From: Treponema sp.
GTDB taxonomy: Bacteria > Spirochaetota > Spirochaetia > Treponematales > Breznakiellaceae
Reading direction: 5' to 3'
Length of the DNA stretch: 64,000 nucleotides
Assembly: GCA_009777335.1 (NCBI GenBank)
Contig: WRMC01000004.1
Location: 1 to 64,000, forward strand
Numbering within the stretch: position 1 is the stretch's first letter; every line of letters starts with the position of its first letter. The translations under genes were made by a program, and so were the position numbers. The notes under the pieces were generated by a model, which had not been told where the DNA came from, made no database searches, and worked only from the letters and a program-made list of their open reading frames with translations. This document shows, in pieces, positions 1-64,000 of the stretch.

Positions 1-35
1 GGGGGATCCCGGGTTGGGCAAGGACTGCCCGCATT

Positions 36-917
36 TTAACGGGGGGGGGAAAGGCGGCAGCCGGGGGGCATGGCCGGGGGGGGGGGGACCGAGCCCGGGA
101 TGGCCTCCAGGCGCATCCCCGCGGGGGTATCAAGCCGGGGGATGGAGATCATAAGGGCCTCCGTGTAGGGGTGGGACAGGGTCTGGGGGGTAAAGATGGT
201 CCGCTTGGGGGCCATTTCTACCACCTCTCCGCAGTACATCACCGCCACATCATCGGCCATCTGGTTAATCACCGCCAGGTCGTGGGTTATAAAGAGGATG
301 GAGGTCCCCTTTTCCCGTTTAAGGTCGTTCATAAGCCGGAGAATCTGGGCCTGAATGGTCACGTCCAGGGCGGTGGTGGGTTCATCGGCGATGAGGATGC
401 TGGGCTTACAGGCCAGGGCCATGGCGATCATCACCCTCTGCCGCATGCCCCCGGAAAGCTGAAAGGGATACTGCTTGGCCACGGTCTGGGGGTTGGGGAT
501 CTGCACATCCCGTAAAATATCTATCACCTTGTTCCGGGCCTCTTTCTTATCGAGCCCCTCGTGGATCATGTAGCTTTCGCCAATTTGCTTTTCGACAGTA
601 AAGACGGGATTCAAACTGGTCATGGGTTCCTGGAAAATAAAGGAGATCTCCTTTCCCCGGATTTTATAGAGATCTTCCAGGGGGGACTTAACCAGATCTT
701 CCCCCTTAAAGAGGATCTCCCCCGAATGGATGTAGCCGTTGCCGTCCAGGATGCGGAGGATGCTCATGGCAGAGACGGACTTTCCGCTTCCGCTTTCTCC
801 CACGATGCCCAGGGTGCGGCCCCCGTCGAGGGTATATGAAACCCCCTCAACTCCCTTTACGATGCCCCGCTTGGTGGAAAAATAGGTATGGACTTCTTTT
901 AGTTCCAGTAAAGCCAT
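36..917 (-). CDS. Opp/Dpp-type ABC transporter ATP-binding protein (OppD-like), C-terminus truncated or frameshifted
   Basis: This is a cytoplasmic ATPase that powers uptake by the adjacent permeases. Walker A (GESGSGKS) lies near residues 39-46, the signature LSGGMRQR near 153-160 and Walker B (ILIADEPT) near 173-180. Near the end comes the oligopeptide-family tail PPGC, where the second OppD in this window (19280-20275) continues CPFHPRCQRASPEC and about 20 further residues. Here the frame instead stops about six residues after PPGC, inside a run of nine G on the plus strand (41-49). A change of one base in that run opens a frame to the window edge. The product is therefore either a truncated protein, a sequencing error, or a slippage-sensitive gene. 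It lies 6 bases after the permease gene in the same operon. The ATPase assignment is firm; the 3' end is not. Confidence 0.9.
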
Positions 918-923
918 GGCTGC

Positions 924-2654
924 CTACCTGTCGTTAGATTTTGGGTCAATGGCATCCCGCAGGGCATCTCCTATCATGCTGATGCTGATGACCGCCATGC
1001 TTAAGGTGAGGGCCGGGAAGACCCAGCGCCACCAGTAAAACCGGATGTCCGTGGACCGCAGACCCTGGAGCATGTTCCCCCAGGAGGCCCGGGGCTCGGT
1101 GATGCCCAGCCCTAAAAATGAGAGGGATGCCTCGAAGAGCATGATGGTGGCCAGGCTCAGGAGGATCTGCACCAGGATGATGGGCAAGATGTTGGGGATG
1201 ATGTGCTTAAAGATGATCACCCCCTCCCGGACCCCCATGGCCTTGGCGGCGGTGACAAAATCTTTTTCCCGTTCCACCAGTATGTTGGCCCGGGTTAGGC
1301 GGGCCAGCCCCGACCAGTTGATAAGCCCCCAGATAAGCATGATGAGGACCAGCCGCTGCTGCTGGGGCAGGCTGTGGCCTATGGAGTAGGAGAGGATGAT
1401 GGCCAAAGGCAGGAAGGGGATGGCGTTGACGATCTCCGCAAAGCGCATGAGGACCAGGTCTATCTTCCCTAAAAAGTAGCCCGAGATGCCCCCTATGATG
1501 ATTCCTATGAAACTGGCGATAAGGACCCCTATGGCCCCTATGGTGAGGGAGATTTTCCCCCCCTCTAAAACCCGGCGAAAGACGTTGCGGCCGTAATGGT
1601 CGGTCCCCATGAGGTAGCCCGAGAAGCCCCAGGGGTGGACCCCTCCCTGGGCATCGATGGCGTAGTTCTGATAGTAGCCCGAGTGGACCGACTCTATACC
1701 GCTGAGGTCCTGGGGCCGGGTTTGGCGGTAATTGTTTCTTCCCCAGGAGACCACGGTGCCGTCATCCAGGGAGGCAGCAAAATGCCAGCTCCCCGCCGAG
1801 ATGGACCTTACCCGGCCCTGGATCTCCGGGGGGATCAGGTGCACCCCATGTTCCTGGTTGCCCCAGCTGTGGACCGTGCCGTCCTCCAGCAGGGCCAGGG
1901 CATCCCGGTTCGTGGCCGCCACCTGTACCACCCGGCCCTGGATATGCTGGGGCATGGCGGTGGCGATGAGGATGTCCCTATTGGTCAGGGCGTAGAGGTT
2001 CTTCTCGTAGGAGATCACAAAGGCTGTGGCATCCATCAAAAGGACCTTTTCAACCTGTCCTTCGAAGAGTTCGGGCCGGACATCCACGAAGCCCCGGTTC
2101 CCCCAGACATGGATCTCCCCCTCCGCATCGACGGCAATGGAAATTTGGTTCCCCGCTTCGATATAGACTATGTGGGAGAGCCGCACCTCCGGGGGGATGG
2201 GGGAAAGACGGTGCCGGTCATTCCCCCAGGTAAAGACATTCCCCTGATCGTTTAAGACCAGGATATGGTCCAGCCCCACCGAAAGCATGGTAATGTTTCC
2301 CATGTTTTGGGGAATGTTGAGGAGCCTCTCGTTCACCGGGTTCCCCCAGATGTAGACATTATTGTTCCTGTCTACTCCGGCCCCGAAGGAATTGCCTACG
2401 TCAATGATTTTTGCATTGTTCCGTAATTCCCTGGGGACCCGCATCAGGTTTAACCCCGGCCGGATATGCTGCTGGGATGAATCGGCAAAGTTGACATCCA
2501 GGGGGAAAAATATGGGGAGGATAAAGCAGAGGGAAAAAATAAGAAAGAAGAGGGTGACCCCGGTGATGGCGGTTTTCTTTTCGAGAAAGTTTTTAAGGGC
2601 CGTGCGGCCGGGGCTTTGGATCAGTTCTTCTTCAATGATGGAATTTTCAGACAT
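924..2654 (-). CDS. OppC/DppC-type ABC permease with an inserted RCC1-like beta-propeller
   Basis: An inner-membrane permease subunit of an oligopeptide-type importer, 576 residues where the family normally has about 270-310. TM1 is at residues 29-51. The usual OppC landmark after the first loop (MGTDHYGRNVFRR) appears only at 349-361, followed by four or five membrane segments and the EAA loop (AAKAMGVREG, 469-478) that contacts the ATPase. Between them sits an extra domain (residues about 80-345) with WG-containing repeats every 40 residues. The start was set at the ATG at 2652-2654, because AGAGG lies just before it and the upstream frame would overlap oppB. Spirochaete-type promoters or terminators were not seen inside the operon. 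The permease fold is certain; the role of the propeller is unknown. Confidence 0.95.
   Translation of the reverse strand: MSENSIIEEELIQSPGRTALKNFLEKKTAITGVTLFFLIFSLCFILPIFFPLDVNFADSSQQHIRPGLNLMRVPRELRNNAKIIDVGNSFGAGVDRNNNVYIWGNPVNERLLNIPQNMGNITMLSVGLDHILVLNDQGNVFTWGNDRHRLSPIPPEVRLSHIVYIEAGNQISIAVDAEGEIHVWGNRGFVDVRPELFEGQVEKVLLMDATAFVISYEKNLYALTNRDILIATAMPQHIQGRVVQVAATNRDALALLEDGTVHSWGNQEHGVHLIPPEIQGRVRSISAGSWHFAASLDDGTVVSWGRNNYRQTRPQDLSGIESVHSGYYQNYAIDAQGGVHPWGFSGYLMGTDHYGRNVFRRVLEGGKISLTIGAIGVLIASFIGIIIGGISGYFLGKIDLVLMRFAEIVNAIPFLPLAIILSYSIGHSLPQQQRLVLIMLIWGLINWSGLARLTRANILVEREKDFVTAAKAMGVREGVIIFKHIIPNILPIILVQILLSLATIMLFEASLSFLGLGITEPRASWGNMLQGLRSTDIRFYWWRWVFPALTLSMAVISISMIGDALRDAIDPKSNDR
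1620..2417 (-). other. RCC1-like seven-repeat beta-propeller domain inside the permease
   Basis: In the 576-residue protein, strands ending in WG or a variant occur at residues 101-105 (YIWGN), 141-145 (FTWGN), 182-186 (HVWGN), 221-225 (YALTN, degenerate), 262-266 (HSWGN), 302-306 (VSWGR) and 340-343 (HPWG). The spacing is close to 40 residues and there are seven units, as expected for a closed seven-bladed propeller. Repeats of this length resemble the short bacterial RCC1 type rather than the longer eukaryotic blades. By the usual OppC topology (N-terminus inside) the loop after TM1 is extracytoplasmic, so the domain should face the substrate-binding protein. That placement is inference from topology. 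Confidence 0.9.
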
Positions 2655-2664
2655 GTCCAAACCT

Positions 2665-3648
2665 CTAATTAAATTTTGCCCGGGGGTCCACCAGGGTATA
2701 GGCAATATCCATTAAAAGATTTGCCAAAAGCGCCAAGACCACATAGAACAGGATCATGGTAAAACTCACGTTGAAGTCCCGGTTGTGCAGGGCGTCTAAT
2801 GTGATCCTCCCCATGCCGGGCCAGGAAAAAACATTCTCGACTATCATGGAGCCCCCAAAGAGGCTGATGGTCCAGGCTATGGTTATATTGACCAGGGGGA
2901 TCATGGAGTTGCGGAAGGCATGGGAGTAGATGACCACCTTTTCCCTTACCCCCTTGGCCCGGGCGGTCCGGACATAATCCTGCCTGAGGGCTTCGATCAT
3001 GCCGCTGCGGACATAGCGGGTGATGGAGGCCAGGCTGGCGAAGGTGAGGGTCAGGACCGGCAGGACCATGAACCTGGCCTGGTCCATAAGGCGGGCAAAG
3101 CCGGTACCCTGGAAGCCCACGGTCCCGGCCCCCGATATGGGGAGTATGTTTAAGAAGATGGCGAAAATGAGGATGAAGAGGATCCCCCAGATGAAGATGG
3201 GGATGCTGACCCCCACGATGGTGCCAACCTGTACGACATTATCCAGGGTGCTGCCCTTTCTTACGGCGGTAATAATTCCTAAGGGTATGGTTATGATAAA
3301 GACAAAGAACATGACAAAAATATTTAATTTGATCGTATTGGCCATGGCGGGCCTGACCACATCGATCACGTCCATGTGGTAGTAGATGGACCGGCCAAAG
3401 TTAAAGGTCAGGACATTGCGCATCCAGATGGCATATTGAACCGGGTAGGCCCTGTCCAGGGCCAGTTCGGCCCGGGCCCTTTCTATGGCCGCATTCCACT
3501 CCTCGGGGGTCATGCCCGGGAGGATAGCCCCCACCTGCATCTGGGCCCGGTCCCCAGGGACCTGCTGAAATACGATGAAGACAATAATGGAAATAATAAA
3601 GAACACAAAAATGAGGAAGACGAACCTTTTTAGCAGGTGCTGCAGCAT
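2665..3648 (-). CDS. OppB/DppB-type ABC transporter permease
   Basis: The first permease subunit of the importer, 327 residues, which is the normal family length. A TM segment occupies residues 7-28 (FVFLIFVFFIISIIVFIVF). An extracytoplasmic loop ending in FNFGRSIYY follows, then five further segments. The cytoplasmic EAA motif (TARAKGVREKVVIYSHAFRN) is near 231-250, and the family tail LVDPRAKF closes the protein. It is followed after 10 bases by the OppC-type gene; the TAG stop at 2665-2667 overlaps the ribosome-binding site of that gene, suggesting coupled translation. A 92-base gap with a strong stem-loop separates it from the binding-protein gene upstream. Confidence 0.95.
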   Translation of the reverse strand: MLQHLLKRFVFLIFVFFIISIIVFIVFQQVPGDRAQMQVGAILPGMTPEEWNAAIERARAELALDRAYPVQYAIWMRNVLTFNFGRSIYYHMDVIDVVRPAMANTIKLNIFVMFFVFIITIPLGIITAVRKGSTLDNVVQVGTIVGVSIPIFIWGILFILIFAIFLNILPISGAGTVGFQGTGFARLMDQARFMVLPVLTLTFASLASITRYVRSGMIEALRQDYVRTARAKGVREKVVIYSHAFRNSMIPLVNITIAWTISLFGGSMIVENVFSWPGMGRITLDALHNRDFNVSFTMILFYVVLALLANLLMDIAYTLVDPRAKFN

Positions 3649-3678
3649 AGCTGTCCCCTATAGAAATACTGAATAGTA

Positions 3679-3723
3679 CAGGAACAAGGGTCTATCAGTT
3701 CGGCTGATAAACCCCTGTTCCTG
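3679..3723 (-). promoter_or_regulatory. Stem-loop between the SBP and permease genes
   Basis: The outer arms CAGGAACA and TGTTCCTG (8 bp), the middle arms GGT/ACC and the inner arms ATCAG/CTGAT form one interrupted hairpin with a TTCGG-type loop. It lies about 18 bases after the SBP stop. No U-run follows it on the transcribed strand. It therefore looks less like a full terminator than an intercistronic structure that protects the SBP mRNA end or partly attenuates the permease genes. A similar element occurs in the second transporter operon (25739-25769). Confidence 0.75.
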
Positions 3724-3740
3724 TTTATAAAACCAATCCT

Positions 3741-5612
3741 TTACCGGAGGTTGGCCCAGAGGATCGAATGGGACCAGGTGCGGAAGGGAGTGGGTGAGTA
3801 GTTCATCAAATTATCCGGATGGAAATCAAAGAACTCATCCGAGTAAAGGGGAAGGTCCGGTAAGACCCGGTTGTAATGAACCTGAAGGTCCAGCCAGAGC
3901 CTGTCCCAGGAGGCGGTGTCCCCGGGTTCGACGGACCTCATGGACACCCCTATGCCATGAAGGACCGGGTCCCTGATGAAGTTGGCATTGAAGGTTCCCA
4001 GATAGGCGTCATCGGGGTTAAAGGTGTCCCAGGGAGCTACCGCCGGGGTAGACCAGGTGGTGGCCAGGTTGAACATGTGGAAGTCGGTGACCCGGGCGCT
4101 CATTTCCCTTTGGAGGGTGGGGAAGTCCCCGGAGGTCTGGTTGATGATGATCCCTACCCTGGCGGCTTCGGGGACTATCATGGCGGAAATCAGGTCTGAT
4201 ACCCGGTTGTCGGTGGTGGAGAACCATTCGATGATGAGGGGCTCCAGGGCTCCCTGGGCGTTCCGGCGGTGCCGGGGCAGGCCCGAACCTTCCACATAGG
4301 CGCCGCCCTGGGCGTTGAGGGTCCAGCCGTCTCCCACCAGGAGTTCGGTGGCCCGTGCAAGGTTGTAATGGTACTGGATGATCCGGTTATGCAGGGCGGT
4401 CCGGTTCTGCTGGTATTCCCGCATGGCCATGCCGTACCAGCCGTGGCCCACCACGCCGTAACCAAAGGTGAACTGCCGGGCGAATTCTTCCCGGTCCGCT
4501 GCAAAGGCCACGGCCTGCCGTACCGCTTCGCTGGCGGTGGGGCCGTGATCATGGCGGAACCGGATAAAGCCGTACCCGGCCCTGGGGTAGGTCGCATAGG
4601 AACGGCCGCTATTGGGCTGTTCGATGATGTCCAGGATGGGGTCCACGTTCTGGCCCCCTATACCGCCCAGGAGGTTTACTTCACCGGTGGCGAACATGTC
4701 CACCTGTACGGGCTGGGCAGTGTGCCTGAGGGTGATCCGTTCTATCTGGGGCTTGTGGCCGTCATAGAGGCCCTTAAAGCGGGGGTTAAGTTCCAGAACG
4801 GCGGTGTTCCCCACCGAATCGTAGTTCACCAGCATATAGGGGCCGGGGAAGACCGTGGGATTAAAGCGCTGTCCAGTCTGGGGATCATCCACCGAGCGGC
4901 GGATTAGATCCAGGGTAAAGGCATCGCTGAGCCTGGCGCCCTGGGGGCTGTCGATGACCGTAACGCCGGGCATCCAGACATGGATGGGGTAGGGCCGCAT
5001 ATCCAGGTAGAGGAGCTCAAAATAATAGGGAAAGTTGGGGTTTCCCTGGGCATCGGTGGCGGCTATGGTGATGCTAAAGGTGAACTCATCGATGAGCCTT
5101 AGACCTTCAAAGTGCCGGGGGGCCGTGTCTCCTGCTTCCCGGGTTGCCGAATAGGCCGCATGGCCCAGGATCCGGTTCCCGCTGACCACAGAAGCTCCAA
5201 TTTCCCTCCATTCGTGGGAGTTCCTCATGAGGATCTGCCCAATAAAGCTGGAGGCATTGATGGGTTGGCCGTCAGAAAAGACCAGATCCCGGTGCAGTTC
5301 TATCCGGTAGGTCCGGGAACCGTCGCTGTTATTGGTGGAGCTATGATTCGCCACTACCTGGGGGTTGATGATCCATTCTTCGTTACGGGTAAAAACCACA
5401 GGGCCTGCATGATCCCTGGTAAGACGCATGATGTCCATGTTGACCGCATTGTTACCGGCGGGCCAATCGGCATGGAACCAGTTCACCATCTGGGTGGTGC
5501 TTCCAAAGTCGATTTGCTGGGGACCCTGGGGTCCCGCTTCCTGGGTGGTGCGCTGGCAGCCAATTATTGATAAAAGGGCACAGGCAAGAGCTGCGTAAAA
5601 TACTTTTTTCAT
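3741..5612 (-). CDS. Family 5 extracellular solute-binding lipoprotein (OppA/DppA-like)
   Basis: The ligand receptor of the importer, 623 residues. The start is the ATG at 5610-5612, chosen because AAGGAG lies 9 bases upstream. The lipoprotein signal peptide MKKVFYAALACALLSIIGC gives a lipidated Cys19. The body has SBP_bac_5 features: an N-terminal lobe with a long beta-rich region, a GYGFIRFRHD-like central stretch near residue 345, a helix of the type EAVRQAVAFAADREEFARQF, and a C-terminal tail with LPLYSDEFFDFHP. The family binds peptides, but many relatives bind oligosaccharides. The divergent neighbours here encode a phospho-glycosidase and a sugar kinase, so a sugar ligand is possible. 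Substrate is unproven. Confidence 0.93.
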   Translation of the reverse strand: MKKVFYAALACALLSIIGCQRTTQEAGPQGPQQIDFGSTTQMVNWFHADWPAGNNAVNMDIMRLTRDHAGPVVFTRNEEWIINPQVVANHSSTNNSDGSRTYRIELHRDLVFSDGQPINASSFIGQILMRNSHEWREIGASVVSGNRILGHAAYSATREAGDTAPRHFEGLRLIDEFTFSITIAATDAQGNPNFPYYFELLYLDMRPYPIHVWMPGVTVIDSPQGARLSDAFTLDLIRRSVDDPQTGQRFNPTVFPGPYMLVNYDSVGNTAVLELNPRFKGLYDGHKPQIERITLRHTAQPVQVDMFATGEVNLLGGIGGQNVDPILDIIEQPNSGRSYATYPRAGYGFIRFRHDHGPTASEAVRQAVAFAADREEFARQFTFGYGVVGHGWYGMAMREYQQNRTALHNRIIQYHYNLARATELLVGDGWTLNAQGGAYVEGSGLPRHRRNAQGALEPLIIEWFSTTDNRVSDLISAMIVPEAARVGIIINQTSGDFPTLQREMSARVTDFHMFNLATTWSTPAVAPWDTFNPDDAYLGTFNANFIRDPVLHGIGVSMRSVEPGDTASWDRLWLDLQVHYNRVLPDLPLYSDEFFDFHPDNLMNYSPTPFRTWSHSILWANLR

Positions 5613-5651
5613 TCTATCTATCTCCTTGTCCAGTATCATAATACATCAGCC

Positions 5652-5680
5652 TTGCTTTATCTAGATCCTGGGGGGATAAT
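5652..5680 (+). promoter_or_regulatory. Sigma70-type promoter for the glycosidase-kinase operon
   Basis: TTGCTT (5652-5657) and GATAAT (5675-5680) are separated by exactly 17 bases. The predicted start point, near 5687, leaves a leader of about 20 bases that carries AGGAGG before the ATG at 5710. The 97-base divergent gap must also hold the leftward SBP promoter. ATCATA at 5635-5640 (TATGAT on the minus strand) could be its -10, though no good -35 is seen for it. Confidence 0.6.
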
Positions 5681-5709
5681 TAACTCGTGGAACCCCACAG
5701 GAGGTGAAG

Positions 5710-6963
5710 ATGAGGGAGCTAAAGGCGGCTATTATAGGAGCCGGGAGTACCTATACTCCGGAACTGATCGAAGGAATCATAGAAAGGCAGGGGAGCCTTA
5801 ACTTCCAAACCTTCTATTTGTTGGATATTAATCAGGAGAAATTAAGCGTCACCGGGGCCCTGGCGGAGCGGATGCTCAAGGCCAATGGCTTTAAGGGCCG
5901 CCTGGTCCTTACGGATTCCCTGGATGAGGCGGTAGCGGGGGCGGACTATATCTTTGCCCAGATCCGGGTGGGTGGAATGGAGGCCCGGATCCGGGATGAG
6001 AAGATCCCGAAAAAGTACGGCCTTCTGGGTCAGGAGACCACCGGCATAGGGGGCTTTATGAACGCCCTGAGGACCGTCCCGGTGATGCTCCACATAGCCC
6101 GGCGGATCGAAGAACTGAGCTCCCAGGGTTGGCTTATAAACTTTTCAAACCCCTCGGGGATAGTGGCCGATGCCCTCTTAAACCACAGCGGGGTAAAGAT
6201 GGTGGGGCTCTGCAATAATTTTATCAACATGAAGGCCCGGATAGCCAAGACCCTGGGCAGCGAAGACTTTGACTACGACTATGTGGGCCTTAACCACCTG
6301 GCCTGGATCACCTCCATCCGTTCCGGCGGCAGGGAGCTTCTAGATGAATTTTGGGACATGTCGGGGACCAACAACGAGGAGCTCTACGCGGCCATCCGGG
6401 CCATCCCTGTTTCCTACCTCAACTATTTTTACTTCCGGGATGAACAGCTTAAAAAGAACCTGGCCGCCGAAAAGACCCGGGGCGAAACCATCGTGGGCCT
6501 TGAGGCCTCTTTAATGGAAAAATACAGGGACCCAAATCTTAGCAGCAAGCCCGAAGAGCTTTCCCAGCGGGGGGGCTCCCTCTATTCGACTGCGGCGGTC
6601 TCGGTGGCCGATGCCATAGAGAACGACAAGAACGAGCACCATGTGGTGAATGTAAAAAACGGGAAATCCCTTTCCTTCCTCGAGGAAGATGATGTGGTGG
6701 AGGTAAAGTGCCTGGTGAACCGCCAGGGGGCCGCCCCCGTGCCGGTGCCGGGGCCCATACACCCCAGTATTAAGGGGCTCATCCAGGGCGTGAAGGCCTA
6801 CGAAAAGCTGGCCGCCGCCGCAGCCATCTCCGGCAGCCGGGCCGAGGCCCTGGCGGCCCTGATGGTTCACCCCCTCATAGGAGATTATCCCAAGGCCAGG
6901 GCCGCCCTGGAGGATATGCTGGAAGCCAACCGGGACTACCTGTCCCCCAACTTTTTTTCCTAA
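5710..6963 (+). CDS. Glycoside hydrolase family 4 protein (6-phospho-beta-glucosidase-like)
   Basis: A cytoplasmic NAD- and Mn-dependent glycosidase, 417 residues. The Rossmann start IIGAGSTYTPELIEG (residues 8-22) is typical of the 6-phospho-beta-glucosidase branch. LLGQETTGIGGFMNALRTVP (105-124) follows. The metal-ligand Cys168 is in GLCNN and His196 is in GLNHL. The start is the ATG at 5710, with AGGAGG at 5699-5704; a GTG two codons upstream sits inside that Shine-Dalgarno sequence. The gene is followed after 11 bases by a BadF-type sugar kinase. Together they suggest breakdown of a phosphorylated beta-glucoside or amino-sugar disaccharide, perhaps imported by the divergent transporter. 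Exact substrate cannot be read from sequence. Confidence 0.92.
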   Translation: MRELKAAIIGAGSTYTPELIEGIIERQGSLNFQTFYLLDINQEKLSVTGALAERMLKANGFKGRLVLTDSLDEAVAGADYIFAQIRVGGMEARIRDEKIPKKYGLLGQETTGIGGFMNALRTVPVMLHIARRIEELSSQGWLINFSNPSGIVADALLNHSGVKMVGLCNNFINMKARIAKTLGSEDFDYDYVGLNHLAWITSIRSGGRELLDEFWDMSGTNNEELYAAIRAIPVSYLNYFYFRDEQLKKNLAAEKTRGETIVGLEASLMEKYRDPNLSSKPEELSQRGGSLYSTAAVSVADAIENDKNEHHVVNVKNGKSLSFLEEDDVVEVKCLVNRQGAAPVPVPGPIHPSIKGLIQGVKAYEKLAAAAAISGSRAEALAALMVHPLIGDYPKARAALEDMLEANRDYLSPNFFS

Positions 6964-6974
6964 AGGAGAGTCCC

Positions 6975-7979
6975 ATGGCAGAATATATCATCGGGGTGGA
7001 CGTGGGGGGGACCAAGAGCCACCTGGCCATCTTTACGAAGGAAGGGAAATTCGTAGGCCTGGGGGAATGGCGGGGCCTTAACCACGAGGGCATGCCTGGC
7101 TCCTATGGAGAATTGCAGGAACGGTTTGGGGACTTCTTAAAAGATGTCCTCCCCCGTTATGGGCTCACCATGGAAGAGGTCTCCTATTCGGTCCTGGGCA
7201 TGGCGGGGGCGGACACCATAGAACAGCATGAGCAAATTTCCCGGGTCCTCACAAACCTGGGCTTTGCCAGGCACACCCTGGTAAATGATGCCTTCTTGGG
7301 GGTCCCTGCGGGTTCCCAGACCGGCGTAGGGATCTGTGCCATCAACGGCACGGGCTGCACTTCCGCGGGCATAGACGCCCAGGGGAGCCGGCGCCAGCTT
7401 GGCGGAGTGGGCTATGTGTCCAACGACATGGGAGGGGGGAGCACCATGGCCCGCTTCCTGGTTTCGGCAGCCTACTCGGATCTTTTTCGGAAGGCCCCGG
7501 CCACCTCCATGACCCCCAAGCTCCTTGAGTACCTGGGCATAACCAATAAGCATGATTTTGTGGAACGGGTCTACGAGCTCAATGCGGCCCGGACCTTTGA
7601 CCGCACCGCCTGTGTAAAAATAGTCTTCGAGGCCGCCGATTCGGGCGATCAGGTGGCCCGGAAATTCCTGCGGGAGGTGGCCCACAATTATGCGGGGGGA
7701 ATCTCTACCCTGGTGGACGAGATGGACTTTCCCAAAGATGAGGCCCTCCACATAGTCCTGGCCGGTTCAGTCTTTGTGAGGGGGAACAACCCCCACCTCA
7801 TCGGCCCCCTTAAGGAGTATCTGGAGGGCTTTAACCCGGGCCAAAATTTTGAGTATGTGCTTCTTGATGTGCCCCCCGTGGCGGGGGCCTCCGTATGGGC
7901 CTTGAACATCCTCAACGGCAATACCCTTCACTACGAGGGGGTCTGCCAGGCCCTGCGGACCATAGAAGAGCCCTCTTAG
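6975..7979 (+). CDS. BadF/BadG/BcrA/BcrD-family kinase, probably N-acetylglucosamine kinase-like
   Basis: A cytoplasmic ASKHA-fold sugar kinase, 334 residues. The ATP phosphate-1 loop is GVDVGGTKSHLAIF (7-20). The substrate-side segment LVNDAFLG (about 99-106) and the adenosine/phosphate-2 segment ICAINGTGCTSAGID (about 116-130) follow. GYVSNDMGGGSTMARF resembles the eukaryotic-type N-acetylglucosamine kinases in this family, although glucosamine and MurNAc kinases share the fold. AAAGGAGAG precedes the ATG. It is co-transcribed with the GH4 gene, so it probably phosphorylates the monosaccharide released. Its TAG stop interlocks with the TAA stop of the convergent Nudix gene. Confidence 0.85.
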   Translation: MAEYIIGVDVGGTKSHLAIFTKEGKFVGLGEWRGLNHEGMPGSYGELQERFGDFLKDVLPRYGLTMEEVSYSVLGMAGADTIEQHEQISRVLTNLGFARHTLVNDAFLGVPAGSQTGVGICAINGTGCTSAGIDAQGSRRQLGGVGYVSNDMGGGSTMARFLVSAAYSDLFRKAPATSMTPKLLEYLGITNKHDFVERVYELNAARTFDRTACVKIVFEAADSGDQVARKFLREVAHNYAGGISTLVDEMDFPKDEALHIVLAGSVFVRGNNPHLIGPLKEYLEGFNPGQNFEYVLLDVPPVAGASVWALNILNGNTLHYEGVCQALRTIEEPS

Positions 7980-8725
7980 GTCCCCTCGGGTAAGAAGAGC
8001 ATTTCGTGAGGGTATTCGGCGAGGGGCCGGGACTCCAGACCCCGCAGGGGGCCCGATGCGGTTCGGACTATGGATTTATTGAACTCGTGGACCTCCGGGT
8101 CTGAGAGGAACTCATCCAGGGGCATCCAGAGGCATTCGGCAAGTTCATTGGGGTCCATGTGAATCTCGGCGGACAGGGGGCTCAGGCGGCAGACAAAGTA
8201 GATGTCCGACTTGCCGTAGCGGTAGCCCTGCCAGTGGCGGAGGCAGGCCACATACTCAAAGCGGGTGTCTATCCCCGTCTCTTCTTTTACTTCCCGGATT
8301 ACCGCCTCCGCCAGTCCTTCCCCCTCCTGGAGGGCCCCGCCGGGGAGCTTGAGCCGCCGTCCCCCCGCGGCCCGGTAGCGTTCAGAAACCACCAGGAGCT
8401 GTCCTGCCTTGTCTATGACCACCCCGCCGGCCCCCACATAGTGGGTCGCATAGGGGGGGATCGTAGAGCCAGGTACCAGGGTCAGGGTCATCTGGATGAT
8501 ATCTTCCCGGGCATGATGAAAGACAAAGCCCGCTTCGGTGCAGCAGGAGATGAGCCGGGCCTGATCCCGTCTTAGCTCCAGCCACACCACCTTAATGCCC
8601 TGGTCCTTCCAGAGGGGGATGTTTTCGGCCAGGATGGGGCCGAAGTCGCCGTAATCGTAGTTCAGGGCTGCTGATTCTATGACAAGGCCCCCAAAGACAT
8701 TGGGTTTTCCTTCGATGGTGGTCAT
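7976..8725 (-). CDS. Nudix hydrolase with an N-terminal NUDT6-like pre-Nudix domain
   Basis: The protein has about 249 residues from the ATG at 8723-8725; a TTG 12 codons upstream overlaps the end of the dnaE2-like gene. Residues about 1-90 (beginning FGGLVIESAALNY and including KVVWLELRRDQARLISCCTEAGF and FHHARED) match the pre-Nudix region of NUDT6-type proteins. The Nudix box GGALQEGEGLAEAVIREVKEETGI near 132-155 has all canonical Gly/Glu positions and binds Mg for cleavage of a nucleoside diphosphate derivative. The substrate is unknown. The gene follows the polymerase gene closely on the same strand and may share its transcript, which would fit nucleotide-pool cleaning, but this is inference. 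Confidence 0.88.
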   Translation of the reverse strand: MTTIEGKPNVFGGLVIESAALNYDYGDFGPILAENIPLWKDQGIKVVWLELRRDQARLISCCTEAGFVFHHAREDIIQMTLTLVPGSTIPPYATHYVGAGGVVIDKAGQLLVVSERYRAAGGRRLKLPGGALQEGEGLAEAVIREVKEETGIDTRFEYVACLRHWQGYRYGKSDIYFVCRLSPLSAEIHMDPNELAECLWMPLDEFLSDPEVHEFNKSIVRTASGPLRGLESRPLAEYPHEMLFLPEGT

Positions 8726-8753
8726 GGCTCGATTATAAGGGCGGAAGGGAAGA

Positions 8754-11690
8754 CTAGGCAAGAGCTTGAATGCGGCTGAGCTCCAGCGAGAGGGCCCCCT
8801 GGTCGTCCATCACCCGGCCCTGGATGAGGAGGGGCCGCTGCTCAAAGAGCAGCTTGCTGTAGCGGTCGTAGATCTCGGGGAAGATCACCGTTTCGTAGAG
8901 GGCTGTTTCGTCTTCCAGGCTCAGGAAGCTCATGGTAAGGCCATCTTTGGTCCAGACCTCCTTTTGGGTCACCGGCCAGCCGACCATGCTGATCCTCCGG
9001 CCCAGGTGCTTTTGCAGATCGGCCCCCTTAACCCGGTCCCTCTGGGCCTGGACCGCTTCCTTCCAGAGAACCAGGGGGTGCTGTTTGCGCAGGAAGCCCA
9101 GGGCCTGGTACTCCCGCAGCAGGGTCTCGTGGCCGCCGGGGCTATAGGGGGCCTCCCTTTCCCGGGCTTCCAGCTGGGGGAAGAGTTCCCCCCTGGAGCT
9201 CTCGAGCTTCATGCTGGACATGCCCAGGAGCCTCCGGGCCTGGAGGGGCCGGCTGAGGCCCCCGGCTATGCTGTCAAAGACCCCCGCCGGGGCCAGGGCG
9301 GTGATATCATCCCTGCCCAATGCGATCCTCCGGCCCAGATCTTCCAGGGAGCTATAGGGCCCGCCCCTCTCCCGCTCATCCAAAAGGGCCCTTACCCCCC
9401 CGGCGGAGACCCCCTTTACGGCCATGAGGCCAATCACCAGGGCGGGCCTATCGCTCTGGCCGTAGTAATGCCAGCGGGAGCGGTTTACGTCGGGCCCCTG
9501 GGTTTCTATCCCCATCCGGCGGGCCTCGGAAATGTAGGCATGGGGACGGTAAAAACCCCCCTGGTTCGAGAGGACCCCCGCCATAAACTGGGGCCCGTGG
9601 TGGGTCCTTAGATAGGCCGCCTGGTAAGAGACCATGGCGTAGCTGGCCGAGTGGGGCTTGCAGAAGGAGTAGCCGTCGAAGCTCAGCATCATGGTCCAGA
9701 CCTTTTGGATGGTCTCTTCGGGGACGCCGTTCTGGCGGCAGCCCTCGAAGAACTGGGTCTCGTAAACCCTGAGGCGGGCCCCCCCGGCTTTCTTGGCGAT
9801 GACCTTTCGCAGTTTATCCGCATCGGCCTCGTTAAAGTCCGCCAGGGCGATGGCGGTTTTGCTCACATCCTCCTGGTAGCAGAGGATCCCGTAGGATTCC
9901 CCCAGGATATGATCCAGCCGGGGGTGGAGGCTTTCCCAGGCCCCCCCCTTAAGGCGCCGGACATACTCGTTGATAAATTTGTTGGCCGCCGGGCGGATTA
10001 TCGAGGAATGGATAACGATGTGCTCAAAATCGCCCACCCGGGTTTTCCGCTGGAGCTGCCTCATGGCGGGGGACTCGATATAGAAGACCCCCATGGTGTC
10101 CCCCCGGGCCAGGGCGGCTATGGTTTGCTTGTCCTCCTGGGGCAGCCAGGTGGTTTCATCGATGGTAATTCCCTGATCCCGTAAATCCTTGAGGGTGTCC
10201 CGGATCACCGCCAGGCTCCGGTTTCCCAGGAGGTCGATTTTTACGAAGCCCGCCGCTTCGGTCCCCTCCTTCTCCCAGCTGAGGAGGGGGTAGCTCTGAT
10301 CCGGGGGCCCGGCGGATTCTTCTATGGGAGCGTAGCGGCTGATCTTGTCGGGGGTAATCACCAGGCCCCCGCAGTGCATGCTGAGGCCCCGGGGGAGCCC
10401 CTCTATGCGCCGGGCCAGGGTCAGGATCTCTTCCCCGGCCTTCCCCTGGGTGATCTCCCCGTCGGCATAGCCATGGGCCTTGGCGGTCTCCCTCAGGGCC
10501 GAGCGGCGGCGGAAAAAGTTGTGGTTAGCCACCCGGGCGCAGTAGTCGGATCCGAACCTGGCGATGACTCCCTTGATAAGATCGTCCCGCTCGTCCCAGG
10601 CAAAGTCTATGTCTATGTCCGGGGGGTCAGGCCGGGCGAGGTTAAGGAAGCGCTCAAAGTAGAGGTTGTGCCGTATGGGGTCCACGTTGGTGATGCCCAG
10701 GGAGTAGGACACAATGGAGGCCGCTCCGGAGCCCCGGCCGCAGGTACGGTTCCCCGGGGCCATGTGGACGATGTCGTGGATCCGCAGAAAGTAGGGGGAA
10801 AAGCCCATGCTGTCTATGGTATGCAGTTCCTCTTCTATCCGGTTGATCTCGCAGTCCCCCAGTTCGCCGTAGCGCCGGGCCGCCCCCTCGTAGCAGCGCC
10901 GCCGGAGTTCCCCGCTGGGGTCCTCCCCATAGGAGGGAAAGATGAAGCCCTCAAAGAGATTGTCAAAGCGGCAGAGATCGGCGATCTCGGCGGCCCCCTG
11001 TTCTGCCTCGGGCCAGGAGCGGAGCCGGCCCTGGAGTTCCTGGGGGCTTTTATAGAGCCCCTCTGCTTCGCCCAGGCAGTCGGCGGGGGCCAGAGTGCCC
11101 AGGGTTTTGTTAAGGCCTATGGCCCGCATAAGGCGGTGTACGCTGTGATCCTCTTTGTCCAGGAAGATCACCGGGTGAAGCAGGGCCAGGGGGAGGCCCA
11201 GGGAGCGGCGGGCCCCCAGGCCCCCAAGAGAGGATGGATCTATGGCGGCGTAAAGATGTCCTACCTGGCCCTTTAGATCCCTTAAGATGCCCTGGTCTGC
11301 CGATGCCAGGACCAGCCCCTCCGAATCTTCTTTGAGCAGGGAGCAGAGCTTCTCCATGCCCCAGTCAGAGCCCTTCTTGTTCCGGCTGCTGAGGATCTCG
11401 CAGAGGCGGCTAAAGCCCCGGCGGTTTTGCACATAGCAATAGATGCCCTGCTCCCGGTGGAGGGCCGAGTCCTGGGCCTCGTATCGGGGGCTGAGGATGG
11501 CTCCTATGATGGGGCGGATCCCCCTTTCCTTGGCGGCTTCGATAAAACTGTGGACCCCATAGAGGCCGTTAAGGTCCGTGATGGCCGCAGTTTCTGCCCC
11601 CTCGGCGGCAGCCCTGTCCAGGAGGGTTTCGCAGCGGTGGACCCCGCAGAGGAAGGAGTAGGCACTGATAAAGGAGGGGAAGAGCTTCAT
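8754..11690 (-). CDS. dnaE2: DnaE2/ImuC-type error-prone DNA polymerase III alpha subunit
   Basis: A replicative-type polymerase of 978 residues, shorter than housekeeping DnaE (about 1150). The PHP domain opens MKLFPSFISAYSFLCG, where the metal-binding HxH of active PHP domains is replaced by SFIS, and AITDLNG lacks the usual His, so the PHP site looks dead. The polymerase site is intact: PDPPDIDIDF carries the two catalytic Asp and VKIDLLGN the third. A tail with an OB-fold (RISMVGWPVTQKEVWTKDGLTMSFLSLED) follows. The start is the ATG at 11688-11690, which overlaps the imuB stop as ATGA; the open frame extends 47 codons upstream but inside imuB. The pairing with an inactive Y-family protein marks it as the polymerase of a translesion mutasome. 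Confidence 0.92.
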   Translation of the reverse strand: MKLFPSFISAYSFLCGVHRCETLLDRAAAEGAETAAITDLNGLYGVHSFIEAAKERGIRPIIGAILSPRYEAQDSALHREQGIYCYVQNRRGFSRLCEILSSRNKKGSDWGMEKLCSLLKEDSEGLVLASADQGILRDLKGQVGHLYAAIDPSSLGGLGARRSLGLPLALLHPVIFLDKEDHSVHRLMRAIGLNKTLGTLAPADCLGEAEGLYKSPQELQGRLRSWPEAEQGAAEIADLCRFDNLFEGFIFPSYGEDPSGELRRRCYEGAARRYGELGDCEINRIEEELHTIDSMGFSPYFLRIHDIVHMAPGNRTCGRGSGAASIVSYSLGITNVDPIRHNLYFERFLNLARPDPPDIDIDFAWDERDDLIKGVIARFGSDYCARVANHNFFRRRSALRETAKAHGYADGEITQGKAGEEILTLARRIEGLPRGLSMHCGGLVITPDKISRYAPIEESAGPPDQSYPLLSWEKEGTEAAGFVKIDLLGNRSLAVIRDTLKDLRDQGITIDETTWLPQEDKQTIAALARGDTMGVFYIESPAMRQLQRKTRVGDFEHIVIHSSIIRPAANKFINEYVRRLKGGAWESLHPRLDHILGESYGILCYQEDVSKTAIALADFNEADADKLRKVIAKKAGGARLRVYETQFFEGCRQNGVPEETIQKVWTMMLSFDGYSFCKPHSASYAMVSYQAAYLRTHHGPQFMAGVLSNQGGFYRPHAYISEARRMGIETQGPDVNRSRWHYYGQSDRPALVIGLMAVKGVSAGGVRALLDERERGGPYSSLEDLGRRIALGRDDITALAPAGVFDSIAGGLSRPLQARRLLGMSSMKLESSRGELFPQLEAREREAPYSPGGHETLLREYQALGFLRKQHPLVLWKEAVQAQRDRVKGADLQKHLGRRISMVGWPVTQKEVWTKDGLTMSFLSLEDETALYETVIFPEIYDRYSKLLFEQRPLLIQGRVMDDQGALSLELSRIQALA

Positions 11691-12856
11691 GCCCCTGACT
11701 CCGCCGGAGCTTCCAGGGCCATGGCCCGCCGCAGGGCCCCCGCCCCGTAGCGGCCCTGGATGCTGTCGGCCGCCCTTTGCAGCAGGGCCTCCCTGGGGTC
11801 CTGGACCTCGAAGAGGTCCGGCTGGTAGCAAAGGGGCCCCAGGGTTTCCAGCCCCAGGCCCAGGGACCGGATCCTGATGCGCCGCTCTACTGTTTTGGCG
11901 TAGAGTGCTTCGGCGGCGGCGAAGATGTCCCGGTCCAGAACCAGGGGCTCCCTGGCCCGGGCCGAGGAGCGGACCTCAAGGCCGTCCCCGTAGACCACCG
12001 CCAGGCTTAGCTGCCGGGCCCCCAGTTTTTCGTTCCGCATCCGCAGCCCCCCCTCGCTTACCAGGGATGCCAGGGCGGCCCGGATGAGGGGGCCCTCGAT
12101 GATATCCTCCGGGAGATCCCGCCTGCTCCAGATCCGCCGCTCCCCCCCCTCTACGGGGGAGGAATCTATCCCCAGGGCATTGATCCGCAGAGAGGGACCC
12201 CCCTTGCCGAAGAGGGCCGCCGCCTCCCTGGGCGAGAGGAGGGCGACCTCGCCTATCTCTTTGATCCCCGTGGCTGCGGCGGTCCGCAGGAGGCCCCGTC
12301 CCATGCCGGGCAGGAGGCTGATGTTCTGGCGGGAGAGGAAGGAGGCCTCGTCTCCGGGGCGCACCTCGATGAGCCCCGCGGGGCGGATGGCCCTGCTTGC
12401 CACCTTGGTGACCAGCTTGTTGGTGGCCGTGGCCAGGGCTGCCCTGATCCTGAGACGGTCCAGGATCTCATGCTGGACCCGGCAGACGCAGTCCGCCGGG
12501 GGGCCAAAGAGCCCCTGGGTGCCGGTGATGTCCAGGAAGATGTTTCCGGCCCCGTCGTTCTGCCAGGCCGGGGCGTAGCGGTCTATGACCTTTTCGAGGA
12601 CCTCATTGGCCCTATGGCAGGCCGCCGGGTTGGGGGCCACCAGGATGAGATCCTTTACCAGGGCCTGGGCCGCCGCCAGGGGCATGCCGGGCTGGATGTT
12701 TTGGCGTATCCCCTCGGGGGAGACATCCCAGGCCAGGGCCCGGCCCCCGCTGGAGGCGGCGATGACGTAGGGGCGCCCCCGGAGGAAGGGATCTTCCAGG
12801 GCCGCCACCGCCGCCCGGAAGCCAATGATGTTTAGATGGGCCACCGCCTGTGCCAT
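11687..12856 (-). CDS. imuB: ImuB-like, catalytically degenerate Y-family polymerase subunit
   Basis: The protein has 389 residues with a Y-family fold. Where active DinB proteins have HxDxDxFFAxVE, this one has AHLNIIGFRAAVAAL (6-20), and where they have SxDExFLD it has GAGNIFLD (102-109). All three catalytic acids are thus missing. The palm, HhH region (LLPGMGRGLLRTAAATGIKEIGEVALLS) and little-finger region are kept. QPDLF at 345-349 fits the beta-clamp-binding pentapeptide. This is the ImuB pattern: a scaffold that brings DnaE2 to the clamp. The ImuA/RecA-like partner of other phyla is absent. Its ATG lies 6 bases after a candidate -10 with no Shine-Dalgarno sequence, so the message is probably leaderless. 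Confidence 0.88.
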   Translation of the reverse strand: MAQAVAHLNIIGFRAAVAALEDPFLRGRPYVIAASSGGRALAWDVSPEGIRQNIQPGMPLAAAQALVKDLILVAPNPAACHRANEVLEKVIDRYAPAWQNDGAGNIFLDITGTQGLFGPPADCVCRVQHEILDRLRIRAALATATNKLVTKVASRAIRPAGLIEVRPGDEASFLSRQNISLLPGMGRGLLRTAAATGIKEIGEVALLSPREAAALFGKGGPSLRINALGIDSSPVEGGERRIWSRRDLPEDIIEGPLIRAALASLVSEGGLRMRNEKLGARQLSLAVVYGDGLEVRSSARAREPLVLDRDIFAAAEALYAKTVERRIRIRSLGLGLETLGPLCYQPDLFEVQDPREALLQRAADSIQGRYGAGALRRAMALEAPAESGA

Positions 12857-12862
12857 ACTATA

Positions 12863-12891
12863 ATACTATACAAATGTATAGTATAGGTCAA
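12863..12891 (-). promoter_or_regulatory. imuB promoter with embedded 22-base inverted-repeat operator
   Basis: On the minus strand -35 TTGACC (12886-12891) and -10 TAGTAT (12863-12868) are 17 bases apart. The inverted repeat with 9-base arms ATACTATAC and GTATAGTAT around a 4-base centre covers 12863-12884, filling the spacer and -10. The same core recurs at 14781-14796. A bound repressor here would block polymerase, as LexA does in other phyla. The -35 overlaps the stop codon of the upstream XRE gene. Which protein binds is unknown; the XRE protein is the obvious candidate. Confidence 0.75.
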
Positions 12892-13214
12892 GAGAAGGAA
12901 TTGCTTTTTTCGGCACTAATTTCGTTGCTGGCGGCCCGCAGGAATTTATCAAACTGCTCAAGCAGGGCCTCGTGAATCTGGGAGGCCCTTAGGTTGGGGT
13001 AGCTTTCCATGTAAAAAAGGGCGGGGGCTTCCAGGCCCAGGGCTTCGGCGAGGCGTTCTATCATTTTAAATGAGGGGGTCCGGCTTTCGGATTCTATCAT
13101 GGCAATATAGGTGGGGGAGGTATTTACAATCTCAGCTAATTTTTCCTGGGTCAGCCCAAGGGCTTTACGATGCGTTTTTAGGTTAGATGCCAGTACAGCC
13201 TTTAAGTGTATCAT
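12888..13214 (-). CDS. XRE-family helix-turn-helix transcriptional regulator
   Basis: A 108-residue DNA-binding protein. The HTH at residues 8-62 includes LKTHRKALGLTQEKLAEIV, TSPTYIAMIESESRTPSFKMIERLAEALGL. The short tail (63-108) has no S24/LexA peptidase signature, so it cannot self-cleave like LexA. It ends immediately upstream of imuB on the same strand, and its last codons overlap the imuB -35. It may therefore regulate the imuB/DUF72 inverted repeats and perhaps itself. No strong Shine-Dalgarno sequence is seen before its ATG at 13212-13214. The 139-base gap upstream (13215-13353) is A+T-rich and must hold divergent promoters, but no clear -35/-10 pair stands out. Confidence 0.85.
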   Translation of the reverse strand: MIHLKAVLASNLKTHRKALGLTQEKLAEIVNTSPTYIAMIESESRTPSFKMIERLAEALGLEAPALFYMESYPNLRASQIHEALLEQFDKFLRAASNEISAEKSNSFS

Positions 13215-13353
13215 TATTGGAGCCTACAACTAATGGAGTAAGAATAAACCTTTAGCTGGTAGGATAACATGAACTAATTGCATAATATTCTATTATGAGC
13301 TAAGCTTTTTATACTATTTATGGGTATGGTACCGAGCACTAAAGGCGAAAAGT

Positions 13354-14013
13354 TTGCATAGCCCAACATTGAAAAAAACAATGGGGATGGGGGCCTCGGC
13401 CCTCGCTTTCATTGCATCCCTCTGTTTTGCCCTTTCCCTGACTATCCTTTTGGTCCATGGCGGGACCGGAGCCGCCGGGATCTTTTTTTACCTCTCCAGC
13501 ATCCTTTCAAGCTTGAGCTTTAGCATCCTCGTCTATGCCTTTATGATCGCTTCCCGGTACGAAGACAGGGCCCTCTCTGTCCTCTCATTTATTATTTCCC
13601 TTATTCATCTAATTAACATGATCCTCTTTTTCCACCTCCAGTATAGCGATTTTGTGCTCTATCTATTCCCGGTGGAACGGCTCTTCCTCTCCGATTATCT
13701 TCATTTTTCCTTTTTTACCGACACCTTCTTTTTTGGCTACCTGCTTATTTCATTTGCCCTGGTCTTTCTGGGCCCCACCCTGCACCCCCAGACCCGTACC
13801 CAAAGGGTCCTGCGGGTTTTTATGTACGGGCATTTTTTATTTGGCTTCCTGGTCCTCTTTAGTTTTTTTTACCTCCCCGGGAAGGAGGGCTTTAAGGACA
13901 TGACCAAGGCGGCCCTGATCATTATGATAGGCCAATGCCTGTACAGCATGATCCTATGGGTTCTGGCCCTGGACTACTTCCGGACCAAGCCCCTGGGCAA
14001 GGAGCTGCTTTAG
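13354..14013 (+). CDS. Uncharacterised polytopic membrane protein
   Basis: The family was not recognised. The protein has 219 residues with about six or seven hydrophobic segments, roughly 14-34, 42-66, 75-93, 97-105 (weaker), 122-143, 155-175 and 184-205, joined by short polar loops such as ASRYEDRA and HPQTRTQR. It is rich in Phe, Leu and Ser. The start is uncertain: a TTG at 13354 has AAGG 8 bases upstream, while an ATG at 13381 has no clear ribosome-binding site. It is divergent from the XRE gene, and its last 60 bases overlap the convergent DUF72 gene, so it lies inside the repair-gene neighbourhood. No function is proposed. Confidence 0.7.
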   Translation: MHSPTLKKTMGMGASALAFIASLCFALSLTILLVHGGTGAAGIFFYLSSILSSLSFSILVYAFMIASRYEDRALSVLSFIISLIHLINMILFFHLQYSDFVLYLFPVERLFLSDYLHFSFFTDTFFFGYLLISFALVFLGPTLHPQTRTQRVLRVFMYGHFLFGFLVLFSFFYLPGKEGFKDMTKAALIIMIGQCLYSMILWVLALDYFRTKPLGKELL

Positions 14014-14772
14014 GGTCTCCGCGTTCTTTACCGCCTTGCCCCTGGAATGGTTATTAAAATAGATGATCACCCTGTCGGCCTGGAGGATGATCTGGGTGAG
14101 CCGGGCGGCGGTGGTTTGAAGCTCACTGTCGGAGTAGAGGTAATCGTAACGGGTCGTGGCGGTGCTTTCGGGGCCCCACCACTGCTCCTTGTTCCGGCCA
14201 TGGAGGCGGAAATAGGCCAGGGGGGCCGTGACCACGTCGAGCTTGGGGGGAAGGTTTGCCAGGTCCGGCATATCCAGGCCCGTGAGGGTCACCGACCGTT
14301 CCCGCAGGCCCTCAATGACCCGGTCGTTGAACCATTCGGCGTTCCGGAACTCCAGGGCCGAAGGGATTCCCTTAAAAGCCTCGAGGATCTTTCCCAGATA
14401 ACGGCGCCTGTCTTCGGTGTAATGAAAGGAATAGGGGAACTGAAAGAGAACCGCCTCGAGCCGGCCTGACTGGAGCAGGGGCTCTATGGCGGTGATATAG
14501 GTCTTGGCATGGTCCTGCCAGGCGGCGGGATCAATCCGGTGGGTCAGTAGGTCGTTGGCCTTGATGGCAAAGCTAAGGGCGGGAGCCTCATCCAGCATCC
14601 TGGCTATGTTGGCGGCCTTGGGCATGGAGTAGTAGGTGTAGTTTATCTCCACCGTGTCAAAACGGGCGGCGTATAAGCTAAGGAAGTCCTCCCGCCTGGT
14701 TCCCTCGGGGTAGACCGGGCCTATCCAGTCATTGTATGAGTAGCCGCTTGTTCCTATTAAGATTTCAGCCAT
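13954..14772 (-). CDS. DUF72 (YecE-like) family protein
   Basis: The protein has 272 residues with the DUF72 landmarks: ILIGTSGYSYNDWIGPVYPE (4-23), FDTVEINYTYYSMP (38-51), FQFPYSFHYT (about 111-120), LEFRNAEWF (about 138-146) and YFRLHGRN (about 186-193). The fold is a TIM-barrel; the biochemical role of the family is not established. The ATG at 14770-14772 has no Shine-Dalgarno sequence. It follows 5 bases after a -10-like box whose promoter spacer contains the same inverted repeat as imuB. This suggests induction together with the mutasome, perhaps as a damage-response gene. The 3' end overlaps the convergent membrane-protein gene by 60 bases. Confidence 0.9.
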   Translation of the reverse strand: MAEILIGTSGYSYNDWIGPVYPEGTRREDFLSLYAARFDTVEINYTYYSMPKAANIARMLDEAPALSFAIKANDLLTHRIDPAAWQDHAKTYITAIEPLLQSGRLEAVLFQFPYSFHYTEDRRRYLGKILEAFKGIPSALEFRNAEWFNDRVIEGLRERSVTLTGLDMPDLANLPPKLDVVTAPLAYFRLHGRNKEQWWGPESTATTRYDYLYSDSELQTTAARLTQIILQADRVIIYFNNHSRGKAVKNAETLKQLLAQGLGPEVVQGQNP

Positions 14773-14777
14773 AATTC

Positions 14778-14806
14778 ACCCTATACAAATGTATAGTATG
14801 TTTCAA
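14778..14806 (-). promoter_or_regulatory. DUF72 promoter with the imuB-type inverted-repeat operator
   Basis: Minus strand -35 TTGAAA (14801-14806) and -10-like TAGGGT (14778-14783) are spaced by 17 bases. CTATACAAATGTATAG at 14781-14796 is identical to the core of the imuB element. The flanking CTCTTGA is shared too. The gap from -10 to ATG is 5 bases (6 at imuB), so both genes look leaderless. The same 106-base region is upstream of the divergent ABC exporter genes, which could also be affected. Confidence 0.7.
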
Positions 14807-14878
14807 GAGAAAGCAAGGTATTCCTCCTGGTACCATTACGAGTATTGAAAATAAAGAAGAGAAAAAATATGATGAGCC

Positions 14879-16630
14879 ATGAAGGTTAAGCTTTCTTCGT
14901 TCTTAAAACCCTACCGGCTCTTTGTCATCCTGGCCCCCCTCATGATGGCCCTCGAAGTGTTCATGGATCTTTTACAGCCCGCCTTCATGGCCACCGTGGT
15001 AAATGACGGCATCTTGGGGGGTAACATGGAGGTCATTCTGCAGACCTCCCTAAAGATGTTCGGTGCCGCCCTCATCGGCATGGCGGGGGGCTTTGGCTGC
15101 ACCATCTTTGCCACCATCTCGGCGATGAACTATGGGGCCGATTTACGGGGGGCCCTCTTTAGGAAAACCGGAGAATTCTCCTTCAGCGAAATCGATTCCT
15201 TTTCTACGGGCTCCCTGGTAACCCGGCTTACCAATGATGTGACCCAGCTTCAGAACCTGGTGGCCATAGCCCTGCGTATGTTTGTCCGTTCCCCCCTTCT
15301 GTGCTTTGGGGGAATCTTCATGGCCCTCTCTATCAGCTTCCGTTACGGGTTCATCCTTTTGGTCAGCATCCCTATTCTCTTTTTAATCATTGCCCTGGTG
15401 TACAAAAAAATTACCCCCCTCTTTTCGGCCATGCAGAAAAAGCTGGACCGACTCAATGCGATCCTCCAGGAAAACCTGGCGGGGGTGAGGGTCATTAAGG
15501 CCTTTGTCCGGGGGGAACACGAAAAGAGGCGCTTTAACGAGGCCAACGACGATCTGACCAATACGAGCCTGGCGGCCATGAGGATCATCGCCATAGTCCA
15601 GCCGGTGATGATGATAGTGATGAATGCGGTGGTTATTGCCGTGATCTACATAGGGGGCTTCCAGATCCAGGCCCTGGAGATGAGGGTAGGGGACGTGATG
15701 GCCGGCATCTCCTATATGACCCAGATCCTCATGAGCTTTATGATGCTGGGCATGGCCTTTGCCATGATCTCCCGGGCCAAGGTAAGTGCCGGAAGGGTCA
15801 GGGAGGTCCTGGAAACCGATGCCTCCATAAAAGACGGCCCCATAAACGAAGAAATTAAACGGGGCGAGATCGTCTTTGAAGATGTCTTTTTTTCCTATGC
15901 CGGCGGTTCGGGGGATCCGGTCCTAAAGAATCTCTCCCTCCGCATAGAAGCCGGTGAACATGTGGGGATCCTCGGGTCCACCGGGGCGGGAAAGAGCTCC
16001 CTGGTGGGCCTTATCTCCCGGTTCTACGACACCACCGGGGGCCGGGTCCTGGTGGACGGGATCGACGTGAGGGACTATACCCTTAGCTCCCTTAGATCCC
16101 AGATTGGGGTGGTCTTGCAAGAGGCGGTCCTCTTTAGCGGCTCCATCGCCGAGAACATCGCCTGGGGGAAGACCGATGCCGGGGATGATGAACTCAAAGC
16201 GGCGGCCCAGGCAGCTCAGGCCGATGATTTTATCTCCGCCATGGATGAGGGCTATGACTCTGTTCTAAGCCAGGGGGGCCTGACCCTTTCGGGGGGCCAA
16301 AAACAGCGGACCAGCATAGCCAGGGCCCTGGTGAAGAAACCCAAGATCCTGATCATGGATGACTCTACCTCGGCCCTGGACCTGGGGACCGAGCGGAGGC
16401 TTAATGATGCCATAGCTGCTAGCTACACCCAGGGAACCCGGGTGACCATAGCTCAGCGGATCTCCTCGGTGATGAACACCGACCGGATCTATGTGATGAA
16501 CGACGGCGAAATTGCCGCGGCGGGGACCCACGATGAGCTATTGAGGGGGAGCGAAATTTACCGGGATATATTCGAATCCCAGATGGGGAAGGGGATGCTC
16601 CCGGAGTTTAATCCCCAGGGGGCCAGCTAA
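14879..16630 (+). CDS. ABC exporter half-transporter with degenerate ATP site
   Basis: A membrane exporter subunit of 583 residues: six TM helices (about 15-305) followed by an ATPase domain. Walker A is GSTGAGKSS (about 364-372) and the signature LSGGQKQR (about 470). Walker B reads LIMDDST, with Asp495 where active subunits have catalytic Glu. The switch His is also replaced: VTIAQRIS has Gln526. This subunit therefore supplies a non-hydrolysing site. It overlaps the next gene by one base (TAATG), and the partner has the complete residues. The pair matches the asymmetric heterodimeric multidrug/lipid exporter type (TM287/288, BmrCD). Substrate is unknown. Confidence 0.93.
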   Translation: MKVKLSSFLKPYRLFVILAPLMMALEVFMDLLQPAFMATVVNDGILGGNMEVILQTSLKMFGAALIGMAGGFGCTIFATISAMNYGADLRGALFRKTGEFSFSEIDSFSTGSLVTRLTNDVTQLQNLVAIALRMFVRSPLLCFGGIFMALSISFRYGFILLVSIPILFLIIALVYKKITPLFSAMQKKLDRLNAILQENLAGVRVIKAFVRGEHEKRRFNEANDDLTNTSLAAMRIIAIVQPVMMIVMNAVVIAVIYIGGFQIQALEMRVGDVMAGISYMTQILMSFMMLGMAFAMISRAKVSAGRVREVLETDASIKDGPINEEIKRGEIVFEDVFFSYAGGSGDPVLKNLSLRIEAGEHVGILGSTGAGKSSLVGLISRFYDTTGGRVLVDGIDVRDYTLSSLRSQIGVVLQEAVLFSGSIAENIAWGKTDAGDDELKAAAQAAQADDFISAMDEGYDSVLSQGGLTLSGGQKQRTSIARALVKKPKILIMDDSTSALDLGTERRLNDAIAASYTQGTRVTIAQRISSVMNTDRIYVMNDGEIAAAGTHDELLRGSEIYRDIFESQMGKGMLPEFNPQGAS

Positions 16631-18525
16631 TGGGTGTAGACAGACCCCCCCCAAGGCAGAACCAGGGTCCCCGCTTTTTCGGCGGCCGGGGCGGCCCGGG
16701 AATGATGATGGGCCAGCCGGTGGAAAAACCCAAAAACCTACGGGGGACCCTTAAACGGATCATCCGCTACCTGGGGACCCAAAAATATGCCCTTACGGGG
16801 CTCATCATCATGGTGATTAGCAGCTCCGCCCTCTCCCTGGTCATGCCGGTCCTACAGAAGGATGCTATCAATACTATTTCCCTAAGCGAGGGCCTTAGGG
16901 TCGATTTTGATTCCCTGACCCGGATCCTGGTACAGATGGGGATCCTCTTTGTCATCACCGCGGTGATCACTTTGTTCCAGGGGCTCCTGGCGGCGGCGGT
17001 GTCCCAGAAGACCGTCCGGGTCTTGCGGAGTGACATGATGAACAAGCTCCAATACCTGGAGGTGAAATTTTTCGACCGCCGCACCCACGGCGAAATCATG
17101 AGCCGCCTGACCAACGACGTGGACAATATTTCGACCAGCGTTTCCCAGAGCATCTCCTCCCTCTTTTCCGGGGCGGTGGTGATCATTGGCTCCTTAAGCA
17201 TGATGCTCTACTACAGCCGCCTCTTGACCATCGTGAGCCTGATTATCGTGCCCATGGGGATTGTGATCACCAAGAAAATTTCTTCCCGAACCAGGGTCTA
17301 CTTTAGGAACCAGCAGGACCGCCTGGGGGAACTAAACGGCCACATCGAAGAAATGATCACCGGTCAGAAGACGGTCATTGCTTTTAACAGGCAGAGGCAT
17401 TCAATAGAACAGTTTGATGGGATTAACGCCCACCTCAGGCGGGAAAGTACCCTGGCCCAGATCTTTTCCACCGCCATAGGGCCCCTGATGAATGTGCTTA
17501 ATAACCTCTCCTTTGCCTGTCTGGCCATTACGGGGGGCATCCTCATCATGAACCAGGATGCTATAGCCGCAAGCCTCTGGCTCAGGCTCCTCTGCGGGAG
17601 CATTTCCATAGGGACCATACAGCTCTTTATCAACCTCTCCCGGCAGTTTGCCCGGCCCCTGAACGAGCTGGCCAACCAGTTTAACCTTATCCAGTCCGCC
17701 ATTGCCGGGGCCGAGCGGGTCTTTGACCTGATGGATCAGGAGATCGAAAGGGATACGGGGACCTTTGCTATGCTTAAACAAAACGTCAGGGGCAACGTGG
17801 AGTTTAAGGAAGTAGACTTTGGCTATGAACCGAATAAGCCGGTACTAAAGAGCTTTTCGATCGATGTAAAGAGCGGCCAGAAGATAGCCCTGGTGGGACC
17901 CACGGGGGCCGGAAAGACCACGGTGGTAAACCTCCTGACCCGGTTCTATGACATCGAGAAGGGAGCCGTCTCGCTGGACGGGATCAATATCAAGGACATC
18001 AAGATGGATGATCTCCGCCGCTCCATAGGGATAGTGTTGCAAGACACGGTCCTCTTTACGGGGACCATCTCGGACAATATCCGTTATGGGAAGCTCGATG
18101 CCTCAGATGCGGAGCTTAAACGGGCCGCCATCACCGCCTATGCCGACGGCTTTATTAACCATCTAAAAAACGGCTACGAGACCGAACTCTCCGAATCGGG
18201 ATCAAACCTAAGCCAGGGCCAGCGGCAGCTCATCTCCATTGCCCGGGCCGTCCTGGCGGATCCCCGGATTCTGATCCTCGACGAGGCGACCTCCAACGTG
18301 GACACCCGGACAGAGATGCACATACAGCAGGCCATGCAGGATCTGATGAAGGGGAGGACCTGCTTCATCATCGCCCACCGGCTTTCGACGATCCGCAATG
18401 CAGATACCATCCTGGTGATCGAGGGGGGCCATATTGCCGAGAGCGGAAGCCACGAGGAACTGATGGAAAAACAGGGGGCCTACTACACCCTCTACCAGAA
18501 CCAGCTTTCCCGGACCGCCGACTAG
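16630..18525 (+). CDS. ABC exporter half-transporter with consensus ATP site
   Basis: The partner of the preceding subunit, 631 residues. A Pro/Gly/Arg-rich cytoplasmic N-terminus (1-40) precedes six TM helices (about 55-345) and the ATPase domain. Walker A is GPTGAGKTT (423-431) and Walker B ILILDEAT, with catalytic Glu552. The switch motif IIAHRLS carries His583. The signature is LSQGQRQL, with Gln in place of the second Gly of LSGGQ; in heterodimers this weakened signature faces the partner's ATP site, consistent with asymmetry. The gene starts on the last base of the upstream stop. Its own TAG stop forms the palindrome CTAG with the stop of the convergent oppF-like gene. Confidence 0.93.
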   Translation: MGVDRPPPRQNQGPRFFGGRGGPGMMMGQPVEKPKNLRGTLKRIIRYLGTQKYALTGLIIMVISSSALSLVMPVLQKDAINTISLSEGLRVDFDSLTRILVQMGILFVITAVITLFQGLLAAAVSQKTVRVLRSDMMNKLQYLEVKFFDRRTHGEIMSRLTNDVDNISTSVSQSISSLFSGAVVIIGSLSMMLYYSRLLTIVSLIIVPMGIVITKKISSRTRVYFRNQQDRLGELNGHIEEMITGQKTVIAFNRQRHSIEQFDGINAHLRRESTLAQIFSTAIGPLMNVLNNLSFACLAITGGILIMNQDAIAASLWLRLLCGSISIGTIQLFINLSRQFARPLNELANQFNLIQSAIAGAERVFDLMDQEIERDTGTFAMLKQNVRGNVEFKEVDFGYEPNKPVLKSFSIDVKSGQKIALVGPTGAGKTTVVNLLTRFYDIEKGAVSLDGINIKDIKMDDLRRSIGIVLQDTVLFTGTISDNIRYGKLDASDAELKRAAITAYADGFINHLKNGYETELSESGSNLSQGQRQLISIARAVLADPRILILDEATSNVDTRTEMHIQQAMQDLMKGRTCFIIAHRLSTIRNADTILVIEGGHIAESGSHEELMEKQGAYYTLYQNQLSRTAD

Positions 18526-19283
18526 GGCTGTTCGGTGATGCTTAGGATCCTTCCCCCCTCCATATGGGCGATACGGCCGCAGAGGTAATGGACCAGCTCC
18601 ATGTTATGGGAAATAAAAAGAAAGGCCAGTCCCAGGTTTTCGTTTAATTCCCGGAAGAGGTTTAAAATCTGGGCCCCCACCGACACATCCAGGGCGCTCA
18701 CCGGTTCATCGGCGATGATAAGGGCCGGCTCAACCATGAGGGCCGCCCCTATGGAGACCCGCTGCTTTTGTCCCGAAGAAAGCTCCCGGGGCCGGCGGGT
18801 TTTATAGCTGCTGTTAAGGCCCACCAGGTCCAGGATCCTGTCCACCTTGTACTTCCTCTCCTGGGCACTATAGGAGCCCTGGGCCCTGAGGGGCTCTTCC
18901 AGGATCCAGCCCAGGGTTTTTACGGGGTTCAGGGCCGCGGCGGGATCTTGAAAAACCGCCTGGACCAGGTGGGCCCTCTCCTTGCGCTGCTTTAGGGAGG
19001 GGTTCTTTACCTGCCCCAGGAGGTCCCCTTCGCCCCGGCGGATAAGGATCTCCCCCTGGTAGTCGATGAGCCCCAGGATGCAGCGGGCCAGGGTGGTCTT
19101 TCCGCAGCCCGACTCACCCACCAGGCCAAAGATCTCCCCCTGGCGGACCTCCAGGTTCACCGAATCCAGGACCTGGGTAACAACCTTTTTCCCAAAAACC
19201 CCATGGGTCCGGGAACTATAGGCATTTGAAAGCCCCCGGACTATAAGGCAGGGGGGCCGGGAGGAATCTTCCAGGTTCGTCAT
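18522..19283 (-). CDS. Opp/Dpp-type ABC transporter ATP-binding protein (OppF-like)
   Basis: The second ATPase of transporter operon 2, 253 residues from the ATG at 19281-19283, which overlaps the oppD-like stop. Walker A is GESGCGKTT (about 69-77), the signature LSSGQKQR (about 163-170) and Walker B LIIADEPVSALD (about 183-194). It ends right after the ATPase core and lacks the Cys-rich oligopeptide tail present in the OppD partner. AFLFISHNMELVHYLC carries the switch His. The open frame continues 24 codons upstream, but that stretch codes for the end of the oppD-like gene in another frame. Confidence 0.93.
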   Translation of the reverse strand: MTNLEDSSRPPCLIVRGLSNAYSSRTHGVFGKKVVTQVLDSVNLEVRQGEIFGLVGESGCGKTTLARCILGLIDYQGEILIRRGEGDLLGQVKNPSLKQRKERAHLVQAVFQDPAAALNPVKTLGWILEEPLRAQGSYSAQERKYKVDRILDLVGLNSSYKTRRPRELSSGQKQRVSIGAALMVEPALIIADEPVSALDVSVGAQILNLFRELNENLGLAFLFISHNMELVHYLCGRIAHMEGGRILSITEQP

Positions 19284-20275
19284 AGGTCCTCCCTTATGCA
19301 GTGGGTCCAGTGCCCCTGGGCTCCTCCCCTTCGGGGGGGGAAATCCCCCATGCACTCCGGGGAGGCCCTCTGGCAGCGGGGATGGAAGGGACAGCCCGGG
19401 GGCCGGCCTTCTTCCAGGGAGGGGATTTTCCCCTGGATGATGCTTAAGGGGCTCCCCCTCTTGGTCCTGTCAGGGATGGCTCCCAAAAGGCTCTTGGTAT
19501 ATTCATGGGCGGGGCGGCTGAATATGTCCTCCGTCTTTCCCTGCTCCAAAAAGCGGCCCGAGTACATGACCAGGACCCTGTGGCAGAAATTTTTTACCAG
19601 CGAAAGATCGTGGGATATAAAAAGAATGGCGGTCCCGTAATCCTGATTTATCTCCTTAAGCAGGGAAAGGATCTGGCCCTGGGTGTTCTGATCCAGGGCG
19701 GTGGTGGGCTCATCGGCGATGAGGAGCCGGGGCCGGCTGATGGCCGCCAGAGCTATCATCACCCGCTGGCGCATCCCCCCCGAAAGCTCGTGGGGGTAAC
19801 GGTGAATAAGGCTATCCGGGTCCGGCAGCTTGAGCTTGGTTAAGAGCTCCCTGGTCCTCTGGGCCATGAGGGCCCTGTCGGTTTCGCCCTGGAGCCTCAG
19901 GGGCTCAGCGACCTGGGGGCCGATTTTTTGGAGGGGGTTGAGGGAAGAAAAGGCCTCCTGAAAGACCATGGAGATCTCCTTACCCCGGATGGCCTGGATC
20001 TCTTCTTCTTTAAGGTCCTGTAGCTCTAGTTCCCCCCCGGGGAGCCGCAGCCGAATACTGCCCTGGCTTACTATCTTGTCATCCCCCAGGAGCCGGGGAA
20101 TCGAAAGGGCTGTGAGGGTCTTTCCCGACCCCGATTCTCCCACGATGCCGAGGATTTCCCCGGGGTAGATCTCAAAGGAAATGTCCTCCACGGAGCTGAG
20201 GACCTGGACCTTGCCGGAGGGGGAAACCCTCTGGATCCCTATGGACAGGTTTTTTACTTCGAGCAGAGCTTCCAT
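19280..20275 (-). CDS. Opp/Dpp-type ABC transporter ATP-binding protein (OppD-like)
   Basis: An ATPase of transporter operon 2, 331 residues. Walker A is GESGSGKTL (about 44-52), the signature LSGGMRQR (about 165-172) and Walker [13 protein letters not shown] (about 184-195). The full oligopeptide-family tail PPGCPFHPRCQRASPEC (about 294-310) is present and supports assignment to a peptide/nickel-type importer. It is a useful contrast to the first OppD of this window, which stops inside the same region. It overlaps oppF by 4 bases and follows oppC by 3 bases. Confidence 0.94.
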   Translation of the reverse strand: MEALLEVKNLSIGIQRVSPSGKVQVLSSVEDISFEIYPGEILGIVGESGSGKTLTALSIPRLLGDDKIVSQGSIRLRLPGGELELQDLKEEEIQAIRGKEISMVFQEAFSSLNPLQKIGPQVAEPLRLQGETDRALMAQRTRELLTKLKLPDPDSLIHRYPHELSGGMRQRVMIALAAISRPRLLIADEPTTALDQNTQGQILSLLKEINQDYGTAILFISHDLSLVKNFCHRVLVMYSGRFLEQGKTEDIFSRPAHEYTKSLLGAIPDRTKRGSPLSIIQGKIPSLEEGRPPGCPFHPRCQRASPECMGDFPPRRGGAQGHWTHCIREDL

Positions 20276-20278
20276 AGG

Positions 20279-21082
20279 CTATAGATCCCGGGCCCGGAGG
20301 CCCTCGCCCAGGTAATGAAAGGCCAGGACGGTCATGATGATCATCAGCCCCGGGGCCAGGGCGCACCAGGGTGCATTGAAGAGGAAGCCCTGGGACTCGG
20401 AGAGCATGCGGCCCCAGCTGGGGGTGGGGGGCTGGATGCCCAGACCCAGGTAGCTCATGGTAGATTCGGCCAGGATGGCATTGGAGAGTCCCAGGACCGA
20501 GGCGGACAGGAGAGGGGGGACCAGGTTGGGGAAAATATGAATAAAGATGATCCGGGGATAGGAAACCCCCGCAATCCTGGCGGCCAGGACAAAATCCCGG
20601 GTCTTGTACTGGAGCATGCCGTTCCGCATGATCCGGGTAAAGCTGGGGATAAAGAGAATCAAGAGGGCGATAATGAGGGTCCCGTGGCTGTTCCCCAAAA
20701 GGGCCACCATGACCAGGGCCAGGAGGATCCCCGGAAAGGAGCTTAGGGTATCGGCCCCCCGCATGATGAGCTCGTCCCAGACCCCCCCGCTGAAGCCTGA
20801 AAAAAGTCCCAGGGCGCTGCCTATGGCGGCGCTGCCGGTGACGGTGATAAGGGCCACCAAAAGGGTATACCGGGCCCCCACCATGATCCGCGAGAGGATG
20901 TCCCGGCCAAAATTATCGGTCCCCATGGGGTGGCTCAGGCTGGGGGAGTCGAATCGCTTTTCGCTGTCCATGGCATTGTAGTCGTGGGGAAGAAAAAAGA
21001 GGCCCGTTAAGGTGATGCCTCCTATGATGAGGGCCAGAAGAGCTCCGGCCCTAAGCTCAAAATTGATGATCCGTCCCCGCAT
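20279..21082 (-). CDS. OppC/DppC-type ABC transporter permease
   Basis: An inner-membrane permease, 267 residues from the ATG at 21080-21082, one base after the oppB stop. TM1 is about residues 10-28 (LRAGALLALIIGGITLTGLFF). The landmark HPMGTDNFGRDILSR comes only about 20 residues later (48-62), so the first loop has the ordinary short length. The contrast with the propeller-bearing OppC at 924-2654 is clear. The EAA-type loop (ARIAGVSYPRIIFIHIFPN) and the terminal LGEGLRARDL are typical of the family. An upstream 31-codon extension overlaps oppB and was rejected. Confidence 0.94.
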   Translation of the reverse strand: MRGRIINFELRAGALLALIIGGITLTGLFFLPHDYNAMDSEKRFDSPSLSHPMGTDNFGRDILSRIMVGARYTLLVALITVTGSAAIGSALGLFSGFSGGVWDELIMRGADTLSSFPGILLALVMVALLGNSHGTLIIALLILFIPSFTRIMRNGMLQYKTRDFVLAARIAGVSYPRIIFIHIFPNLVPPLLSASVLGLSNAILAESTMSYLGLGIQPPTPSWGRMLSESQGFLFNAPWCALAPGLMIIMTVLAFHYLGEGLRARDL

Positions 21083-21083
21083 C

Positions 21084-22037
21084 CTAGACTCTCTTTTCCA
21101 GCCGGATCCGGGGATCCACCATCTGCAAGGCAATGTCCGCCGCGGTGTTGGCCATGATGACGATGAAGGCCACATACATCATCAGGGTCCCTATCATGGG
21201 AAAGTCCCTGGAATTAATCGAGGTGATAAGGAGCCTCCCCAGGCCGGGGATGCTAAAGACCTGCTCGATAACCAGGCTCCCCGAGAGGATGTCCCCGATG
21301 ATCATCCCCAAGAGGGTGATCCCCGGGATGGAGGCATTCTTGAAGACATGGTTCTTTAGGATGTAGGGCCGGCTTCCCCCCTTGCTCCGGGCGGTCCGGG
21401 CGTAGTCGCTGTTAAACTCCCGCTGGATGGCGGAGCGGAGGAATTTTATCAGGAAGGCCGCATTGGGCAGGGCTATGGCCAGGGCGGGGAAGATCATGTA
21501 TGAGATAAACCCGAACACATCATCCCGGTAGTCTATGTAGGCCCCGGGGACAAAGAGGCGGAAGATGAGGCCAAAGACCCAGATGAAAAGGATGCCCAGA
21601 AAAAAGCCTGGAACGGAAATATTGAGGGCCGTCAGGGTGGTGATGATCCGGCCGGCCAGGGAATGTTCCCGCCGGGCCGCAAAGAGGGAGACTGGCACGG
21701 CGATGAGGAGCATGAAGCTAAAGGAGAGGAGAGCCAGGGTAATGGTCACCGGAAGCCGCTCCAAAATGAGGCCCGTGATGGTGGCCCCCCTAAAGCGGGC
21801 TGCATAGCCCTGGTCCCCCCTTAAAAAGCGGCCCAGCCATGAGAAGTATTGGGCCGGGAGGCTCATGTTGAGCCCCAGCTCTTCCTGGAGGGCTTCGATC
21901 TGCTCCTGGGTAGCTTCGGTGCCCAGGGCCAGGAGGGCCGCATCTCCGGGGATGATGAGGAAGGCCAGAAAACAGAGGACCGAGACCAAAATGAGGGTAA
22001 TGAGCCCCACCAGGAGCCGCTTGGCTATATAGCTCAT
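21084..22037 (-). CDS. OppB/DppB-type ABC transporter permease
   Basis: A permease subunit of 317 residues, normal for the family. TM1 is at 9-31 (VGLITLILVSVLCFLAFLIIPG). The extracytoplasmic part begins GDAALLALGTEATQEQIEALQEELGLN and includes the typical LGRFLRGDQGYAARF. The cytoplasmic loop TARSKGGSRPYILKNHVFKNASIPGI and the tail LQMVDPRIRLEKRV match OppB. Its ATG overlaps the stop of the hybrid kinase gene (ATGA at 22034-22037), so kinase and permease are translationally coupled. Confidence 0.94.
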   Translation of the reverse strand: MSYIAKRLLVGLITLILVSVLCFLAFLIIPGDAALLALGTEATQEQIEALQEELGLNMSLPAQYFSWLGRFLRGDQGYAARFRGATITGLILERLPVTITLALLSFSFMLLIAVPVSLFAARREHSLAGRIITTLTALNISVPGFFLGILFIWVFGLIFRLFVPGAYIDYRDDVFGFISYMIFPALAIALPNAAFLIKFLRSAIQREFNSDYARTARSKGGSRPYILKNHVFKNASIPGITLLGMIIGDILSGSLVIEQVFSIPGLGRLLITSINSRDFPMIGTLMMYVAFIVIMANTAADIALQMVDPRIRLEKRV

Positions 22038-25000
22038 CCTGTCCCTTCCAGGCGGCTTTTGGACAGGTAGCGCCGCAGTTTTACCATCACTTCTTCAAAG
22101 TCCAGGGGCTTACCCAGGTGATCGTTCATCCCCGCGGCGAGGCAGTTCTCTATGTCCTCCCTAAAGACATTGGCCGTCATAGCCACGATGGGGGTAAAAT
22201 CTTCTATAGAGAGTTCCTCTTCTATGGCCCGGATACGGCGAGTGGCCTCAAGGCCGTCTACTTCGGGCATCTGAAGATCCATAAAAATAATATGGTACCT
22301 CTTGGGGTTGGCCTTAAAAAGCTCCACCGCCTGGGCTCCGTTTTCGGCGCAGTCTATTTCCAGCTGGGTTGGCTCCAGGAGGGCCAGGACTATCTCCCGG
22401 TTGATCTCCACATCCTCCGCCAAGAGGACCCTAAAGCCCTTAAAGTCATCGAGCTCCGCCTCCCGGGCCAGGTCTTCGGGTTTACCCAGGCATTCGTTAA
22501 TGCAGTCCACGATGGCGGACGAAAAGAGGGGTTTGGGAAGGAAGCGATCTACCCCCGCCTCCTTGGCTTCCCTTTCTACGGTGTCCCAGTCCACCGAAGA
22601 GATCATGTTGATCACATGCTTCCCCGGATGGTTCTCGTTTATCTTTTTCGAGAGCTCCGTGCCGTCCATGCCGGGCATGTTCCAGTCCACAAAGTAGATA
22701 TCGTAGTTTCCGTGGGCCTTGATGAGGGCCAGAGCCTCTTCTCCCGAGGTGGCCACATCGCAGTTGATCTTGAACTGCTGGCCCAGTTCCCGGAAGAAGT
22801 CCTGCACGTCCCCGTTGTCATCCACCGCCAGGATGGAGACATTCTTCCAGTTTACCCCCGGGGCCAAAAGGCCCTCCCGGTTTTCCTCACCCCGCATGGC
22901 CTGGATGGTAAAACCAAAGACCGAGCCCTTTCCGGGTTCGGAGGTGACCCAAATCTCACCCCCCATCATCTCTACGATCCGTTTCGAGATCGTCAGGCCC
23001 AATCCGGTGCCCCCAAACTTCCGGGAGGTGCTGTGCTCTGCCTGCTCAAAGACCCTAAAGAGCCGGGACATCTGTTCTTCGGTGATCCCTATGCCCGTAT
23101 CGGTGACGCTGATTTCCAGGCAGAGGAAGTCCCCGCTCTCGGACACCAGCTTGGCATCCAGGTGTATGGTCCCGTTAATGGGGGTGAATTTTATGGCGTT
23201 GGAGAGGAGGTTGGTGATTACCTGGGCCAGCCGCTGTTCGTCGCTGATGATCATGGGGGGGATATGCTTGTCGATGTGGACCGTAAACTGCTGCTGCTTT
23301 TCGTCCACCCTAAAGCCCACCACCTCCATGGCCCGCTGGAGCATCCTTTCAAAGTTGAATTTCTCCGGGGACAGCTCCAGCTTGTTGGCCTCGATTTTTG
23401 ACATGTCCAGGATGTCGTTAATGACTCCCAAGAGGTGCTTGGATGCCTCGCTGATCCGGGACAGGCAGTAATCCTTTCGATCCAGCTCCGTGGCCGAGGC
23501 CCCCATGCTGGTCATGCCTATGATGGCGTTTAGGGGGGTGCGGATCTCGTGGCTCATGTTGGAGAGGAAGTCCCCCTTGGCCCTGGAGGCCTGGTCTGCG
23601 GCTTCCCGGGCGATCTGGATGTCCGTCACATCGTTGCTGGTGATGATGTAGCCTATGCGTTTACCCCTGTTGTCCAGGAAGTAGTGGGCCACCCCCCGGT
23701 AATAACGGTTGGCTTTTTCGTGGAAGAAGGCTTCGGTTTCGCCCCCCTGTTCCAGGGCCTCGATGGGGTCGTAGCGGGTGCCCTGGGGGTAGAGGCTCAC
23801 CTCGTCGTAGGACATCCTGGTTACTTCCTCCAGGGTCTTCCCCAAGAGCTGGCGGGCCTCCTGGTTCATATAGATGACCCTATGCCTCATGTTGGTGATC
23901 ACCAGGGGATCACTCTGGCTTTCTTCGATGTTGTCGGCCATCCGGTCAAAGGCCTCGGCGAGGATGCTAAACTCGTCCTTTACCGGGGCATTAAAGCGGA
24001 AATGCCGTTCCCCCGCCTTAAAGCGGGAGACCCCGGTGACCAGCTTGTTGATGTTGTTGGTCAAAAAGGATGCCACCTGGATGGTGATGAGAATTACGAA
24101 GATAAGGGTAATAAGGAGGGTAAGGAATGACCGGATCGCCGTATTGTTCAGGTTCCAGTTCATGGTTTCTTCAATTTGATGGCCTATGACCGTGGCAGGA
24201 TGGGTAAAATCATCCAGCCCCGCCCCTATGGTGACAATGCCAAAACCCCGCCGGGAATAATCGTTGGCCGCTGAAGGGGCGTACTGGCCCGTATAATAGG
24301 GGATGGCCGCGGCGGTGGTCAGCTTATACAGATTGCTCCACATTATATAGAAGGAACCGGAGCCTCCGTCCTGGGTCAGGTCCATCCAGCCGGTACACTG
24401 GGGGGCCTGGTTCAGGTAGCGGCCATCCAGGCCCACCAGGCCCGCCCAGGTTAGTTCCTGGGCCGGGGTCTTGCTCCGGGACTGGGAGTCAAACCAGGGC
24501 CAGGGGAGGATAAATTCATTCCACCGGGCCATGCCGCTGGCCCTCCAGGCCTGGTAGATAGAAGTCTCGAGCCAGGGAACCTGGGGCTCCCCCGTGTCGG
24601 GGTCAAAACCCACAATGGAATGGTGCCGGGGATGGGCAATACTACGACAGAGGTAATCCCAGATAAAGGCATAGTTCCCCTCGAAGGCATTGGGGAGTTC
24701 GGTGTAGCGCTCCTCCATGGGGGTGATATGATCCACGAACTCCATGATGTGATCGTGGTTAAGGGCGAAGCTCACATAGCCAGTGATCTCCCCCTGGGTG
24801 TCCAGGACGGGGCTCACCCAGCGGATGATCCCTTCAAAGCGGCGGCCCAGGGGGTTCTCCATCCCCGCATAGGCCTGGACCTCCGGGGCATAGACCATGG
24901 GCCTGTTTCGCTGCTCCGCCGCGGCCGCCACATTTTCGGGGGTGTACATTCCTATATAGTGGGAAGGCACATAGGCCCCTATGACATCGGAGACATAGAT

Positions 25001-25717
25001 CTCCCCCGCCCCCAGGGAGGAGAGCTTTTCAAAGTAACTCTCTGCCCTTACATAGGTGTTTTCCCTCTGGGAGACATTCCTTAGTTCAGGGCTCAGGGGA
25101 AAGCGGGTCTTGGGAGAAAGGGGGGCAGTAACCTTGATAAGCTCATTCCCCTCCAGATCGAAAAAGGTAATTTCGTCGTAGAGGGGAACCAGGTCGTAGA
25201 TAAAGGTGTCGGGGGGCCGGGACCGGAAGCCCTCCATGTCGTTGTTCTCGATGTTGCTGGAGATCCCCTCCCGATCTCTTGAGGGGGTTTCCCGCAGGGA
25301 CTGCCATTGGTTCCCGTCGGGGGAAAGGACCCATTCGCCCTGCCGGTGGAGCCGGCCCATTTGGGTCCCTATGAAGTGGCTATAGGTTTCTTCCGAGGGG
25401 CTCTGGCCCGCCAGGTAGAGGATATCCCGGTCCCGGGCGTAGAGGAAGTCCGCCACCATCCGGGCCCTGTCGGTGGTCATCCGCTCGATGTTTTCTATGG
25501 CCATCCGGTTAAGGGCCTGGGCCGCATCTTCAGCGGCAAAGTGGGACAGGTCCCCCGAGAGGCCCAGGTACTGGCGGAGGGCTATGGTGCTTAAAAGGAC
25601 CAGGGGAAAGACGCTGACGATGAGGAAGATTACCAGCAGCTTGGTCCGCATCCCAAAGCCGGTCTCCATCCAAAAATAGTAGACCGGCTTAAGGAGGCTT
25701 TCTTTTAGCTTACCCAC
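22034..25717 (-). CDS. Membrane hybrid histidine kinase with two receiver domains, inside the transporter operon
   Basis: The protein has 1227 residues. TM1 is at about 25-47. An extracytoplasmic sensor of about 475 residues (roughly 48-523) follows, nearly twice a usual dCache domain. TM2 is at about 524-550, then a HAMP and a PAS-like segment (VITNMRHRVIYMNQEARQLL). The HisKA helix FLSNMSHEIRTPLNAIIG has the phospho-His near 722. The HATPase domain has N (LLSNAIKFTP) and G (GIGITEEQ, GTGLGL) boxes. Two receiver domains end the protein (phospho-Asp in YFVDWNMPG near 1009 and IFMDLQMPE near 1142). There is no HPt or DNA-binding output. The start is a GTG with GGAGG 7 bases upstream. Position between SBP and oppB suggests that the binding protein or its ligand is sensed. 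Confidence 0.93.
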   Translation of the reverse strand: MGKLKESLLKPVYYFWMETGFGMRTKLLVIFLIVSVFPLVLLSTIALRQYLGLSGDLSHFAAEDAAQALNRMAIENIERMTTDRARMVADFLYARDRDILYLAGQSPSEETYSHFIGTQMGRLHRQGEWVLSPDGNQWQSLRETPSRDREGISSNIENNDMEGFRSRPPDTFIYDLVPLYDEITFFDLEGNELIKVTAPLSPKTRFPLSPELRNVSQRENTYVRAESYFEKLSSLGAGEIYVSDVIGAYVPSHYIGMYTPENVAAAAEQRNRPMVYAPEVQAYAGMENPLGRRFEGIIRWVSPVLDTQGEITGYVSFALNHDHIMEFVDHITPMEERYTELPNAFEGNYAFIWDYLCRSIAHPRHHSIVGFDPDTGEPQVPWLETSIYQAWRASGMARWNEFILPWPWFDSQSRSKTPAQELTWAGLVGLDGRYLNQAPQCTGWMDLTQDGGSGSFYIMWSNLYKLTTAAAIPYYTGQYAPSAANDYSRRGFGIVTIGAGLDDFTHPATVIGHQIEETMNWNLNNTAIRSFLTLLITLIFVILITIQVASFLTNNINKLVTGVSRFKAGERHFRFNAPVKDEFSILAEAFDRMADNIEESQSDPLVITNMRHRVIYMNQEARQLLGKTLEEVTRMSYDEVSLYPQGTRYDPIEALEQGGETEAFFHEKANRYYRGVAHYFLDNRGKRIGYIITSNDVTDIQIAREAADQASRAKGDFLSNMSHEIRTPLNAIIGMTSMGASATELDRKDYCLSRISEASKHLLGVINDILDMSKIEANKLELSPEKFNFERMLQRAMEVVGFRVDEKQQQFTVHIDKHIPPMIISDEQRLAQVITNLLSNAIKFTPINGTIHLDAKLVSESGDFLCLEISVTDTGIGITEEQMSRLFRVFEQAEHSTSRKFGGTGLGLTISKRIVEMMGGEIWVTSEPGKGSVFGFTIQAMRGEENREGLLAPGVNWKNVSILAVDDNGDVQDFFRELGQQFKINCDVATSGEEALALIKAHGNYDIYFVDWNMPGMDGTELSKKINENHPGKHVINMISSVDWDTVEREAKEAGVDRFLPKPLFSSAIVDCINECLGKPEDLAREAELDDFKGFRVLLAEDVEINREIVLALLEPTQLEIDCAENGAQAVELFKANPKRYHIIFMDLQMPEVDGLEATRRIRAIEEELSIEDFTPIVAMTANVFREDIENCLAAGMNDHLGKPLDFEEVMVKLRRYLSKSRLEGTG

Positions 25718-25738
25718 CTTTCTTCCTCCCCCGTCCCT

Positions 25739-25769
25739 GGTCCTTCCTCAGTCACTCCCGGGAAGGACC
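25739..25769 (-). promoter_or_regulatory. Stem-loop after the second SBP gene
   Basis: The arms GGTCCTTCC (25739-25747) and GGAAGGACC (25761-25769) form a perfect 9-bp stem with a 13-base loop. It lies 6 bases after the SBP stop in the transcribed direction and just upstream of the GGAGG of the kinase gene. No U-run follows. Like the element at 3679-3723, it probably sets a higher level of SBP than of downstream products. Confidence 0.7.
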
Positions 25770-25775
25770 GGGTTC

Positions 25776-27296
25776 CTATCTCCTGTAGATCGTCGATAGA
25801 TCGATCACCCCCAGGGGATGATCCTGGACTCCCCCGAACATGCCCTCCCGGAAGACCCGGTAGCCCAGGATGTCCTGGATGTACACGCTGGCCGCATTAT
25901 CGGAGAGGATCTGCTGGGCCTCCTGGTAGAGGGCGATCCGCCGGGCCTCGTTTAGCTCCGTCAGGGCCGCCCCGTAGACCCGGTCGTACTCGGGGCTGTT
26001 AAAGTTGATGAAGTTTCCGTTGTCCCCCGAGCGGTAGCGGTCCAGGAAGTTCCGGACGCTCACGTTGGCCGCATCCAGGGAGATAATGGTGCCCTGGAAG
26101 TTCCTTCCCCGGAAGTTATCGGCCAGCCAGGTGGCCCAGTCCACGGTGCGGATGCTCACGTTGATCCCCACGGCGGAGAGCTGGGTCGCGATGACCTGGG
26201 CGGTGTTCACGTGCATCACCAGATTGGAGGGCACCACGATTTCCAGGGGGAAGCCATTGGGGTAGCCCGCCGCACTCAGGAGGCTCCGGGCCCGGGCCAG
26301 GTCTCTGGGGTAGGGGTTCCGAAGGTTGGTATTGTAAACCGTGCTGAGCCCCGGAATGACAGGACTCCCCGAGGGCTCGCCCCGGCCGTCAAAGGCGATG
26401 TCTATGATGCCCTGGATGTCCAGGGCGTAGTTTATGGCCTGGCGGACCCGGATATCGTTTAGGGGGGCCACCGCATTGTTCAGGGCAAAGAGCTGGACCA
26501 TGTTGGAGTACTGGGGAAAGGCATCGAAGCGGGGGGACCGCCGTCCCGCCGATTCAAGCTGGGCTAGGAGATCCCCGTCTATCCCTGCTCCGTCTATGTT
26601 GCCCCCCAGGAGCCCCGTTAAGAGGGCTGTCGAGTCGGCGGCAAAGACTATGGTCACCTGGTCCAGCCGGGGTATGCCCTGCTGCCAGTAATGGGGGTTC
26701 CTCTGGAGGATCAGGTTCTGCTGGGGACTGTAGCGTTCGATCATGAAGGGACCGGTCCCTATGGGGTTCTGCTCCCGGTTGGCATTGCTTGCCTGGACTA
26801 TCCCAGCGGTAAGGAAGGGGAGGAACTCGGGGTCCGGGTTAAGGAGCCTGACGGTGACCTCCCGGCTTCCGGTGGCGCTGATGGTGTCGATAAGGTTATA
26901 GTTGCGGAAGCCAGCCCTTCTGGCGGTTTCTAAGGAGAAGACCACATCCTGGACTGTCACGAGGCTCCCGTCATGGAAGCGGATCCCCTGGCGGAGGGTG
27001 AATATGTAGGATCGGCCGTTTTCTTCGATCCGGTAAGCTTCGGCCACGGCGGGAAGGAGTCTTCCCGTATGGTCCGGTTTAATCAATCCCTCAAAGACAT
27101 TGAAGAGGATGCTCCGTCCGTCGGCGGTGTTGGTATTACTTAAGGGATCCAGGGTCTGGGGCTCTGAAGCAAAGCCGTAACGAAGCTGCCCGGACCGGTC
27201 ACTGTTGGGAAAGGCATGTAAGTTGGCGGTGATCATCCCGGCCCCCAGGGCGATGAGGATGGTCATTAACAGGGTCTTGGAAACACGTTTACTCAT
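25776..27296 (-). CDS. Family 5 extracellular solute-binding protein (OppA/DppA-like)
   Basis: The substrate receptor of transporter operon 2, 506 residues. The signal peptide (about 1-28, ending in ANLHA) has no lipobox Cys, so the protein would be periplasmic and soluble rather than a lipoprotein, unlike the first SBP of the window. SBP_bac_5 features are LRYGFASEPQTLDPLSNTN (about 38-56), NVFEGLIK, FTLRQGIRFHDGSLVTVQDVVFSLE and NPIGTGPFMIERYSP. AAGGAG lies 8 bases before the ATG. It is first in the operon, ahead of the hybrid kinase. Ligand is probably a peptide by family, but a sugar or other solute is possible. Confidence 0.94.
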   Translation of the reverse strand: MSKRVSKTLLMTILIALGAGMITANLHAFPNSDRSGQLRYGFASEPQTLDPLSNTNTADGRSILFNVFEGLIKPDHTGRLLPAVAEAYRIEENGRSYIFTLRQGIRFHDGSLVTVQDVVFSLETARRAGFRNYNLIDTISATGSREVTVRLLNPDPEFLPFLTAGIVQASNANREQNPIGTGPFMIERYSPQQNLILQRNPHYWQQGIPRLDQVTIVFAADSTALLTGLLGGNIDGAGIDGDLLAQLESAGRRSPRFDAFPQYSNMVQLFALNNAVAPLNDIRVRQAINYALDIQGIIDIAFDGRGEPSGSPVIPGLSTVYNTNLRNPYPRDLARARSLLSAAGYPNGFPLEIVVPSNLVMHVNTAQVIATQLSAVGINVSIRTVDWATWLADNFRGRNFQGTIISLDAANVSVRNFLDRYRSGDNGNFINFNSPEYDRVYGAALTELNEARRIALYQEAQQILSDNAASVYIQDILGYRVFREGMFGGVQDHPLGVIDLSTIYRR

Positions 27297-27367
27297 ACAA
27301 AAAGCTCCTTAAGGCAAGAGTCCCGGGATGCACGCAGCCCGGTCTGCCTGTAATGTACACATCTTAT

Positions 27368-27386
27368 GTTAAAATTTCGTTAAAAT
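27368..27386. promoter_or_regulatory. Tandem GTTAAAAT repeats upstream of transporter operon 2
   Basis: GTTAAAAT occurs at 27368-27375 and 27379-27386, a period of 11 bases (one helical turn). This spacing is usual for OmpR/PhoB-type response-regulator sites. It lies about 72-90 bases upstream of the SBP start, where a -35 region or activator site would be expected. The regulator is not identified, and the adjacent kinase has no dedicated DNA-binding partner in the window. The 166-base gap 27297-27462 otherwise holds the AAGGAG of the SBP gene. Confidence 0.4.
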
Positions 27387-27462
27387 GGGAAAGCCTCTTA
27401 CTATAGAAGTATATCGAAGGAAGGCCGGGGGTACAATAGTTTGAGGGGCCTTTCATCCCCCC

Positions 27463-29568
27463 CTAGCCAAAACGCTCCTTAAGGCGGGAAAAAAAGGCCT
27501 CCGCCTCCTGGGGGCTTTCTTCTGCTTCCGGCTCCTCCGAGAGGATAAGGTGAGCAGGAATCTCCTGTAAGAAGGGGGAGGGGAGCCGCTCGGTGTCCCC
27601 ATTCTGGCGGCGGCCTATGCGCCTTTGGCAGCTGCTGATATTGAGCTTATCCCTGGCCCGGGTAATGGCCACGTAAAAGAGCCGCCGCTCCTCCTCCAGG
27701 GAGCGAAGTTTTCCTTCTCCTTCCTCCCCCTCATCCTCGGCGTCCTCCATGCTCCTGTGATGGGGAATGATCCCCTCCTCTGCTCCGGCGATAAAGACCA
27801 CCGGAAACTCAAGGCCCTTAGAGGCGTGGATGGTCATAAGGTTTACCTTTCCCCGGGGTTCCTTGGAGCGGTCCAGGTCTTCATCGCCGTCGCTCCGGGT
27901 AAGAAGGCTGATCCGGTTTAGGTAGGCATAGAGCCCCCGTTCTTCCAGGTTCCCCTCCCTTTCGATCTCATACTCCCAGTCCTGGATCATCTTAATCAGA
28001 TACTCGATGTTGGCGTACTTCCACTTGGCTATCTTTTCATCCTTTGAGAACTCGCTGACCAGGTAGCTCCAGTAGTCGATCTTGTCCACCAGGGCCTTCA
28101 CCTTTTTTGATAAGGGGCCCCCGCTAAAGAACTCATCCCTTGCTTCACTTATGAGATCTAGGAACTCCGGGACCCCCCAGGTCTGCTGGGCCTTCTCTCC
28201 ATCGAAGAGGGATTTCTGGCTCCCCCTGGCCAGGTTCATCCGGTAGAGGGCATCGTAGAGGCTCGTGTGTTGGGCCTTGGCAAAGTCCGAGGCCCCCTGG
28301 ATGCTGGCCTTTCCTATGCCCCGCCGGGGGGTATTGATGATCCGCAGAAGGTTCACATCGTCGTGGTGGTTGGCAATCACTCTTAAATAGGAAAGGATGT
28401 CCCGGATCTCCTTGCGATCAAAGAAGCTCATCCCCCCCGAGACCCGGTAGGGAATGTTTTCCGAAAGGAAGGCCTCTTCGATGACATCGAACTGGCCGTT
28501 GGTCCTGACCAGTACCCCAAAATCATCGTAGCTTAAGCTGTCCTGGTAGCGGAGCTTTTTAATGGTCCCGGCGATGTAGGCCGCCTCGTGGGCCTCGGTC
28601 TCCTGCTGGAGGACCATGATGGGTCTTCCCTCCCCCTTGTTGGAAAAGAGATTCTTTCCCTTCCTGTCCTGGTTATGGGAGATGAGGCCGTTGGCAGCTT
28701 CGAGGATGGTGCTGGTGGAACGGTAGTTCTGCTCCAGTTTTATTTCCAGGAGCCCCGGAAAATCCTTCTCATAGAGGAGGAGGTTCTCGTAGTTGGCCCC
28801 CCGCCAGGAGTAGATGCTCTGGTCGTCGTCCCCCACCACGCAGACATTGCTCTTTGTTCCCGGCTCAGCGAGGAGCCTGAGCAGCTGGTACTGAACAAAG
28901 CTGGTGTCCTGGAATTCATCCACCAGGATATAGCGGTACCGCTTTCGGTACCTGGCGAGGATCTCCGGATAGGTGTTGAGGATCTCTATGGGCAGGGTAA
29001 GAAGATCGTCAAAGTCCACCGCGTTATAGAGCCTCAGGTTCTGCTGGTACTGTTTATAGGCAACCTCATAGGTCGAGTCGGCGGTCCTGGCCCTGGAAGT
29101 ACCATTCTGGGGGCGGCCCCATACAAAGCGTCCAATTTTAATATTGGAAAAGATCTGCTCCATCTTGTAGAGATCCATCTTCTCCCCATAGAGCCGGGTC
29201 TCCCTCAGGCTCTCTTTGATGAGCTCTATCCGGTCGGTGGAATCATAGATAGAAAAGTTTTTTCTGAACCCCAGAATTTCAATTTCGTCCCTAAGGAATT
29301 TTGCCCCAAAGGCGTGGAAGGTGCTCACTGTCAGGGCCTGGAGCTTCCGGCCGGTCAGCTCCCGGACCCGGCTTTCCATCTCCCGGGCCGCCTTATTGGT
29401 GAAGGTCAGGGCCAAAATGGCCGACTGGGGGATCCCCTTCTCGAGCATCCGCCCTATGCGGTGGGTGATGACCCTGGTCTTTCCTGAGCCCGCCCCGGCG
29501 ATGATCAGCACCGCCCCCTCCAGGGTGTTTACTGCCAGATCCTGGGGCTCGTTGAGAGCTTCCCTCAT
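27463..29568 (-). CDS. pcrA: UvrD/PcrA/Rep-family superfamily 1 DNA helicase
   Basis: A 3'-5' DNA helicase of 701 residues, slightly shorter than typical UvrD (720). The Q-motif and Walker A are in VNTLEGAVLIIAGAGSGKT (about 14-32). Motif Ia is LTFTNKAAREMESRV, motif II VDEFQDTS, motif III GDDDQSIYSWRGA, motif IV LEQNYRS, motif V VNLMTIHASKGLEFPVVFIAG and motif VI EEERRLFYVAITRARDKL. It acts in nucleotide-excision and mismatch repair and in removing proteins from DNA. Its ATG overlaps the stop of the rdgB gene by ATGA. It lacks an obvious Tudor-like RNA-polymerase-binding tail, so Rep or PcrA is an equally fair label. Confidence 0.95.
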   Translation of the reverse strand: MREALNEPQDLAVNTLEGAVLIIAGAGSGKTRVITHRIGRMLEKGIPQSAILALTFTNKAAREMESRVRELTGRKLQALTVSTFHAFGAKFLRDEIEILGFRKNFSIYDSTDRIELIKESLRETRLYGEKMDLYKMEQIFSNIKIGRFVWGRPQNGTSRARTADSTYEVAYKQYQQNLRLYNAVDFDDLLTLPIEILNTYPEILARYRKRYRYILVDEFQDTSFVQYQLLRLLAEPGTKSNVCVVGDDDQSIYSWRGANYENLLLYEKDFPGLLEIKLEQNYRSTSTILEAANGLISHNQDRKGKNLFSNKGEGRPIMVLQQETEAHEAAYIAGTIKKLRYQDSLSYDDFGVLVRTNGQFDVIEEAFLSENIPYRVSGGMSFFDRKEIRDILSYLRVIANHHDDVNLLRIINTPRRGIGKASIQGASDFAKAQHTSLYDALYRMNLARGSQKSLFDGEKAQQTWGVPEFLDLISEARDEFFSGGPLSKKVKALVDKIDYWSYLVSEFSKDEKIAKWKYANIEYLIKMIQDWEYEIEREGNLEERGLYAYLNRISLLTRSDGDEDLDRSKEPRGKVNLMTIHASKGLEFPVVFIAGAEEGIIPHHRSMEDAEDEGEEGEGKLRSLEEERRLFYVAITRARDKLNISSCQRRIGRRQNGDTERLPSPFLQEIPAHLILSEEPEAEESPQEAEAFFSRLKERFG

Positions 29569-30224
29569 GGGGAACCCTCCAGGTGGGCCGATAAGAGGCG
29601 CTCCAGGGCACGGGCGGAGCGGCCCCTATGGCTTAGATGGTTTTTTTCTTCCGCCGAAAGTTCCGCCACCGAACGGCCCAGTTCGGGGAGGTAGAAGATG
29701 GGGTCATAGCCAAAGCCCCCCCCTCCGGCTTCGGGGCGGATCTCCCCCGCCAGATACTCCTGGGCCGTAAAGAAGCGCTGGGGCCCGTAATAGAGGACCA
29801 TGGTGCAGATAAAGCGGGCCCCCCTTTGGGGATTATCCCCCAGTTCCGAGAGGACCAGGGCGTTTCTTTGGGCGTCGCTCTTCTGGGGGTCCGGGGCTCC
29901 CTGGGGGCCGTTATAATAGGCCGAGTGGATCCCCGGCCGGCCATCCAGGGCTTGGACCCAGAGCCCCGAGTCATCGGAGATGATGGGGTCCCCGCTCTTG
30001 TACAGGGGGGGGCGTTTTTCTTCCAGAAGCTCCCAGAGGGCCCGGGCCTTGAGAAGGGCGTTTTCGAGGAAGCTATCCCCAGTCTCGTCGGGAGAAAATT
30101 CCAGGCCCCCGTCCCCGGGGGAATAGACTACCAGGCCCGGGATGAGGGGACTAAGGATGCTGATGAGTTCTTTTTTCTTGTGGCTGTTACCGCTGGCAAA
30201 CCAGAGTATCCCCGCTCTTCCCAT
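29565..30224 (-). CDS. rdgB: dITP/XTP pyrophosphatase (RdgB/HAM1 family)
   Basis: A house-cleaning enzyme of 219 residues that hydrolyses dITP, ITP and XTP to monophosphates. The N-terminal substrate loop ILWFASGNSHKKKEL (6-20) corresponds to the family T/S-x-N-x-x-K. SDDSGLWVQALDGRPGIHSAYY (about 84-105) contains the metal-binding Asp and Gly-rich strand. GFGYDPIFYLPELGRSVAELSAEEKNHLSHRGRSARAL (about 170-207) is the signature C-terminal block. GGGAGGG precedes the ATG. It is co-transcribed with the helicase gene, a plausible genome-maintenance pair. Confidence 0.95.
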   Translation of the reverse strand: MGRAGILWFASGNSHKKKELISILSPLIPGLVVYSPGDGGLEFSPDETGDSFLENALLKARALWELLEEKRPPLYKSGDPIISDDSGLWVQALDGRPGIHSAYYNGPQGAPDPQKSDAQRNALVLSELGDNPQRGARFICTMVLYYGPQRFFTAQEYLAGEIRPEAGGGGFGYDPIFYLPELGRSVAELSAEEKNHLSHRGRSARALERLLSAHLEGSP

Positions 30225-30257
30225 GGGTCCCTCCCGGGGCCTACTATAGCAGAAGGA

Positions 30258-30275
30258 GGGAGGGGAGGGGAAGGG
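30258..30275 (+). other. G-quadruplex-forming motif upstream of rdgB
   Basis: GGGAGGGGAGGGGAAGGG is four runs of three or four G with one- or two-base loops, a near-ideal quadruplex sequence. It sits on the non-template side, 34 bases upstream of the leftward rdgB start and within its promoter region. Function is unproven. It is one of the features in the 222-base gap between rdgB and the AraC gene. Confidence 0.55.
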
Positions 30276-30291
30276 ATGGTTAGACCAGTCA

Positions 30292-30316
30292 GTCCAACCA
30301 GTCCAACCGGTTGGAC
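30292..30316. repeat. GTCCAACC repeats with a perfect 16-base palindrome
   Basis: GTCCAACC occurs at 30292-30299 and 30301-30308, the second copy being the left half of the perfect palindrome GTCCAACCGGTTGGAC (30301-30316). It lies at the boundary where base composition falls sharply into the A+T-rich island. It may be a regulator operator for the AraC gene 130 bases downstream, a weak terminator, or an insertion scar. No matching copy was noticed at the far end of the island. Confidence 0.5.
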
Positions 30317-30446
30317 CTATTGCTATAAAGTGAATTAGTACCTAAGCTAAATCAATATAACCAACATCCCCAAAAAAATAGCAATTAATATCAAATTTTC
30401 CCAATATCTCTGTATTACAGTATCTGCGTGGTGGCAGGGGAAAGGT

Positions 30447-31391
30447 ATGTATGACTGGAACAGGATGCTTCACCTTATAGTGAACGAGATTGATGAACGA
30501 ATTAAAGACCACGACGATGAGGCCTTAACGCTAAAATCTCTGGCCAAAAGGCTTGGCTACTCGGAATTCCATGCCACCCGAAGATTCAAAGATGTTTCAG
30601 GCATGCATTTAAGTGATTATATCCGCCTTAGAAAACTCGCCTTTGCCCTCATCGATGTAAGGGATACCCAGGATAGCTTGTTTGATATTGCAGTTAAATA
30701 CGGCTTTGGAAGCCATGAAGCCTTTACCCGATCATTTAAGACGACCTATGGCATAACCCCAAAAAAATACCGGCAAAATCCCTTGCCGGTGGTTCTTCGT
30801 ACCAAACTATCTATTTTTGATCGTTATTATTTAGGTTTAGAAGAAATTGGCATGGCTACATCAACCAGGGATGTAAAAACATATTTTATTACCCTGCCGG
30901 CCCATCTTTATTTACACATTAAAAATTATGAAAGCAAGGGCTATTGGGATTTTTGGAAAAAACAGGCAACTATTCCTGGCCAGAACTGGGATACCATCTG
31001 CGGCCTCTTGGACAGCATTAAAGGAAACCTTGACGGTCATGTTGATGTACTTTGTAACTATTCCGGCCAGGTCATGGCCCGTATGTATGAAGGAAATGGT
31101 GCCATAGCAGAAGGGTATGGCATAAGGCTGCCTCTGGATTACAAAGGTCCTATTCCCGAAAACATGCTTGTAGCAAGGATCCCCGAACATGATTATATTG
31201 TTTTTGAACACGGCCCCTTTGATTATGAACAAGAAAATGAAACGGTAGAAAAAAAATTAATAGACGCAGAGCTATCCTTTGATTATTCAAAAACCGGCTA
31301 CAGCCATGATGCTTCCTCTGGCAGGGTAGGGTATTTTTACCATATTCCCGCCCTATTTAAAAAGAGATTAGAACCCGTTAGACGAAGGTAA
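30447..31391 (+). CDS. AraC-family regulator with GyrI-like effector domain (Rob-type)
   Basis: The protein has 314 residues. Two helix-turn-helix units occupy about residues 20-112 (LTLKSLAKRLGYSEFHATRRFKDVSG and LFDIAVKYGFGSHEAFTRSFKTTYGITPKKYR). Residues about 150-310 resemble the GyrI-like small-molecule-binding domain (FITLPAHLYLHIKNYESKG, EGYGIRLPLDYK, YIVFEHGPFDYEQENETVEKKLI). This order is that of Rob and related drug-responsive activators. AAAGG precedes the ATG. Base composition is clearly more A+T-rich than flanking genes and codons such as AAA, TTT and ATT are favoured, suggesting acquisition. It is followed after 16 bases by a nucleotidyltransferase gene it may control. Confidence 0.9.
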   Translation: MYDWNRMLHLIVNEIDERIKDHDDEALTLKSLAKRLGYSEFHATRRFKDVSGMHLSDYIRLRKLAFALIDVRDTQDSLFDIAVKYGFGSHEAFTRSFKTTYGITPKKYRQNPLPVVLRTKLSIFDRYYLGLEEIGMATSTRDVKTYFITLPAHLYLHIKNYESKGYWDFWKKQATIPGQNWDTICGLLDSIKGNLDGHVDVLCNYSGQVMARMYEGNGAIAEGYGIRLPLDYKGPIPENMLVARIPEHDYIVFEHGPFDYEQENETVEKKLIDAELSFDYSKTGYSHDASSGRVGYFYHIPALFKKRLEPVRRR

Positions 31392-31407
31392 GTAAAGGAG
31401 GTTTACT

Positions 31408-32322
31408 ATGAAATATCCATCATGGGATATGATGTTAAGTAAAGGAAAAAATTCATTTATTGAAGAATTGGGCAGCAAGAAAAGAAGGGATAAAGAAATA
31501 GCTGAGCTTGTTACCGATACCATTCCTATCGAAGTAAAGGAAATAATGAAGTTATTTTCCCTTCAAAAAGAAGTAGAGGCCATAACCTTGGGGGGTTCAC
31601 GAGTTAGGGGGAGGATAGACGAGAGCTCCGATTACGATCTGTATGTTTACTATAAAAAAGAACTAAGCCCCCAGGTCCGCCGAAATATCCTTGCATCTTT
31701 TTGCCGCCATGCAGAGATAGGAAATTCCTTTTGGGAAATCGAAGATAACGGTACTCTGCATAGTGGTATTAGCCTAGACATAATCTACCGGAATATAGAT
31801 CAATGTGAGCAAAATATAGCCGAGGTTTGTGAAGGGGGAAAAAGTTTTAATGGCTATACCACCTGTTTATGGAACAATATAGTTACCAGTACCATTATCT
31901 ATGATAAAAACCGAAAAATGTCCCGAATGAAACAGCGTTTTGCCATACCTTATCCGAAAAATTTAAAGGACAGCATCATAAAAAGAAATATGAATTTATT
32001 GACCAATTCTTTAGTTTCGTATGAAAAGCAAATTAAAATTTCTGTGGACAGACAGGATGTTTTATACACCCATAACAGAATGACCGCATTTTTAGAAAGC
32101 TATTTTGATATTCTTTTTGCGTTGAATGAAGTTAAAAACCCTGGCGGGAAGTTTGCCATGGAAGCATGCAGGGATAGCTGTTCTCTCCTGCCTCAAAACT
32201 TTGAAGAACATATTAATTCTTTATTTTATTCTTTAGGTAATGACCTGGCCGGCATAAAGGGCATCATAGAAAAGATGATACAGGAATTAAAGCAGCTGAT
32301 GGCTCATTCCTTAGCAGCCTAA
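31408..32322 (+). CDS. Nucleotidyltransferase-fold protein, possibly antibiotic-modifying
   Basis: The protein has 304 residues. The polymerase-beta-type NTase motif is LGGSRVRGRIDESSDYDLYVYY (about 61-82): GGS followed by the DxD pair. A third acid is in HSGISLDIIYR (about 115-125). The C-terminal half is helical (RMTAFLESYFDILFALNEVK) like the substrate-binding half of aminoglycoside or lincosamide nucleotidyltransferases, but no drug-specific signature was recognised. It could also belong to the DUF4037-type or minimal NTases. AAAGGAGG precedes the ATG. The gene is as A+T-rich as the AraC gene before it; both probably arrived together. Drug-linked regulation by a Rob-type protein makes a resistance role plausible but unproven. 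Confidence 0.8.
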   Translation: MKYPSWDMMLSKGKNSFIEELGSKKRRDKEIAELVTDTIPIEVKEIMKLFSLQKEVEAITLGGSRVRGRIDESSDYDLYVYYKKELSPQVRRNILASFCRHAEIGNSFWEIEDNGTLHSGISLDIIYRNIDQCEQNIAEVCEGGKSFNGYTTCLWNNIVTSTIIYDKNRKMSRMKQRFAIPYPKNLKDSIIKRNMNLLTNSLVSYEKQIKISVDRQDVLYTHNRMTAFLESYFDILFALNEVKNPGGKFAMEACRDSCSLLPQNFEEHINSLFYSLGNDLAGIKGIIEKMIQELKQLMAHSLAA

Positions 32323-32363
32323 TAGCAAGGAGCCCCGCTGGTCTTTACCCCTCTGGCCCGGGG

Positions 32364-33383
32364 GTGCTACCATGGGCCATGAAGATCCTCCCGGGGCTCA
32401 TCCTTGCCAGTCTCTTTGCCCTTCCTGCCTGGTACTTCGGGGGCCTTATCCCCCTGGCGGGGGGGCCCATCCTGGCCCTCTTTGGGGGCATGGTCCTCTC
32501 TTTTTTCTTTCCTGCTTTGGTTCAGGGGGAAAGGGCAGCGGTCTTTGGCCCGGGCCTAAGGACCTGTTCTAAAAAAGTCCTCCAGATCGCCATAGTCCTC
32601 ATCGGGTTTGGCATGAACCTTTCCTATATAAATGCCCTGGGGGCTCCGGTTCTTTTGGTCCTGGGCCTGAACGCCCTGGCGGTCTTCCTCTGCGCTCGGG
32701 CTGCGGGGGCTAAGTTGAAACCCCAAAAGAGGACCCTTATCGCCGTGGGAACCGCCATCTGCGGGGGTTCCGCCATAGCCGCCGCCGCTCCGGTGATCCG
32801 GGCCAGCGATGAGGATGTGGCCCAGGCCCTCTCGACGGTCTTTCTGTTCAACCTGGCGGCGGTCTTTGTCTTTCCCCTTTTGGGCCGGCTCCTCTCTCTG
32901 GGGGATCTGGCCTTTGGGGTCTGGGCCGGCCTGGGAATCAACGACACCTCTTCGGTGGTGGCTGCCGCATCTGCCTGGAGCAATGCCGCCGGGAACGACA
33001 GCGCCCTTTCTATGGCCATCCTCGTGAAGCTCATCCGGACCCTGATGATCCTCCCCGTGACCGCTGCCCTCGCCCTCTATCATTCCCGGGGGAGGAAGGG
33101 GGAAGGAGGTTCTTTTCGTTTTACAGCGGTCTTCCCCTGGTTCATCTTATTTTTTGGAGCCACTGTGACTATAAACACCCTGGAGTGGGTAGGGGAGCCC
33201 TACCGGACAGTCCTGGTCCAGGGCGGAAGGTTTTTTATTTGCATGGCCATGGCCGCCATAGGCCTTAACAGCCGGGTAAAGGAACTTTTAAAATCGGGCT
33301 TGGGGCCCCTGGCTCTGGGGGGTCTTTTGTGGTTCCTCATCGCCGGCCTTTCTTTAGCGGCCCTGAGGTATATAACTCTTTAA
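32364..33383 (+). CDS. YeiH/UPF0324-family membrane protein (putative sulfate/anion exporter)
   Basis: The protein has about 339 residues with about ten hydrophobic segments. Family landmarks are GLRTCSKKVLQIAIVLIGFGMNLSYI (about 65-90), LIAVGTAICGGSAIAAAAPVI (about 125-145) and FGVWAGLGINDTSSVVAAASAW (about 184-205). UPF0324 members are annotated as putative sulfate exporters, with little direct proof. The start is either GTG 32364 or ATG 32379; no good Shine-Dalgarno sequence favours either. G+C content returns to the local norm here, marking the end of the A+T-rich island. The TAA stop interlocks as TTAA with the convergent HD-GYP gene. Confidence 0.88.
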   Translation: MLPWAMKILPGLILASLFALPAWYFGGLIPLAGGPILALFGGMVLSFFFPALVQGERAAVFGPGLRTCSKKVLQIAIVLIGFGMNLSYINALGAPVLLVLGLNALAVFLCARAAGAKLKPQKRTLIAVGTAICGGSAIAAAAPVIRASDEDVAQALSTVFLFNLAAVFVFPLLGRLLSLGDLAFGVWAGLGINDTSSVVAAASAWSNAAGNDSALSMAILVKLIRTLMILPVTAALALYHSRGRKGEGGSFRFTAVFPWFILFFGATVTINTLEWVGEPYRTVLVQGGRFFICMAMAAIGLNSRVKELLKSGLGPLALGGLLWFLIAGLSLAALRYITL

Positions 33384-34582
33384 GAGGCCCCTTCTTCCTG
33401 GAAGAGGAGGCGGGTCTGTTTTACGTTCGGGAGGACCTCAAAGAAGACCTCCACCAGGCTGGGGTCGAATTTGGCGCCGCTCATCTTTTTTATTTCTTCC
33501 AGGACCTGCTCTTCTTCCCAGGGCTCCTTGTAGACCCGCCGGGACGAAAGGGCGTCATAGACATCGGCGATGGCCACGATGCGCCCCGCCAGGGAGATCT
33601 CTTCCCCCCGGCGGCCCTCGGGGTAGCCCGAGCCGTCCCAGTTCTCGTGGTGCCCCAGGGCTATGTCCCTGGAAAGGATGTCTATGGGGGACTGGGGATC
33701 GTCGAAGAGGCTGGCTCCATAGACCGTGTGCTGCTGCATCACCAGGAACTCGTTCGTGTCCAGCTTTCCGGGCTTCTTTAAGATCGCATCGGCGATGGCC
33801 ACCTTTCCCACATCGTGGAGCATGGAGGCCATCCGGAGGTTATCCCTATAGACCCCCCGTTCCCGCTGATCGATGTTTTGCTTCTCCGCCCAGAGGTCAT
33901 AGATGTCCACCGAAAATCCTGCCACCCGGTTTACATGGGTCCCCGTCTCTTTGGGGTCCCGCAGTTCCGACATGCGGATCATCCGGAGTATCGATGCCCT
34001 ATCCATGTAGGCCCTCTGGAGGGCTATGGTGGCATAGGAGGCAAAGTGGGTGAGGATGATCTTATCCTCCTCCGGAAAGGGAACTATGTTTCCCTGGGAA
34101 TCAATTTTGTTGATAAGCTGGATGACCCCCAAAAGCCGCTGGTCATCGGTGATGAGGGGGAAGGTGAAGGAAGAGACCGAACGATAGCCCGTCATCTGGT
34201 CAAAGGTAGGATCAAAGGAGTAGGGGGCCGCGGGGGAGATCTCGTACATATCCGGCACATGTACCACCTGCCGGGTCAGGGCACTGTAGCCGGATATGGA
34301 GTTCCCGTTTATGGGGAGGGAGAAGACCTCGTACATCATCTTTTGGCCCGGCGGCAGGGTTTTCTGGATCCTGTCGTTCTGGGCATACTTGATGGCCAGG
34401 GTCTCGCTCTGGAGGCCCCCCTCACTGCTTAGCTGTTTTACATAGATGGAACCCGCATCAGCCTTCACCACCCGGCGGGCCTCTTCCAGGATCCCCTCTA
34501 AAAGGAGATCCAGATCGTGGATCTGGTGAAGCTCCGAATCATTTTCAAGGATAGATTGAATATCCTGGGCCCCTTCTGACAT
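33380..34582 (-). CDS. GAF-HD-GYP protein, probable cyclic-di-GMP phosphodiesterase
   Basis: A soluble protein of 400 residues. A GAF domain (about 20-190; ADAGSIYVKQ, VPDMYEIS, SSFTFPLITDDQRLLGVIQLINK) senses an unknown ligand. The HD-GYP domain (about 200-395) has HDVGKVAIADAIL for the HD metal site and HHENWDGSGYPEGRRGEEI for the second His pair and GYP signature (GSGYP). ARIVAIADVYDAL carries the third metal-binding Asp. All expected residues of an active enzyme are present. Cyclic-di-GMP controls motility in spirochaetes, so a link with the flagellar operon 5 kb away is reasonable. AAGAGG precedes the ATG, and the VOC gene lies one base upstream. Confidence 0.93.
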   Translation of the reverse strand: MSEGAQDIQSILENDSELHQIHDLDLLLEGILEEARRVVKADAGSIYVKQLSSEGGLQSETLAIKYAQNDRIQKTLPPGQKMMYEVFSLPINGNSISGYSALTRQVVHVPDMYEISPAAPYSFDPTFDQMTGYRSVSSFTFPLITDDQRLLGVIQLINKIDSQGNIVPFPEEDKIILTHFASYATIALQRAYMDRASILRMIRMSELRDPKETGTHVNRVAGFSVDIYDLWAEKQNIDQRERGVYRDNLRMASMLHDVGKVAIADAILKKPGKLDTNEFLVMQQHTVYGASLFDDPQSPIDILSRDIALGHHENWDGSGYPEGRRGEEISLAGRIVAIADVYDALSSRRVYKEPWEEEQVLEEIKKMSGAKFDPSLVEVFFEVLPNVKQTRLLFQEEGAS

Positions 34583-34583
34583 G

Positions 34584-35051
34584 CTACCTCTTATAACTCT
34601 CCAGGAGTTCTACAATACACTTGAGATCTTCTGTGGCATCCATGTAAGCATACTCTCCGCTGGCGTCGCCGTAAAGGCCCCGCTGTACCAGCTCCATCCC
34701 CGCCGCCTCAAAGGCCGCCACCGCCTTGTCCATCCCCTGGGTCCTAAAGGCAATGTGGTGTATCCCCTCACCCTTCTGGTCCAAAAATTCCTGCCAGGTG
34801 CTGGGTGCCCCATTGGGCTGGATCAGCTCCACTTGCAAGTGGGGCCCTCCGCTGAAAAAAGCCATAAGGCAGGTGGCATCTGGGGCCTCTTCCCCCCGAA
34901 ACCTGGTCTTGGTGACACTATACTCCCCGGCACTAATGGTAGGGGGAACCGGGACCCCCAAAAAAGCGGCCCATTTTTCCTTGGACCTTTCTATGTCCCT
35001 GACGATGATCCCCACCTGGGTGATTACATTCTCTTCTACAATACCCGCCAT
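34584..35051 (-). CDS. VOC (glyoxalase) superfamily protein, methylmalonyl-CoA epimerase-like
   Basis: The protein has 155 residues made of two beta-alpha-beta-beta-beta units. VITQVGIIVRDIERSKEKWAAFLG (9-32) begins the first; epimerases have His at the Gln11/12 position (IDHIGIAV), so one metal ligand is changed. The second begins GEGIHHIAFRTQGMDKAVAAFEAAGM (about 94-119), and VELLESY closes with the usual Glu. The nearest well-known type is methylmalonyl-CoA epimerase, but the altered ligand argues for a different or lost activity. AAGGAG lies before the ATG, and the gene is probably co-transcribed with the HD-GYP gene one base downstream. Confidence 0.85.
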   Translation of the reverse strand: MAGIVEENVITQVGIIVRDIERSKEKWAAFLGVPVPPTISAGEYSVTKTRFRGEEAPDATCLMAFFSGGPHLQVELIQPNGAPSTWQEFLDQKGEGIHHIAFRTQGMDKAVAAFEAAGMELVQRGLYGDASGEYAYMDATEDLKCIVELLESYKR

Positions 35052-35127
35052 GTGTTGCTCCTTAACGATATGGTATCACAGAAAATTTATTTTGGGGGTA
35101 AAGATGTGTATTGAGGCGGGATCTTGC

Positions 35128-36672
35128 TCACCCGCAGTACTTCTCCAAGGTCCTCTTCACTGCCCCAGGGCCGGCGACCAGTTCTTCGAAGTAGGCTTCG
35201 GCTTTTTCGCCCAGGCCGGCCTGGTAGAGGTCTACGGCGAAGATCCGGGCGTCGGAGAAGATGGGGCGCAGCTGGGGGAAGGGTCCCTTCTGGCCCAGGC
35301 CTATGTCTTTAATATGGGGATAGAGTTCGGCGTAGAGGGGGTCGGCACTTACCTGGAAGGGATTCCCCTGATCATCCAGGCCCATAAGATAGCGGACCCA
35401 GCCGGCCAGGACCAGGGGGATCATGTTTAGGTCTTCGATGCGGAGGGTTTCGCTGGCCAGGTAGGCCTTGATGGTCTCGCCAAAGCGGACGGTGATCTTC
35501 TGGCTAAGGTCTACGGCGATGCGCTGGGGGGTGTCGGGCAGGAAGGGGTTGGGGAGCCTCACCTGGATGGCGGTGCGGATGAACTCCTGGGGATCTATGA
35601 TCCCCGGATGCTCCACCACTGGCATCCCCTCCTTATATCCTATGGTTTCGATCAGTTTAACCAGGAGGGGATTACGCATCTCTTCGCTGATCAGGGTATA
35701 GCCCAAAAGGCAGCCGAAGATAGCCAGGGTTGAATGGAGGGGGTTAAGGCAGCTTTGGACCTTCATCCTCTCGGCCCGGTTGACCGTATCCCGGTCGGTA
35801 AAAAAGACCCCTTCCCCCTCCAGTGGGGGACGGCCATTGGGGAAGTCATCTTCGATGACCAGGTACTGGGTTTCTTCGGCATTAACAAAGGGAGCCGAGA
35901 CCGTGTCTTTCCGGTAGATCTCGGTGTCCCTAAAGCCCAGGTCTTCGAGGATTTTTTGCACGCTGGGGTCCGGGGAGGGGACTATCATGTCTATCATGGT
36001 CCAGGGGAAGCTTATCTTCGATGTATCTTCCATATATTCGATAAAACCCCGGTCCCGGGAGATGAGGCTGGCGGCCTTGCGGACCACCGCAGAAAGCTTG
36101 GCCCCATTGTGGGCGCAGTTATCCATGCTCACCAGGGCCAGAGGATGAGCCCCGGCTTTGTAGCGTTCCAAGAGGAGCAAAGTAAGATCGCTCAGGTAGT
36201 GGCCCCTCTGTCCCAGAGCCTTGTCTTCTATGTTATAGGCCTTTTCGGTGATACTGAAGCTGGCCATCTGCAGCGAAGGGGAACGGAAGATCCGGGCCAG
36301 TTCCTCAAAGTCTTCGGTATTCCCCATCCATAAAGAGTCAGCCACGCTGGCTATGACCTTTTTTTCTATGGTGCCGTCATTTTTTAAGGTGACCCCCAGG
36401 GTGAGGTTATCGCAGGGCTTAAAAACCCGGTCCAGGATCTCCCCGTTCCGCCCCGCCACCATGATGATGCCGGTTTTCACCAGCCCCTTATCAAGGAGGG
36501 TTTGCTGGAGGGCCGCGCCGAAGATCCGAAAAATGTTCCCCGAACCAAAGTGGACCCATCCGGGCTCGGCCCTGGTGGCGGCTATCATGGCTTCCCGGTC
36601 AAACTGGGGAAGTTTTATCCCCGCCTGGGCCCACTGGGCCTTATGGGCTAGTTCCTGGTTTCTAAGCTTCAT
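35128..36672 (-). CDS. Long-chain polyol/uronate dehydrogenase family (mannitol dehydrogenase or fructuronate reductase-like)
   Basis: A cytoplasmic NAD(P)-dependent oxidoreductase of 514 residues. The N-terminal nucleotide-binding part contains GWVHFGSGNIFRIFGA (about 38-53), a variant of the GxGxFxxxH signature. The catalytic block ALVSMDNCAHNGAKL (about 179-193) is the family SxDNxxxNG motif. FVNAEETQYLVIEDDFPNGRPPLE (about 245-268) and AIFGCLLGYTLISEEM (about 308-325) are also family-like. UxuB, UxaB and MtlD cannot be told apart by eye. The divergent genes (Gfo/Idh oxidoreductase, TIM-barrel isomerase) favour a sugar-acid or rare polyol pathway. Confidence 0.88.
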   Translation of the reverse strand: MKLRNQELAHKAQWAQAGIKLPQFDREAMIAATRAEPGWVHFGSGNIFRIFGAALQQTLLDKGLVKTGIIMVAGRNGEILDRVFKPCDNLTLGVTLKNDGTIEKKVIASVADSLWMGNTEDFEELARIFRSPSLQMASFSITEKAYNIEDKALGQRGHYLSDLTLLLLERYKAGAHPLALVSMDNCAHNGAKLSAVVRKAASLISRDRGFIEYMEDTSKISFPWTMIDMIVPSPDPSVQKILEDLGFRDTEIYRKDTVSAPFVNAEETQYLVIEDDFPNGRPPLEGEGVFFTDRDTVNRAERMKVQSCLNPLHSTLAIFGCLLGYTLISEEMRNPLLVKLIETIGYKEGMPVVEHPGIIDPQEFIRTAIQVRLPNPFLPDTPQRIAVDLSQKITVRFGETIKAYLASETLRIEDLNMIPLVLAGWVRYLMGLDDQGNPFQVSADPLYAELYPHIKDIGLGQKGPFPQLRPIFSDARIFAVDLYQAGLGEKAEAYFEELVAGPGAVKRTLEKYCG

Positions 36673-36718
36673 ACATTCATTTTAGCAGGGAAGGGGAGCT
36701 TTGTCCCCGGCCCTTCCC

Positions 36719-36747
36719 TTGTTCCATCCCATAAAGCGTAGTATGAT
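36719..36747 (+). promoter_or_regulatory. Sigma70-type promoter of the Gfo/Idh operon
   Basis: TTGTTC (36719-36724) and TATGAT (36742-36747) are 17 bases apart. The start point near 36754 gives a leader of about 19 bases containing AAGGAGG before the ATG at 36773. The TATGAT -10 recurs in the two flagellar promoters of this window. Confidence 0.65.
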
Positions 36748-36772
36748 TTTTGTAAGCATAAGGAGGAGCGGC

Positions 36773-37939
36773 ATGGCCAAGGTAAAACTGGGGATCATAG
36801 GGCTGGGCAACATGGGGACCTCCCATGTAAAGGCCCTCCATCAGGGTCTGGTGCCCGACATGGAGCTGAGCGTCGTATCGGACCGGCTGGAGGGCCGGCA
36901 GAAGTGGGTCAAGGAGCTCATGGGCGGGGACTTTCCGGTCTTTAGCGAGGGGACCGACCTGATCCAAAGCGGGGCCTGTGATGCGGTCCTGGTGGCCACC
37001 CCCCACTACGATCATCCCCCCCTCTCCATCGCAGCCTTTAAAGCGGGGCTCCACGTGATGTGCGAAAAACCCGCCGGGGTCTACACCAAGCAGGTAAAAG
37101 AGATGAACAAGGCCGCCGCCGATTCGGGCCTGGTCTTTGGGATGATGTTTAATCAGCGGACCAACAGCTACTTCCAGAAGATGAGGGAGCTGGTCCAGGG
37201 GGGATCCCTGGGGGCCATTAAGCGGGTAAGCTGGATCATCACCAACTGGTATAGGCCCCAGGTCTACTACGATTCGGGGGACTGGCGGGCCACCTGGGAC
37301 GGCGAGGGGGGCGGGGTGCTCCTGAATCAATGCCCCCACAACCTGGACCTCCTCCAGTGGATCTGCGGGATGCCCAACAAGGTCCGGGCCTTCTGCCATA
37401 ACGGCAAGTGGCACGATATTGAAGTTGAAGACGATGTGACCGCCTATCTGGAGTACCCCAACGGGGCCACCGGGACCTTTATCACCTCCACCGCCGATGC
37501 CCCTGGGACCAACCGCTTTGAGGTGACCCTAGAATGGGGAAAGATCATCAACGAAGACACCACCAAACTGACCCTCCACAAGCTGGAGATGAACGAGCGG
37601 GAATTTACCAAGATAGCCAAGGGGGGCTTCGATGCCCCCAAGGTGACGGTGGAGGAGATAACCACCGACGGCTCCAACGAACAGCACGTGGGGGTCCTCA
37701 AGGCCTTTGCGGGCCGGATCCTCCATGGGAGTCCCCTGGTGGCCGAGGGGGCCGAGGGGATTAACGGCCTTACCCTTTCCAACGCCATGCACCTCTCCAG
37801 CTGGACCGATTCTACGGTGAGCATCCCCTTTGACGAGGATCTCTTTTTATCAGAACTGACCAAGCGCCGTTCCCTTTCCCCCAAGAAGGCGGGGACCGGG
37901 GCAGTCTTTGAGTCCGGCCGGCTGCCTAATAAGGCCTAA
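36773..37939 (+). CDS. Gfo/Idh/MocA-family NAD(P)-dependent oxidoreductase
   Basis: The protein has 388 residues from the ATG at 36773, preceded by AAGGAGGAGCGGC; the open frame continues 24 codons upstream without a Shine-Dalgarno sequence and over the promoter. The Rossmann start is KLGIIGLGNMGTSHVKALH (4-22). AVLVATPHYDHPP and the CEKPAG motif near 105 contain the conserved Lys-Pro. The second domain has VLLNQCPHNLDLLQWICG, with the usual H-x-x-D-near-active-site pattern. Relatives oxidise inositols, sugars or glycosides at one hydroxyl. It is first of three genes and is followed after 16 bases by a sugar isomerase. Confidence 0.93.
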   Translation: MAKVKLGIIGLGNMGTSHVKALHQGLVPDMELSVVSDRLEGRQKWVKELMGGDFPVFSEGTDLIQSGACDAVLVATPHYDHPPLSIAAFKAGLHVMCEKPAGVYTKQVKEMNKAAADSGLVFGMMFNQRTNSYFQKMRELVQGGSLGAIKRVSWIITNWYRPQVYYDSGDWRATWDGEGGGVLLNQCPHNLDLLQWICGMPNKVRAFCHNGKWHDIEVEDDVTAYLEYPNGATGTFITSTADAPGTNRFEVTLEWGKIINEDTTKLTLHKLEMNEREFTKIAKGGFDAPKVTVEEITTDGSNEQHVGVLKAFAGRILHGSPLVAEGAEGINGLTLSNAMHLSSWTDSTVSIPFDEDLFLSELTKRRSLSPKKAGTGAVFESGRLPNKA

Positions 37940-37955
37940 GGTAAGGAGGAAGATC

Positions 37956-38780
37956 ATGAAACTAGCATTTAGTACCCTGGGTTGCCACGATTTTACCCTG
38001 GACCAGATTATTGCCTCCGCTCAAAAATACGGCTATGGGGGCCTGGAACTGCGCCATGTGGCCGGGACGGTCCGGCTCTGGGAGCTGCCGGAATTTTCTT
38101 CCCCCGCCGCTTTGGAGGCGACCAAAAAAAAGCTGGACGATGCGGGCCTGACTGTCTGCGGCATAGGAGCCTCGGGTTCCTTTGCGAGCTCCGGGCTTCC
38201 CCACCGCCGGGCCCTCATGGATGACCTAAAACGCTGGGCCGAGGTTGCCCAGGGTCTTAATTGTCCTTATCTGCGGGTCTTTGGGGGCCCGGTGCCCCAG
38301 GGGATGAGCCTCCCGGCGGCCCGGCACTCCAGCGCCGAGGGCCTTAGCGAGGCAGTCCCGGTGATGGCCAAATACGGGGTAACCCTCCTTTTAGAAACCC
38401 ACGACTCCTTTTCCATGGCCCGGGATCTCCTCCCTCTCCTTAGAATGGTCCAGGGGCCCGTGGGCATAGTCTGGGACATCCTCCACCCCATCCGTTTTGG
38501 AGAGACCCTGGAAGACACCTGGGCCAGCCTGGCTCCCTTTATAAAGCATGTACATCTAAAAGATTCCCGGATTTATAATGATCGAGGTTTTGACTATATC
38601 ATCCCCGGCCAGGGGATCCTGCCCCTGCCCCAGATGATCCGTACCCTCCAGAGGAGCGGCTACCAGGGCTGGTACAGCTTTGAGTGGGAGCGGGGCTGGC
38701 ACCCGGAGATTCCCCACAGCGATGTGGCCTTCCCGGCCTACATAGAGTACATGAAGCCATTTGCCGCTCAGCAGGGGTAA
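37956..38780 (+). CDS. Sugar phosphate isomerase/epimerase-type TIM-barrel protein (AP endonuclease 2 superfamily)
   Basis: The protein has 274 residues from the ATG at 37956, preceded by TAAGGAGGAAGATC. KLAFSTLGCHDFTLDQIIASAQKYGYGGLELR (2-33) starts the barrel. Likely metal ligands are the Glu in TLLLETHDSF, Asp in GIVWDILHPI, His in KHVHLKDSRI and Glu in WYSFEWERGW, the usual set of this superfamily. It probably works with the upstream Gfo/Idh enzyme on one sugar or inositol derivative. The stop and the start of the phosphoesterase gene share a base (TAATG). Confidence 0.93.
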   Translation: MKLAFSTLGCHDFTLDQIIASAQKYGYGGLELRHVAGTVRLWELPEFSSPAALEATKKKLDDAGLTVCGIGASGSFASSGLPHRRALMDDLKRWAEVAQGLNCPYLRVFGGPVPQGMSLPAARHSSAEGLSEAVPVMAKYGVTLLLETHDSFSMARDLLPLLRMVQGPVGIVWDILHPIRFGETLEDTWASLAPFIKHVHLKDSRIYNDRGFDYIIPGQGILPLPQMIRTLQRSGYQGWYSFEWERGWHPEIPHSDVAFPAYIEYMKPFAAQQG

Positions 38781-39841
38781 TGAAATCTAGCTTTTTCCTC
38801 GAGATGCTGAACAAACGCTTCAGCCCCGATACGGTATTGGATCTCACCGATGGAAAGAAGGTCCTTATCATGAGTGACTTCCACATGGGTTCGGGCCGGC
38901 GGGACGACTTTAAACGGAACGGCGAAATGGTCACCCGGATCCTCGAGGATTTTTATTACCGTCAGGGCTGGAACATCATTCTTAACGGTGATATTGAAGA
39001 ACTCGCTACCTGTTCATACCGGGACATAAAACAAAAATGGCCCGCCACCTATAGGGTTTTTGATCAATTTTCTGCTGGAGACAGACTGTATAAGACCCTG
39101 GGGAACCATGACGAGGGCCTTCCCTTCGTTAAGGATTATCCCTATCCCCTTTACAACGTGATCCGATTGGAAACTTCTCATACACCTATTTATGTGTTCC
39201 ATGGGCATCAGTCATCCAGGGTATATACGGATTTTAATTATGTCGTCAGGCTTGCTCTGCGTTATTTGTTTAAACCCCTAGGGATTTTAAACATCAGATC
39301 TGCCCGTAACCCAAGGCGGCGTTTTCATGTGGAAAAACAGGCCTATAAATTTTCCACCGATAAAGATTGCATTTCCGTCATAGCTCATACTCACCGCCCC
39401 CTTTTCGAATCCCTGGGGCGTTTTGAGTATATTAAATTCGAAATTGAAAGGCTCTGCAGGGATTATCCTGCCTCCCAGGGGGAGGCCCGGGTAAAAATTG
39501 AAAAAGAAGTCAAAGCCCTGAGGGGGGAGTTAAAGAAACTTAAACGATCAGAACGGCGCTCCAGCCTTAGGGCAAGCCTTTATGGAGATGAACTCCCTGT
39601 GCCCTGCCTTTTTAATTCTGGTTCCGTTATTGGAAAAAAGGGCATTTATGCCATAGAGGTAGATAACGAACATATATCTTTAATCTACTGGTTTGCCGAA
39701 GGCCGGGGAAAAAAGTTTGTTAGACGGGGTGATTACACCATAGAAGACCATAACGGCTACTTCCGCTCGGTCCTAAACCAAAACCGCCTGGATTACATCA
39801 AGGCAAAGATAGAGTTGTTTAGTAATAAAAAGGATAATTGA
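38780..39841 (+). CDS. Calcineurin-like metallophosphoesterase
   Basis: The protein has 353 residues from the ATG at 38780, which shares a base with the previous stop. Motifs in order are SDFHMGSGRRDD (about 34-45; DxH, with the GxxDD variant), LNGDIEELAT (about 68-77), LGNHDEG (about 107-113), VFHGHQS (about 137-143) and VIAHTHRPLF (about 204-213). These complete the two-metal site. A basic, charged helix-forming stretch (about 230-280) precedes the end. The LNGDIEE form resembles UDP-2,3-diacylglucosamine hydrolases, but treponemes usually lack lipopolysaccharide, so the substrate is open. Parts of the gene are less G+C-rich than its neighbours. A 127-base gap with the flagellar promoter follows. 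Confidence 0.9.
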   Translation: MKSSFFLEMLNKRFSPDTVLDLTDGKKVLIMSDFHMGSGRRDDFKRNGEMVTRILEDFYYRQGWNIILNGDIEELATCSYRDIKQKWPATYRVFDQFSAGDRLYKTLGNHDEGLPFVKDYPYPLYNVIRLETSHTPIYVFHGHQSSRVYTDFNYVVRLALRYLFKPLGILNIRSARNPRRRFHVEKQAYKFSTDKDCISVIAHTHRPLFESLGRFEYIKFEIERLCRDYPASQGEARVKIEKEVKALRGELKKLKRSERRSSLRASLYGDELPVPCLFNSGSVIGKKGIYAIEVDNEHISLIYWFAEGRGKKFVRRGDYTIEDHNGYFRSVLNQNRLDYIKAKIELFSNKKDN

Positions 39842-39916
39842 TATGTGTATGAGAGCCGCCCGCCTACTAGAGGTGCAAAGAGCATATTTAACTCCCCCTC
39901 CCAACTAACCGAAAAT

Positions 39917-39945
39917 TTGACAAAGATCCGGCAATATGCTATGAT
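39917..39945 (+). promoter_or_regulatory. Main promoter of the flagellar operon
   Basis: TTGACA (39917-39922) and TATGAT (39940-39945) are separated by 17 bases: a consensus -35 and a near-consensus -10 of the housekeeping sigma70 type. The start point near 39952 gives a leader of about 17 bases containing GGGAGG before the flbB ATG at 39969. A sigma70 rather than sigma28 or sigma54 promoter for this operon agrees with what is known in Borrelia and Treponema. Confidence 0.8.
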
Positions 39946-39968
39946 GTTTATACTTTGGGAGGCTTATT

Positions 39969-40604
39969 ATGGGCAGGATTGTGGTCTTGCTTTTTCTCAT
40001 CTTAATTTTAGCCGGAGGGGGCATCCTCTGGTTCGACTACCTCAACGTTATCGATGCCAAGCACGTCATAGGGCCCGTGGCCAATGTCCTTAGGGGGGTT
40101 CCCTTCCTGGGGCAGTACATGCCTGCTGCCGAGGCCCGGTCCCCGGATCTCATCATTGATGAAACCTTTTTCAACCTCGATGCAGAACGCCTGGCGGTGC
40201 GCCTGGAGGCCCTGGAGTTCCGGAATCTGGAGCTGGACCGGCAGGAACAGGACCTGCAGTTGGCCCGGGGTCAGATAGAACAGATGGCCCAGGAGCTGGA
40301 GGAGCGCCAAAGAGCTTTAGATGAACGGGAGAATTCCTTCAATGCCATGCTCACAGATGCCGAAATTAGAGATAGGACCGTCGAACGGAACAGCATCAAT
40401 CTGACCAACATGCCCCCAGAGCGAGCGGTGGGTATCTTGGCAGCCATGGATGACCAGGACGTGATCGACGTGTTTCGGAAAACCGATGAGCTAGCAGAAG
40501 CGGCGGGAAACGCTTCCATCGTTCCTTACTGGATGTCCCTCATGGACCCCCTAAGGGCGGCGGACATAAGCCGCAAGATGGTCGGAAGGCCCTCTTCTTT
40601 GTAA
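39969..40604 (+). CDS. flbB: Flagellar collar/motility protein FlbB (MotE-like)
   Basis: The protein has 211 residues. A signal-anchor TM segment (3-25), a periplasmic region, a long heptad-rich coiled coil (about 65-120; LEALEFRNLELDRQEQDLQLARGQIEQMAQELEERQ) and a C-terminal MgtE-N-like helical domain (about 140-205; NMPPERAVGILAAMDDQDVIDVFRK) are visible. This is the layout of spirochaete FlbB and of MotE chaperones in other bacteria. FlbB is needed in Borrelia for the periplasmic collar around the motor. It opens the operon, directly before fliK, the order known in Borrelia. GGGAGG lies 6 bases before the ATG. Confidence 0.85.
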   Translation: MGRIVVLLFLILILAGGGILWFDYLNVIDAKHVIGPVANVLRGVPFLGQYMPAAEARSPDLIIDETFFNLDAERLAVRLEALEFRNLELDRQEQDLQLARGQIEQMAQELEERQRALDERENSFNAMLTDAEIRDRTVERNSINLTNMPPERAVGILAAMDDQDVIDVFRKTDELAEAAGNASIVPYWMSLMDPLRAADISRKMVGRPSSL

Positions 40605-40660
40605 CATAGCCTGACTCTCGGTGTTCCGAATTATTTTTTACAATAATGAGGAGGCCGGGA

Positions 40661-42064
40661 TTGGTTCATTTATCAAATCCCCCGTCGGTAACTCTTCCAG
40701 AAAGTGCCTATCTCCAGAAAGAGGCCAGTCTTAGCCAGACCGATGCCCCGGGAGAAGAGCTTTCTTCGGGAGAGGAGCTGCGGCAAAAACGCAAACCCGG
40801 CATGTTCGCAGAACTACTCGAGGGTATCCGGGCCCGGGGAGACCCCCCGGATATCGAAGGGATAGGAAAGCTGCCTGCCGAAGGTACCGAATTACTCGTA
40901 TCTATTAATGAAGAAGGGGATCCCGAGGGCCTGTCGAGGCTGATCCAGGGCTTTCTTTCACAGAATGGGGAGACCCTGGAAGTCATGGCCTCCCTGGCTG
41001 AGGAGCCCGCTGCTCCCCTAGCGGCTGATCTGGGCCTGGTGGTCCAGAACCCGGAACTTCCCCTGGAGCTTATTTCCACAGAAGCCGAAGAGCTGCCTCA
41101 ATCAGCCCCAGGGCTGTCCAAGGAAGCTCTTCCTGTCAGGGCAGCTCCCCTGCCGGAACCAGAAGTTCAGGTTCCCATGGAGAGGCTCGATCAGGCTGAA
41201 GTCCCGGTCCCCCCGCAAAGGGCCGAGGGACCAAGCCCTGCAGAATCACGCCAGGATCTGGCGGCCCAGAGGTTTATCCCCGAAAAGGAGGCCCCGGCGG
41301 CCCGGGATTTTCTGGGAAACCAAAGGGATGACCTGCCTAAGGAAGAGGCCCGGGACCCGGGGAGATTACAGGAACTGCGAAGGTCCAAGGGCCGCCCCAG
41401 TATAGAAGTCCGGGATCTTAGGACCGCCTTCGAGGGAGGGGAACTGCGGGAAGCAAGCCCGGGGCAGACCGCCCTTGCATCCAGGGCCCCCCAGGCAGAA
41501 ACGGAGATCCTGGTAGATCTGCGGCTTAGCCAGGCCAGGGCAGATAGTTCGGCCCAGCTAGGCAGGGACAGCAGCTACAGCCAGCGCTTCGAAGATGCCC
41601 TGGCCAGGGAACTCCGGGGGAACCTCAGCAACGACATAGTCCGGGATGCCCTGGTGGTAGTACGCAACGGAGGGGAGGGCAGCATACGCCTTAACCTGCG
41701 GCCTGCCTCCCTGGGGGATGTAAAGATACGCCTCGAATTGGTCGAAAACAAGATCACGGGGTTTATCATGCTGGAAAGCAGCGAGGCCCTGCGGGCATTC
41801 GAGCGGGAGCTTCCCGTGTTGGAAAGGGCCTTTAGGGATTCAGGCTTCAGCGAGACCAGCCTGGAACTCTTCCTGTCCCAGGATGGGTGGAACCCTGGCC
41901 AAGAGAGGGAGCAGCATGAGGACATGCTGAGGTTCCTTCAGGCCCAGGCGGCCTTCCGCTACGATGCTGACAGTTATGATTCTGCAGAGGCTTCTGCCCT
42001 GATCCAGGACGGAAGGCCCTCGGCCCTTATACCGGGGTATACCCCGGTCAACCTGCTTGTATAG
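40661..42064 (+). CDS. fliK: Flagellar hook-length control protein FliK
   Basis: The protein has about 467 residues. A low-complexity Glu/Pro/Ala-rich ruler region (1-300) precedes the conserved Flg_hook domain (about 320-420; IVRDALVVVRNGGEGSIRLNLRPASLGDVKIRLELVENK). It measures hook length and switches FlhB specificity. The start is chosen as the TTG at 40661, because GAGGAGG (40648-40654) lies 6 bases before it. An ATG five codons upstream (40646) has no ribosome-binding site and would put that Shine-Dalgarno sequence inside the gene. It is followed after 9 bases by flgD. Confidence 0.88.
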   Translation: MVHLSNPPSVTLPESAYLQKEASLSQTDAPGEELSSGEELRQKRKPGMFAELLEGIRARGDPPDIEGIGKLPAEGTELLVSINEEGDPEGLSRLIQGFLSQNGETLEVMASLAEEPAAPLAADLGLVVQNPELPLELISTEAEELPQSAPGLSKEALPVRAAPLPEPEVQVPMERLDQAEVPVPPQRAEGPSPAESRQDLAAQRFIPEKEAPAARDFLGNQRDDLPKEEARDPGRLQELRRSKGRPSIEVRDLRTAFEGGELREASPGQTALASRAPQAETEILVDLRLSQARADSSAQLGRDSSYSQRFEDALARELRGNLSNDIVRDALVVVRNGGEGSIRLNLRPASLGDVKIRLELVENKITGFIMLESSEALRAFERELPVLERAFRDSGFSETSLELFLSQDGWNPGQEREQHEDMLRFLQAQAAFRYDADSYDSAEASALIQDGRPSALIPGYTPVNLLV

Positions 42065-42073
42065 GAGCATAGG

Positions 42074-42535
42074 ATGGCTTTAGAAGCGATTATGAGTTCC
42101 CAGGAACGGGCCGCTGCCCAGGCTGCGGTAGATAACGCGAACAGGATGTTGGCCCAGGAGCTGGGTCAAAGGACCGTTTCGCCTAACCAATCCATGGGAA
42201 AAGATGATTTCCTTAGGATCCTGATTACCCAGTTACGGCATCAGGACCCCACTGCTCCCATGCAGGATACGGAATTTATTGCCCAGATGGCTCAATTTTC
42301 GAGCCTGGAACAGATGAGCAACATGGCCGCCGACTTTGCCCGGATGGCCCAGATGCTCCAACAGAGCGATGCCGCCAGCGTCCTCGGTAAGGGAGTGGAG
42401 CTTAACCTGGGTGATGACCAGGTAATCCAGGGGGTGGTTCAGGCCGTCACCCGGGATGAGATGCCCCAGATCCTCGTAAACGGCGTGTATTTTAACTGGG
42501 ACATGGTTACCAGGATCTTTGATCCCCGGGACTAG
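42074..42535 (+). CDS. flgD: Flagellar hook-capping scaffold FlgD
   Basis: A hook-cap protein of 153 residues that directs assembly of FlgE subunits. The conserved N-terminal block MGKDDFLRILITQLRHQDPTAPMQDTEFIAQMAQFSSLEQM (about 41-80) is the family signature, followed by a short beta domain (VLGKGVELNLGDDQVIQGVVQAVT). It lacks the larger Ig/FnIII-like insertion of enteric FlgD (about 230 residues), as is usual in spirochaetes. ATAGGAGCATAGG precedes the ATG. It is followed after 36 bases by flgE. Confidence 0.95.
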   Translation: MALEAIMSSQERAAAQAAVDNANRMLAQELGQRTVSPNQSMGKDDFLRILITQLRHQDPTAPMQDTEFIAQMAQFSSLEQMSNMAADFARMAQMLQQSDAASVLGKGVELNLGDDQVIQGVVQAVTRDEMPQILVNGVYFNWDMVTRIFDPRD

Positions 42536-42571
42536 GACCAACGACAGAAACATTAAGGAGACCAGCATACT

Positions 42572-43969
42572 ATGATGCGAAGCTTATTTTCTGGAGTTTC
42601 AGGACTTCAGAATCATCAGACCAGAATGGACGTAATTGGTAACAACATTGCCAACGTCAATACCACGGGCTTTAAAGGCAACCGGGTGAACTTTCAAGAT
42701 ATCTTTTACCAGCAACTTCAGGGCGCAGCCCGGCCCACCGAAACCTTGGGGGGCGTAAACCCCCGGGAAGTGGGTCTTGGGATGACCGTGGCGGCCATCG
42801 ATACGGTCCATACCCAGGGGGCCTTCCAGTCCACCGGTATAGGGACCGACCTGGCCATCCAGGGCATGGGCTTCTTCATCCTCGATGACCGGGGAACCCA
42901 GCTCTATACCCGGGCAGGGGCCTTTTCTCTGGACCGGGACGGAACCCTGGTAAACCCCGCCAACGGGATGAAGGTCCAGGGCTGGATGGCCCAGGAAATA
43001 GGGGGCCGGCAGTACCTGGATACCTCCCGGAGCATAGAGGATCTGATCATCCCCGTGGGGGCCAAGGACGAAGCCCGGGCCACCAGCATGGTATATTTCG
43101 CCAGTAACCTGGACAAGCGGATTCCGGAGCTCCCCGATGGAGCGACCCCCGAAGAAATCGCCATGGGTGCCTGGTCTACTTCTATCAATATTTATGATTC
43201 CTTCGGGGACATCCATGTCCTGGAAGTGGAATTTACCCGGGTGCCGGGGGTGAACAATAGCTGGCAGGGCCAGGTCTATGTGAACCGGAACGCCGATATC
43301 CCCACCAATGCCTCGGCGGGGTTAGGGGAACTTCCTCCAGAAGCTGGAGGAGCCTCCATCTTTACGGTGAACTTTAACAACCAGGGGACCCTCTTAAGCG
43401 CTGTGGATGCGGTGGGCAACGAATCGACCGCCGGCCAGGTGATAATGAACGTGGCCTTCGATGTTCAGAGCGCCACCCCCGGGGACGACGGTGAAATGGT
43501 CCGCCAGGTCTTCCAGCTCAACATGGGGCAGGTAGGGGGCTTGGTGAATTCCATGACCCAGTACGCCGAGCGGAGTTCCATGAAGATCTTCGAGCAGAAC
43601 GGCAACTCCATGGGCTACATGGAGAACTTCCGGATAGACGGCTCAGGGACCATCACCGGGATCTTTGACAACGGGACCACCCGGATCCTGGGGCAGGTAG
43701 CCCTGGCGAGCTTCGCCAACCAGGGGGGCTTGGAAAAGGCGGGGGACAATACCTTCCGAAGAACCAATAACTCGGGGAATGCCATGATTGATGCCTCGGG
43801 AGTAGCCGGCAAGGGAAGAATCATCGCCGGGGCTCTGGAAATGTCCAACATTGACATGGCCGATCAGTTTACCGACATGATCATCACCCAGAGGGGTTTC
43901 CAGGCCAGTTCCAGGACCATTCAGACGGCAGATCAGCTTTTACAAGAGCTGCTCACCCTGAAACGGTAG
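42572..43969 (+). CDS. flgE: Flagellar hook protein FlgE
   Basis: The structural hook protein, 465 residues. The N-terminal rod motif MRSLFSGVSGLQNHQTRMDVIGNNIANVNTTGFK (2-35) and the C-terminal EMSNIDMADQFTDMIITQRGFQASSRTIQTADQLLQELLTLKR pair to form the D0 coiled coil. In spirochaetes FlgE subunits self-crosslink by lysinoalanine between a Cys and a Lys. No Cys residue was found in the sequence as translated here, which is worth checking (see findings). TAAGGAG lies 9 bases before the ATGATG start. Confidence 0.95.
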   Translation: MMRSLFSGVSGLQNHQTRMDVIGNNIANVNTTGFKGNRVNFQDIFYQQLQGAARPTETLGGVNPREVGLGMTVAAIDTVHTQGAFQSTGIGTDLAIQGMGFFILDDRGTQLYTRAGAFSLDRDGTLVNPANGMKVQGWMAQEIGGRQYLDTSRSIEDLIIPVGAKDEARATSMVYFASNLDKRIPELPDGATPEEIAMGAWSTSINIYDSFGDIHVLEVEFTRVPGVNNSWQGQVYVNRNADIPTNASAGLGELPPEAGGASIFTVNFNNQGTLLSAVDAVGNESTAGQVIMNVAFDVQSATPGDDGEMVRQVFQLNMGQVGGLVNSMTQYAERSSMKIFEQNGNSMGYMENFRIDGSGTITGIFDNGTTRILGQVALASFANQGGLEKAGDNTFRRTNNSGNAMIDASGVAGKGRIIAGALEMSNIDMADQFTDMIITQRGFQASSRTIQTADQLLQELLTLKR

Positions 43970-43992
43970 TATAATAGAACATGGGGGATTGA

Positions 43993-44190
43993 GTGATTAA
44001 GGTAACCCGCTTAAACGGCATGGAGTATTTTATCAACCCCCATCAGATTGAGTCCATGCAGTTCCTTCCGGATACTACCCTGTTCATGCTTTCGGGCAAG
44101 CACCTGGTAATTAAGGAAGGAACTGATGAGATTCTTTCGCGGATTATTGAGTATCGAAAGAGAATCGGTGGATTCAAAAACGAGGAATAG
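43993..44190 (+). CDS. flbD: FlbD (SwrD-family) small flagellar protein
   Basis: The protein has 65 residues. IKVTRLNGMEYFINPHQIESMQFLPDTTLFMLSGKHLVIKEGTDEILSRIIEYRKRIG matches the full-length FlbD/SwrD family, which in Bacillus boosts flagellar torque through the stator. The start is GTG 43993 with GGGGGA 6 bases before. In other spirochaetes the next genes are motA and motB; here fliL starts only 9 bases after the stop. Confidence 0.93.
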   Translation: MIKVTRLNGMEYFINPHQIESMQFLPDTTLFMLSGKHLVIKEGTDEILSRIIEYRKRIGGFKNEE

Positions 44191-44199
44191 GAGTATAGC

Positions 44200-44757
44200 A
44201 TGGCTGATAGTGATGATCTGGACCTTGATGGAGGTGATTCTCCAGGGGTAGATTCGCCAAAACGTTCTTCCGGGGGCCTGGGGGCCCTTTTGCCGAATCT
44301 CTTGAAATTTGTGGCCATAGGGCTTGGGGCCCTCATTTTTATAGTCACCGTCTCGGTAATTACCTATAACATATTAAACCGGGGGGGCCGTTCCCAGACC
44401 ACTATTCCCGTGAGCTCCCCCTTCGTGGGGACCCGGCCTACCTTTTCGTTCTTTACCCTCATAGGTTCGGTCAGGACCTCCACCCGGGACCCCATTCCCC
44501 ATTCGGTGGTGGTGGACATGATCATAGGCTACGATGAGAACGATAATGCCTCGGCCATAGAATTAACCAGCCGCCTCTACGAGCTGCAGGATTTTGTCCG
44601 GGCCTATTTTAAGACCAAGACCGCTGCGGATCTCCGGCCCGAAAACGAAGCCCGGCTTAAGCAGGAGATCCTGGAACAGCTAAACACCAGGATGCTCAAC
44701 ACCGCCCGGGCCCGGATCATCCTCTTTAGGCAGCTCGATGTAATGCAGATGCAATAA
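44200..44757 (+). CDS. fliL: Flagellar basal-body/stator-associated protein FliL
   Basis: The protein has 185 residues. An acidic cytoplasmic N-terminus (1-30), one TM helix (about 35-60; LLKFVAIGLGALIFIVTVSVITYNIL) and a periplasmic domain related to stomatin/SPFH type (about 75-185) are visible. The C-terminal LNTRMLNTARARIILFRQLDVMQMQ is characteristic of FliL. It surrounds and supports the MotAB stator. Its normal neighbours motA and motB are missing. It is followed by a 63-base gap holding an internal promoter for fliM. Confidence 0.94.
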   Translation: MADSDDLDLDGGDSPGVDSPKRSSGGLGALLPNLLKFVAIGLGALIFIVTVSVITYNILNRGGRSQTTIPVSSPFVGTRPTFSFFTLIGSVRTSTRDPIPHSVVVDMIIGYDENDNASAIELTSRLYELQDFVRAYFKTKTAADLRPENEARLKQEILEQLNTRMLNTARARIILFRQLDVMQMQ

Positions 44758-44773
44758 AAGGGGATACAGCAGA

Positions 44774-44802
44774 TTGTCAAAGAACCGGGACTGTAGTATG
44801 AT
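44774..44802 (+). promoter_or_regulatory. Internal sigma70-type promoter before fliM
   Basis: TTGTCA (44774-44779) and TATGAT (44797-44802), spacing 17. The start point near 44809 leaves about 12 bases, including AAAGGTGG, before the fliM ATG. This would allow the switch and export genes to be expressed apart from the hook genes. Confidence 0.65.
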
Positions 44803-44820
44803 CAAACAAAGGTGGAGGGA

Positions 44821-45849
44821 ATGACCGAAGTACTGTCACAAGAAGAAATTGATCAGCTGCTCACAGCCATTAGTGCCGGTGAATCGGAACCCGGGGACCT
44901 GCGGCCCGCCGCAGATACCCGCAAGATAAAAATATACGATTTTAAACGGCCCGATAAATTCTCAAAAGAACAGATCCGCACCATTTCGATGATGCACGAG
45001 ACCTTTGCCCGGCTTACCACCACCAGCCTTTCGGCTCAGCTGCGCTCCATGGTTCATGTCCATGTGGCCTCGGTGGACCAGCTTACCTACGAAGAATTTA
45101 TCCGTTCCATCCCCACCCCCACGACCCTGGCGATCATCAACATGGACCCCCTTAAGGGGAATGCCATTTTGGAAGTAGATCCGGCTATCACCTTTTCCAT
45201 CATAGACCGCCTCTTTGGGGGCACCGGTGAGGGGACCAAGTCCCAGCACGAACTGACCGATATCGAATCTTCGGTCATGGAAGGGATCATAGTCCGCATC
45301 CTGGGCAATATGAGGGAGGCCTGGACCCAGGTCATAGACCTTAGGCCCCGGCTGGGACAGATAGACACGAACCCCCAGTTCGCCCAGATCGTCCCCCCCA
45401 CCGACATGGTGGTCCTGGTAACCCTGGAAACCCGCATTGGGGATGTGGAGGGGATGATCAACTTCTGCGTTCCCTACTTAACGATAGAACCCATCATTGG
45501 AAAGCTCTCTACCCAGTTCTGGTTCTCTACGGTACACCGGGGAACCACCACCGAGAATCTGACGGTCCTCAAGGAACGGCTTAACACCGTCGACGTGGAC
45601 GTGGTGGCAGAAATCGGCAAGATAAATATTCCTGTCCGGGAAGTCCTCTCCCTCCATGTGGGGGATGTGGTGCGGCTCTATAACACCAAGGTGGGGGACC
45701 CCTTTTCGCTTAACGTAGGGAACATGAGAAAGTTCCTCTGCCGGCCGGGGATCATCGGAAAGAAGATGGCCGTCCAGGTAACCAAGAAGCTGGCAGAGAT
45801 AGAACAGGAAGAATTCGACGAATTCGGCATGGAAGAAGATGCTCTCTAG
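44821..45849 (+). CDS. fliM: Flagellar motor switch protein FliM
   Basis: A C-ring protein of 342 residues that binds phospho-CheY. The N-terminal CheY-binding motif LSQEEIDQLL is at residues 5-14. The CheC-like middle domain covers about 40-230 (RTISMMHETFARLTTTSLSAQLR, IDRLFGGTGEG) and the SpoA C-terminal domain about 250-330 (VDVVAEIGKINIPVREVLSLHVGDVVRL). The start is the ATG at 44821; a GTG three codons upstream lies within the AGGTGGAGG ribosome-binding region. Confidence 0.96.
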   Translation: MTEVLSQEEIDQLLTAISAGESEPGDLRPAADTRKIKIYDFKRPDKFSKEQIRTISMMHETFARLTTTSLSAQLRSMVHVHVASVDQLTYEEFIRSIPTPTTLAIINMDPLKGNAILEVDPAITFSIIDRLFGGTGEGTKSQHELTDIESSVMEGIIVRILGNMREAWTQVIDLRPRLGQIDTNPQFAQIVPPTDMVVLVTLETRIGDVEGMINFCVPYLTIEPIIGKLSTQFWFSTVHRGTTTENLTVLKERLNTVDVDVVAEIGKINIPVREVLSLHVGDVVRLYNTKVGDPFSLNVGNMRKFLCRPGIIGKKMAVQVTKKLAEIEQEEFDEFGMEEDAL

Positions 45850-45859
45850 GAGAGGATCT

Positions 45860-45887
45860 TAAAGTCAAACCTAAAATAATTCGATAA
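45860..45887 (+). promoter_or_regulatory. Possible sigma28-type promoter before fliY
   Basis: TAAA (45860-45863) and CGATAA (45882-45887), with 18 bases between them, resemble the FliA/SigD consensus TAAA-n-GCCGATAA, although CC of the -10 is TC here. It is in the only sizeable gap (79 bases) between fliM and fliY. The match is partial. Confidence 0.35.
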
Positions 45888-45928
45888 TAAAGAGAGGCCA
45901 TAAGGCACTTTAATGAAGAGGTTAATAC

Positions 45929-47020
45929 ATGAGTGATGGTGCGCTTTCTCAAGACGAAATAGATGCATTGTTGGCAGGGGTAGATACGGCAGGATCGGGG
46001 CCCAGCCCCGCGGGAGGATCAGCTTCTTCCCCCTCGCCGGATGTTATCAAGGCTTTCCAGGAATTTCTCGCCGCAAACACGGGGGCCGAATCTTCGAACC
46101 TCTCCATGATGACCGGAGCTACCCTTACCCTGGGGGACCCGGAGCTTAGCTTCACCTCCAGGGACGAACTTTTGGAACAGCTCCCCGAAACGGTAACGGT
46201 GGTCAGGGCGGACTTTAACTCCGGGTTCCCCGGTGAGCATCTGTTTGTCCTCCCCGAAGATGCGGCCAAGAGCATCGCCAGTTTAATGAATAAAGAAGAA
46301 GACATTGAGATGGACGAGATGGCCATGTCGGTAATCGGTGAAGCTATATCCCAGCTGGTGGGAACCCAGATTACCGACCTGACCAAGAAGACCAACAATA
46401 AATCGATTGCCGCCATGGCCCCCGAGGCGGTGAATGTCCGCAAGGCCACAGCGGCCCTGCCGGGGGGTGAATTCTTAAGCGCCCTCTTTACCCTGGATAT
46501 GGGGGACGGCACCAGCCACCAGATGTGGGAGATCTACGGCGGCGGGGTAGCCCAGGACATAGGGCGGGCCCTCAACGCTCCCGTTCCTGCTGCCATGCCC
46601 GCCATGGCCATGAGCGGCGCAACTCCAGGGGGCATGCAGGGCATGTCCATGAACGCAATGCAAAGCATGGGAGGTGGTGGTATGTCATCCATGGGCAACC
46701 CGACTAATGTTCAATCTGTACAGTTTCCGAATTTAATGCCCCATACCACCCCCCAGGAAGCGGGTAATATCAACCTCATCATGGATGTCTACATGGAGAT
46801 GACCGTTGAGCTGGGCCGGACCCGGAAGCTCATCAAGGAAATCCTGGGCATGGGTGAGGGGACCATCATAGAGTTGGACAAACTCGCCGGGGAGCCCGTA
46901 GATATCCTGGTAAACCATAAGCTCATCGCCAAGGGGGAGGTAGTAGTCATCGACGAGAATTTCGGCGTCAGGGTGACCGAGATAGTTTCTCCCATGGAAC
47001 GGATGAACGACCTGGGCTAG
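45929..47020 (+). CDS. fliY: Flagellar motor switch protein FliY (FliN with CheC-like domain)
   Basis: A C-ring protein of 363 residues. LSQDEIDALLAGV (6-18) repeats the CheY-binding motif of FliM. A CheC-like region (about 40-215) follows. A Met/Gly-rich linker (about 224-262; AMPAMAMSGATPGGMQGM) precedes the FliN/SpoA domain (about 275-360; INLIMDVYMEMTVELGRTRKLIKEILGMGEGTIIELDKLAGEPVDILVNHKLIAKGEVVVID). FliY-type proteins may dephosphorylate CheY. AGAGG lies before the ATG. It is followed by a 101-base A+T-rich gap. Confidence 0.95.
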   Translation: MSDGALSQDEIDALLAGVDTAGSGPSPAGGSASSPSPDVIKAFQEFLAANTGAESSNLSMMTGATLTLGDPELSFTSRDELLEQLPETVTVVRADFNSGFPGEHLFVLPEDAAKSIASLMNKEEDIEMDEMAMSVIGEAISQLVGTQITDLTKKTNNKSIAAMAPEAVNVRKATAALPGGEFLSALFTLDMGDGTSHQMWEIYGGGVAQDIGRALNAPVPAAMPAMAMSGATPGGMQGMSMNAMQSMGGGGMSSMGNPTNVQSVQFPNLMPHTTPQEAGNINLIMDVYMEMTVELGRTRKLIKEILGMGEGTIIELDKLAGEPVDILVNHKLIAKGEVVVIDENFGVRVTEIVSPMERMNDLG

Positions 47021-47121
47021 GGGGCGAAAAAAAAATAATTTTTTTCCGCTTTAGTACTAGCATTTTTATCTCCAATGTATTAGAATAATCGTTAGTATTA
47101 GTAATTTTAGTCAGTTTTAAC
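47021..47121. promoter_or_regulatory. A+T-rich gap between fliY and fliO
   Basis: The longest A+T-rich stretch in the operon. GCGAAAAAAAA and TTTTTTTCCGC (47024-47050) form a hairpin of mostly A-U pairs next to the fliY stop. It could reduce read-through. No convincing -35/-10 pair restarting transcription for fliO was found. Confidence 0.4.
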
Positions 47122-47757
47122 TTGGGAGGGGAAAAACTGAAACTACCTCGGCCCCCTGTGGGCACCTTTCTTAGATCCCTATTGATCCTCTGCGGGCTTT
47201 TTATCCTTACGCCCTATCTTTCTGCCCAGGATGCAGATCCGCCGGTCATCGACGAATCGGCCATAATTCTGGGGGAAACACCCCTCAGCAGCCCCGGGGA
47301 AGAGGTTTCTTCCCTCATGGTGGTTTTTCGCATGGTCCTGGTCCTGGCCCTGGCGGCCCTGGCCATCTACGGAGTGGTGTTTTTTATCAAGCGCCTCGCC
47401 CGGCCCCAGGAGATCAAGGACCCCCACCTCAAAATTCTCGCCAGGATCCCCCTTACCAACGACAGCTATGCGGCGGTCCTCTCGGTGGGGGCCAAGGCCT
47501 GGCTCGTGGGGGGCGCTGCCGGGGGGATCAACCTCATCGCCGAGATAGATGACCCCGAATCCCTGGAAACCATGCTTTTGGATGATGCCCGCCGGACCGC
47601 CGAGGCCGAAACCAGGAGATTCCCCGATTTCCGGTCCCTCCTTTCTAAACGGGGGCTTCCCCCAGATACTGCCAATCAGGCCTCAGAGCTCCCCCCAGAT
47701 GATGAGCGGAGCATCCAATTGCGCCGGCAGCTGGATAGGCTAAGGGGGCTCCCATGA
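47122..47757 (+). CDS. fliO: Flagellar export apparatus protein FliO (FliZ-like)
   Basis: The protein has about 211 residues. A signal-like hydrophobic segment (about 14-34, ending LSAQ) and a second TM helix (about 65-90; VVFRMVLVLALAALAIYGVVFFIKRLA) are visible. The cytoplasmic FliO domain (LKILARIPLTNDSYAAVLSVGAKAWLVGGAAGGINLIAEI) follows, with a charged tail. The start is uncertain. A TTG at 47122 has no ribosome-binding site and itself lies in GGGAGGGG (47124-47131), which is placed 5 bases before a CTG at 47137 in the same frame. CTG may be the real start. It overlaps fliP by ATGA. Confidence 0.85.
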   Translation: MGGEKLKLPRPPVGTFLRSLLILCGLFILTPYLSAQDADPPVIDESAIILGETPLSSPGEEVSSLMVVFRMVLVLALAALAIYGVVFFIKRLARPQEIKDPHLKILARIPLTNDSYAAVLSVGAKAWLVGGAAGGINLIAEIDDPESLETMLLDDARRTAEAETRRFPDFRSLLSKRGLPPDTANQASELPPDDERSIQLRRQLDRLRGLP

Positions 47758-48581
47758 TCCGGCGGCTCATCATACTGGGGGCCCTCCTACTCTGCCTGGG
47801 GCCCGGCCTGGCTTTCGCCCAGGAGTTCCTGCCCCTCCCCGGCCAGCCCTTTACGGACCTGGAGGGCACCATGGGCATCCCCGAGGCCCTGCCCAATACG
47901 GGGATTCCTTTCATAGACCTTTCTATCCGCAACCCCGAAGACGGGGCAGAGGTGGCCTTTTCACTGCAGCTCCTCCTCCTTCTGACCCTGCTCTCCCTGG
48001 CCCCCAGCATTCTTATCCTTATGACCAGCTTTCTGAGGATTGCCATAGTTCTGGACTTTATTAAACGGGCCCTCTCGCTGCAGCAGGTGCCGCCGAACCA
48101 GGTACTCATGGGCATAGCCCTCTTTATGACCATCTTTATCATGTGGCCCACCTTTACCAGCATCTACGAAAACTCCTTTCAGCCCCTGGCGGCGGGGGAG
48201 ATAAGCGTCGAAGGGGCCTTTAGGGAGGCCGAAGGCCCCTTGAGGATCTTCATGTACAGCCAGATGCAGGGGAACCCCGGGAATATCCGGCTTTTTATGG
48301 CCATGCGGGGCCTGGATGCCCCGAACACCCTGGCGGATGTACCCAGCTATGTCCTTATCCCCGCTTTTATCCTCAGCGAGCTAACCATAGCCTTTAAGAT
48401 AGGGATCCTTCTTTTTATTCCCTTTATTGTCATCGACATGGTGGTGGCCAGTGCCCTCATGTCCATGGGGATGATCATGCTGCCCCCGGTTATGATCTCC
48501 ATGCCCTTTAAGCTCATCCTGTTTATTTTGGTAGACGGCTGGGGGCTCTTAACGAATCAGCTGATTCGTTCATTCTTGTGA
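47754..48581 (+). CDS. fliP: Flagellar type III export protein FliP
   Basis: An export-gate protein of 275 residues. It has a cleavable signal peptide (1-22, ending AFA), a periplasmic region and four TM helices. Signatures are LTLLSLAPSILILMTSFLRIAIVLDFIKRAL (about 77-107), LMGIALFMTIFIMWPTF and FIVIDMVVASALMSMGMIMLPPVMISMPFKLILFILVDGW (about 222-261). It assembles with FliQ and FliR as the core export pore. Start overlaps fliO (ATGA). Confidence 0.97.
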   Translation: MIRRLIILGALLLCLGPGLAFAQEFLPLPGQPFTDLEGTMGIPEALPNTGIPFIDLSIRNPEDGAEVAFSLQLLLLLTLLSLAPSILILMTSFLRIAIVLDFIKRALSLQQVPPNQVLMGIALFMTIFIMWPTFTSIYENSFQPLAAGEISVEGAFREAEGPLRIFMYSQMQGNPGNIRLFMAMRGLDAPNTLADVPSYVLIPAFILSELTIAFKIGILLFIPFIVIDMVVASALMSMGMIMLPPVMISMPFKLILFILVDGWGLLTNQLIRSFL

Positions 48582-48599
48582 GGACGGTAAGGAACAGTT

Positions 48600-48869
48600 A
48601 TGAGTGTCGGAGACGTTACATCGATAATCCGCGGAGGGGTCTTACAAGTCCTCATGATCGCCGCCCCCCTCTTGCTATCGGCCCTTATCGTGGGGCTCGT
48701 GGTGGCCATCCTGCAGGCCACCACCTCCATACAGGAGCAGACCCTGACCTTCGTTCCCAAGGTCTTCACCATCCTGTTAATGCTTGCCCTGCTGGGGGGC
48801 TGGATGCTCACCTCCCTGCAGGATTACACGATTAATTTATTTATGAGGATTCCTGATATGGCCCGTTAG
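48600..48869 (+). CDS. fliQ: Flagellar type III export protein FliQ
   Basis: The protein has 89 residues with two TM helices (about 16-40 and 50-75), the second starting IQEQTLTFVPKVFTILLMLALLGGWML, the family signature. AAGGAACAGTT precedes the ATG. It is an export-gate subunit packed around FliP and FliR. Confidence 0.96.
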   Translation: MSVGDVTSIIRGGVLQVLMIAAPLLLSALIVGLVVAILQATTSIQEQTLTFVPKVFTILLMLALLGGWMLTSLQDYTINLFMRIPDMAR

Positions 48870-48900
48870 GGCCCTAGAGGATGATAAGGAGCCAGGTACT

Positions 48901-49743
48901 TTGATAGAAAACCAGATGATTAACGACATTCTATCCTACGCCCCCATTTTTCTCCTTATCTCCGTCAGGGCCTTTGCAATGATGCAGACCGCCCCCCTTC
49001 TTAACTCCGAAACTATCCCCCAGATAGTAAGGCTGGCCCTTTCGGGCTTTGCCGCCTATGCGGCCTTTAGCGTTGCCCTCATCCGGGAATGGGTTATACC
49101 CCCCTTCGGTCTGGAGTTTGTGTTTATAGTCATAGGAGAGGGCCTCATAGGGATCATCATAGGCTTTTTCATGGCCATAGTCTTTGCGGCCTTTTCTACC
49201 GCCGGCCAGTTCTTTTCGCTCCAGATGGGCTTTGGGGCTTCGGAAACCTTTGACCCCCTCTCGCAGATCGAAAACCCCCTCTTGGGCCAGTACCTTAATA
49301 TCGTAGGGATGCTGATCTTCGTTACCATAGACGGCTTTAGGGAGCTCTTCCTGGGGGGTTTTCTCCGGTCCCTCCAGACCATCAATGTCTTTAGCCTTAT
49401 CCATGGGAGAGAAACCATAGTGTCCATGATGATGATGGGCCTCTCCCGGCTCTTCTTTGATGCCATTATTATCAGCCTTCCCATCCTGGGGACCCTCTTT
49501 CTTACCTCCCTTTCGACGGGGCTTATTTCCAAGGCGGCCCCCCAGATAAATATTTTGTCCGAGGGCTTCCCCATTTCCATTACCGTGGCCTTTTTAATCA
49601 TCTATACGGCCATGCCTTTTATGACCGAGATGTTCAGCCGGGTCATCATTTCCGGCTTTGAGGGCCTGCGGACCCTCTATATAGAGATAGGTCAAAGGGT
49701 CTCCCTGGGCAGTCCCGGGGGCCTTTTGGGGGTCTTCGTATGA
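48901..49743 (+). CDS. fliR: Flagellar type III export protein FliR
   Basis: An export-gate protein of 280 residues with about six TM helices. It contains ISVRAFAMMQTAPLLNSETIPQIVRLALSGFAAYAAF near the N-terminus, LIGIIIGFFMAIVFAAFSTAGQFFSLQMGFGASETFDP in the middle (about 81-118) and a FPISITVAFLIIYTAMPFMTEMF segment. The start is TTG 48901, with AAGGAG 8 bases before. It overlaps flhB by ATGA. Confidence 0.95.
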   Translation: MIENQMINDILSYAPIFLLISVRAFAMMQTAPLLNSETIPQIVRLALSGFAAYAAFSVALIREWVIPPFGLEFVFIVIGEGLIGIIIGFFMAIVFAAFSTAGQFFSLQMGFGASETFDPLSQIENPLLGQYLNIVGMLIFVTIDGFRELFLGGFLRSLQTINVFSLIHGRETIVSMMMMGLSRLFFDAIIISLPILGTLFLTSLSTGLISKAAPQINILSEGFPISITVAFLIIYTAMPFMTEMFSRVIISGFEGLRTLYIEIGQRVSLGSPGGLLGVFV

Positions 49744-50915
49744 TGGCCCGGGAATACCGCTTAACCGAGGGAAGGGAACTCCAAAAGGCCCTCCTGGTCA
49801 TGGACCTCCAGTGGTTTGCCGCCGAAGACGAAGGCCGCACCCACGAACCCACGGAAGTTACCTACCGCAAGGCCAGGGAAGAGGGGAGGGTCTCCAAGAG
49901 CCAGGAACTCATCGCCGCCCTGGGGCTCCTCTTGCCGGCCATCGTGCTCATTTTCCTGGCCCCCCTGATGCTCAGGACCTGTGCCGAGATGCTTAGGTTC
50001 TTCCTCTCCCGGGTCACCGAGCTGGACCCTCTTACAGACCGGCTGACGGCCCTCTACTTTTTTAACTATTACGTACGCCTGGCCCTGCCCATCCTTATCG
50101 TGGCCATTGCGGCGGGGCTCTTTTCCAACATTGTACAGGTGGGCTTTATGTTTACCACCAAGCCCCTGGAGCCGGATTTTACCAAGGTCCTGCCCCGCTT
50201 TGGCCGTTACTTCCAGCGGACCATGTTTTCCATGGAGGCCATGTTTAACTTTTCCAAGTCCATTTTTAAGATGATCCTCATCGGGGTGGTGGCCTTTTTT
50301 ACGATCAGATCCCGGTTCCACGAGCTGGTTAACCTCCAGACCGCCGGCCTCTGGGAGGGGATCACCCTTATTGCCACCCTGGCGGCCCAGCTGCTGGTGA
50401 CTGTGGCGGTCCTGCTCTTGGTCCTCTCGGTGCCCGACATCTTCTTCCAGCGCTGGCAGTTCAGGCAGTCCCTCAAGATGACCCGGGAAGCGGCCAAGGA
50501 AGAAATTAAACAGGATGAAGGGGATATTGAGATGCGCCGCCGCTTAAGGGGCCGCTACCGGGATCTCCTCTCGGCGGGACAGCTTCAGGCGGTCCCCCAG
50601 GCCGATGTGGTGATCACCAATCCGACCCATTATTCGGTGGCCCTGGAATACAATGTGGAAAAGATGGACGCCCCCACGGTGGTCGCCAAGGGGGAGGACG
50701 ACCTGGCCTTACGGATCCGGGAAATCGCCCGGGAGAACAATGTCCCCGTTGTCGCCCACCCCCCTCTTACCCGGACCCTCTATGCAGAAACCGAGGTGGG
50801 GGATCAGATTCCCATCCGGTACTGGAATGTGGTGGCCCTGGTGGTGGGCCGCTTCTTTAGCTTTGAGCAAAAACAGGAAAAGGCCCGAAGAGGAACCGCC
50901 CGGATGGGGGCCTAA
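49740..50915 (+). CDS. flhB: Flagellar export switch protein FlhB
   Basis: The protein has 391 residues. An N-terminal cytoplasmic part with AAEDEGRTHEPTEVTYRKAREEGRVSKSQEL precedes four TM helices (about 60-240). The cytoplasmic domain contains the autocleavage site NPTH at residues 294-297 (VVITNPTHYSVAL). Cleavage there switches export from hook to filament proteins together with FliK. The site is intact, so normal switching is expected. The gene starts within the fliR stop. Confidence 0.97.
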   Translation: MMAREYRLTEGRELQKALLVMDLQWFAAEDEGRTHEPTEVTYRKAREEGRVSKSQELIAALGLLLPAIVLIFLAPLMLRTCAEMLRFFLSRVTELDPLTDRLTALYFFNYYVRLALPILIVAIAAGLFSNIVQVGFMFTTKPLEPDFTKVLPRFGRYFQRTMFSMEAMFNFSKSIFKMILIGVVAFFTIRSRFHELVNLQTAGLWEGITLIATLAAQLLVTVAVLLLVLSVPDIFFQRWQFRQSLKMTREAAKEEIKQDEGDIEMRRRLRGRYRDLLSAGQLQAVPQADVVITNPTHYSVALEYNVEKMDAPTVVAKGEDDLALRIREIARENNVPVVAHPPLTRTLYAETEVGDQIPIRYWNVVALVVGRFFSFEQKQEKARRGTARMGA

Positions 50916-50936
50916 TGAGCAAAAAGGAAGAATACG

Positions 50937-53093
50937 ATGGCTGATGCAGTAGGACAAACAGTAGAAGGGGCCGTACCCAGCGGGGCTATAGGCTTAAACC
51001 ATCTTCTCTTTCAGGATTCCAGGCGCAACCTCATTGCCCTGGCGGTGGTGGTATGCATAGGAATGTTTGTCGTCCCCCTGCCCACGGTGCTTTTGGATGT
51101 CCTTATTTCTTTCAACCTGATCCTTTCCCTCCTGGTCCTCCTTATCGTCCTTTACAATAAGAAGCCCACGGATTTTAGCCTCTTTCCCACGGTCCTTCTG
51201 GTGCTGACGGTCTTTTCTCTGGTCTTAAACGTCTCTTCCACCCGCTTGATTCTTACCCAGGGGGCCCGCTTTGACGGCCGGATGATCCAGGCCTTTTCAA
51301 GCTTCGTCGTGGGCTCCGCAGGGAACGAGGGCCTGGTGGTGGGCTTTATCATCTTCGTCATCATCATCGCCGTCCAAGTCCTGGTTATCACCAAGGGGGC
51401 CACCAGGGTCTCGGAAGTGGCGGCCCGGTTTACCCTGGACAGCCTGCCGGGCAAGCAGATGGCCATAGATGCGGAGTATAGCTCCGGGGCCATAGACCAG
51501 AAAGAAGCTACTCTGCGAAAGGAACTCTTACAGAGGGAATCGGACTTTTACGGAGCCATGGATGGTGCCAGTAAGTTCATCTCCGGGAACGTAAAGGTAG
51601 GAATTTTCATCATCGTCATCAATGTCATAGGGGGGGTCATCATCGGGGCTTCCATCCATGGGGAACCCATAGTGACCGCCCTGGGCACCTACTTCCGCTT
51701 TACCATAGGGGATGGACTGGTCTCCCAGCTTCCAGCCCTTTTAATTTCCACCGCCATGGGTATCGTAGTTACCCGGGCCGCCGCCACCGGGGACCTGGGC
51801 GAGCAGGTTTCCATGCAGTTCTCCAGGGATGCCAAGGTCTACTGGATAGGTGCGGTGGTGCTCTTTGCCCTGGGCTGGCTTCCGGGCTTTCCCAAGTATG
51901 TCCTTTTCCCCATGGCCATCTTTTTCGGCTTCTATGCCTTTCAGATAGGGCAGAAGCAAAAGAAAGAAGAAACCTTTAATGAGATGATGGCCAAGACCAG
52001 CGAAGCCCGCAAACCCCGGGACGAAAAATCCGATATACCCCAGATGGAGCCGCCGGATCACCTGTCCCTGGAACTGGGCTTTGGGCTCATCCCCCTGGTG
52101 GACAAGGACAAGGGGGCCGAGCTTCTGGAACGCATGCAGGGCATGCGCCGCCAGATCGCCCTGGACATGGGGATCGTCATTCCCAAGATCCGGATTATCG
52201 ACAACATGCTCCTCAATTCTTCGGAGTATTGTTTTAAGATCCGGGGGGTAGATGTGGGGAAGAGCACCATACGGGTGGGCTATTACCTCTGTATTAACCC
52301 CGGCACGGTAAAGGATGAACTGGCGGGAGAAAAAACCAAGGACCCCGCCTTTGGGCTTCCGGCCATCTGGATCGAAGAGAGCATGAGGGACGAGGCGGAA
52401 CGTTCAGGCTATACGGTCGTAGACCCCCCCTCCATCATTGCCACCCACCTGACCGAAATTATTAAACGCCATGCGGCGGATCTCCTGGGCCGCCAGGAAA
52501 CCCAAACCATCATAGACGGGATCAGAAGGGATTACCCCGCGGTGGTAGACGAGGTCCTGATGGGCCGTGACGGCAAGGGTCTTACCCTGGGGAGCATACA
52601 GAAGGTGCTCCAGGGCCTCTTAAAAGAGCAGGTCTCCATACGAAACATGGTTTCTATCCTGGAAAGTATTGCCGATTTTGCTCCCCTTACCACCGATACC
52701 CGCTTTCTTATCGAGAAGGCCCGGCAGGCTCTGGCAAGTCAGCTTTGCCATCAGTATGCCGACGAAGAGAGGGTTCTCCATGTACTTACCCTGGACCCCT
52801 CATTGGAGCAGAAGATCGTCGACTCCAAGGCCCAGGATAGTTCGGGGGACATTTTCTCGGCCCTGGAGCCGGCCCTGCATAGCGCCTGGATTAAGACCCT
52901 CAGCCGCTCGGTCCGGGCCATCCACGATCAGGGCTTCTTTCCCCTTATATTGTGTTCCTTCCAGGCCAGGTACCTGGTTAAGACCGCCCTGGTCCGGGAG
53001 CTTCCGGAAGTGGCGGTCCTTTCGGTGGCCGAGATAGCCCAGGACTATACGGTTGAGTCGGTGGGGATAATCAGATTAGAGCAGGAGCAGTAA
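50937..53093 (+). CDS. flhA: Flagellar export gate protein FlhA
   Basis: The protein has 718 residues. Eight TM helices lie in the first 350 residues (PLPTVLLDVLISFNLILSLLVLLIVLY; FDGRMIQAFSSFVVG). The conserved FHIPEP region reads ARFTLDSLPGKQMAIDAEYSSGAIDQKEA (about 163-191). The large cytoplasmic domain (about 370-718) contains LELGFGLIPLVDKDKGAELLERM and binds export chaperones. SD GGAAGAA is before the ATG, and flhF follows after 6 bases. Confidence 0.97.
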   Translation: MADAVGQTVEGAVPSGAIGLNHLLFQDSRRNLIALAVVVCIGMFVVPLPTVLLDVLISFNLILSLLVLLIVLYNKKPTDFSLFPTVLLVLTVFSLVLNVSSTRLILTQGARFDGRMIQAFSSFVVGSAGNEGLVVGFIIFVIIIAVQVLVITKGATRVSEVAARFTLDSLPGKQMAIDAEYSSGAIDQKEATLRKELLQRESDFYGAMDGASKFISGNVKVGIFIIVINVIGGVIIGASIHGEPIVTALGTYFRFTIGDGLVSQLPALLISTAMGIVVTRAAATGDLGEQVSMQFSRDAKVYWIGAVVLFALGWLPGFPKYVLFPMAIFFGFYAFQIGQKQKKEETFNEMMAKTSEARKPRDEKSDIPQMEPPDHLSLELGFGLIPLVDKDKGAELLERMQGMRRQIALDMGIVIPKIRIIDNMLLNSSEYCFKIRGVDVGKSTIRVGYYLCINPGTVKDELAGEKTKDPAFGLPAIWIEESMRDEAERSGYTVVDPPSIIATHLTEIIKRHAADLLGRQETQTIIDGIRRDYPAVVDEVLMGRDGKGLTLGSIQKVLQGLLKEQVSIRNMVSILESIADFAPLTTDTRFLIEKARQALASQLCHQYADEERVLHVLTLDPSLEQKIVDSKAQDSSGDIFSALEPALHSAWIKTLSRSVRAIHDQGFFPLILCSFQARYLVKTALVRELPEVAVLSVAEIAQDYTVESVGIIRLEQEQ

Positions 53094-53099
53094 AAACAT

Positions 53100-54395
53100 A
53101 TGCAGCAGTATTTTATTGAACAAGCCCCTACTTATGATGAAGCAGAACGGAAGGCCCGGGCCAAGTACGGCGAAAGGCTGACCATCCTCATGCACGAGAC
53201 CGTGAAGATCCCCGGGGGCTTTTTAAACCTCTTTTCCCGGGAGGGGGTCAAAATCGCCGGGATCATCCCCAAGCTGGGTAAGGGGGTACAAGCCCGGGAA
53301 CCTGGGGCCCGGGAGCCTTCGATCCGGGAATTTATCCCCTCCCAGGAACCATCTCAGCCCAGGGAGCATAGGGTCGCCCGGGAGCCCCTGGGCTTTGTGG
53401 AAGAAAAGGAGCGGATCCTGGCCATGGCCAAGGCGGGCAAGGATAATGCCATAAAGGAAGTTCTGGCGGAAGTTAAGACCATCAAGGAAAAGCTGGAAAC
53501 CCAGGGTCTGGCTAGCTCCCGGGAAGAACATCCCACCTTGAACCGCATTGACGATGTGCTGATCCTTAACGATTTTCCTCCCTCCTACCGCAAGACCCTT
53601 CTGGACCGGATCCGAAAAGAGATCTCGTTGGATGGACTAGAGGATTACAATGCGGTTCAGGACAGGGTCCTGGAATGGATAGGCGAGAGCATCAGGATCC
53701 ACGACAGTGCCGCCTTTAAGATACGGCCCCGGGTCATGGTCCTGGTGGGGCCCACGGGGGTGGGAAAAACCACCACCATCGCCAAACTGGCAGCCAACTT
53801 TGGCATAGATGACATGGGCCACCACAAGCGCCGGATTATCATGGTCACCATAGATGCCTATAGAATTGGGGCCAGACAGCAGCTCGAGACCTATAGCTCT
53901 GTCATGGAGTTCCCCTGTTACGCCGTGGGGGACTATGATGAATTAAAAAAACTTATGGCCATGAATGCCGAGGGGACCGACCTCTTTCTTATCGACACCA
54001 TAGGGAAAAATCCCCGGGACATGGTTCAACTGGGGGAGATGAAGCAGCTCCTCGATGCCGCAGGAAGCCAGGCGGAAATTCATCTGGCCCTTTCGGCCTC
54101 TACCAAGGCCAGTGATTTGACCGAAATACTGCGCCACTTTGAATGTTTTAATTACCGTTCGGTCATCGTGACCAAGCTGGATGAAACCATCAGGACCGGC
54201 AATATCATCGGGGCCCTTGCAGAAAAGGGCAAGGCGGTTTCTTATATAACCAACGGGCAAAAAGTTCCTACGGACATACAGAGGGCCCAGGTTATTCAAT
54301 TTCTGATCAACCTGGAGGGTTTCCGGGTGAACAGGATTAAACTGGAAGATCGTTTCCCCCCTACGGGGAATGAACACATGCAGAAATGGAGCTAA
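53100..54395 (+). CDS. flhF: SRP-type GTPase FlhF
   Basis: The protein has 431 residues. The B-domain (1-130) is basic and Pro/Glu-rich with repeats of REP (residues about 62-100). The N domain follows, then the G domain with P-loop VGPTGVGKTTTIAKLA (about 216-231), switch DAYRIGARQQLETYS, LIDTIGKNPRD and VTKLDETIRTG. The usual DTAGR reads DTIGKN here, a noteworthy variation of the G3 motif. FlhF sets flagellar number and position with FlhG, which follows after 9 bases. Confidence 0.95.
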   Translation: MQQYFIEQAPTYDEAERKARAKYGERLTILMHETVKIPGGFLNLFSREGVKIAGIIPKLGKGVQAREPGAREPSIREFIPSQEPSQPREHRVAREPLGFVEEKERILAMAKAGKDNAIKEVLAEVKTIKEKLETQGLASSREEHPTLNRIDDVLILNDFPPSYRKTLLDRIRKEISLDGLEDYNAVQDRVLEWIGESIRIHDSAAFKIRPRVMVLVGPTGVGKTTTIAKLAANFGIDDMGHHKRRIIMVTIDAYRIGARQQLETYSSVMEFPCYAVGDYDELKKLMAMNAEGTDLFLIDTIGKNPRDMVQLGEMKQLLDAAGSQAEIHLALSASTKASDLTEILRHFECFNYRSVIVTKLDETIRTGNIIGALAEKGKAVSYITNGQKVPTDIQRAQVIQFLINLEGFRVNRIKLEDRFPPTGNEHMQKWS

Positions 54396-54404
54396 GGAAG
54401 AGCT

Positions 54405-55346
54405 ATGGAAGATCAGGCAGAAAAACTTCGTGAGATCATGCGTCAAAAATCTGGTGTCCGCCCCGATGGTTCCCCCCTGGAAGAACAGGGCAGGGATGAG
54501 CCAAAATCAGCCACAGTAATTCCCTTTGCCAAGAAGGAACATAAACCCCGGATTATCACCATCTCGAGCGGAAAGGGCGGGGTAGGGAAGACCAATATTT
54601 CGGTAAACATGGCCCTGGGCTATGCCCGGCTGGGGAAGAAGGTGGTGGTCATGGATGCCGACCTGGGGCTGGCCAATGTAAACATCATGCTCAACATGAT
54701 TCCCAAATATAACCTCCATGACATGATCCGCAAGAAAAAAACCATGAAAGAGATCATGGTAGAAACCGACTACGGTATTTCCATAGTGGCCGGAGCTTCG
54801 GGGTTTTCGAAGGTGGCCAACCTAAGCGACGAAGAGCGGCACCTTTTTATTGAGGAACTGGATACCCTCTCTTTCGCAGATATTATTATCATAGACACCA
54901 GTGCGGGGGTTTCCAGCAATGTTCTCGATTTTATTGCCGCCGCCGATGATGTGGTCATTATCACCACCCCCGAGCCCACGGCCATTACCGATGCCTACGG
55001 CATCATCAAGATAATTGCCACCGAATACGACAACCTGGATACGGAGCTTAAGCTGGTGGTAAACCGGGCCAAGAGTGCCGTAGATGCCAAGAAGGTGGCG
55101 GACCGGATGACCCATATCGTGGGTCAGTTTTTAAACCTCAAGGTAGATTACCTGGGCTTTATCTACGAAGATCCGGTGGTGTCCCAGGCGGTCCTCAGGC
55201 AGAAACCCTTCATGTCCATAGACCCCCGTTGTAAGGCAAGTATCTGCATGCAGCACATCGTGGGCAAAATGGACAAGGGGGAATTTAAGGGTTCCGGGGG
55301 TTTTAGTTCCATGTTTAAAAGGATCTTCAATAGAAACCAGGGGTAA
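54405..55346 (+). CDS. flhG: MinD-like ATPase FlhG (FleN/YlxH)
   Basis: The protein has 313 residues. A short N-terminal activator-type peptide (EDQAEKLREIMRQKS) that can stimulate FlhF is at 2-16. The deviant Walker A SSGKGGVGKTNISVNMAL is near 54-71. Switch I VVVMDADLGLANVNIML and switch II DIIIIDTSAGVSSNVLDFI are present. The terminal FKGSGGFSSMFKRIFNR is a likely amphipathic membrane-targeting helix. It limits flagellar number by acting on FlhF. Confidence 0.95.
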   Translation: MEDQAEKLREIMRQKSGVRPDGSPLEEQGRDEPKSATVIPFAKKEHKPRIITISSGKGGVGKTNISVNMALGYARLGKKVVVMDADLGLANVNIMLNMIPKYNLHDMIRKKKTMKEIMVETDYGISIVAGASGFSKVANLSDEERHLFIEELDTLSFADIIIIDTSAGVSSNVLDFIAAADDVVIITTPEPTAITDAYGIIKIIATEYDNLDTELKLVVNRAKSAVDAKKVADRMTHIVGQFLNLKVDYLGFIYEDPVVSQAVLRQKPFMSIDPRCKASICMQHIVGKMDKGEFKGSGGFSSMFKRIFNRNQG

Positions 55347-55349
55347 GTG

Positions 55350-56132
55350 ATGGATTATCGAATAAACGGCATTATCGCCGGCATTGCCTTTATCATCTCC
55401 CTTCTTATAGGCTTTATAAGCCGGGCCGCCCCGCCGGCCCTCCTGGTTCGCCCCCTCATTTTTGCGGTCCTTTCATTTTTCGCCACCAGCCTTATTAATT
55501 ATCTGGTAAGCACCTTTCTGCCCGAGCTTTTAGAAGGGGGCCAGGAGGAGGTAGACCCTGGAGTCTTTGCGGGCTCCAGGATAGATATAATGGAAGGAGA
55601 AGGATCAGGACTAAGCCCCAATTTTGGCCCCGCCCGGGCTTCCATGCCCTCCTTTATGAGTTCCCTGGCCTATGACTCGGATAAAAGGGTCGAGGATATC
55701 GCAGATTTAAAGAGCCGAAATGACCTTTACTCCATGCAGGCCGAGCCGGCAAGGGAAGACCTGGAAAGGCCCCAGGCTCCTGTGGGTATGGATCAGAATG
55801 AAGAAGAAGGGTATACTGAAACGGGGGAGACTCAGGTTTTTTCTCCGGAGCCCTCCAGTGCCCCGCTTTCCATGCCCGAAAGGCCCCTGGAAGCAGGAAT
55901 TGGCGGCGGCTCTTCGTCTTTGGATGAGGTGCTCCCTGATTTGGACAGTATGGCAGGGGCCTTTAGACAGACCTCTTCGGAGGAAGAGCCGGAAACCAAT
56001 GATTTTGTGGTTCCATCTCCGGCCAGGAAGAGTACATCGAGCAGAGATACCCCTGCCTGGGCAGCGGAACTCAATGCAAAAGATATGGCCATGGGGCTGC
56101 AGACAGTACTAAGCAGAGAAAAAGAGGGATAA
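55350..56132 (+). CDS. Uncharacterised flagellar-operon membrane protein
   Basis: The family was not recognised. The protein has about 260 residues from ATG 55350 (GTG 55347 adjoins the flhG stop). Two hydrophobic helices (about 6-24 and 33-57) form a hairpin with a tiny loop. A long, acidic, Ser/Pro/Glu-rich cytoplasmic tail (60-260) with no clear fold follows, ending DTPAWAAELNAKDMAMGLQTVLSREKEG, a probable conserved helix. Its place between flhG and fliA suggests a motility or placement role. A gene in the same position is found in other treponemes, from general knowledge of the operon. Confidence 0.8.
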   Translation: MDYRINGIIAGIAFIISLLIGFISRAAPPALLVRPLIFAVLSFFATSLINYLVSTFLPELLEGGQEEVDPGVFAGSRIDIMEGEGSGLSPNFGPARASMPSFMSSLAYDSDKRVEDIADLKSRNDLYSMQAEPAREDLERPQAPVGMDQNEEEGYTETGETQVFSPEPSSAPLSMPERPLEAGIGGGSSSLDEVLPDLDSMAGAFRQTSSEEEPETNDFVVPSPARKSTSSRDTPAWAAELNAKDMAMGLQTVLSREKEG

Positions 56133-56135
56133 AAT

Positions 56136-56945
56136 ATGGGGAAGGCCCCCGGGAATCCGGAAGTTTATGCAATGGACCAGGATAAAGAGGACGCACTCTG
56201 GATCAAGTACCGCAAAACCCGGGATCCGCAGATCCGTGAAACATTTATAAAGCAATATGCTCCCCTGGTAAAATACGTGGCCGGAAAAGTCGCGGTAGGG
56301 ATGCCCAATAATGTGGAGTTTGACGATCTGGTCGGCTTTGGGGTCTTTGGCCTCCTGGACGCCATCGACAAATTCGATCCCGAAAAAAATGTTAAGTTTA
56401 AGACCTATGCGGTAACCCGGATCCGGGGGGCCATCTTTGATGAACTCCGTTCCATAGACTGGGTTCCCCGGTCGGTACGGCAGAAGACCCGGGAAGTAGA
56501 AGATGCCATAGGCACCCTGGAAGCCCGATTGGGAAGGACCGCCACGGATCAGGAAGTGGCCACCGCCCTGGGTCTCAGTCAGGGTGAATACCTAAAGACC
56601 CTGCAGAAAATTTCCGGTACCTCGATATTATCTATTAATGAGGTGTGGTACTCGGGGGACGAAAACGACAAGGTCTCCATAGGGGACAGCATAGAATCCC
56701 CCGCCAGCCTTAACCCCGAAGTTATAGCCGAGCGGGACGAGATCCGCAGGGTTATAGTAGAAGCCATTGATGAACTCCCCGATAAAGAAAAAAAGATCCT
56801 TGTCCTTTATTATTTCGAAGACCTTACCTTAAAGGAGATAGGCCAAGTCCTGGATGTGACAGAATCCAGGGTTTCGCAGCTTCATACCAAGGCCATTATG
56901 CGGCTTCGGTTTAAGCTAAGAAACGGACCCAAGGGGATTATGTAA
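56136..56945 (+). CDS. fliA: Flagellar sigma factor sigma28 (FliA/WhiG/SigD)
   Basis: The protein has 269 residues. Region 2 contains [84 protein letters not shown] (about 36-118). Region 3 is about 125-195 and region 4 is [45 protein letters not shown] (about 213-257). The [18 protein letters not shown] sequence is diagnostic of this class. It directs late flagellar genes. An alternative start is the internal ATG at residue 13. It follows the membrane-protein gene by 3 bases. Confidence 0.96.
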
Positions 56946-56947
56946 GC

Positions 56948-58906
56948 ATGGTCGATTTTACCCAGCTACAGGAACTGGTAAAGGAGCGGCTCGAGCAGGA
57001 GCGGCGGGTACAGATAGTGACTGCTTCCGGGGGAACCCTCGAAGAAGCCGTAGCCGAAGCAGCCCTGCTTCTTGATATTCCCATACGAAAGTTGGAGTAC
57101 GAAATTACCGAAAGGGGTTTCCCCGGTTTTATGGGGGCCGGAAAAAAGAAATGGACCGTCCGGGCCTACGAACGGCTGGAATACATAAACGTAAAAAACG
57201 AAGAACGCTATACCGATGACGATGATTTTGAAGAAGAGGTCCGGGACGACGCCGACGGCGATGTCTTTATACGGCTGACACCGGACGGCATGTTTCTTAA
57301 AGCCATTCCTCCCCGGGGGAACGGTGTCCGGGCCTCTGCTGCCAGGGCCATAGGGCTTTTGGAAGACCGGCTCGTAGAAAATATAGACAAGGACCTGGTA
57401 GCTCAAGTAGTGCGGAATGCGGCGGGGGGATTCGTCCGCATCGGCGATTATGAACACAGGCCCATGAACGACAGCACCGTGGCGGTGGAAATCCTCGAAG
57501 AAGAGATGGTGGGCTGCATTATCGTTTCCCCCCCCGGTTATGGGGGTTGTGACTTTTCCGTCGAGACCTATATCACGATCCTAAAAAACAACCGGGTATA
57601 TTATGGCATCAACGAAGATTACCTTCGGGCCTTCGTGGAAAAACCGGTCTACAAGGAAAAGGTGGTGGTCGCCGAGGGCCTTAAACCCGCCCCGGGGGAC
57701 AATGCCTTTATTCAATATAATTTTGAAACCGATCAATCTAAATTGAAACTCCGGGAAGGCTCCAACGGCCGGATCGATTTTAAAGAAATAAACATCATAA
57801 AAAATGTGGTAGAAAAACAGCCCCTGGCTAAAAAGATCCCAGCCCAGCAGGGGGTCCTGGGAAGAACCGTCACGGGCAAGATGATCCCCACCCGGGATGG
57901 CCGGGATATTCCTCTGCCGGTGGGCAAGAATGTCCACGTAGGCGAAGACGGGGTTACCATCATCGCCGATATTTCCGGCCAGGTGGTTCTGGCGGGGGGC
58001 AAGATCAATGTGGAACCCATTTACACCGTTTCGGGGGATGTGAACTTAAAGACCGGAAATATCATCTTCCTTGGGACCGTCGTAATCAGCGGCAGCGTAG
58101 AGGACGGCTTTACCGTCAAGGCCACCGGCAACATCGAAGTAAACGGCACCGTAGGGAAGGCCGAGCTGGATGCAGAAGGGGATATCATCGTCCACCAGGG
58201 CATAACCGGCAAGGGGGCGGGGAAGATCCGGGCGGGAAGATCCATCTGGGCCCGGTTTATAGAAAACTCCTTTGTCGAATCGGGGAACATGGTCGTCGTT
58301 TCCGACGGGATCATTAATTCCCAGGTAGATGCCTTTAAGCGGATCATCTGCAAGGGCAAGAGAGCCCACATCGTGGGGGGCAGACTCCGGGCATCGGAAG
58401 AGATTAATGCCAAGATCCTGGGGAGCCCCACCAGCGGAACCGAAACGATCTGCGAGGTAGGGATAGACCCCGCCAGCAAGATGCAGCTCGAGACCCTCAT
58501 CGAAAAGAAGGGGGCCATGGAAAAGCAGCTTGAAGAAGTCCAGCTTAACCTCAACACCCTCATCAATATTAAAAGGCAAAGAAAGACTCTTTCGGAAGAA
58601 AAAGAGGCCAACATGGGGGAACTCATGGATAAAAGGCAGCTTCTCTTGCTGGAATTAAAAAAGAATATGGAAGAATCCCAGAAGATCCAGGAATTTCTTG
58701 CGGCCATTAAGGCCCGGGGCAGGGTCTCTGCCTCCTCCAAGGTCTACCCTGGGGTTAAGGTGATAATCCGGGACGTGGTCAACGAGGTCCGGACAGATTA
58801 TAAGGATGTCACCTTCTTGCTGGAGAATAACCTTATCAGGGTCTCCAAGTACGAAGAACCGGATGAAGATATAAGCAGGGGGCCCGATGGCTATACAGCC
58901 GATTGA
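56948..58906 (+). CDS. Jag_N-FapA (DUF342) fusion protein
   Basis: The protein has 652 residues. Residues about 1-75 match the Jag N-terminal domain (QIVTASGGTLEEAVAEAALLLDIPIRKLEYEITERGFPGFMGAGKKKWTVRAY). The rest matches the FapA/DUF342 family. It includes a right-handed beta-helix rich in Gly/Val repeats (about 355-500; SGDVNLKTGNIIFLGTVVISGSVEDGFTVKATGNIEVNGTV) and a C-terminal coiled coil (about 515-595). FapA proteins are linked to flagellar assembly or polar localisation in Vibrio. A position directly after fliA supports a motility role here. It overlaps the next gene by 20 bases. Confidence 0.88.
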   Translation: MVDFTQLQELVKERLEQERRVQIVTASGGTLEEAVAEAALLLDIPIRKLEYEITERGFPGFMGAGKKKWTVRAYERLEYINVKNEERYTDDDDFEEEVRDDADGDVFIRLTPDGMFLKAIPPRGNGVRASAARAIGLLEDRLVENIDKDLVAQVVRNAAGGFVRIGDYEHRPMNDSTVAVEILEEEMVGCIIVSPPGYGGCDFSVETYITILKNNRVYYGINEDYLRAFVEKPVYKEKVVVAEGLKPAPGDNAFIQYNFETDQSKLKLREGSNGRIDFKEINIIKNVVEKQPLAKKIPAQQGVLGRTVTGKMIPTRDGRDIPLPVGKNVHVGEDGVTIIADISGQVVLAGGKINVEPIYTVSGDVNLKTGNIIFLGTVVISGSVEDGFTVKATGNIEVNGTVGKAELDAEGDIIVHQGITGKGAGKIRAGRSIWARFIENSFVESGNMVVVSDGIINSQVDAFKRIICKGKRAHIVGGRLRASEEINAKILGSPTSGTETICEVGIDPASKMQLETLIEKKGAMEKQLEEVQLNLNTLINIKRQRKTLSEEKEANMGELMDKRQLLLLELKKNMEESQKIQEFLAAIKARGRVSASSKVYPGVKVIIRDVVNEVRTDYKDVTFLLENNLIRVSKYEEPDEDISRGPDGYTAD

Positions 58907-59222
58907 CCTGCAGGCCCTTTTTTCTCAGCTCCACCAGGTAGGGAAGACCCAGGCCATGGCCCGGGAGGGTCAGCAGATTCAAGAGAACCTCCAGGCCCAG
59001 CAGAGCCAGCGAAGGCTGGAAGAAAACATCCAGGCCGTCAACGAAGCCCAAAACATGGGGGACGAGGCAGAAAAGATAAAGGACGAAAACCGGGGCCGGA
59101 ATTCCATGGCCGGACAGGGGGGCCCCGGGAAAGAAGAAGAGGACCAGGAAGAGGAGAGGGCGCTGCACGTTGATGTAATCCGTGACCCTGCCCTGGGCCG
59201 AAACCTTGATATTTCCGGGTAG
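58887..59222 (+). CDS. Small charged helical protein of unknown function
   Basis: Not recognised. The protein has 111 residues, strongly hydrophilic and rich in Gln and Glu. A helix or coiled coil covers about 8-65 (MAREGQQIQENLQAQQSQRRLEENIQAVNEAQ), and the tail ends LHVDVIRDPALGRNLDISG. There is no signal peptide or TM segment. Its ATG lies within the 3' end of the FapA-like gene, with CAGGGGG just upstream, and it is followed after 3 bases by the next gene. It is probably translated as part of the flagellar operon. Confidence 0.75.
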   Translation: MAIQPIDLQALFSQLHQVGKTQAMAREGQQIQENLQAQQSQRRLEENIQAVNEAQNMGDEAEKIKDENRGRNSMAGQGGPGKEEEDQEEERALHVDVIRDPALGRNLDISG

Positions 59223-59225
59223 CTT

Positions 59226-59855
59226 ATGTATACAGCGGCCCTCTACCTGCCCCTCCTTTTTTCTGCCGGGGCCCTTTTAATCGTATGTATCTCCCTTCTG
59301 TATATTAAGTCTTACCTAAAAAAGAGGACCAGCCAGGAACGGATACTCTCAGAGTTAAAAGAAGACATTGACCAGATCATAAAAACCATAGACAGCACCA
59401 CCGAAAGGGATATTACCCTTATAGAAGAACGTAGTCTGGCTTTACGGAAGCTGCTGGAAGAAACCGACCGGCGTATAAACCTTTATATCCGGGAGATGGA
59501 AACCAGAAAAGAAGCCGAGGCAGCCTATGAGGATCTTAAAAACAGGCAGATAGAGAAGGAAAAGAGCCCCAATCCCCTGCAGAGCTACTATGAATTGGGC
59601 CAAAAACGCCGGCCCCAGATAAAAGAGGAAGAGGGCCCGGAAGAAAGCCCCTATCCCATCCCCGATTTTACCCTTCTTTCGGCCGCTGAGGCCCCCTCTG
59701 CCTCTGAGCCCCCCCCAAGCCCCCCAGTGGGGGAGCAAATCCGGGAACTCCTGCGCGGAGGCTTTAGTCCGGGCCTCATAGCCTCCCGTCTGGGCATCAG
59801 CATCGCCGAGGTGGAGCTTTCCGCAGCCCTCCTGGAGCGCCGGGAGGCCCGCTAG
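59226..59855 (+). CDS. Membrane-anchored coiled-coil protein with C-terminal HTH-like segment (SwrB/DUF6115-like layout)
   Basis: The protein has 209 residues. An N-terminal TM helix (about 4-28; LYLPLLFSAGALLIVCISLLYI), a long charged coiled coil (about 30-120), a Pro/Glu-rich linker (125-170) and a C-terminal helix-turn-helix-like stretch GEQIRELLRGGFSPGLIASRLGISIAEVELSAALLERRE (about 169-207) are visible. The same layout, and the same position after the sigma28 gene, are seen in Bacillus SwrB, which activates the flagellar export apparatus. No sequence homology is claimed. It is the last gene of the operon. Confidence 0.8.
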   Translation: MYTAALYLPLLFSAGALLIVCISLLYIKSYLKKRTSQERILSELKEDIDQIIKTIDSTTERDITLIEERSLALRKLLEETDRRINLYIREMETRKEAEAAYEDLKNRQIEKEKSPNPLQSYYELGQKRRPQIKEEEGPEESPYPIPDFTLLSAAEAPSASEPPPSPPVGEQIRELLRGGFSPGLIASRLGISIAEVELSAALLERREAR

Positions 59856-59938
59856 GTCCTTTCCTACTTGAAACTTTTTGGTTTTTGTAGTAGTCTTAAC
59901 CCAGCGTTAGATTATCGAGCTTATAACGTTATTATCAC

Positions 59939-60011
59939 GCCACCTTAGCTCAGTTGGTAGAGCAGCAGACTGAAAATCTGCGTGTCTGGAGTTCAATTCT
60001 CCGAGGTGGCA
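59939..60011 (+). tRNA. tRNA-Phe (anticodon GAA)
   Basis: A complete cloverleaf. The acceptor arms are GCCACCT and AGGTGGC with discriminator A at 60011. The D arm contains AGCTCAGTTGGTAGAG. The anticodon stem GCAGA/TCTGC encloses CTGAAAA, giving GAA. The T arm is TGGAG-TTCAATT-CTCCG. No CCA is encoded. It lies 83 bases after the end of the flagellar operon. Its promoter cannot be placed with confidence. Confidence 0.97.
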
Positions 60012-60053
60012 AGTTCAATAACATGTTTTATAAGTCGATGCATGGGTGCATTG

Positions 60054-61286
60054 ATGGAAAATCAGATTCAGCTTGGCTTTGTAAAATATGTAAAAGATGC
60101 ATATATCGTAGTCGAAGGCAAGCAGGATGCTGATTGCTTCTATATCATCCAGCAGGGCATCGTAAGCATCAGCAAAATTATCGAATTCGAGACCGAAGGG
60201 GAGGAGATCCTGGGGCCCGGGGACTTCTTCGGGGTTATCTCTACCATGTCGGGCCACAACCACATAGAGACCGCCCGGGCCTTAAGCGATGTGGTGCTTA
60301 TAAAGGTCCTCCGGAACCAGTATGCGGGGCTTATTCAGAAGACAGCTCCGGTGGCAATCAAGATCATTAAGCAGTTTTCCCAGCGCCTTAGGTTTTTAAA
60401 CCAGACCCTGGCCAACTTAACGACCCATGGTATGGCAGAAGAGAGCCCTTCCCATCTTTTTCATGTGGGGGAGTACTACTATAGCCAGCGTCAGGGTGAT
60501 CTGGCCGTCCATGCCTATGTCCGTTATATACGCTATTGCCCCGAGGGGGATCATATTGCCAAGGCCAAGGAACGTCTGGCCAGTCTGGCCAGCAGGGCAG
60601 CGAAGCTAAAAATGACCTTTGACCCCTCAGAGACCAGCCGCAGCTACCGGAAGGACACCATGATCTTTGCCGAGAGCGAACCGGGCTTTGAGCTTTTTAT
60701 CATCCAAAAGGGTTCGGTAAAAATAACCAAGATCGTGGACAATAAAGAGGTCCTTTTGGCGGTCCTCAACCCCGGTGACATCTTCGGAGAGATGGCCTTG
60801 CTGGAGGGCAAGGGCCGGGCTGCTTCGGCGGTGGCTTACGAAGACTGCTCCCTCATGGTGGTGAACAAGGCCAACTTTGAATTAATGATCACCAACCAGC
60901 CCCAGCTCATCGAAAGGGTTACCACCCTTTTGGCCGAACGGATCTGGCTCATCTATAAACAGCTGGCCAATACCAATATTTTAAGTCCCCTGGGCCGCAT
61001 GTACGATGCCCTAAGGATCCAACTGGAAAAAAACCGTTTATCCCTCTACGATGATGTTCCCTATACCTTTAGCTTTGGCCCCGACGAGCTTTACAACATG
61101 GCGGGGGTGCCAAAAAACCAGAGGACCTCCCTCCTGGCCGGCATGGTCAGTGCCAGCAGAATCCAGGTAATAAATGACAGGATACATACCAACTCGGTCT
61201 TGGAAATAGGCAAGCTCGCCGAATACTACCTAAAAATGGATGCCCGGGAAAAAACAAAGAAAAGCCGTACCGCCCTTCCTCAATAA
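60054..61286 (+). CDS. Protein with two cyclic nucleotide-binding domains (Crp/Fnr-like)
   Basis: The protein has about 410 residues from the ATG at 60054; an ATG four codons upstream is also possible, and the frame further upstream runs into the tRNA. Two CNB domains are at about 10-120 (DADCFYIIQQGIVSISKIIEFETEGEEILGPGDFFGVISTMSGHNHIETARAL) and about 200-310 (GFELFIIQKGSVKITKIVDNKEVLLAVLNPGDIFGEMALLEGKGRAASAVAYEDCSLMVV). The second has the usual GE-x-ALL-x(5)-RAASA phosphate-binding pattern; the first lacks that Arg. A C-terminal helical region (MYDALRIQLEKN...AGVPKNQRTSLLAGMVSASRIQVINDRI) resembles a Crp winged helix. It may be a regulator or an effector; treponemes often use cyclic-nucleotide sensing. 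Confidence 0.87.
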   Translation: MENQIQLGFVKYVKDAYIVVEGKQDADCFYIIQQGIVSISKIIEFETEGEEILGPGDFFGVISTMSGHNHIETARALSDVVLIKVLRNQYAGLIQKTAPVAIKIIKQFSQRLRFLNQTLANLTTHGMAEESPSHLFHVGEYYYSQRQGDLAVHAYVRYIRYCPEGDHIAKAKERLASLASRAAKLKMTFDPSETSRSYRKDTMIFAESEPGFELFIIQKGSVKITKIVDNKEVLLAVLNPGDIFGEMALLEGKGRAASAVAYEDCSLMVVNKANFELMITNQPQLIERVTTLLAERIWLIYKQLANTNILSPLGRMYDALRIQLEKNRLSLYDDVPYTFSFGPDELYNMAGVPKNQRTSLLAGMVSASRIQVINDRIHTNSVLEIGKLAEYYLKMDAREKTKKSRTALPQ

Positions 61287-61301
61287 AAGAGCGGCAGGGC
61301 C

Positions 61302-61916
61302 CTACTGCAGATCTGGGACGATAAGGCCCCGTCCTACCGCATAGATGGCAAACTTTGCGATACTGTCAAAACCAGTCTTATCCAAAATCGAAGTAATAAT
61401 TGGTTTAATCATGGATTCAGAAACCTTTAACTCTTTTATAATTTCACTCCGGGACTTACCCTGGCAGACCAGGCGAATGACCTCAATTTCTTTTTCATTA
61501 AACTGGGAGGCAAAGGGGCTTGCTTCTTCGGGGCCGGGGTAAATTCCCAATCCCTTCATGGTACTTCGGATAACATAAAAAAGATGTTCGTTGCTGGAAT
61601 TTTTGTTAATGTAACTGTGAACCCCCGCCTTCCGGGCCTCGTCCAGAAAGGTAATTTCCGGCATGGCTGTCATGATCACTATCTTTATATGGGGGATCTC
61701 TTTACGGATCTGGCAGGCCCAGGTAATGCCGGATACATCGTTTTTGGTTACCACATCCATCAAGACCAGATCGGGGGAGAGTTCATGACAGAGTTTATGG
61801 GCCAGGGAGGCATCGTCTGTTGAGCCAATCGCTTCCATGTCCGGCTGTCCGTTGATAAGATGCTCCAGGGCTTCTTTAAACATGATTTGATCTTCTACAA
61901 TCAGAATTTTTATCAT
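61302..61916 (-). CDS. LuxR/NarL-type response regulator
   Basis: The protein has 204 residues. The receiver domain (1-120) has the acidic pair Glu8-Asp9 (VEDQ), the phospho-Asp in DLVLMDVVT (Asp54) and the conserved Thr/Lys region (MTAMPEI; YINKNSSNE). The C-terminal LuxR HTH (about 140-200) reads FNEKEIEVIRLVCQGKSRSEIIKELKVSESMIKPIITSILDKTGF. The recognition helix has IKPIITSIL where NarL-type has VKNHISNIL. It lies directly after the hybrid kinase gene and overlaps its Shine-Dalgarno region, so they are probably a cognate pair. It converges with the CNB gene across a 15-base gap. Confidence 0.94.
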   Translation of the reverse strand: MIKILIVEDQIMFKEALEHLINGQPDMEAIGSTDDASLAHKLCHELSPDLVLMDVVTKNDVSGITWACQIRKEIPHIKIVIMTAMPEITFLDEARKAGVHSYINKNSSNEHLFYVIRSTMKGLGIYPGPEEASPFASQFNEKEIEVIRLVCQGKSRSEIIKELKVSESMIKPIITSILDKTGFDSIAKFAIYAVGRGLIVPDLQ

Positions 61917-61917
61917 C

Positions 61918-64000
61918 CTATCCTCTCTTTTCTAAACGCTCCCACAGGCTAATGGCCCCCAGGGCCTTTTCGGTTTCGCCCTCCAGGAGTAAATCGTAGA
62001 GCAGAAAAAATAGTTCCCGCCACAGAGGACCAAGTTGTATGGTCCCCAATTTTCCCATGATCTCTTCGGTGCTTTGAATGTCTTCTGCCAGCATAGCATG
62101 TTTTAAGTTATTTAACAATTCCAGTTCTTCTCTGCATTCATCTGTCCCATCGCTGCCCGGCTCTTTCGGGGCCTCTGATTTATCCCGGCGGGAAATCCGC
62201 TGTTCCATGGACCCATAGAACGAAGGGAAAAGTAAAGCTATTTTTTGTATATCCCCCATGGAAATAGCTTCCCGAAGGATCTGGGCATCTTCTTGTTCCT
62301 GGGTATTAAGTCCAAAGGAAATAAAGGAATCAATTATCGACATCAAGTTTTGCAAATTATTCGGGTCAAAGCTAGCGCCAGGAACAGTATCCCCTGGGCC
62401 TTCCTGTATATTCCGGAAGGATGAACGGTAATGATTAAGGGAATCCAATAGCTGGGCTTCCATGGCATGGGCCATATGTAATTGCAAGCCCGGTTTTTTC
62501 ATAACATTGCCCTGGGTCTGGGATCTTATTTTATGTTCCGGCAGCAGGGCTTCTATAGTTTCCCCCAGCATAAGGGGATCTATGGGTTTGGTGATATAAG
62601 CTTGAAAACCCTGTTCCTCAAAGTATTCCTTCATACCCCTTTGGGCGTTGGCTGTCAGGGCCACGATCGGTATAGGCGATTCGGAGGAGCTCCCCTCCCA
62701 GGCTCTGATTAATTTTGCGGTCTCCACTCCATCCATCCCGGGCATCATATAGTCCATAAGGATCAGATCGTATTGCTTATCGCCGCTTCTTCTTTTTTGC
62801 TTGACTAGCTCTATGGCCTCAGGGCCCGAGGCGGCCGTATCAACCTGGATTCCATAGGGCTTTAAAAGGCCCCGTCCTACCAGAAGGTTGGTCTGACGAT
62901 CATCTACTAACAGGATCTTGCCTTCGGGGGCCGCAAAGGCTCTTGTCTCAGCGGGGCTTGTTTCCCTGATAAAGGTAAACTTTTTTAGGGCCTGCACTGT
63001 ATCGGGCCCCAGGGGAGAGGGATTATATATGCCCTGGATAAGCTCCACCGTAAAGACCGAACCCTTTCCGTATTCGCTTTCTACGTTTATGGTGCCCCCC
63101 ATCATCTCGGACAGGGTTTTGGCAATCACCAGGCCCAAACCGGTCCCTTCTATAGATTGATTCATCTGGTAATCCAGGCGGGAGTAACCGGTGAAGAGTT
63201 TACCCAGTTCCTCCTGGCGGATCCCTATGCCCGTATCCCTGATTGTAAACCCTAACTGGCCCCTTCCTGCTTCACCGGCCCTTGGCATGGATAAAGGGCG
63301 CCAAGAAACCGTAATGGTAATCCTTCCTTCTTTCGTATACTTAATGGCATTGGACAGGATGTTCCCTACAATTTGGCTCACCCTTAGCTCGTCCCCATAG
63401 AGCTTGCTGGGAAAATCATCCTCCAGCTCCAAGACAAGTTCAATTGGCTTGTTCCCAAGCTGTACCCTGTGTATGCTGATCGTGTCATTGATCAAAGAGG
63501 CGCTGTCATACTCATGGGGCTTAAGTTCCAGTCCCCCGGCTTCTATTTTGGAGATGTCCAGAATGTCATTGATGATCCCCAAAAGATAGGTACCCGAGCG
63601 GTGGATCTGGGTAATATTGTGGGTGCTGGTTTCGCTATGGGGTCCCATGAGTTCTATTTCTGAAAGTCCTATGACCGCATTCATGGAGCTACGGATCTCA
63701 TGGCTCATGGCCGCCAGAAAACTGCTCTTGGCTGCATTGGCTGAAGCGGCGGAGAGGGCTTCCCGGCGGAACGAGAGAAAGGATACCAGGGAGCTGATAA
63801 AAATGACCATCACCGAGATAATCTGCACCGCCGCCAGGTTGTTCACCATCCGCATGGCCCTAAGGATGGATTGGTCCAGGAGATCGACCCCCGCAATGGC
63901 GGCCACCTCCCCCTGGGGCCCGTACATGGGGGCATAGGAGGTGGTAAGGCCGCTCCAGCCCAGGGTGTAGTTTCCCAGCCCCAAAAAGACGGTTTGCCCC
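61918..64000 (-). CDS. Hybrid histidine kinase, N-terminus beyond the window
   Basis: At least 690 residues are visible; the frame is open to the window edge. The visible part starts with the end of a dCache-like sensor (YTLGWSGLTTSYAPMYGPQGEVAAIAGVDL), then a TM helix (LAAVQIISVMVIFISSLVSFLSF). HisKA follows (FLAAMSHEIRSSMNAVIGLSEIE), then HATPase with IVGNILSNAIKYT, DTGIGIRQEELG and GTGLGLVIAKTLSEMMGG. One receiver domain carries KILLVDDRQTNLLV and LILMDYMMPGMDG. A C-terminal helical extension of about 190 residues has no recognisable His-phosphotransfer motif. Its TAG stop lies 2 bases before the response-regulator start. Confidence 0.93.
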   Translation of the reverse strand, partial: GQTVFLGLGNYTLGWSGLTTSYAPMYGPQGEVAAIAGVDLLDQSILRAMRMVNNLAAVQIISVMVIFISSLVSFLSFRREALSAASANAAKSSFLAAMSHEIRSSMNAVIGLSEIELMGPHSETSTHNITQIHRSGTYLLGIINDILDISKIEAGGLELKPHEYDSASLINDTISIHRVQLGNKPIELVLELEDDFPSKLYGDELRVSQIVGNILSNAIKYTKEGRITITVSWRPLSMPRAGEAGRGQLGFTIRDTGIGIRQEELGKLFTGYSRLDYQMNQSIEGTGLGLVIAKTLSEMMGGTINVESEYGKGSVFTVELIQGIYNPSPLGPDTVQALKKFTFIRETSPAETRAFAAPEGKILLVDDRQTNLLVGRGLLKPYGIQVDTAASGPEAIELVKQKRRSGDKQYDLILMDYMMPGMDGVETAKLIRAWEGSSSESPIPIVALTANAQRGMKEYFEEQGFQAYITKPIDPLMLGETIEALLPEHKIRSQTQGNVMKKPGLQLHMAHAMEAQLLDSLNHYRSSFRNIQEGPGDTVPGASFDPNNLQNLMSIIDSFISFGLNTQEQEDAQILREAISMGDIQKIALLFPSFYGSMEQRISRRDKSEAPKEPGSDGTDECREELELLNNLKHAMLAEDIQSTEEIMGKLGTIQLGPLWRELFFLLYDLLLEGETEKALGAISLWERLEKRG

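Follow-up and report, generated by a model that had tools for sequence, protein, structure and literature searches.

Importers of the Opp/Dpp type rank among the commonest transporters of bacteria and are regarded as structurally uniform. The first 64,000 nucleotides of contig WRMC01000004.1 from a Treponema sp. (this whole stretch is referred to as the window) contain an OppC-type permease gene with RCC1-like repeats inside its reading frame. This raises the question of whether the gene encodes a genuine composite protein, which fold the repeats adopt, and what such a domain would do in an importer. The gene and its parts are as follows:

924 to 2654, minus strand: OppC-type permease with RCC1-like propeller, 576 aa; intact open reading frame with OppC_N, five RCC1_2 stretches and BPD_transp_1, and with full-length relatives.
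2469 to 2615, minus strand: OppC_N region with TM1, residues 14-62 (Pfam OppC_N at its expected place with 23.2 bits, slightly below the cut-off of 23.9, and E 6e-5; hydrophobic residues 27-57).
2415 to 2504, minus strand: N-terminal linker, residues 51-80, with Q61, N/H63, P66, P74 and L77 conserved (45 distinct sequences).
1626 to 2414, minus strand: predicted seven-bladed RCC1-like propeller, residues 81-343 (AlphaFold2; BLIP-II is the best fold match).
Blades of the propeller in the AlphaFold2 model: residues 81-104, 121-144, 162-185, 201-223, 242-265, 282-305 and 320-343.
1608 to 1625, minus strand: C-terminal linker of six residues (344-349) that connects the final blade strand with the GTD motif (linker length in relatives).
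927 to 1607, minus strand: GTDHYGR motif and transmembrane core, residues 350-576 (BPD_transp_1; homology to OppC of 8z21 and DppC of 8z1v).

The reading frame runs from an ATG at 2654 to a last codon at 927 and a stop at 924-926, with no internal stops. Pfam placed BPD_transp_1 at residues 384-572 (98.4 bits, cut-off 26.4), as in an OppC permease, and OppC in the PDB was matched with an E-value of 6.8e-46. The RCC1_2 model scored 105.6 bits over its five stretches with a cut-off of 22, and the repeats are therefore far beyond chance. The first-pass annotation had described an in-frame insertion in the TM1-TM2 loop that leaves both permease halves intact and is missing from the sister OppC of the window, and both descriptions were confirmed. 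The propeller separates TM1 from the GTDxxGR motif, with the junctions RPGLN and YLMGTD, while in the window's other OppC (20279-21082) and in the nearest plain OppC the sequences SPSLS and APSGQ run directly into HPMGTD and NLMGAD, respectively. The W residues of the WG motifs are found at 103, 143, 184, 223 (degenerate), 264, 304 and 342. The regular period of about 40 residues (38-41) and the degenerate fourth repeat that were previously noted thus hold, whereas the residue numbers given for the repeats were each about two too low.

The window genome is a draft assembly of 28 contigs that is 77% complete, and an assembly chimera had been named beforehand as a finding that would speak against the insertion. 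A scan of genome contigs identified 11 full-length relatives of the propeller OppC with 34-85% identity, from Treponema, Spirochaetales, Clostridia, Lachnospiraceae, Tissierellales and Anaerococcus. A chimera was excluded since independent genomes carry the same full-length open reading frame. Profile searches for the propeller OppC (threshold E ≤ 1e-110) found it in 5 of 347 genomes of Spirochaetia, in 63 of 249 genomes of Tissierellales (the order of Anaerococcus genome G394), in 11 of 299 genomes of one sampled Lachnospiraceae-type family (that of genome G391), and in 12 of 348 genomes taken from the phylum to which G391 belongs. It is rare in the window genome's own family; besides the window genome itself only one of 59 relatives, of the same genus (G003), carries it. 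Taking all searches together, the full-length architecture was found in gut and commensal bacteria, in about 90 genomes at the species level. This number of independent genomes with the same open reading frame rules out a chimera or a pseudogene, an explanation to which we assign practically no probability. Among plasmids, the nearest match to the propeller permease was a plain OppC.

A seven-bladed fold had been claimed from the repeat pattern, and structure prediction bears this out. An AlphaFold2 model built from a 12-sequence alignment has exactly seven blades of three strands each within residues 81-343, with pLDDT mostly between 75 and 94 in the propeller, whereas the transmembrane part was modelled poorly (pLDDT 40-60). 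The best Foldseek match of the predicted propeller was BLIP-II (E 6.8e-20, TM 0.85 of target), and VIA-align gave Z 30.6 and an rmsd of 2.0 A over 256 residues with 25% identity. The insert is thus a seven-bladed propeller as far as the model goes. Between the last strand of the propeller and the GTD motif, the linker has a length of exactly six in 44 of the 45 distinct relatives, and also of six in the remaining one (WGLKSHVFGTD) when read by eye, so the propeller can hardly swing free. Conservation calculated face by face was 0.51 for the AB loops and 0.50 for the BC loops, i.e., neither face is clearly more conserved. Between the two Treponema propeller genes synonymous sites are saturated (pS 0.78), and raw pS and pN were used instead of dN/dS; as pN within the propeller is 0.135, the propeller is under purifying selection.

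The genes next to the permease are those of an Opp/Dpp operon:

2665 to 3648, minus strand: partner permease OppB (BPD_transp_1 and BPD_transp_1_N; partner OppBs cluster in a tree).
3741 to 5639, minus strand: substrate-binding lipoprotein (SBP), 632 aa, likely start at 5612 (Pfam SBP_bac_5).
36 to 917, minus strand: OppD ATPase, incomplete at its 3' end, which is broken or truncated where the contig starts (84.5% identity over 291 aa to OppD of locus L034).

The contig of the window (C4) starts at window base 1, inside OppD. The OppD frame diverges from its relatives at 36-60, shortly before the stop and near the contig start, which is probably an assembly error. The OppF gene of the window genome (L116) was found on a separate contig, at the start of C27 (G000:C27:170-1732). 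Because C4 begins inside OppD and OppF opens C27, these contigs probably lie next to each other in the genome, separated by a gap. Of the 31 loci that were examined, nearly all have the gene order SBP-OppB-OppC(propeller)-OppD-OppF. The exceptions are L079, which is cut by a contig end, and L043, which lacks the ATPases. The latter (L043:4770-10372) is a second propeller set, OppB-OppC-SBP, in Anaerococcus sp. 9403502 and may share the ATPases of the L044 operon. A genome of Tissierellales carries two complete propeller-type operons in tandem (G880, L093:4515-19714). At another locus of the window genome, a different permease and an ATPase are joined in one reading frame (OppC-OppD fusion, 709 aa; G000:C11, L002:1156-3285), and several relatives show similar long open frames.

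The operons with a propeller OppC also encode an altered OppF. The spacing between the Walker A motif and the Q-loop was 175-241 residues in all 31 cognate OppF proteins, including the one on C27, compared to 43-46 residues in all 19 OppF proteins from plain operons of the same genomes. The cognate OppF therefore carries a second insertion of about 130-200 aa between these motifs. OppD has the normal spacing of about 48 in both classes. OppF-profile and OppC-profile searches of the same two genome sets found both insertions together in 11 and 62 genomes, respectively. Only three genomes were discordant, two with OppF at a contig end (G451 and G916) and one on a 3.5-kb contig ending before OppF (G893). 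The OppC propeller and the OppF insert thus strictly co-occur. AlphaFold2 predicted four long helices and one shorter helix for the OppF insert (about residues 106-275) with pLDDT 77-94, the ATPase core being poorly modelled. A Pfam search of the insert returned no named domain, and the matches of a fold search were limited to ATPases of the OppD/PhnK type and weak, BAR-like helical ones, none of them specific. The binding protein is enlarged as well. The segment from the DG..INA/DG..ITA motif to the GPY motif comprises 127-248 residues in all cognate SBPs (143 in that of the window) compared to 84-105 residues in 16 of 17 plain SBPs; the remaining one, from operon L096, has 121.

Propeller-type importers have a single origin and form a clade spanning two phyla. 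In a tree of the OppC core, with the propeller columns excluded, the propeller OppCs formed one clade (SH-aLRT 99), and the partner OppBs also grouped together apart from one long-branch plain row (own_L002). A four-gene tree of OppB, OppD and the cores of OppC and OppF (49 operons and 1163 columns, with the inserts taken out) supported the propeller clade with SH-aLRT 100 on a long stem (0.72) and placed the plain operon L096 as its sister (support 99). From this topology the insertions in OppC and OppF map to the same stem branch. The spirochaete members were nested within Bacillota, which suggests transfer into spirochaetes.

The importers share the SBP-B-C-D-F layout, the BPD_transp_1 core and the C-terminal oligo_HPY region of OppF with its cysteines with known Opp/Dpp systems (E. 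coli DppABCDF, 8z1v/8z1w, and OppBCDF, 8z21), but differ from them by the OppC propeller of about 265 residues, the helical OppF insert of about 130-200 residues and the larger SBP. Three members scored 264, 297 and 306 bits with the NCBIfam Opp4C equivalog, all below its cut-off of 350. BLIP-II (beta-lactamase inhibitory protein II; 1jtd, 3qhy, 3qi0) is likewise a seven-bladed extracytoplasmic bacterial RCC1-like propeller, but it is a free secreted single-domain inhibitor of class A beta-lactamases, whereas the propeller described here is built into a permease. Another parallel is MalF-P2 of the maltose importer, since both are large extra extracytoplasmic domains in a loop of one permease subunit. 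MalF-P2, however, has about 180 residues, belongs to MalF of a sugar importer and is not known to be a propeller; a sequence link between the two was not found. MalF-P2 (residues 91-271) contacts MalE (PMC3150292), and according to the title of a work that PMC3328499 cites, it tells the ATPase whether substrate is available. In E. coli DppABCDF, the TM1-TM2 loop of DppB is a scoop motif that enters the cleft of DppA (PMC12136057). The propeller occupies the matching loop of the sister subunit, although the scoop is a short two-helix motif in DppB and the domain in OppC is a folded propeller. By homology, and in line with the topology of the solved homologue DppC, this loop would be extracytoplasmic, as had been assumed in the first-pass annotation.

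We favour, with middling confidence, that the propeller would serve as a rigid docking and gating platform for the enlarged SBP and that the OppF insert would tune the same half-transporter. A large extra domain in such a position has its best precedent in MalF-P2. As MalF-P2 does for MalE and the DppB scoop for DppA, the propeller would dock the SBP and help to orient it or to seal it over the translocation path. In E. coli, DppB contacts DppD and DppC contacts DppF (PMC12136057); with the same pairing both insertions would sit on one half-transporter, and the helical insert at its cytosolic end would probably tune or anchor that half. The enlarged SBP segment, the fixed six-residue linker, the purifying selection and the paired insertions all count in favour of a docking platform. 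The poor transmembrane model counts against it, as it leaves the orientation of the propeller over the pore unfixed, and so does the even conservation of the two faces. The enlarged SBP segment is also partly present in the propeller-less L096, and therefore need not be a propeller contact.

The propeller could alternatively bind a partner other than the SBP, for example the cell wall, a protein on the surface or of the host, or peptides on their way to the SBP, and thereby localise the importer or concentrate its substrate. RCC1-like propellers are general protein-binding scaffolds, BLIP-II as the closest fold is a dedicated protein binder, and between the two Treponema genes the propeller is less conserved than the core (80.6 compared to 89.6% identity). 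Still, a C-terminal linker so short and constant in length, together with an OppF insert that strictly accompanies the propeller, argues for a role inside the transport cycle, and a clade that covers didermal spirochaetes as well as Gram-positives meets envelopes with few ligands in common, so we consider such a partner rather unlikely. That the importer is regulated, or acts as a transceptor, is similarly a tentative proposal. The propeller would then sense whether the SBP is occupied or a signal from outside, and the OppF insert would relay this to the ATPase or to a cytosolic partner. It would suit such an arrangement that the two insertions, one predicted outside and one inside the cell, arose on a single stem branch and occur apart only at contig ends; at the loci examined, however, a conserved regulator gene was not recognised beside the operon, and the OppF insert has neither a recognisable Pfam regulatory domain nor a specific fold match. 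We therefore regard it as doubtful that propeller and helical module form one trans-membrane control unit that gates ATP hydrolysis or signals to a cytosolic partner. The degenerate fourth blade and the variable insert lengths might finally indicate that the propeller merely stabilises OppC or serves as a spacer, with the OppF insert as an unrelated neutral expansion. Complete blades, an invariant linker length and purifying selection have nevertheless been retained across a clade of two phyla, which makes a passive role very improbable.

The locus had been put forward as an undescribed system, and in agreement with this neither an RCC1-propeller permease nor the OppF insertion was found described in the open-access literature searched; domain databases may list the architecture. 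The propeller-type importer most likely represents an undescribed subtype of Opp/Dpp-type ABC importers, probably for peptides. This clade, whose members include Anaerococcus, gut Clostridia and termite-gut treponemes, gained what appears to be a folded, receptor-like domain outside together with a helical module inside. It offers a natural system for probing how SBP docking is coupled to the ATPase across the membrane, and the paired insertions provide a clean synapomorphy by which the new importer subtype can be annotated; none of the NCBIfam models used names this subtype specifically.

The substrate is likely a peptide, judged from the best solved relative of the SBP, which is the peptide-binding OppA 9p48. 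A gene for an M3-family oligopeptidase was found near 6 of 31 propeller operons (two of the six being near-copies) compared to none of 20 plain loci, which gives modest support to a peptide substrate. The peptidase family names rest on Pfam, and the first neighbour count took only proteins similar to references. Next to the operon in the window (5704-7979), a GH4 glycosidase and a BadF/GlcNAc-type kinase are encoded by divergent genes. Sugar import was considered as a reading for the whole system and rejected, since these genes were not recognised beside any other member.

A different OppC of a spirochaete (G388:C29, L101:4590-6176) was found to carry, in the same TM1-TM2 loop, another insert, of about 230 residues. 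It is charged and without WG repeats, and Pfam names only OppC_N and BPD_transp_1 in this protein. This loop of OppC may accept inserted domains more generally.
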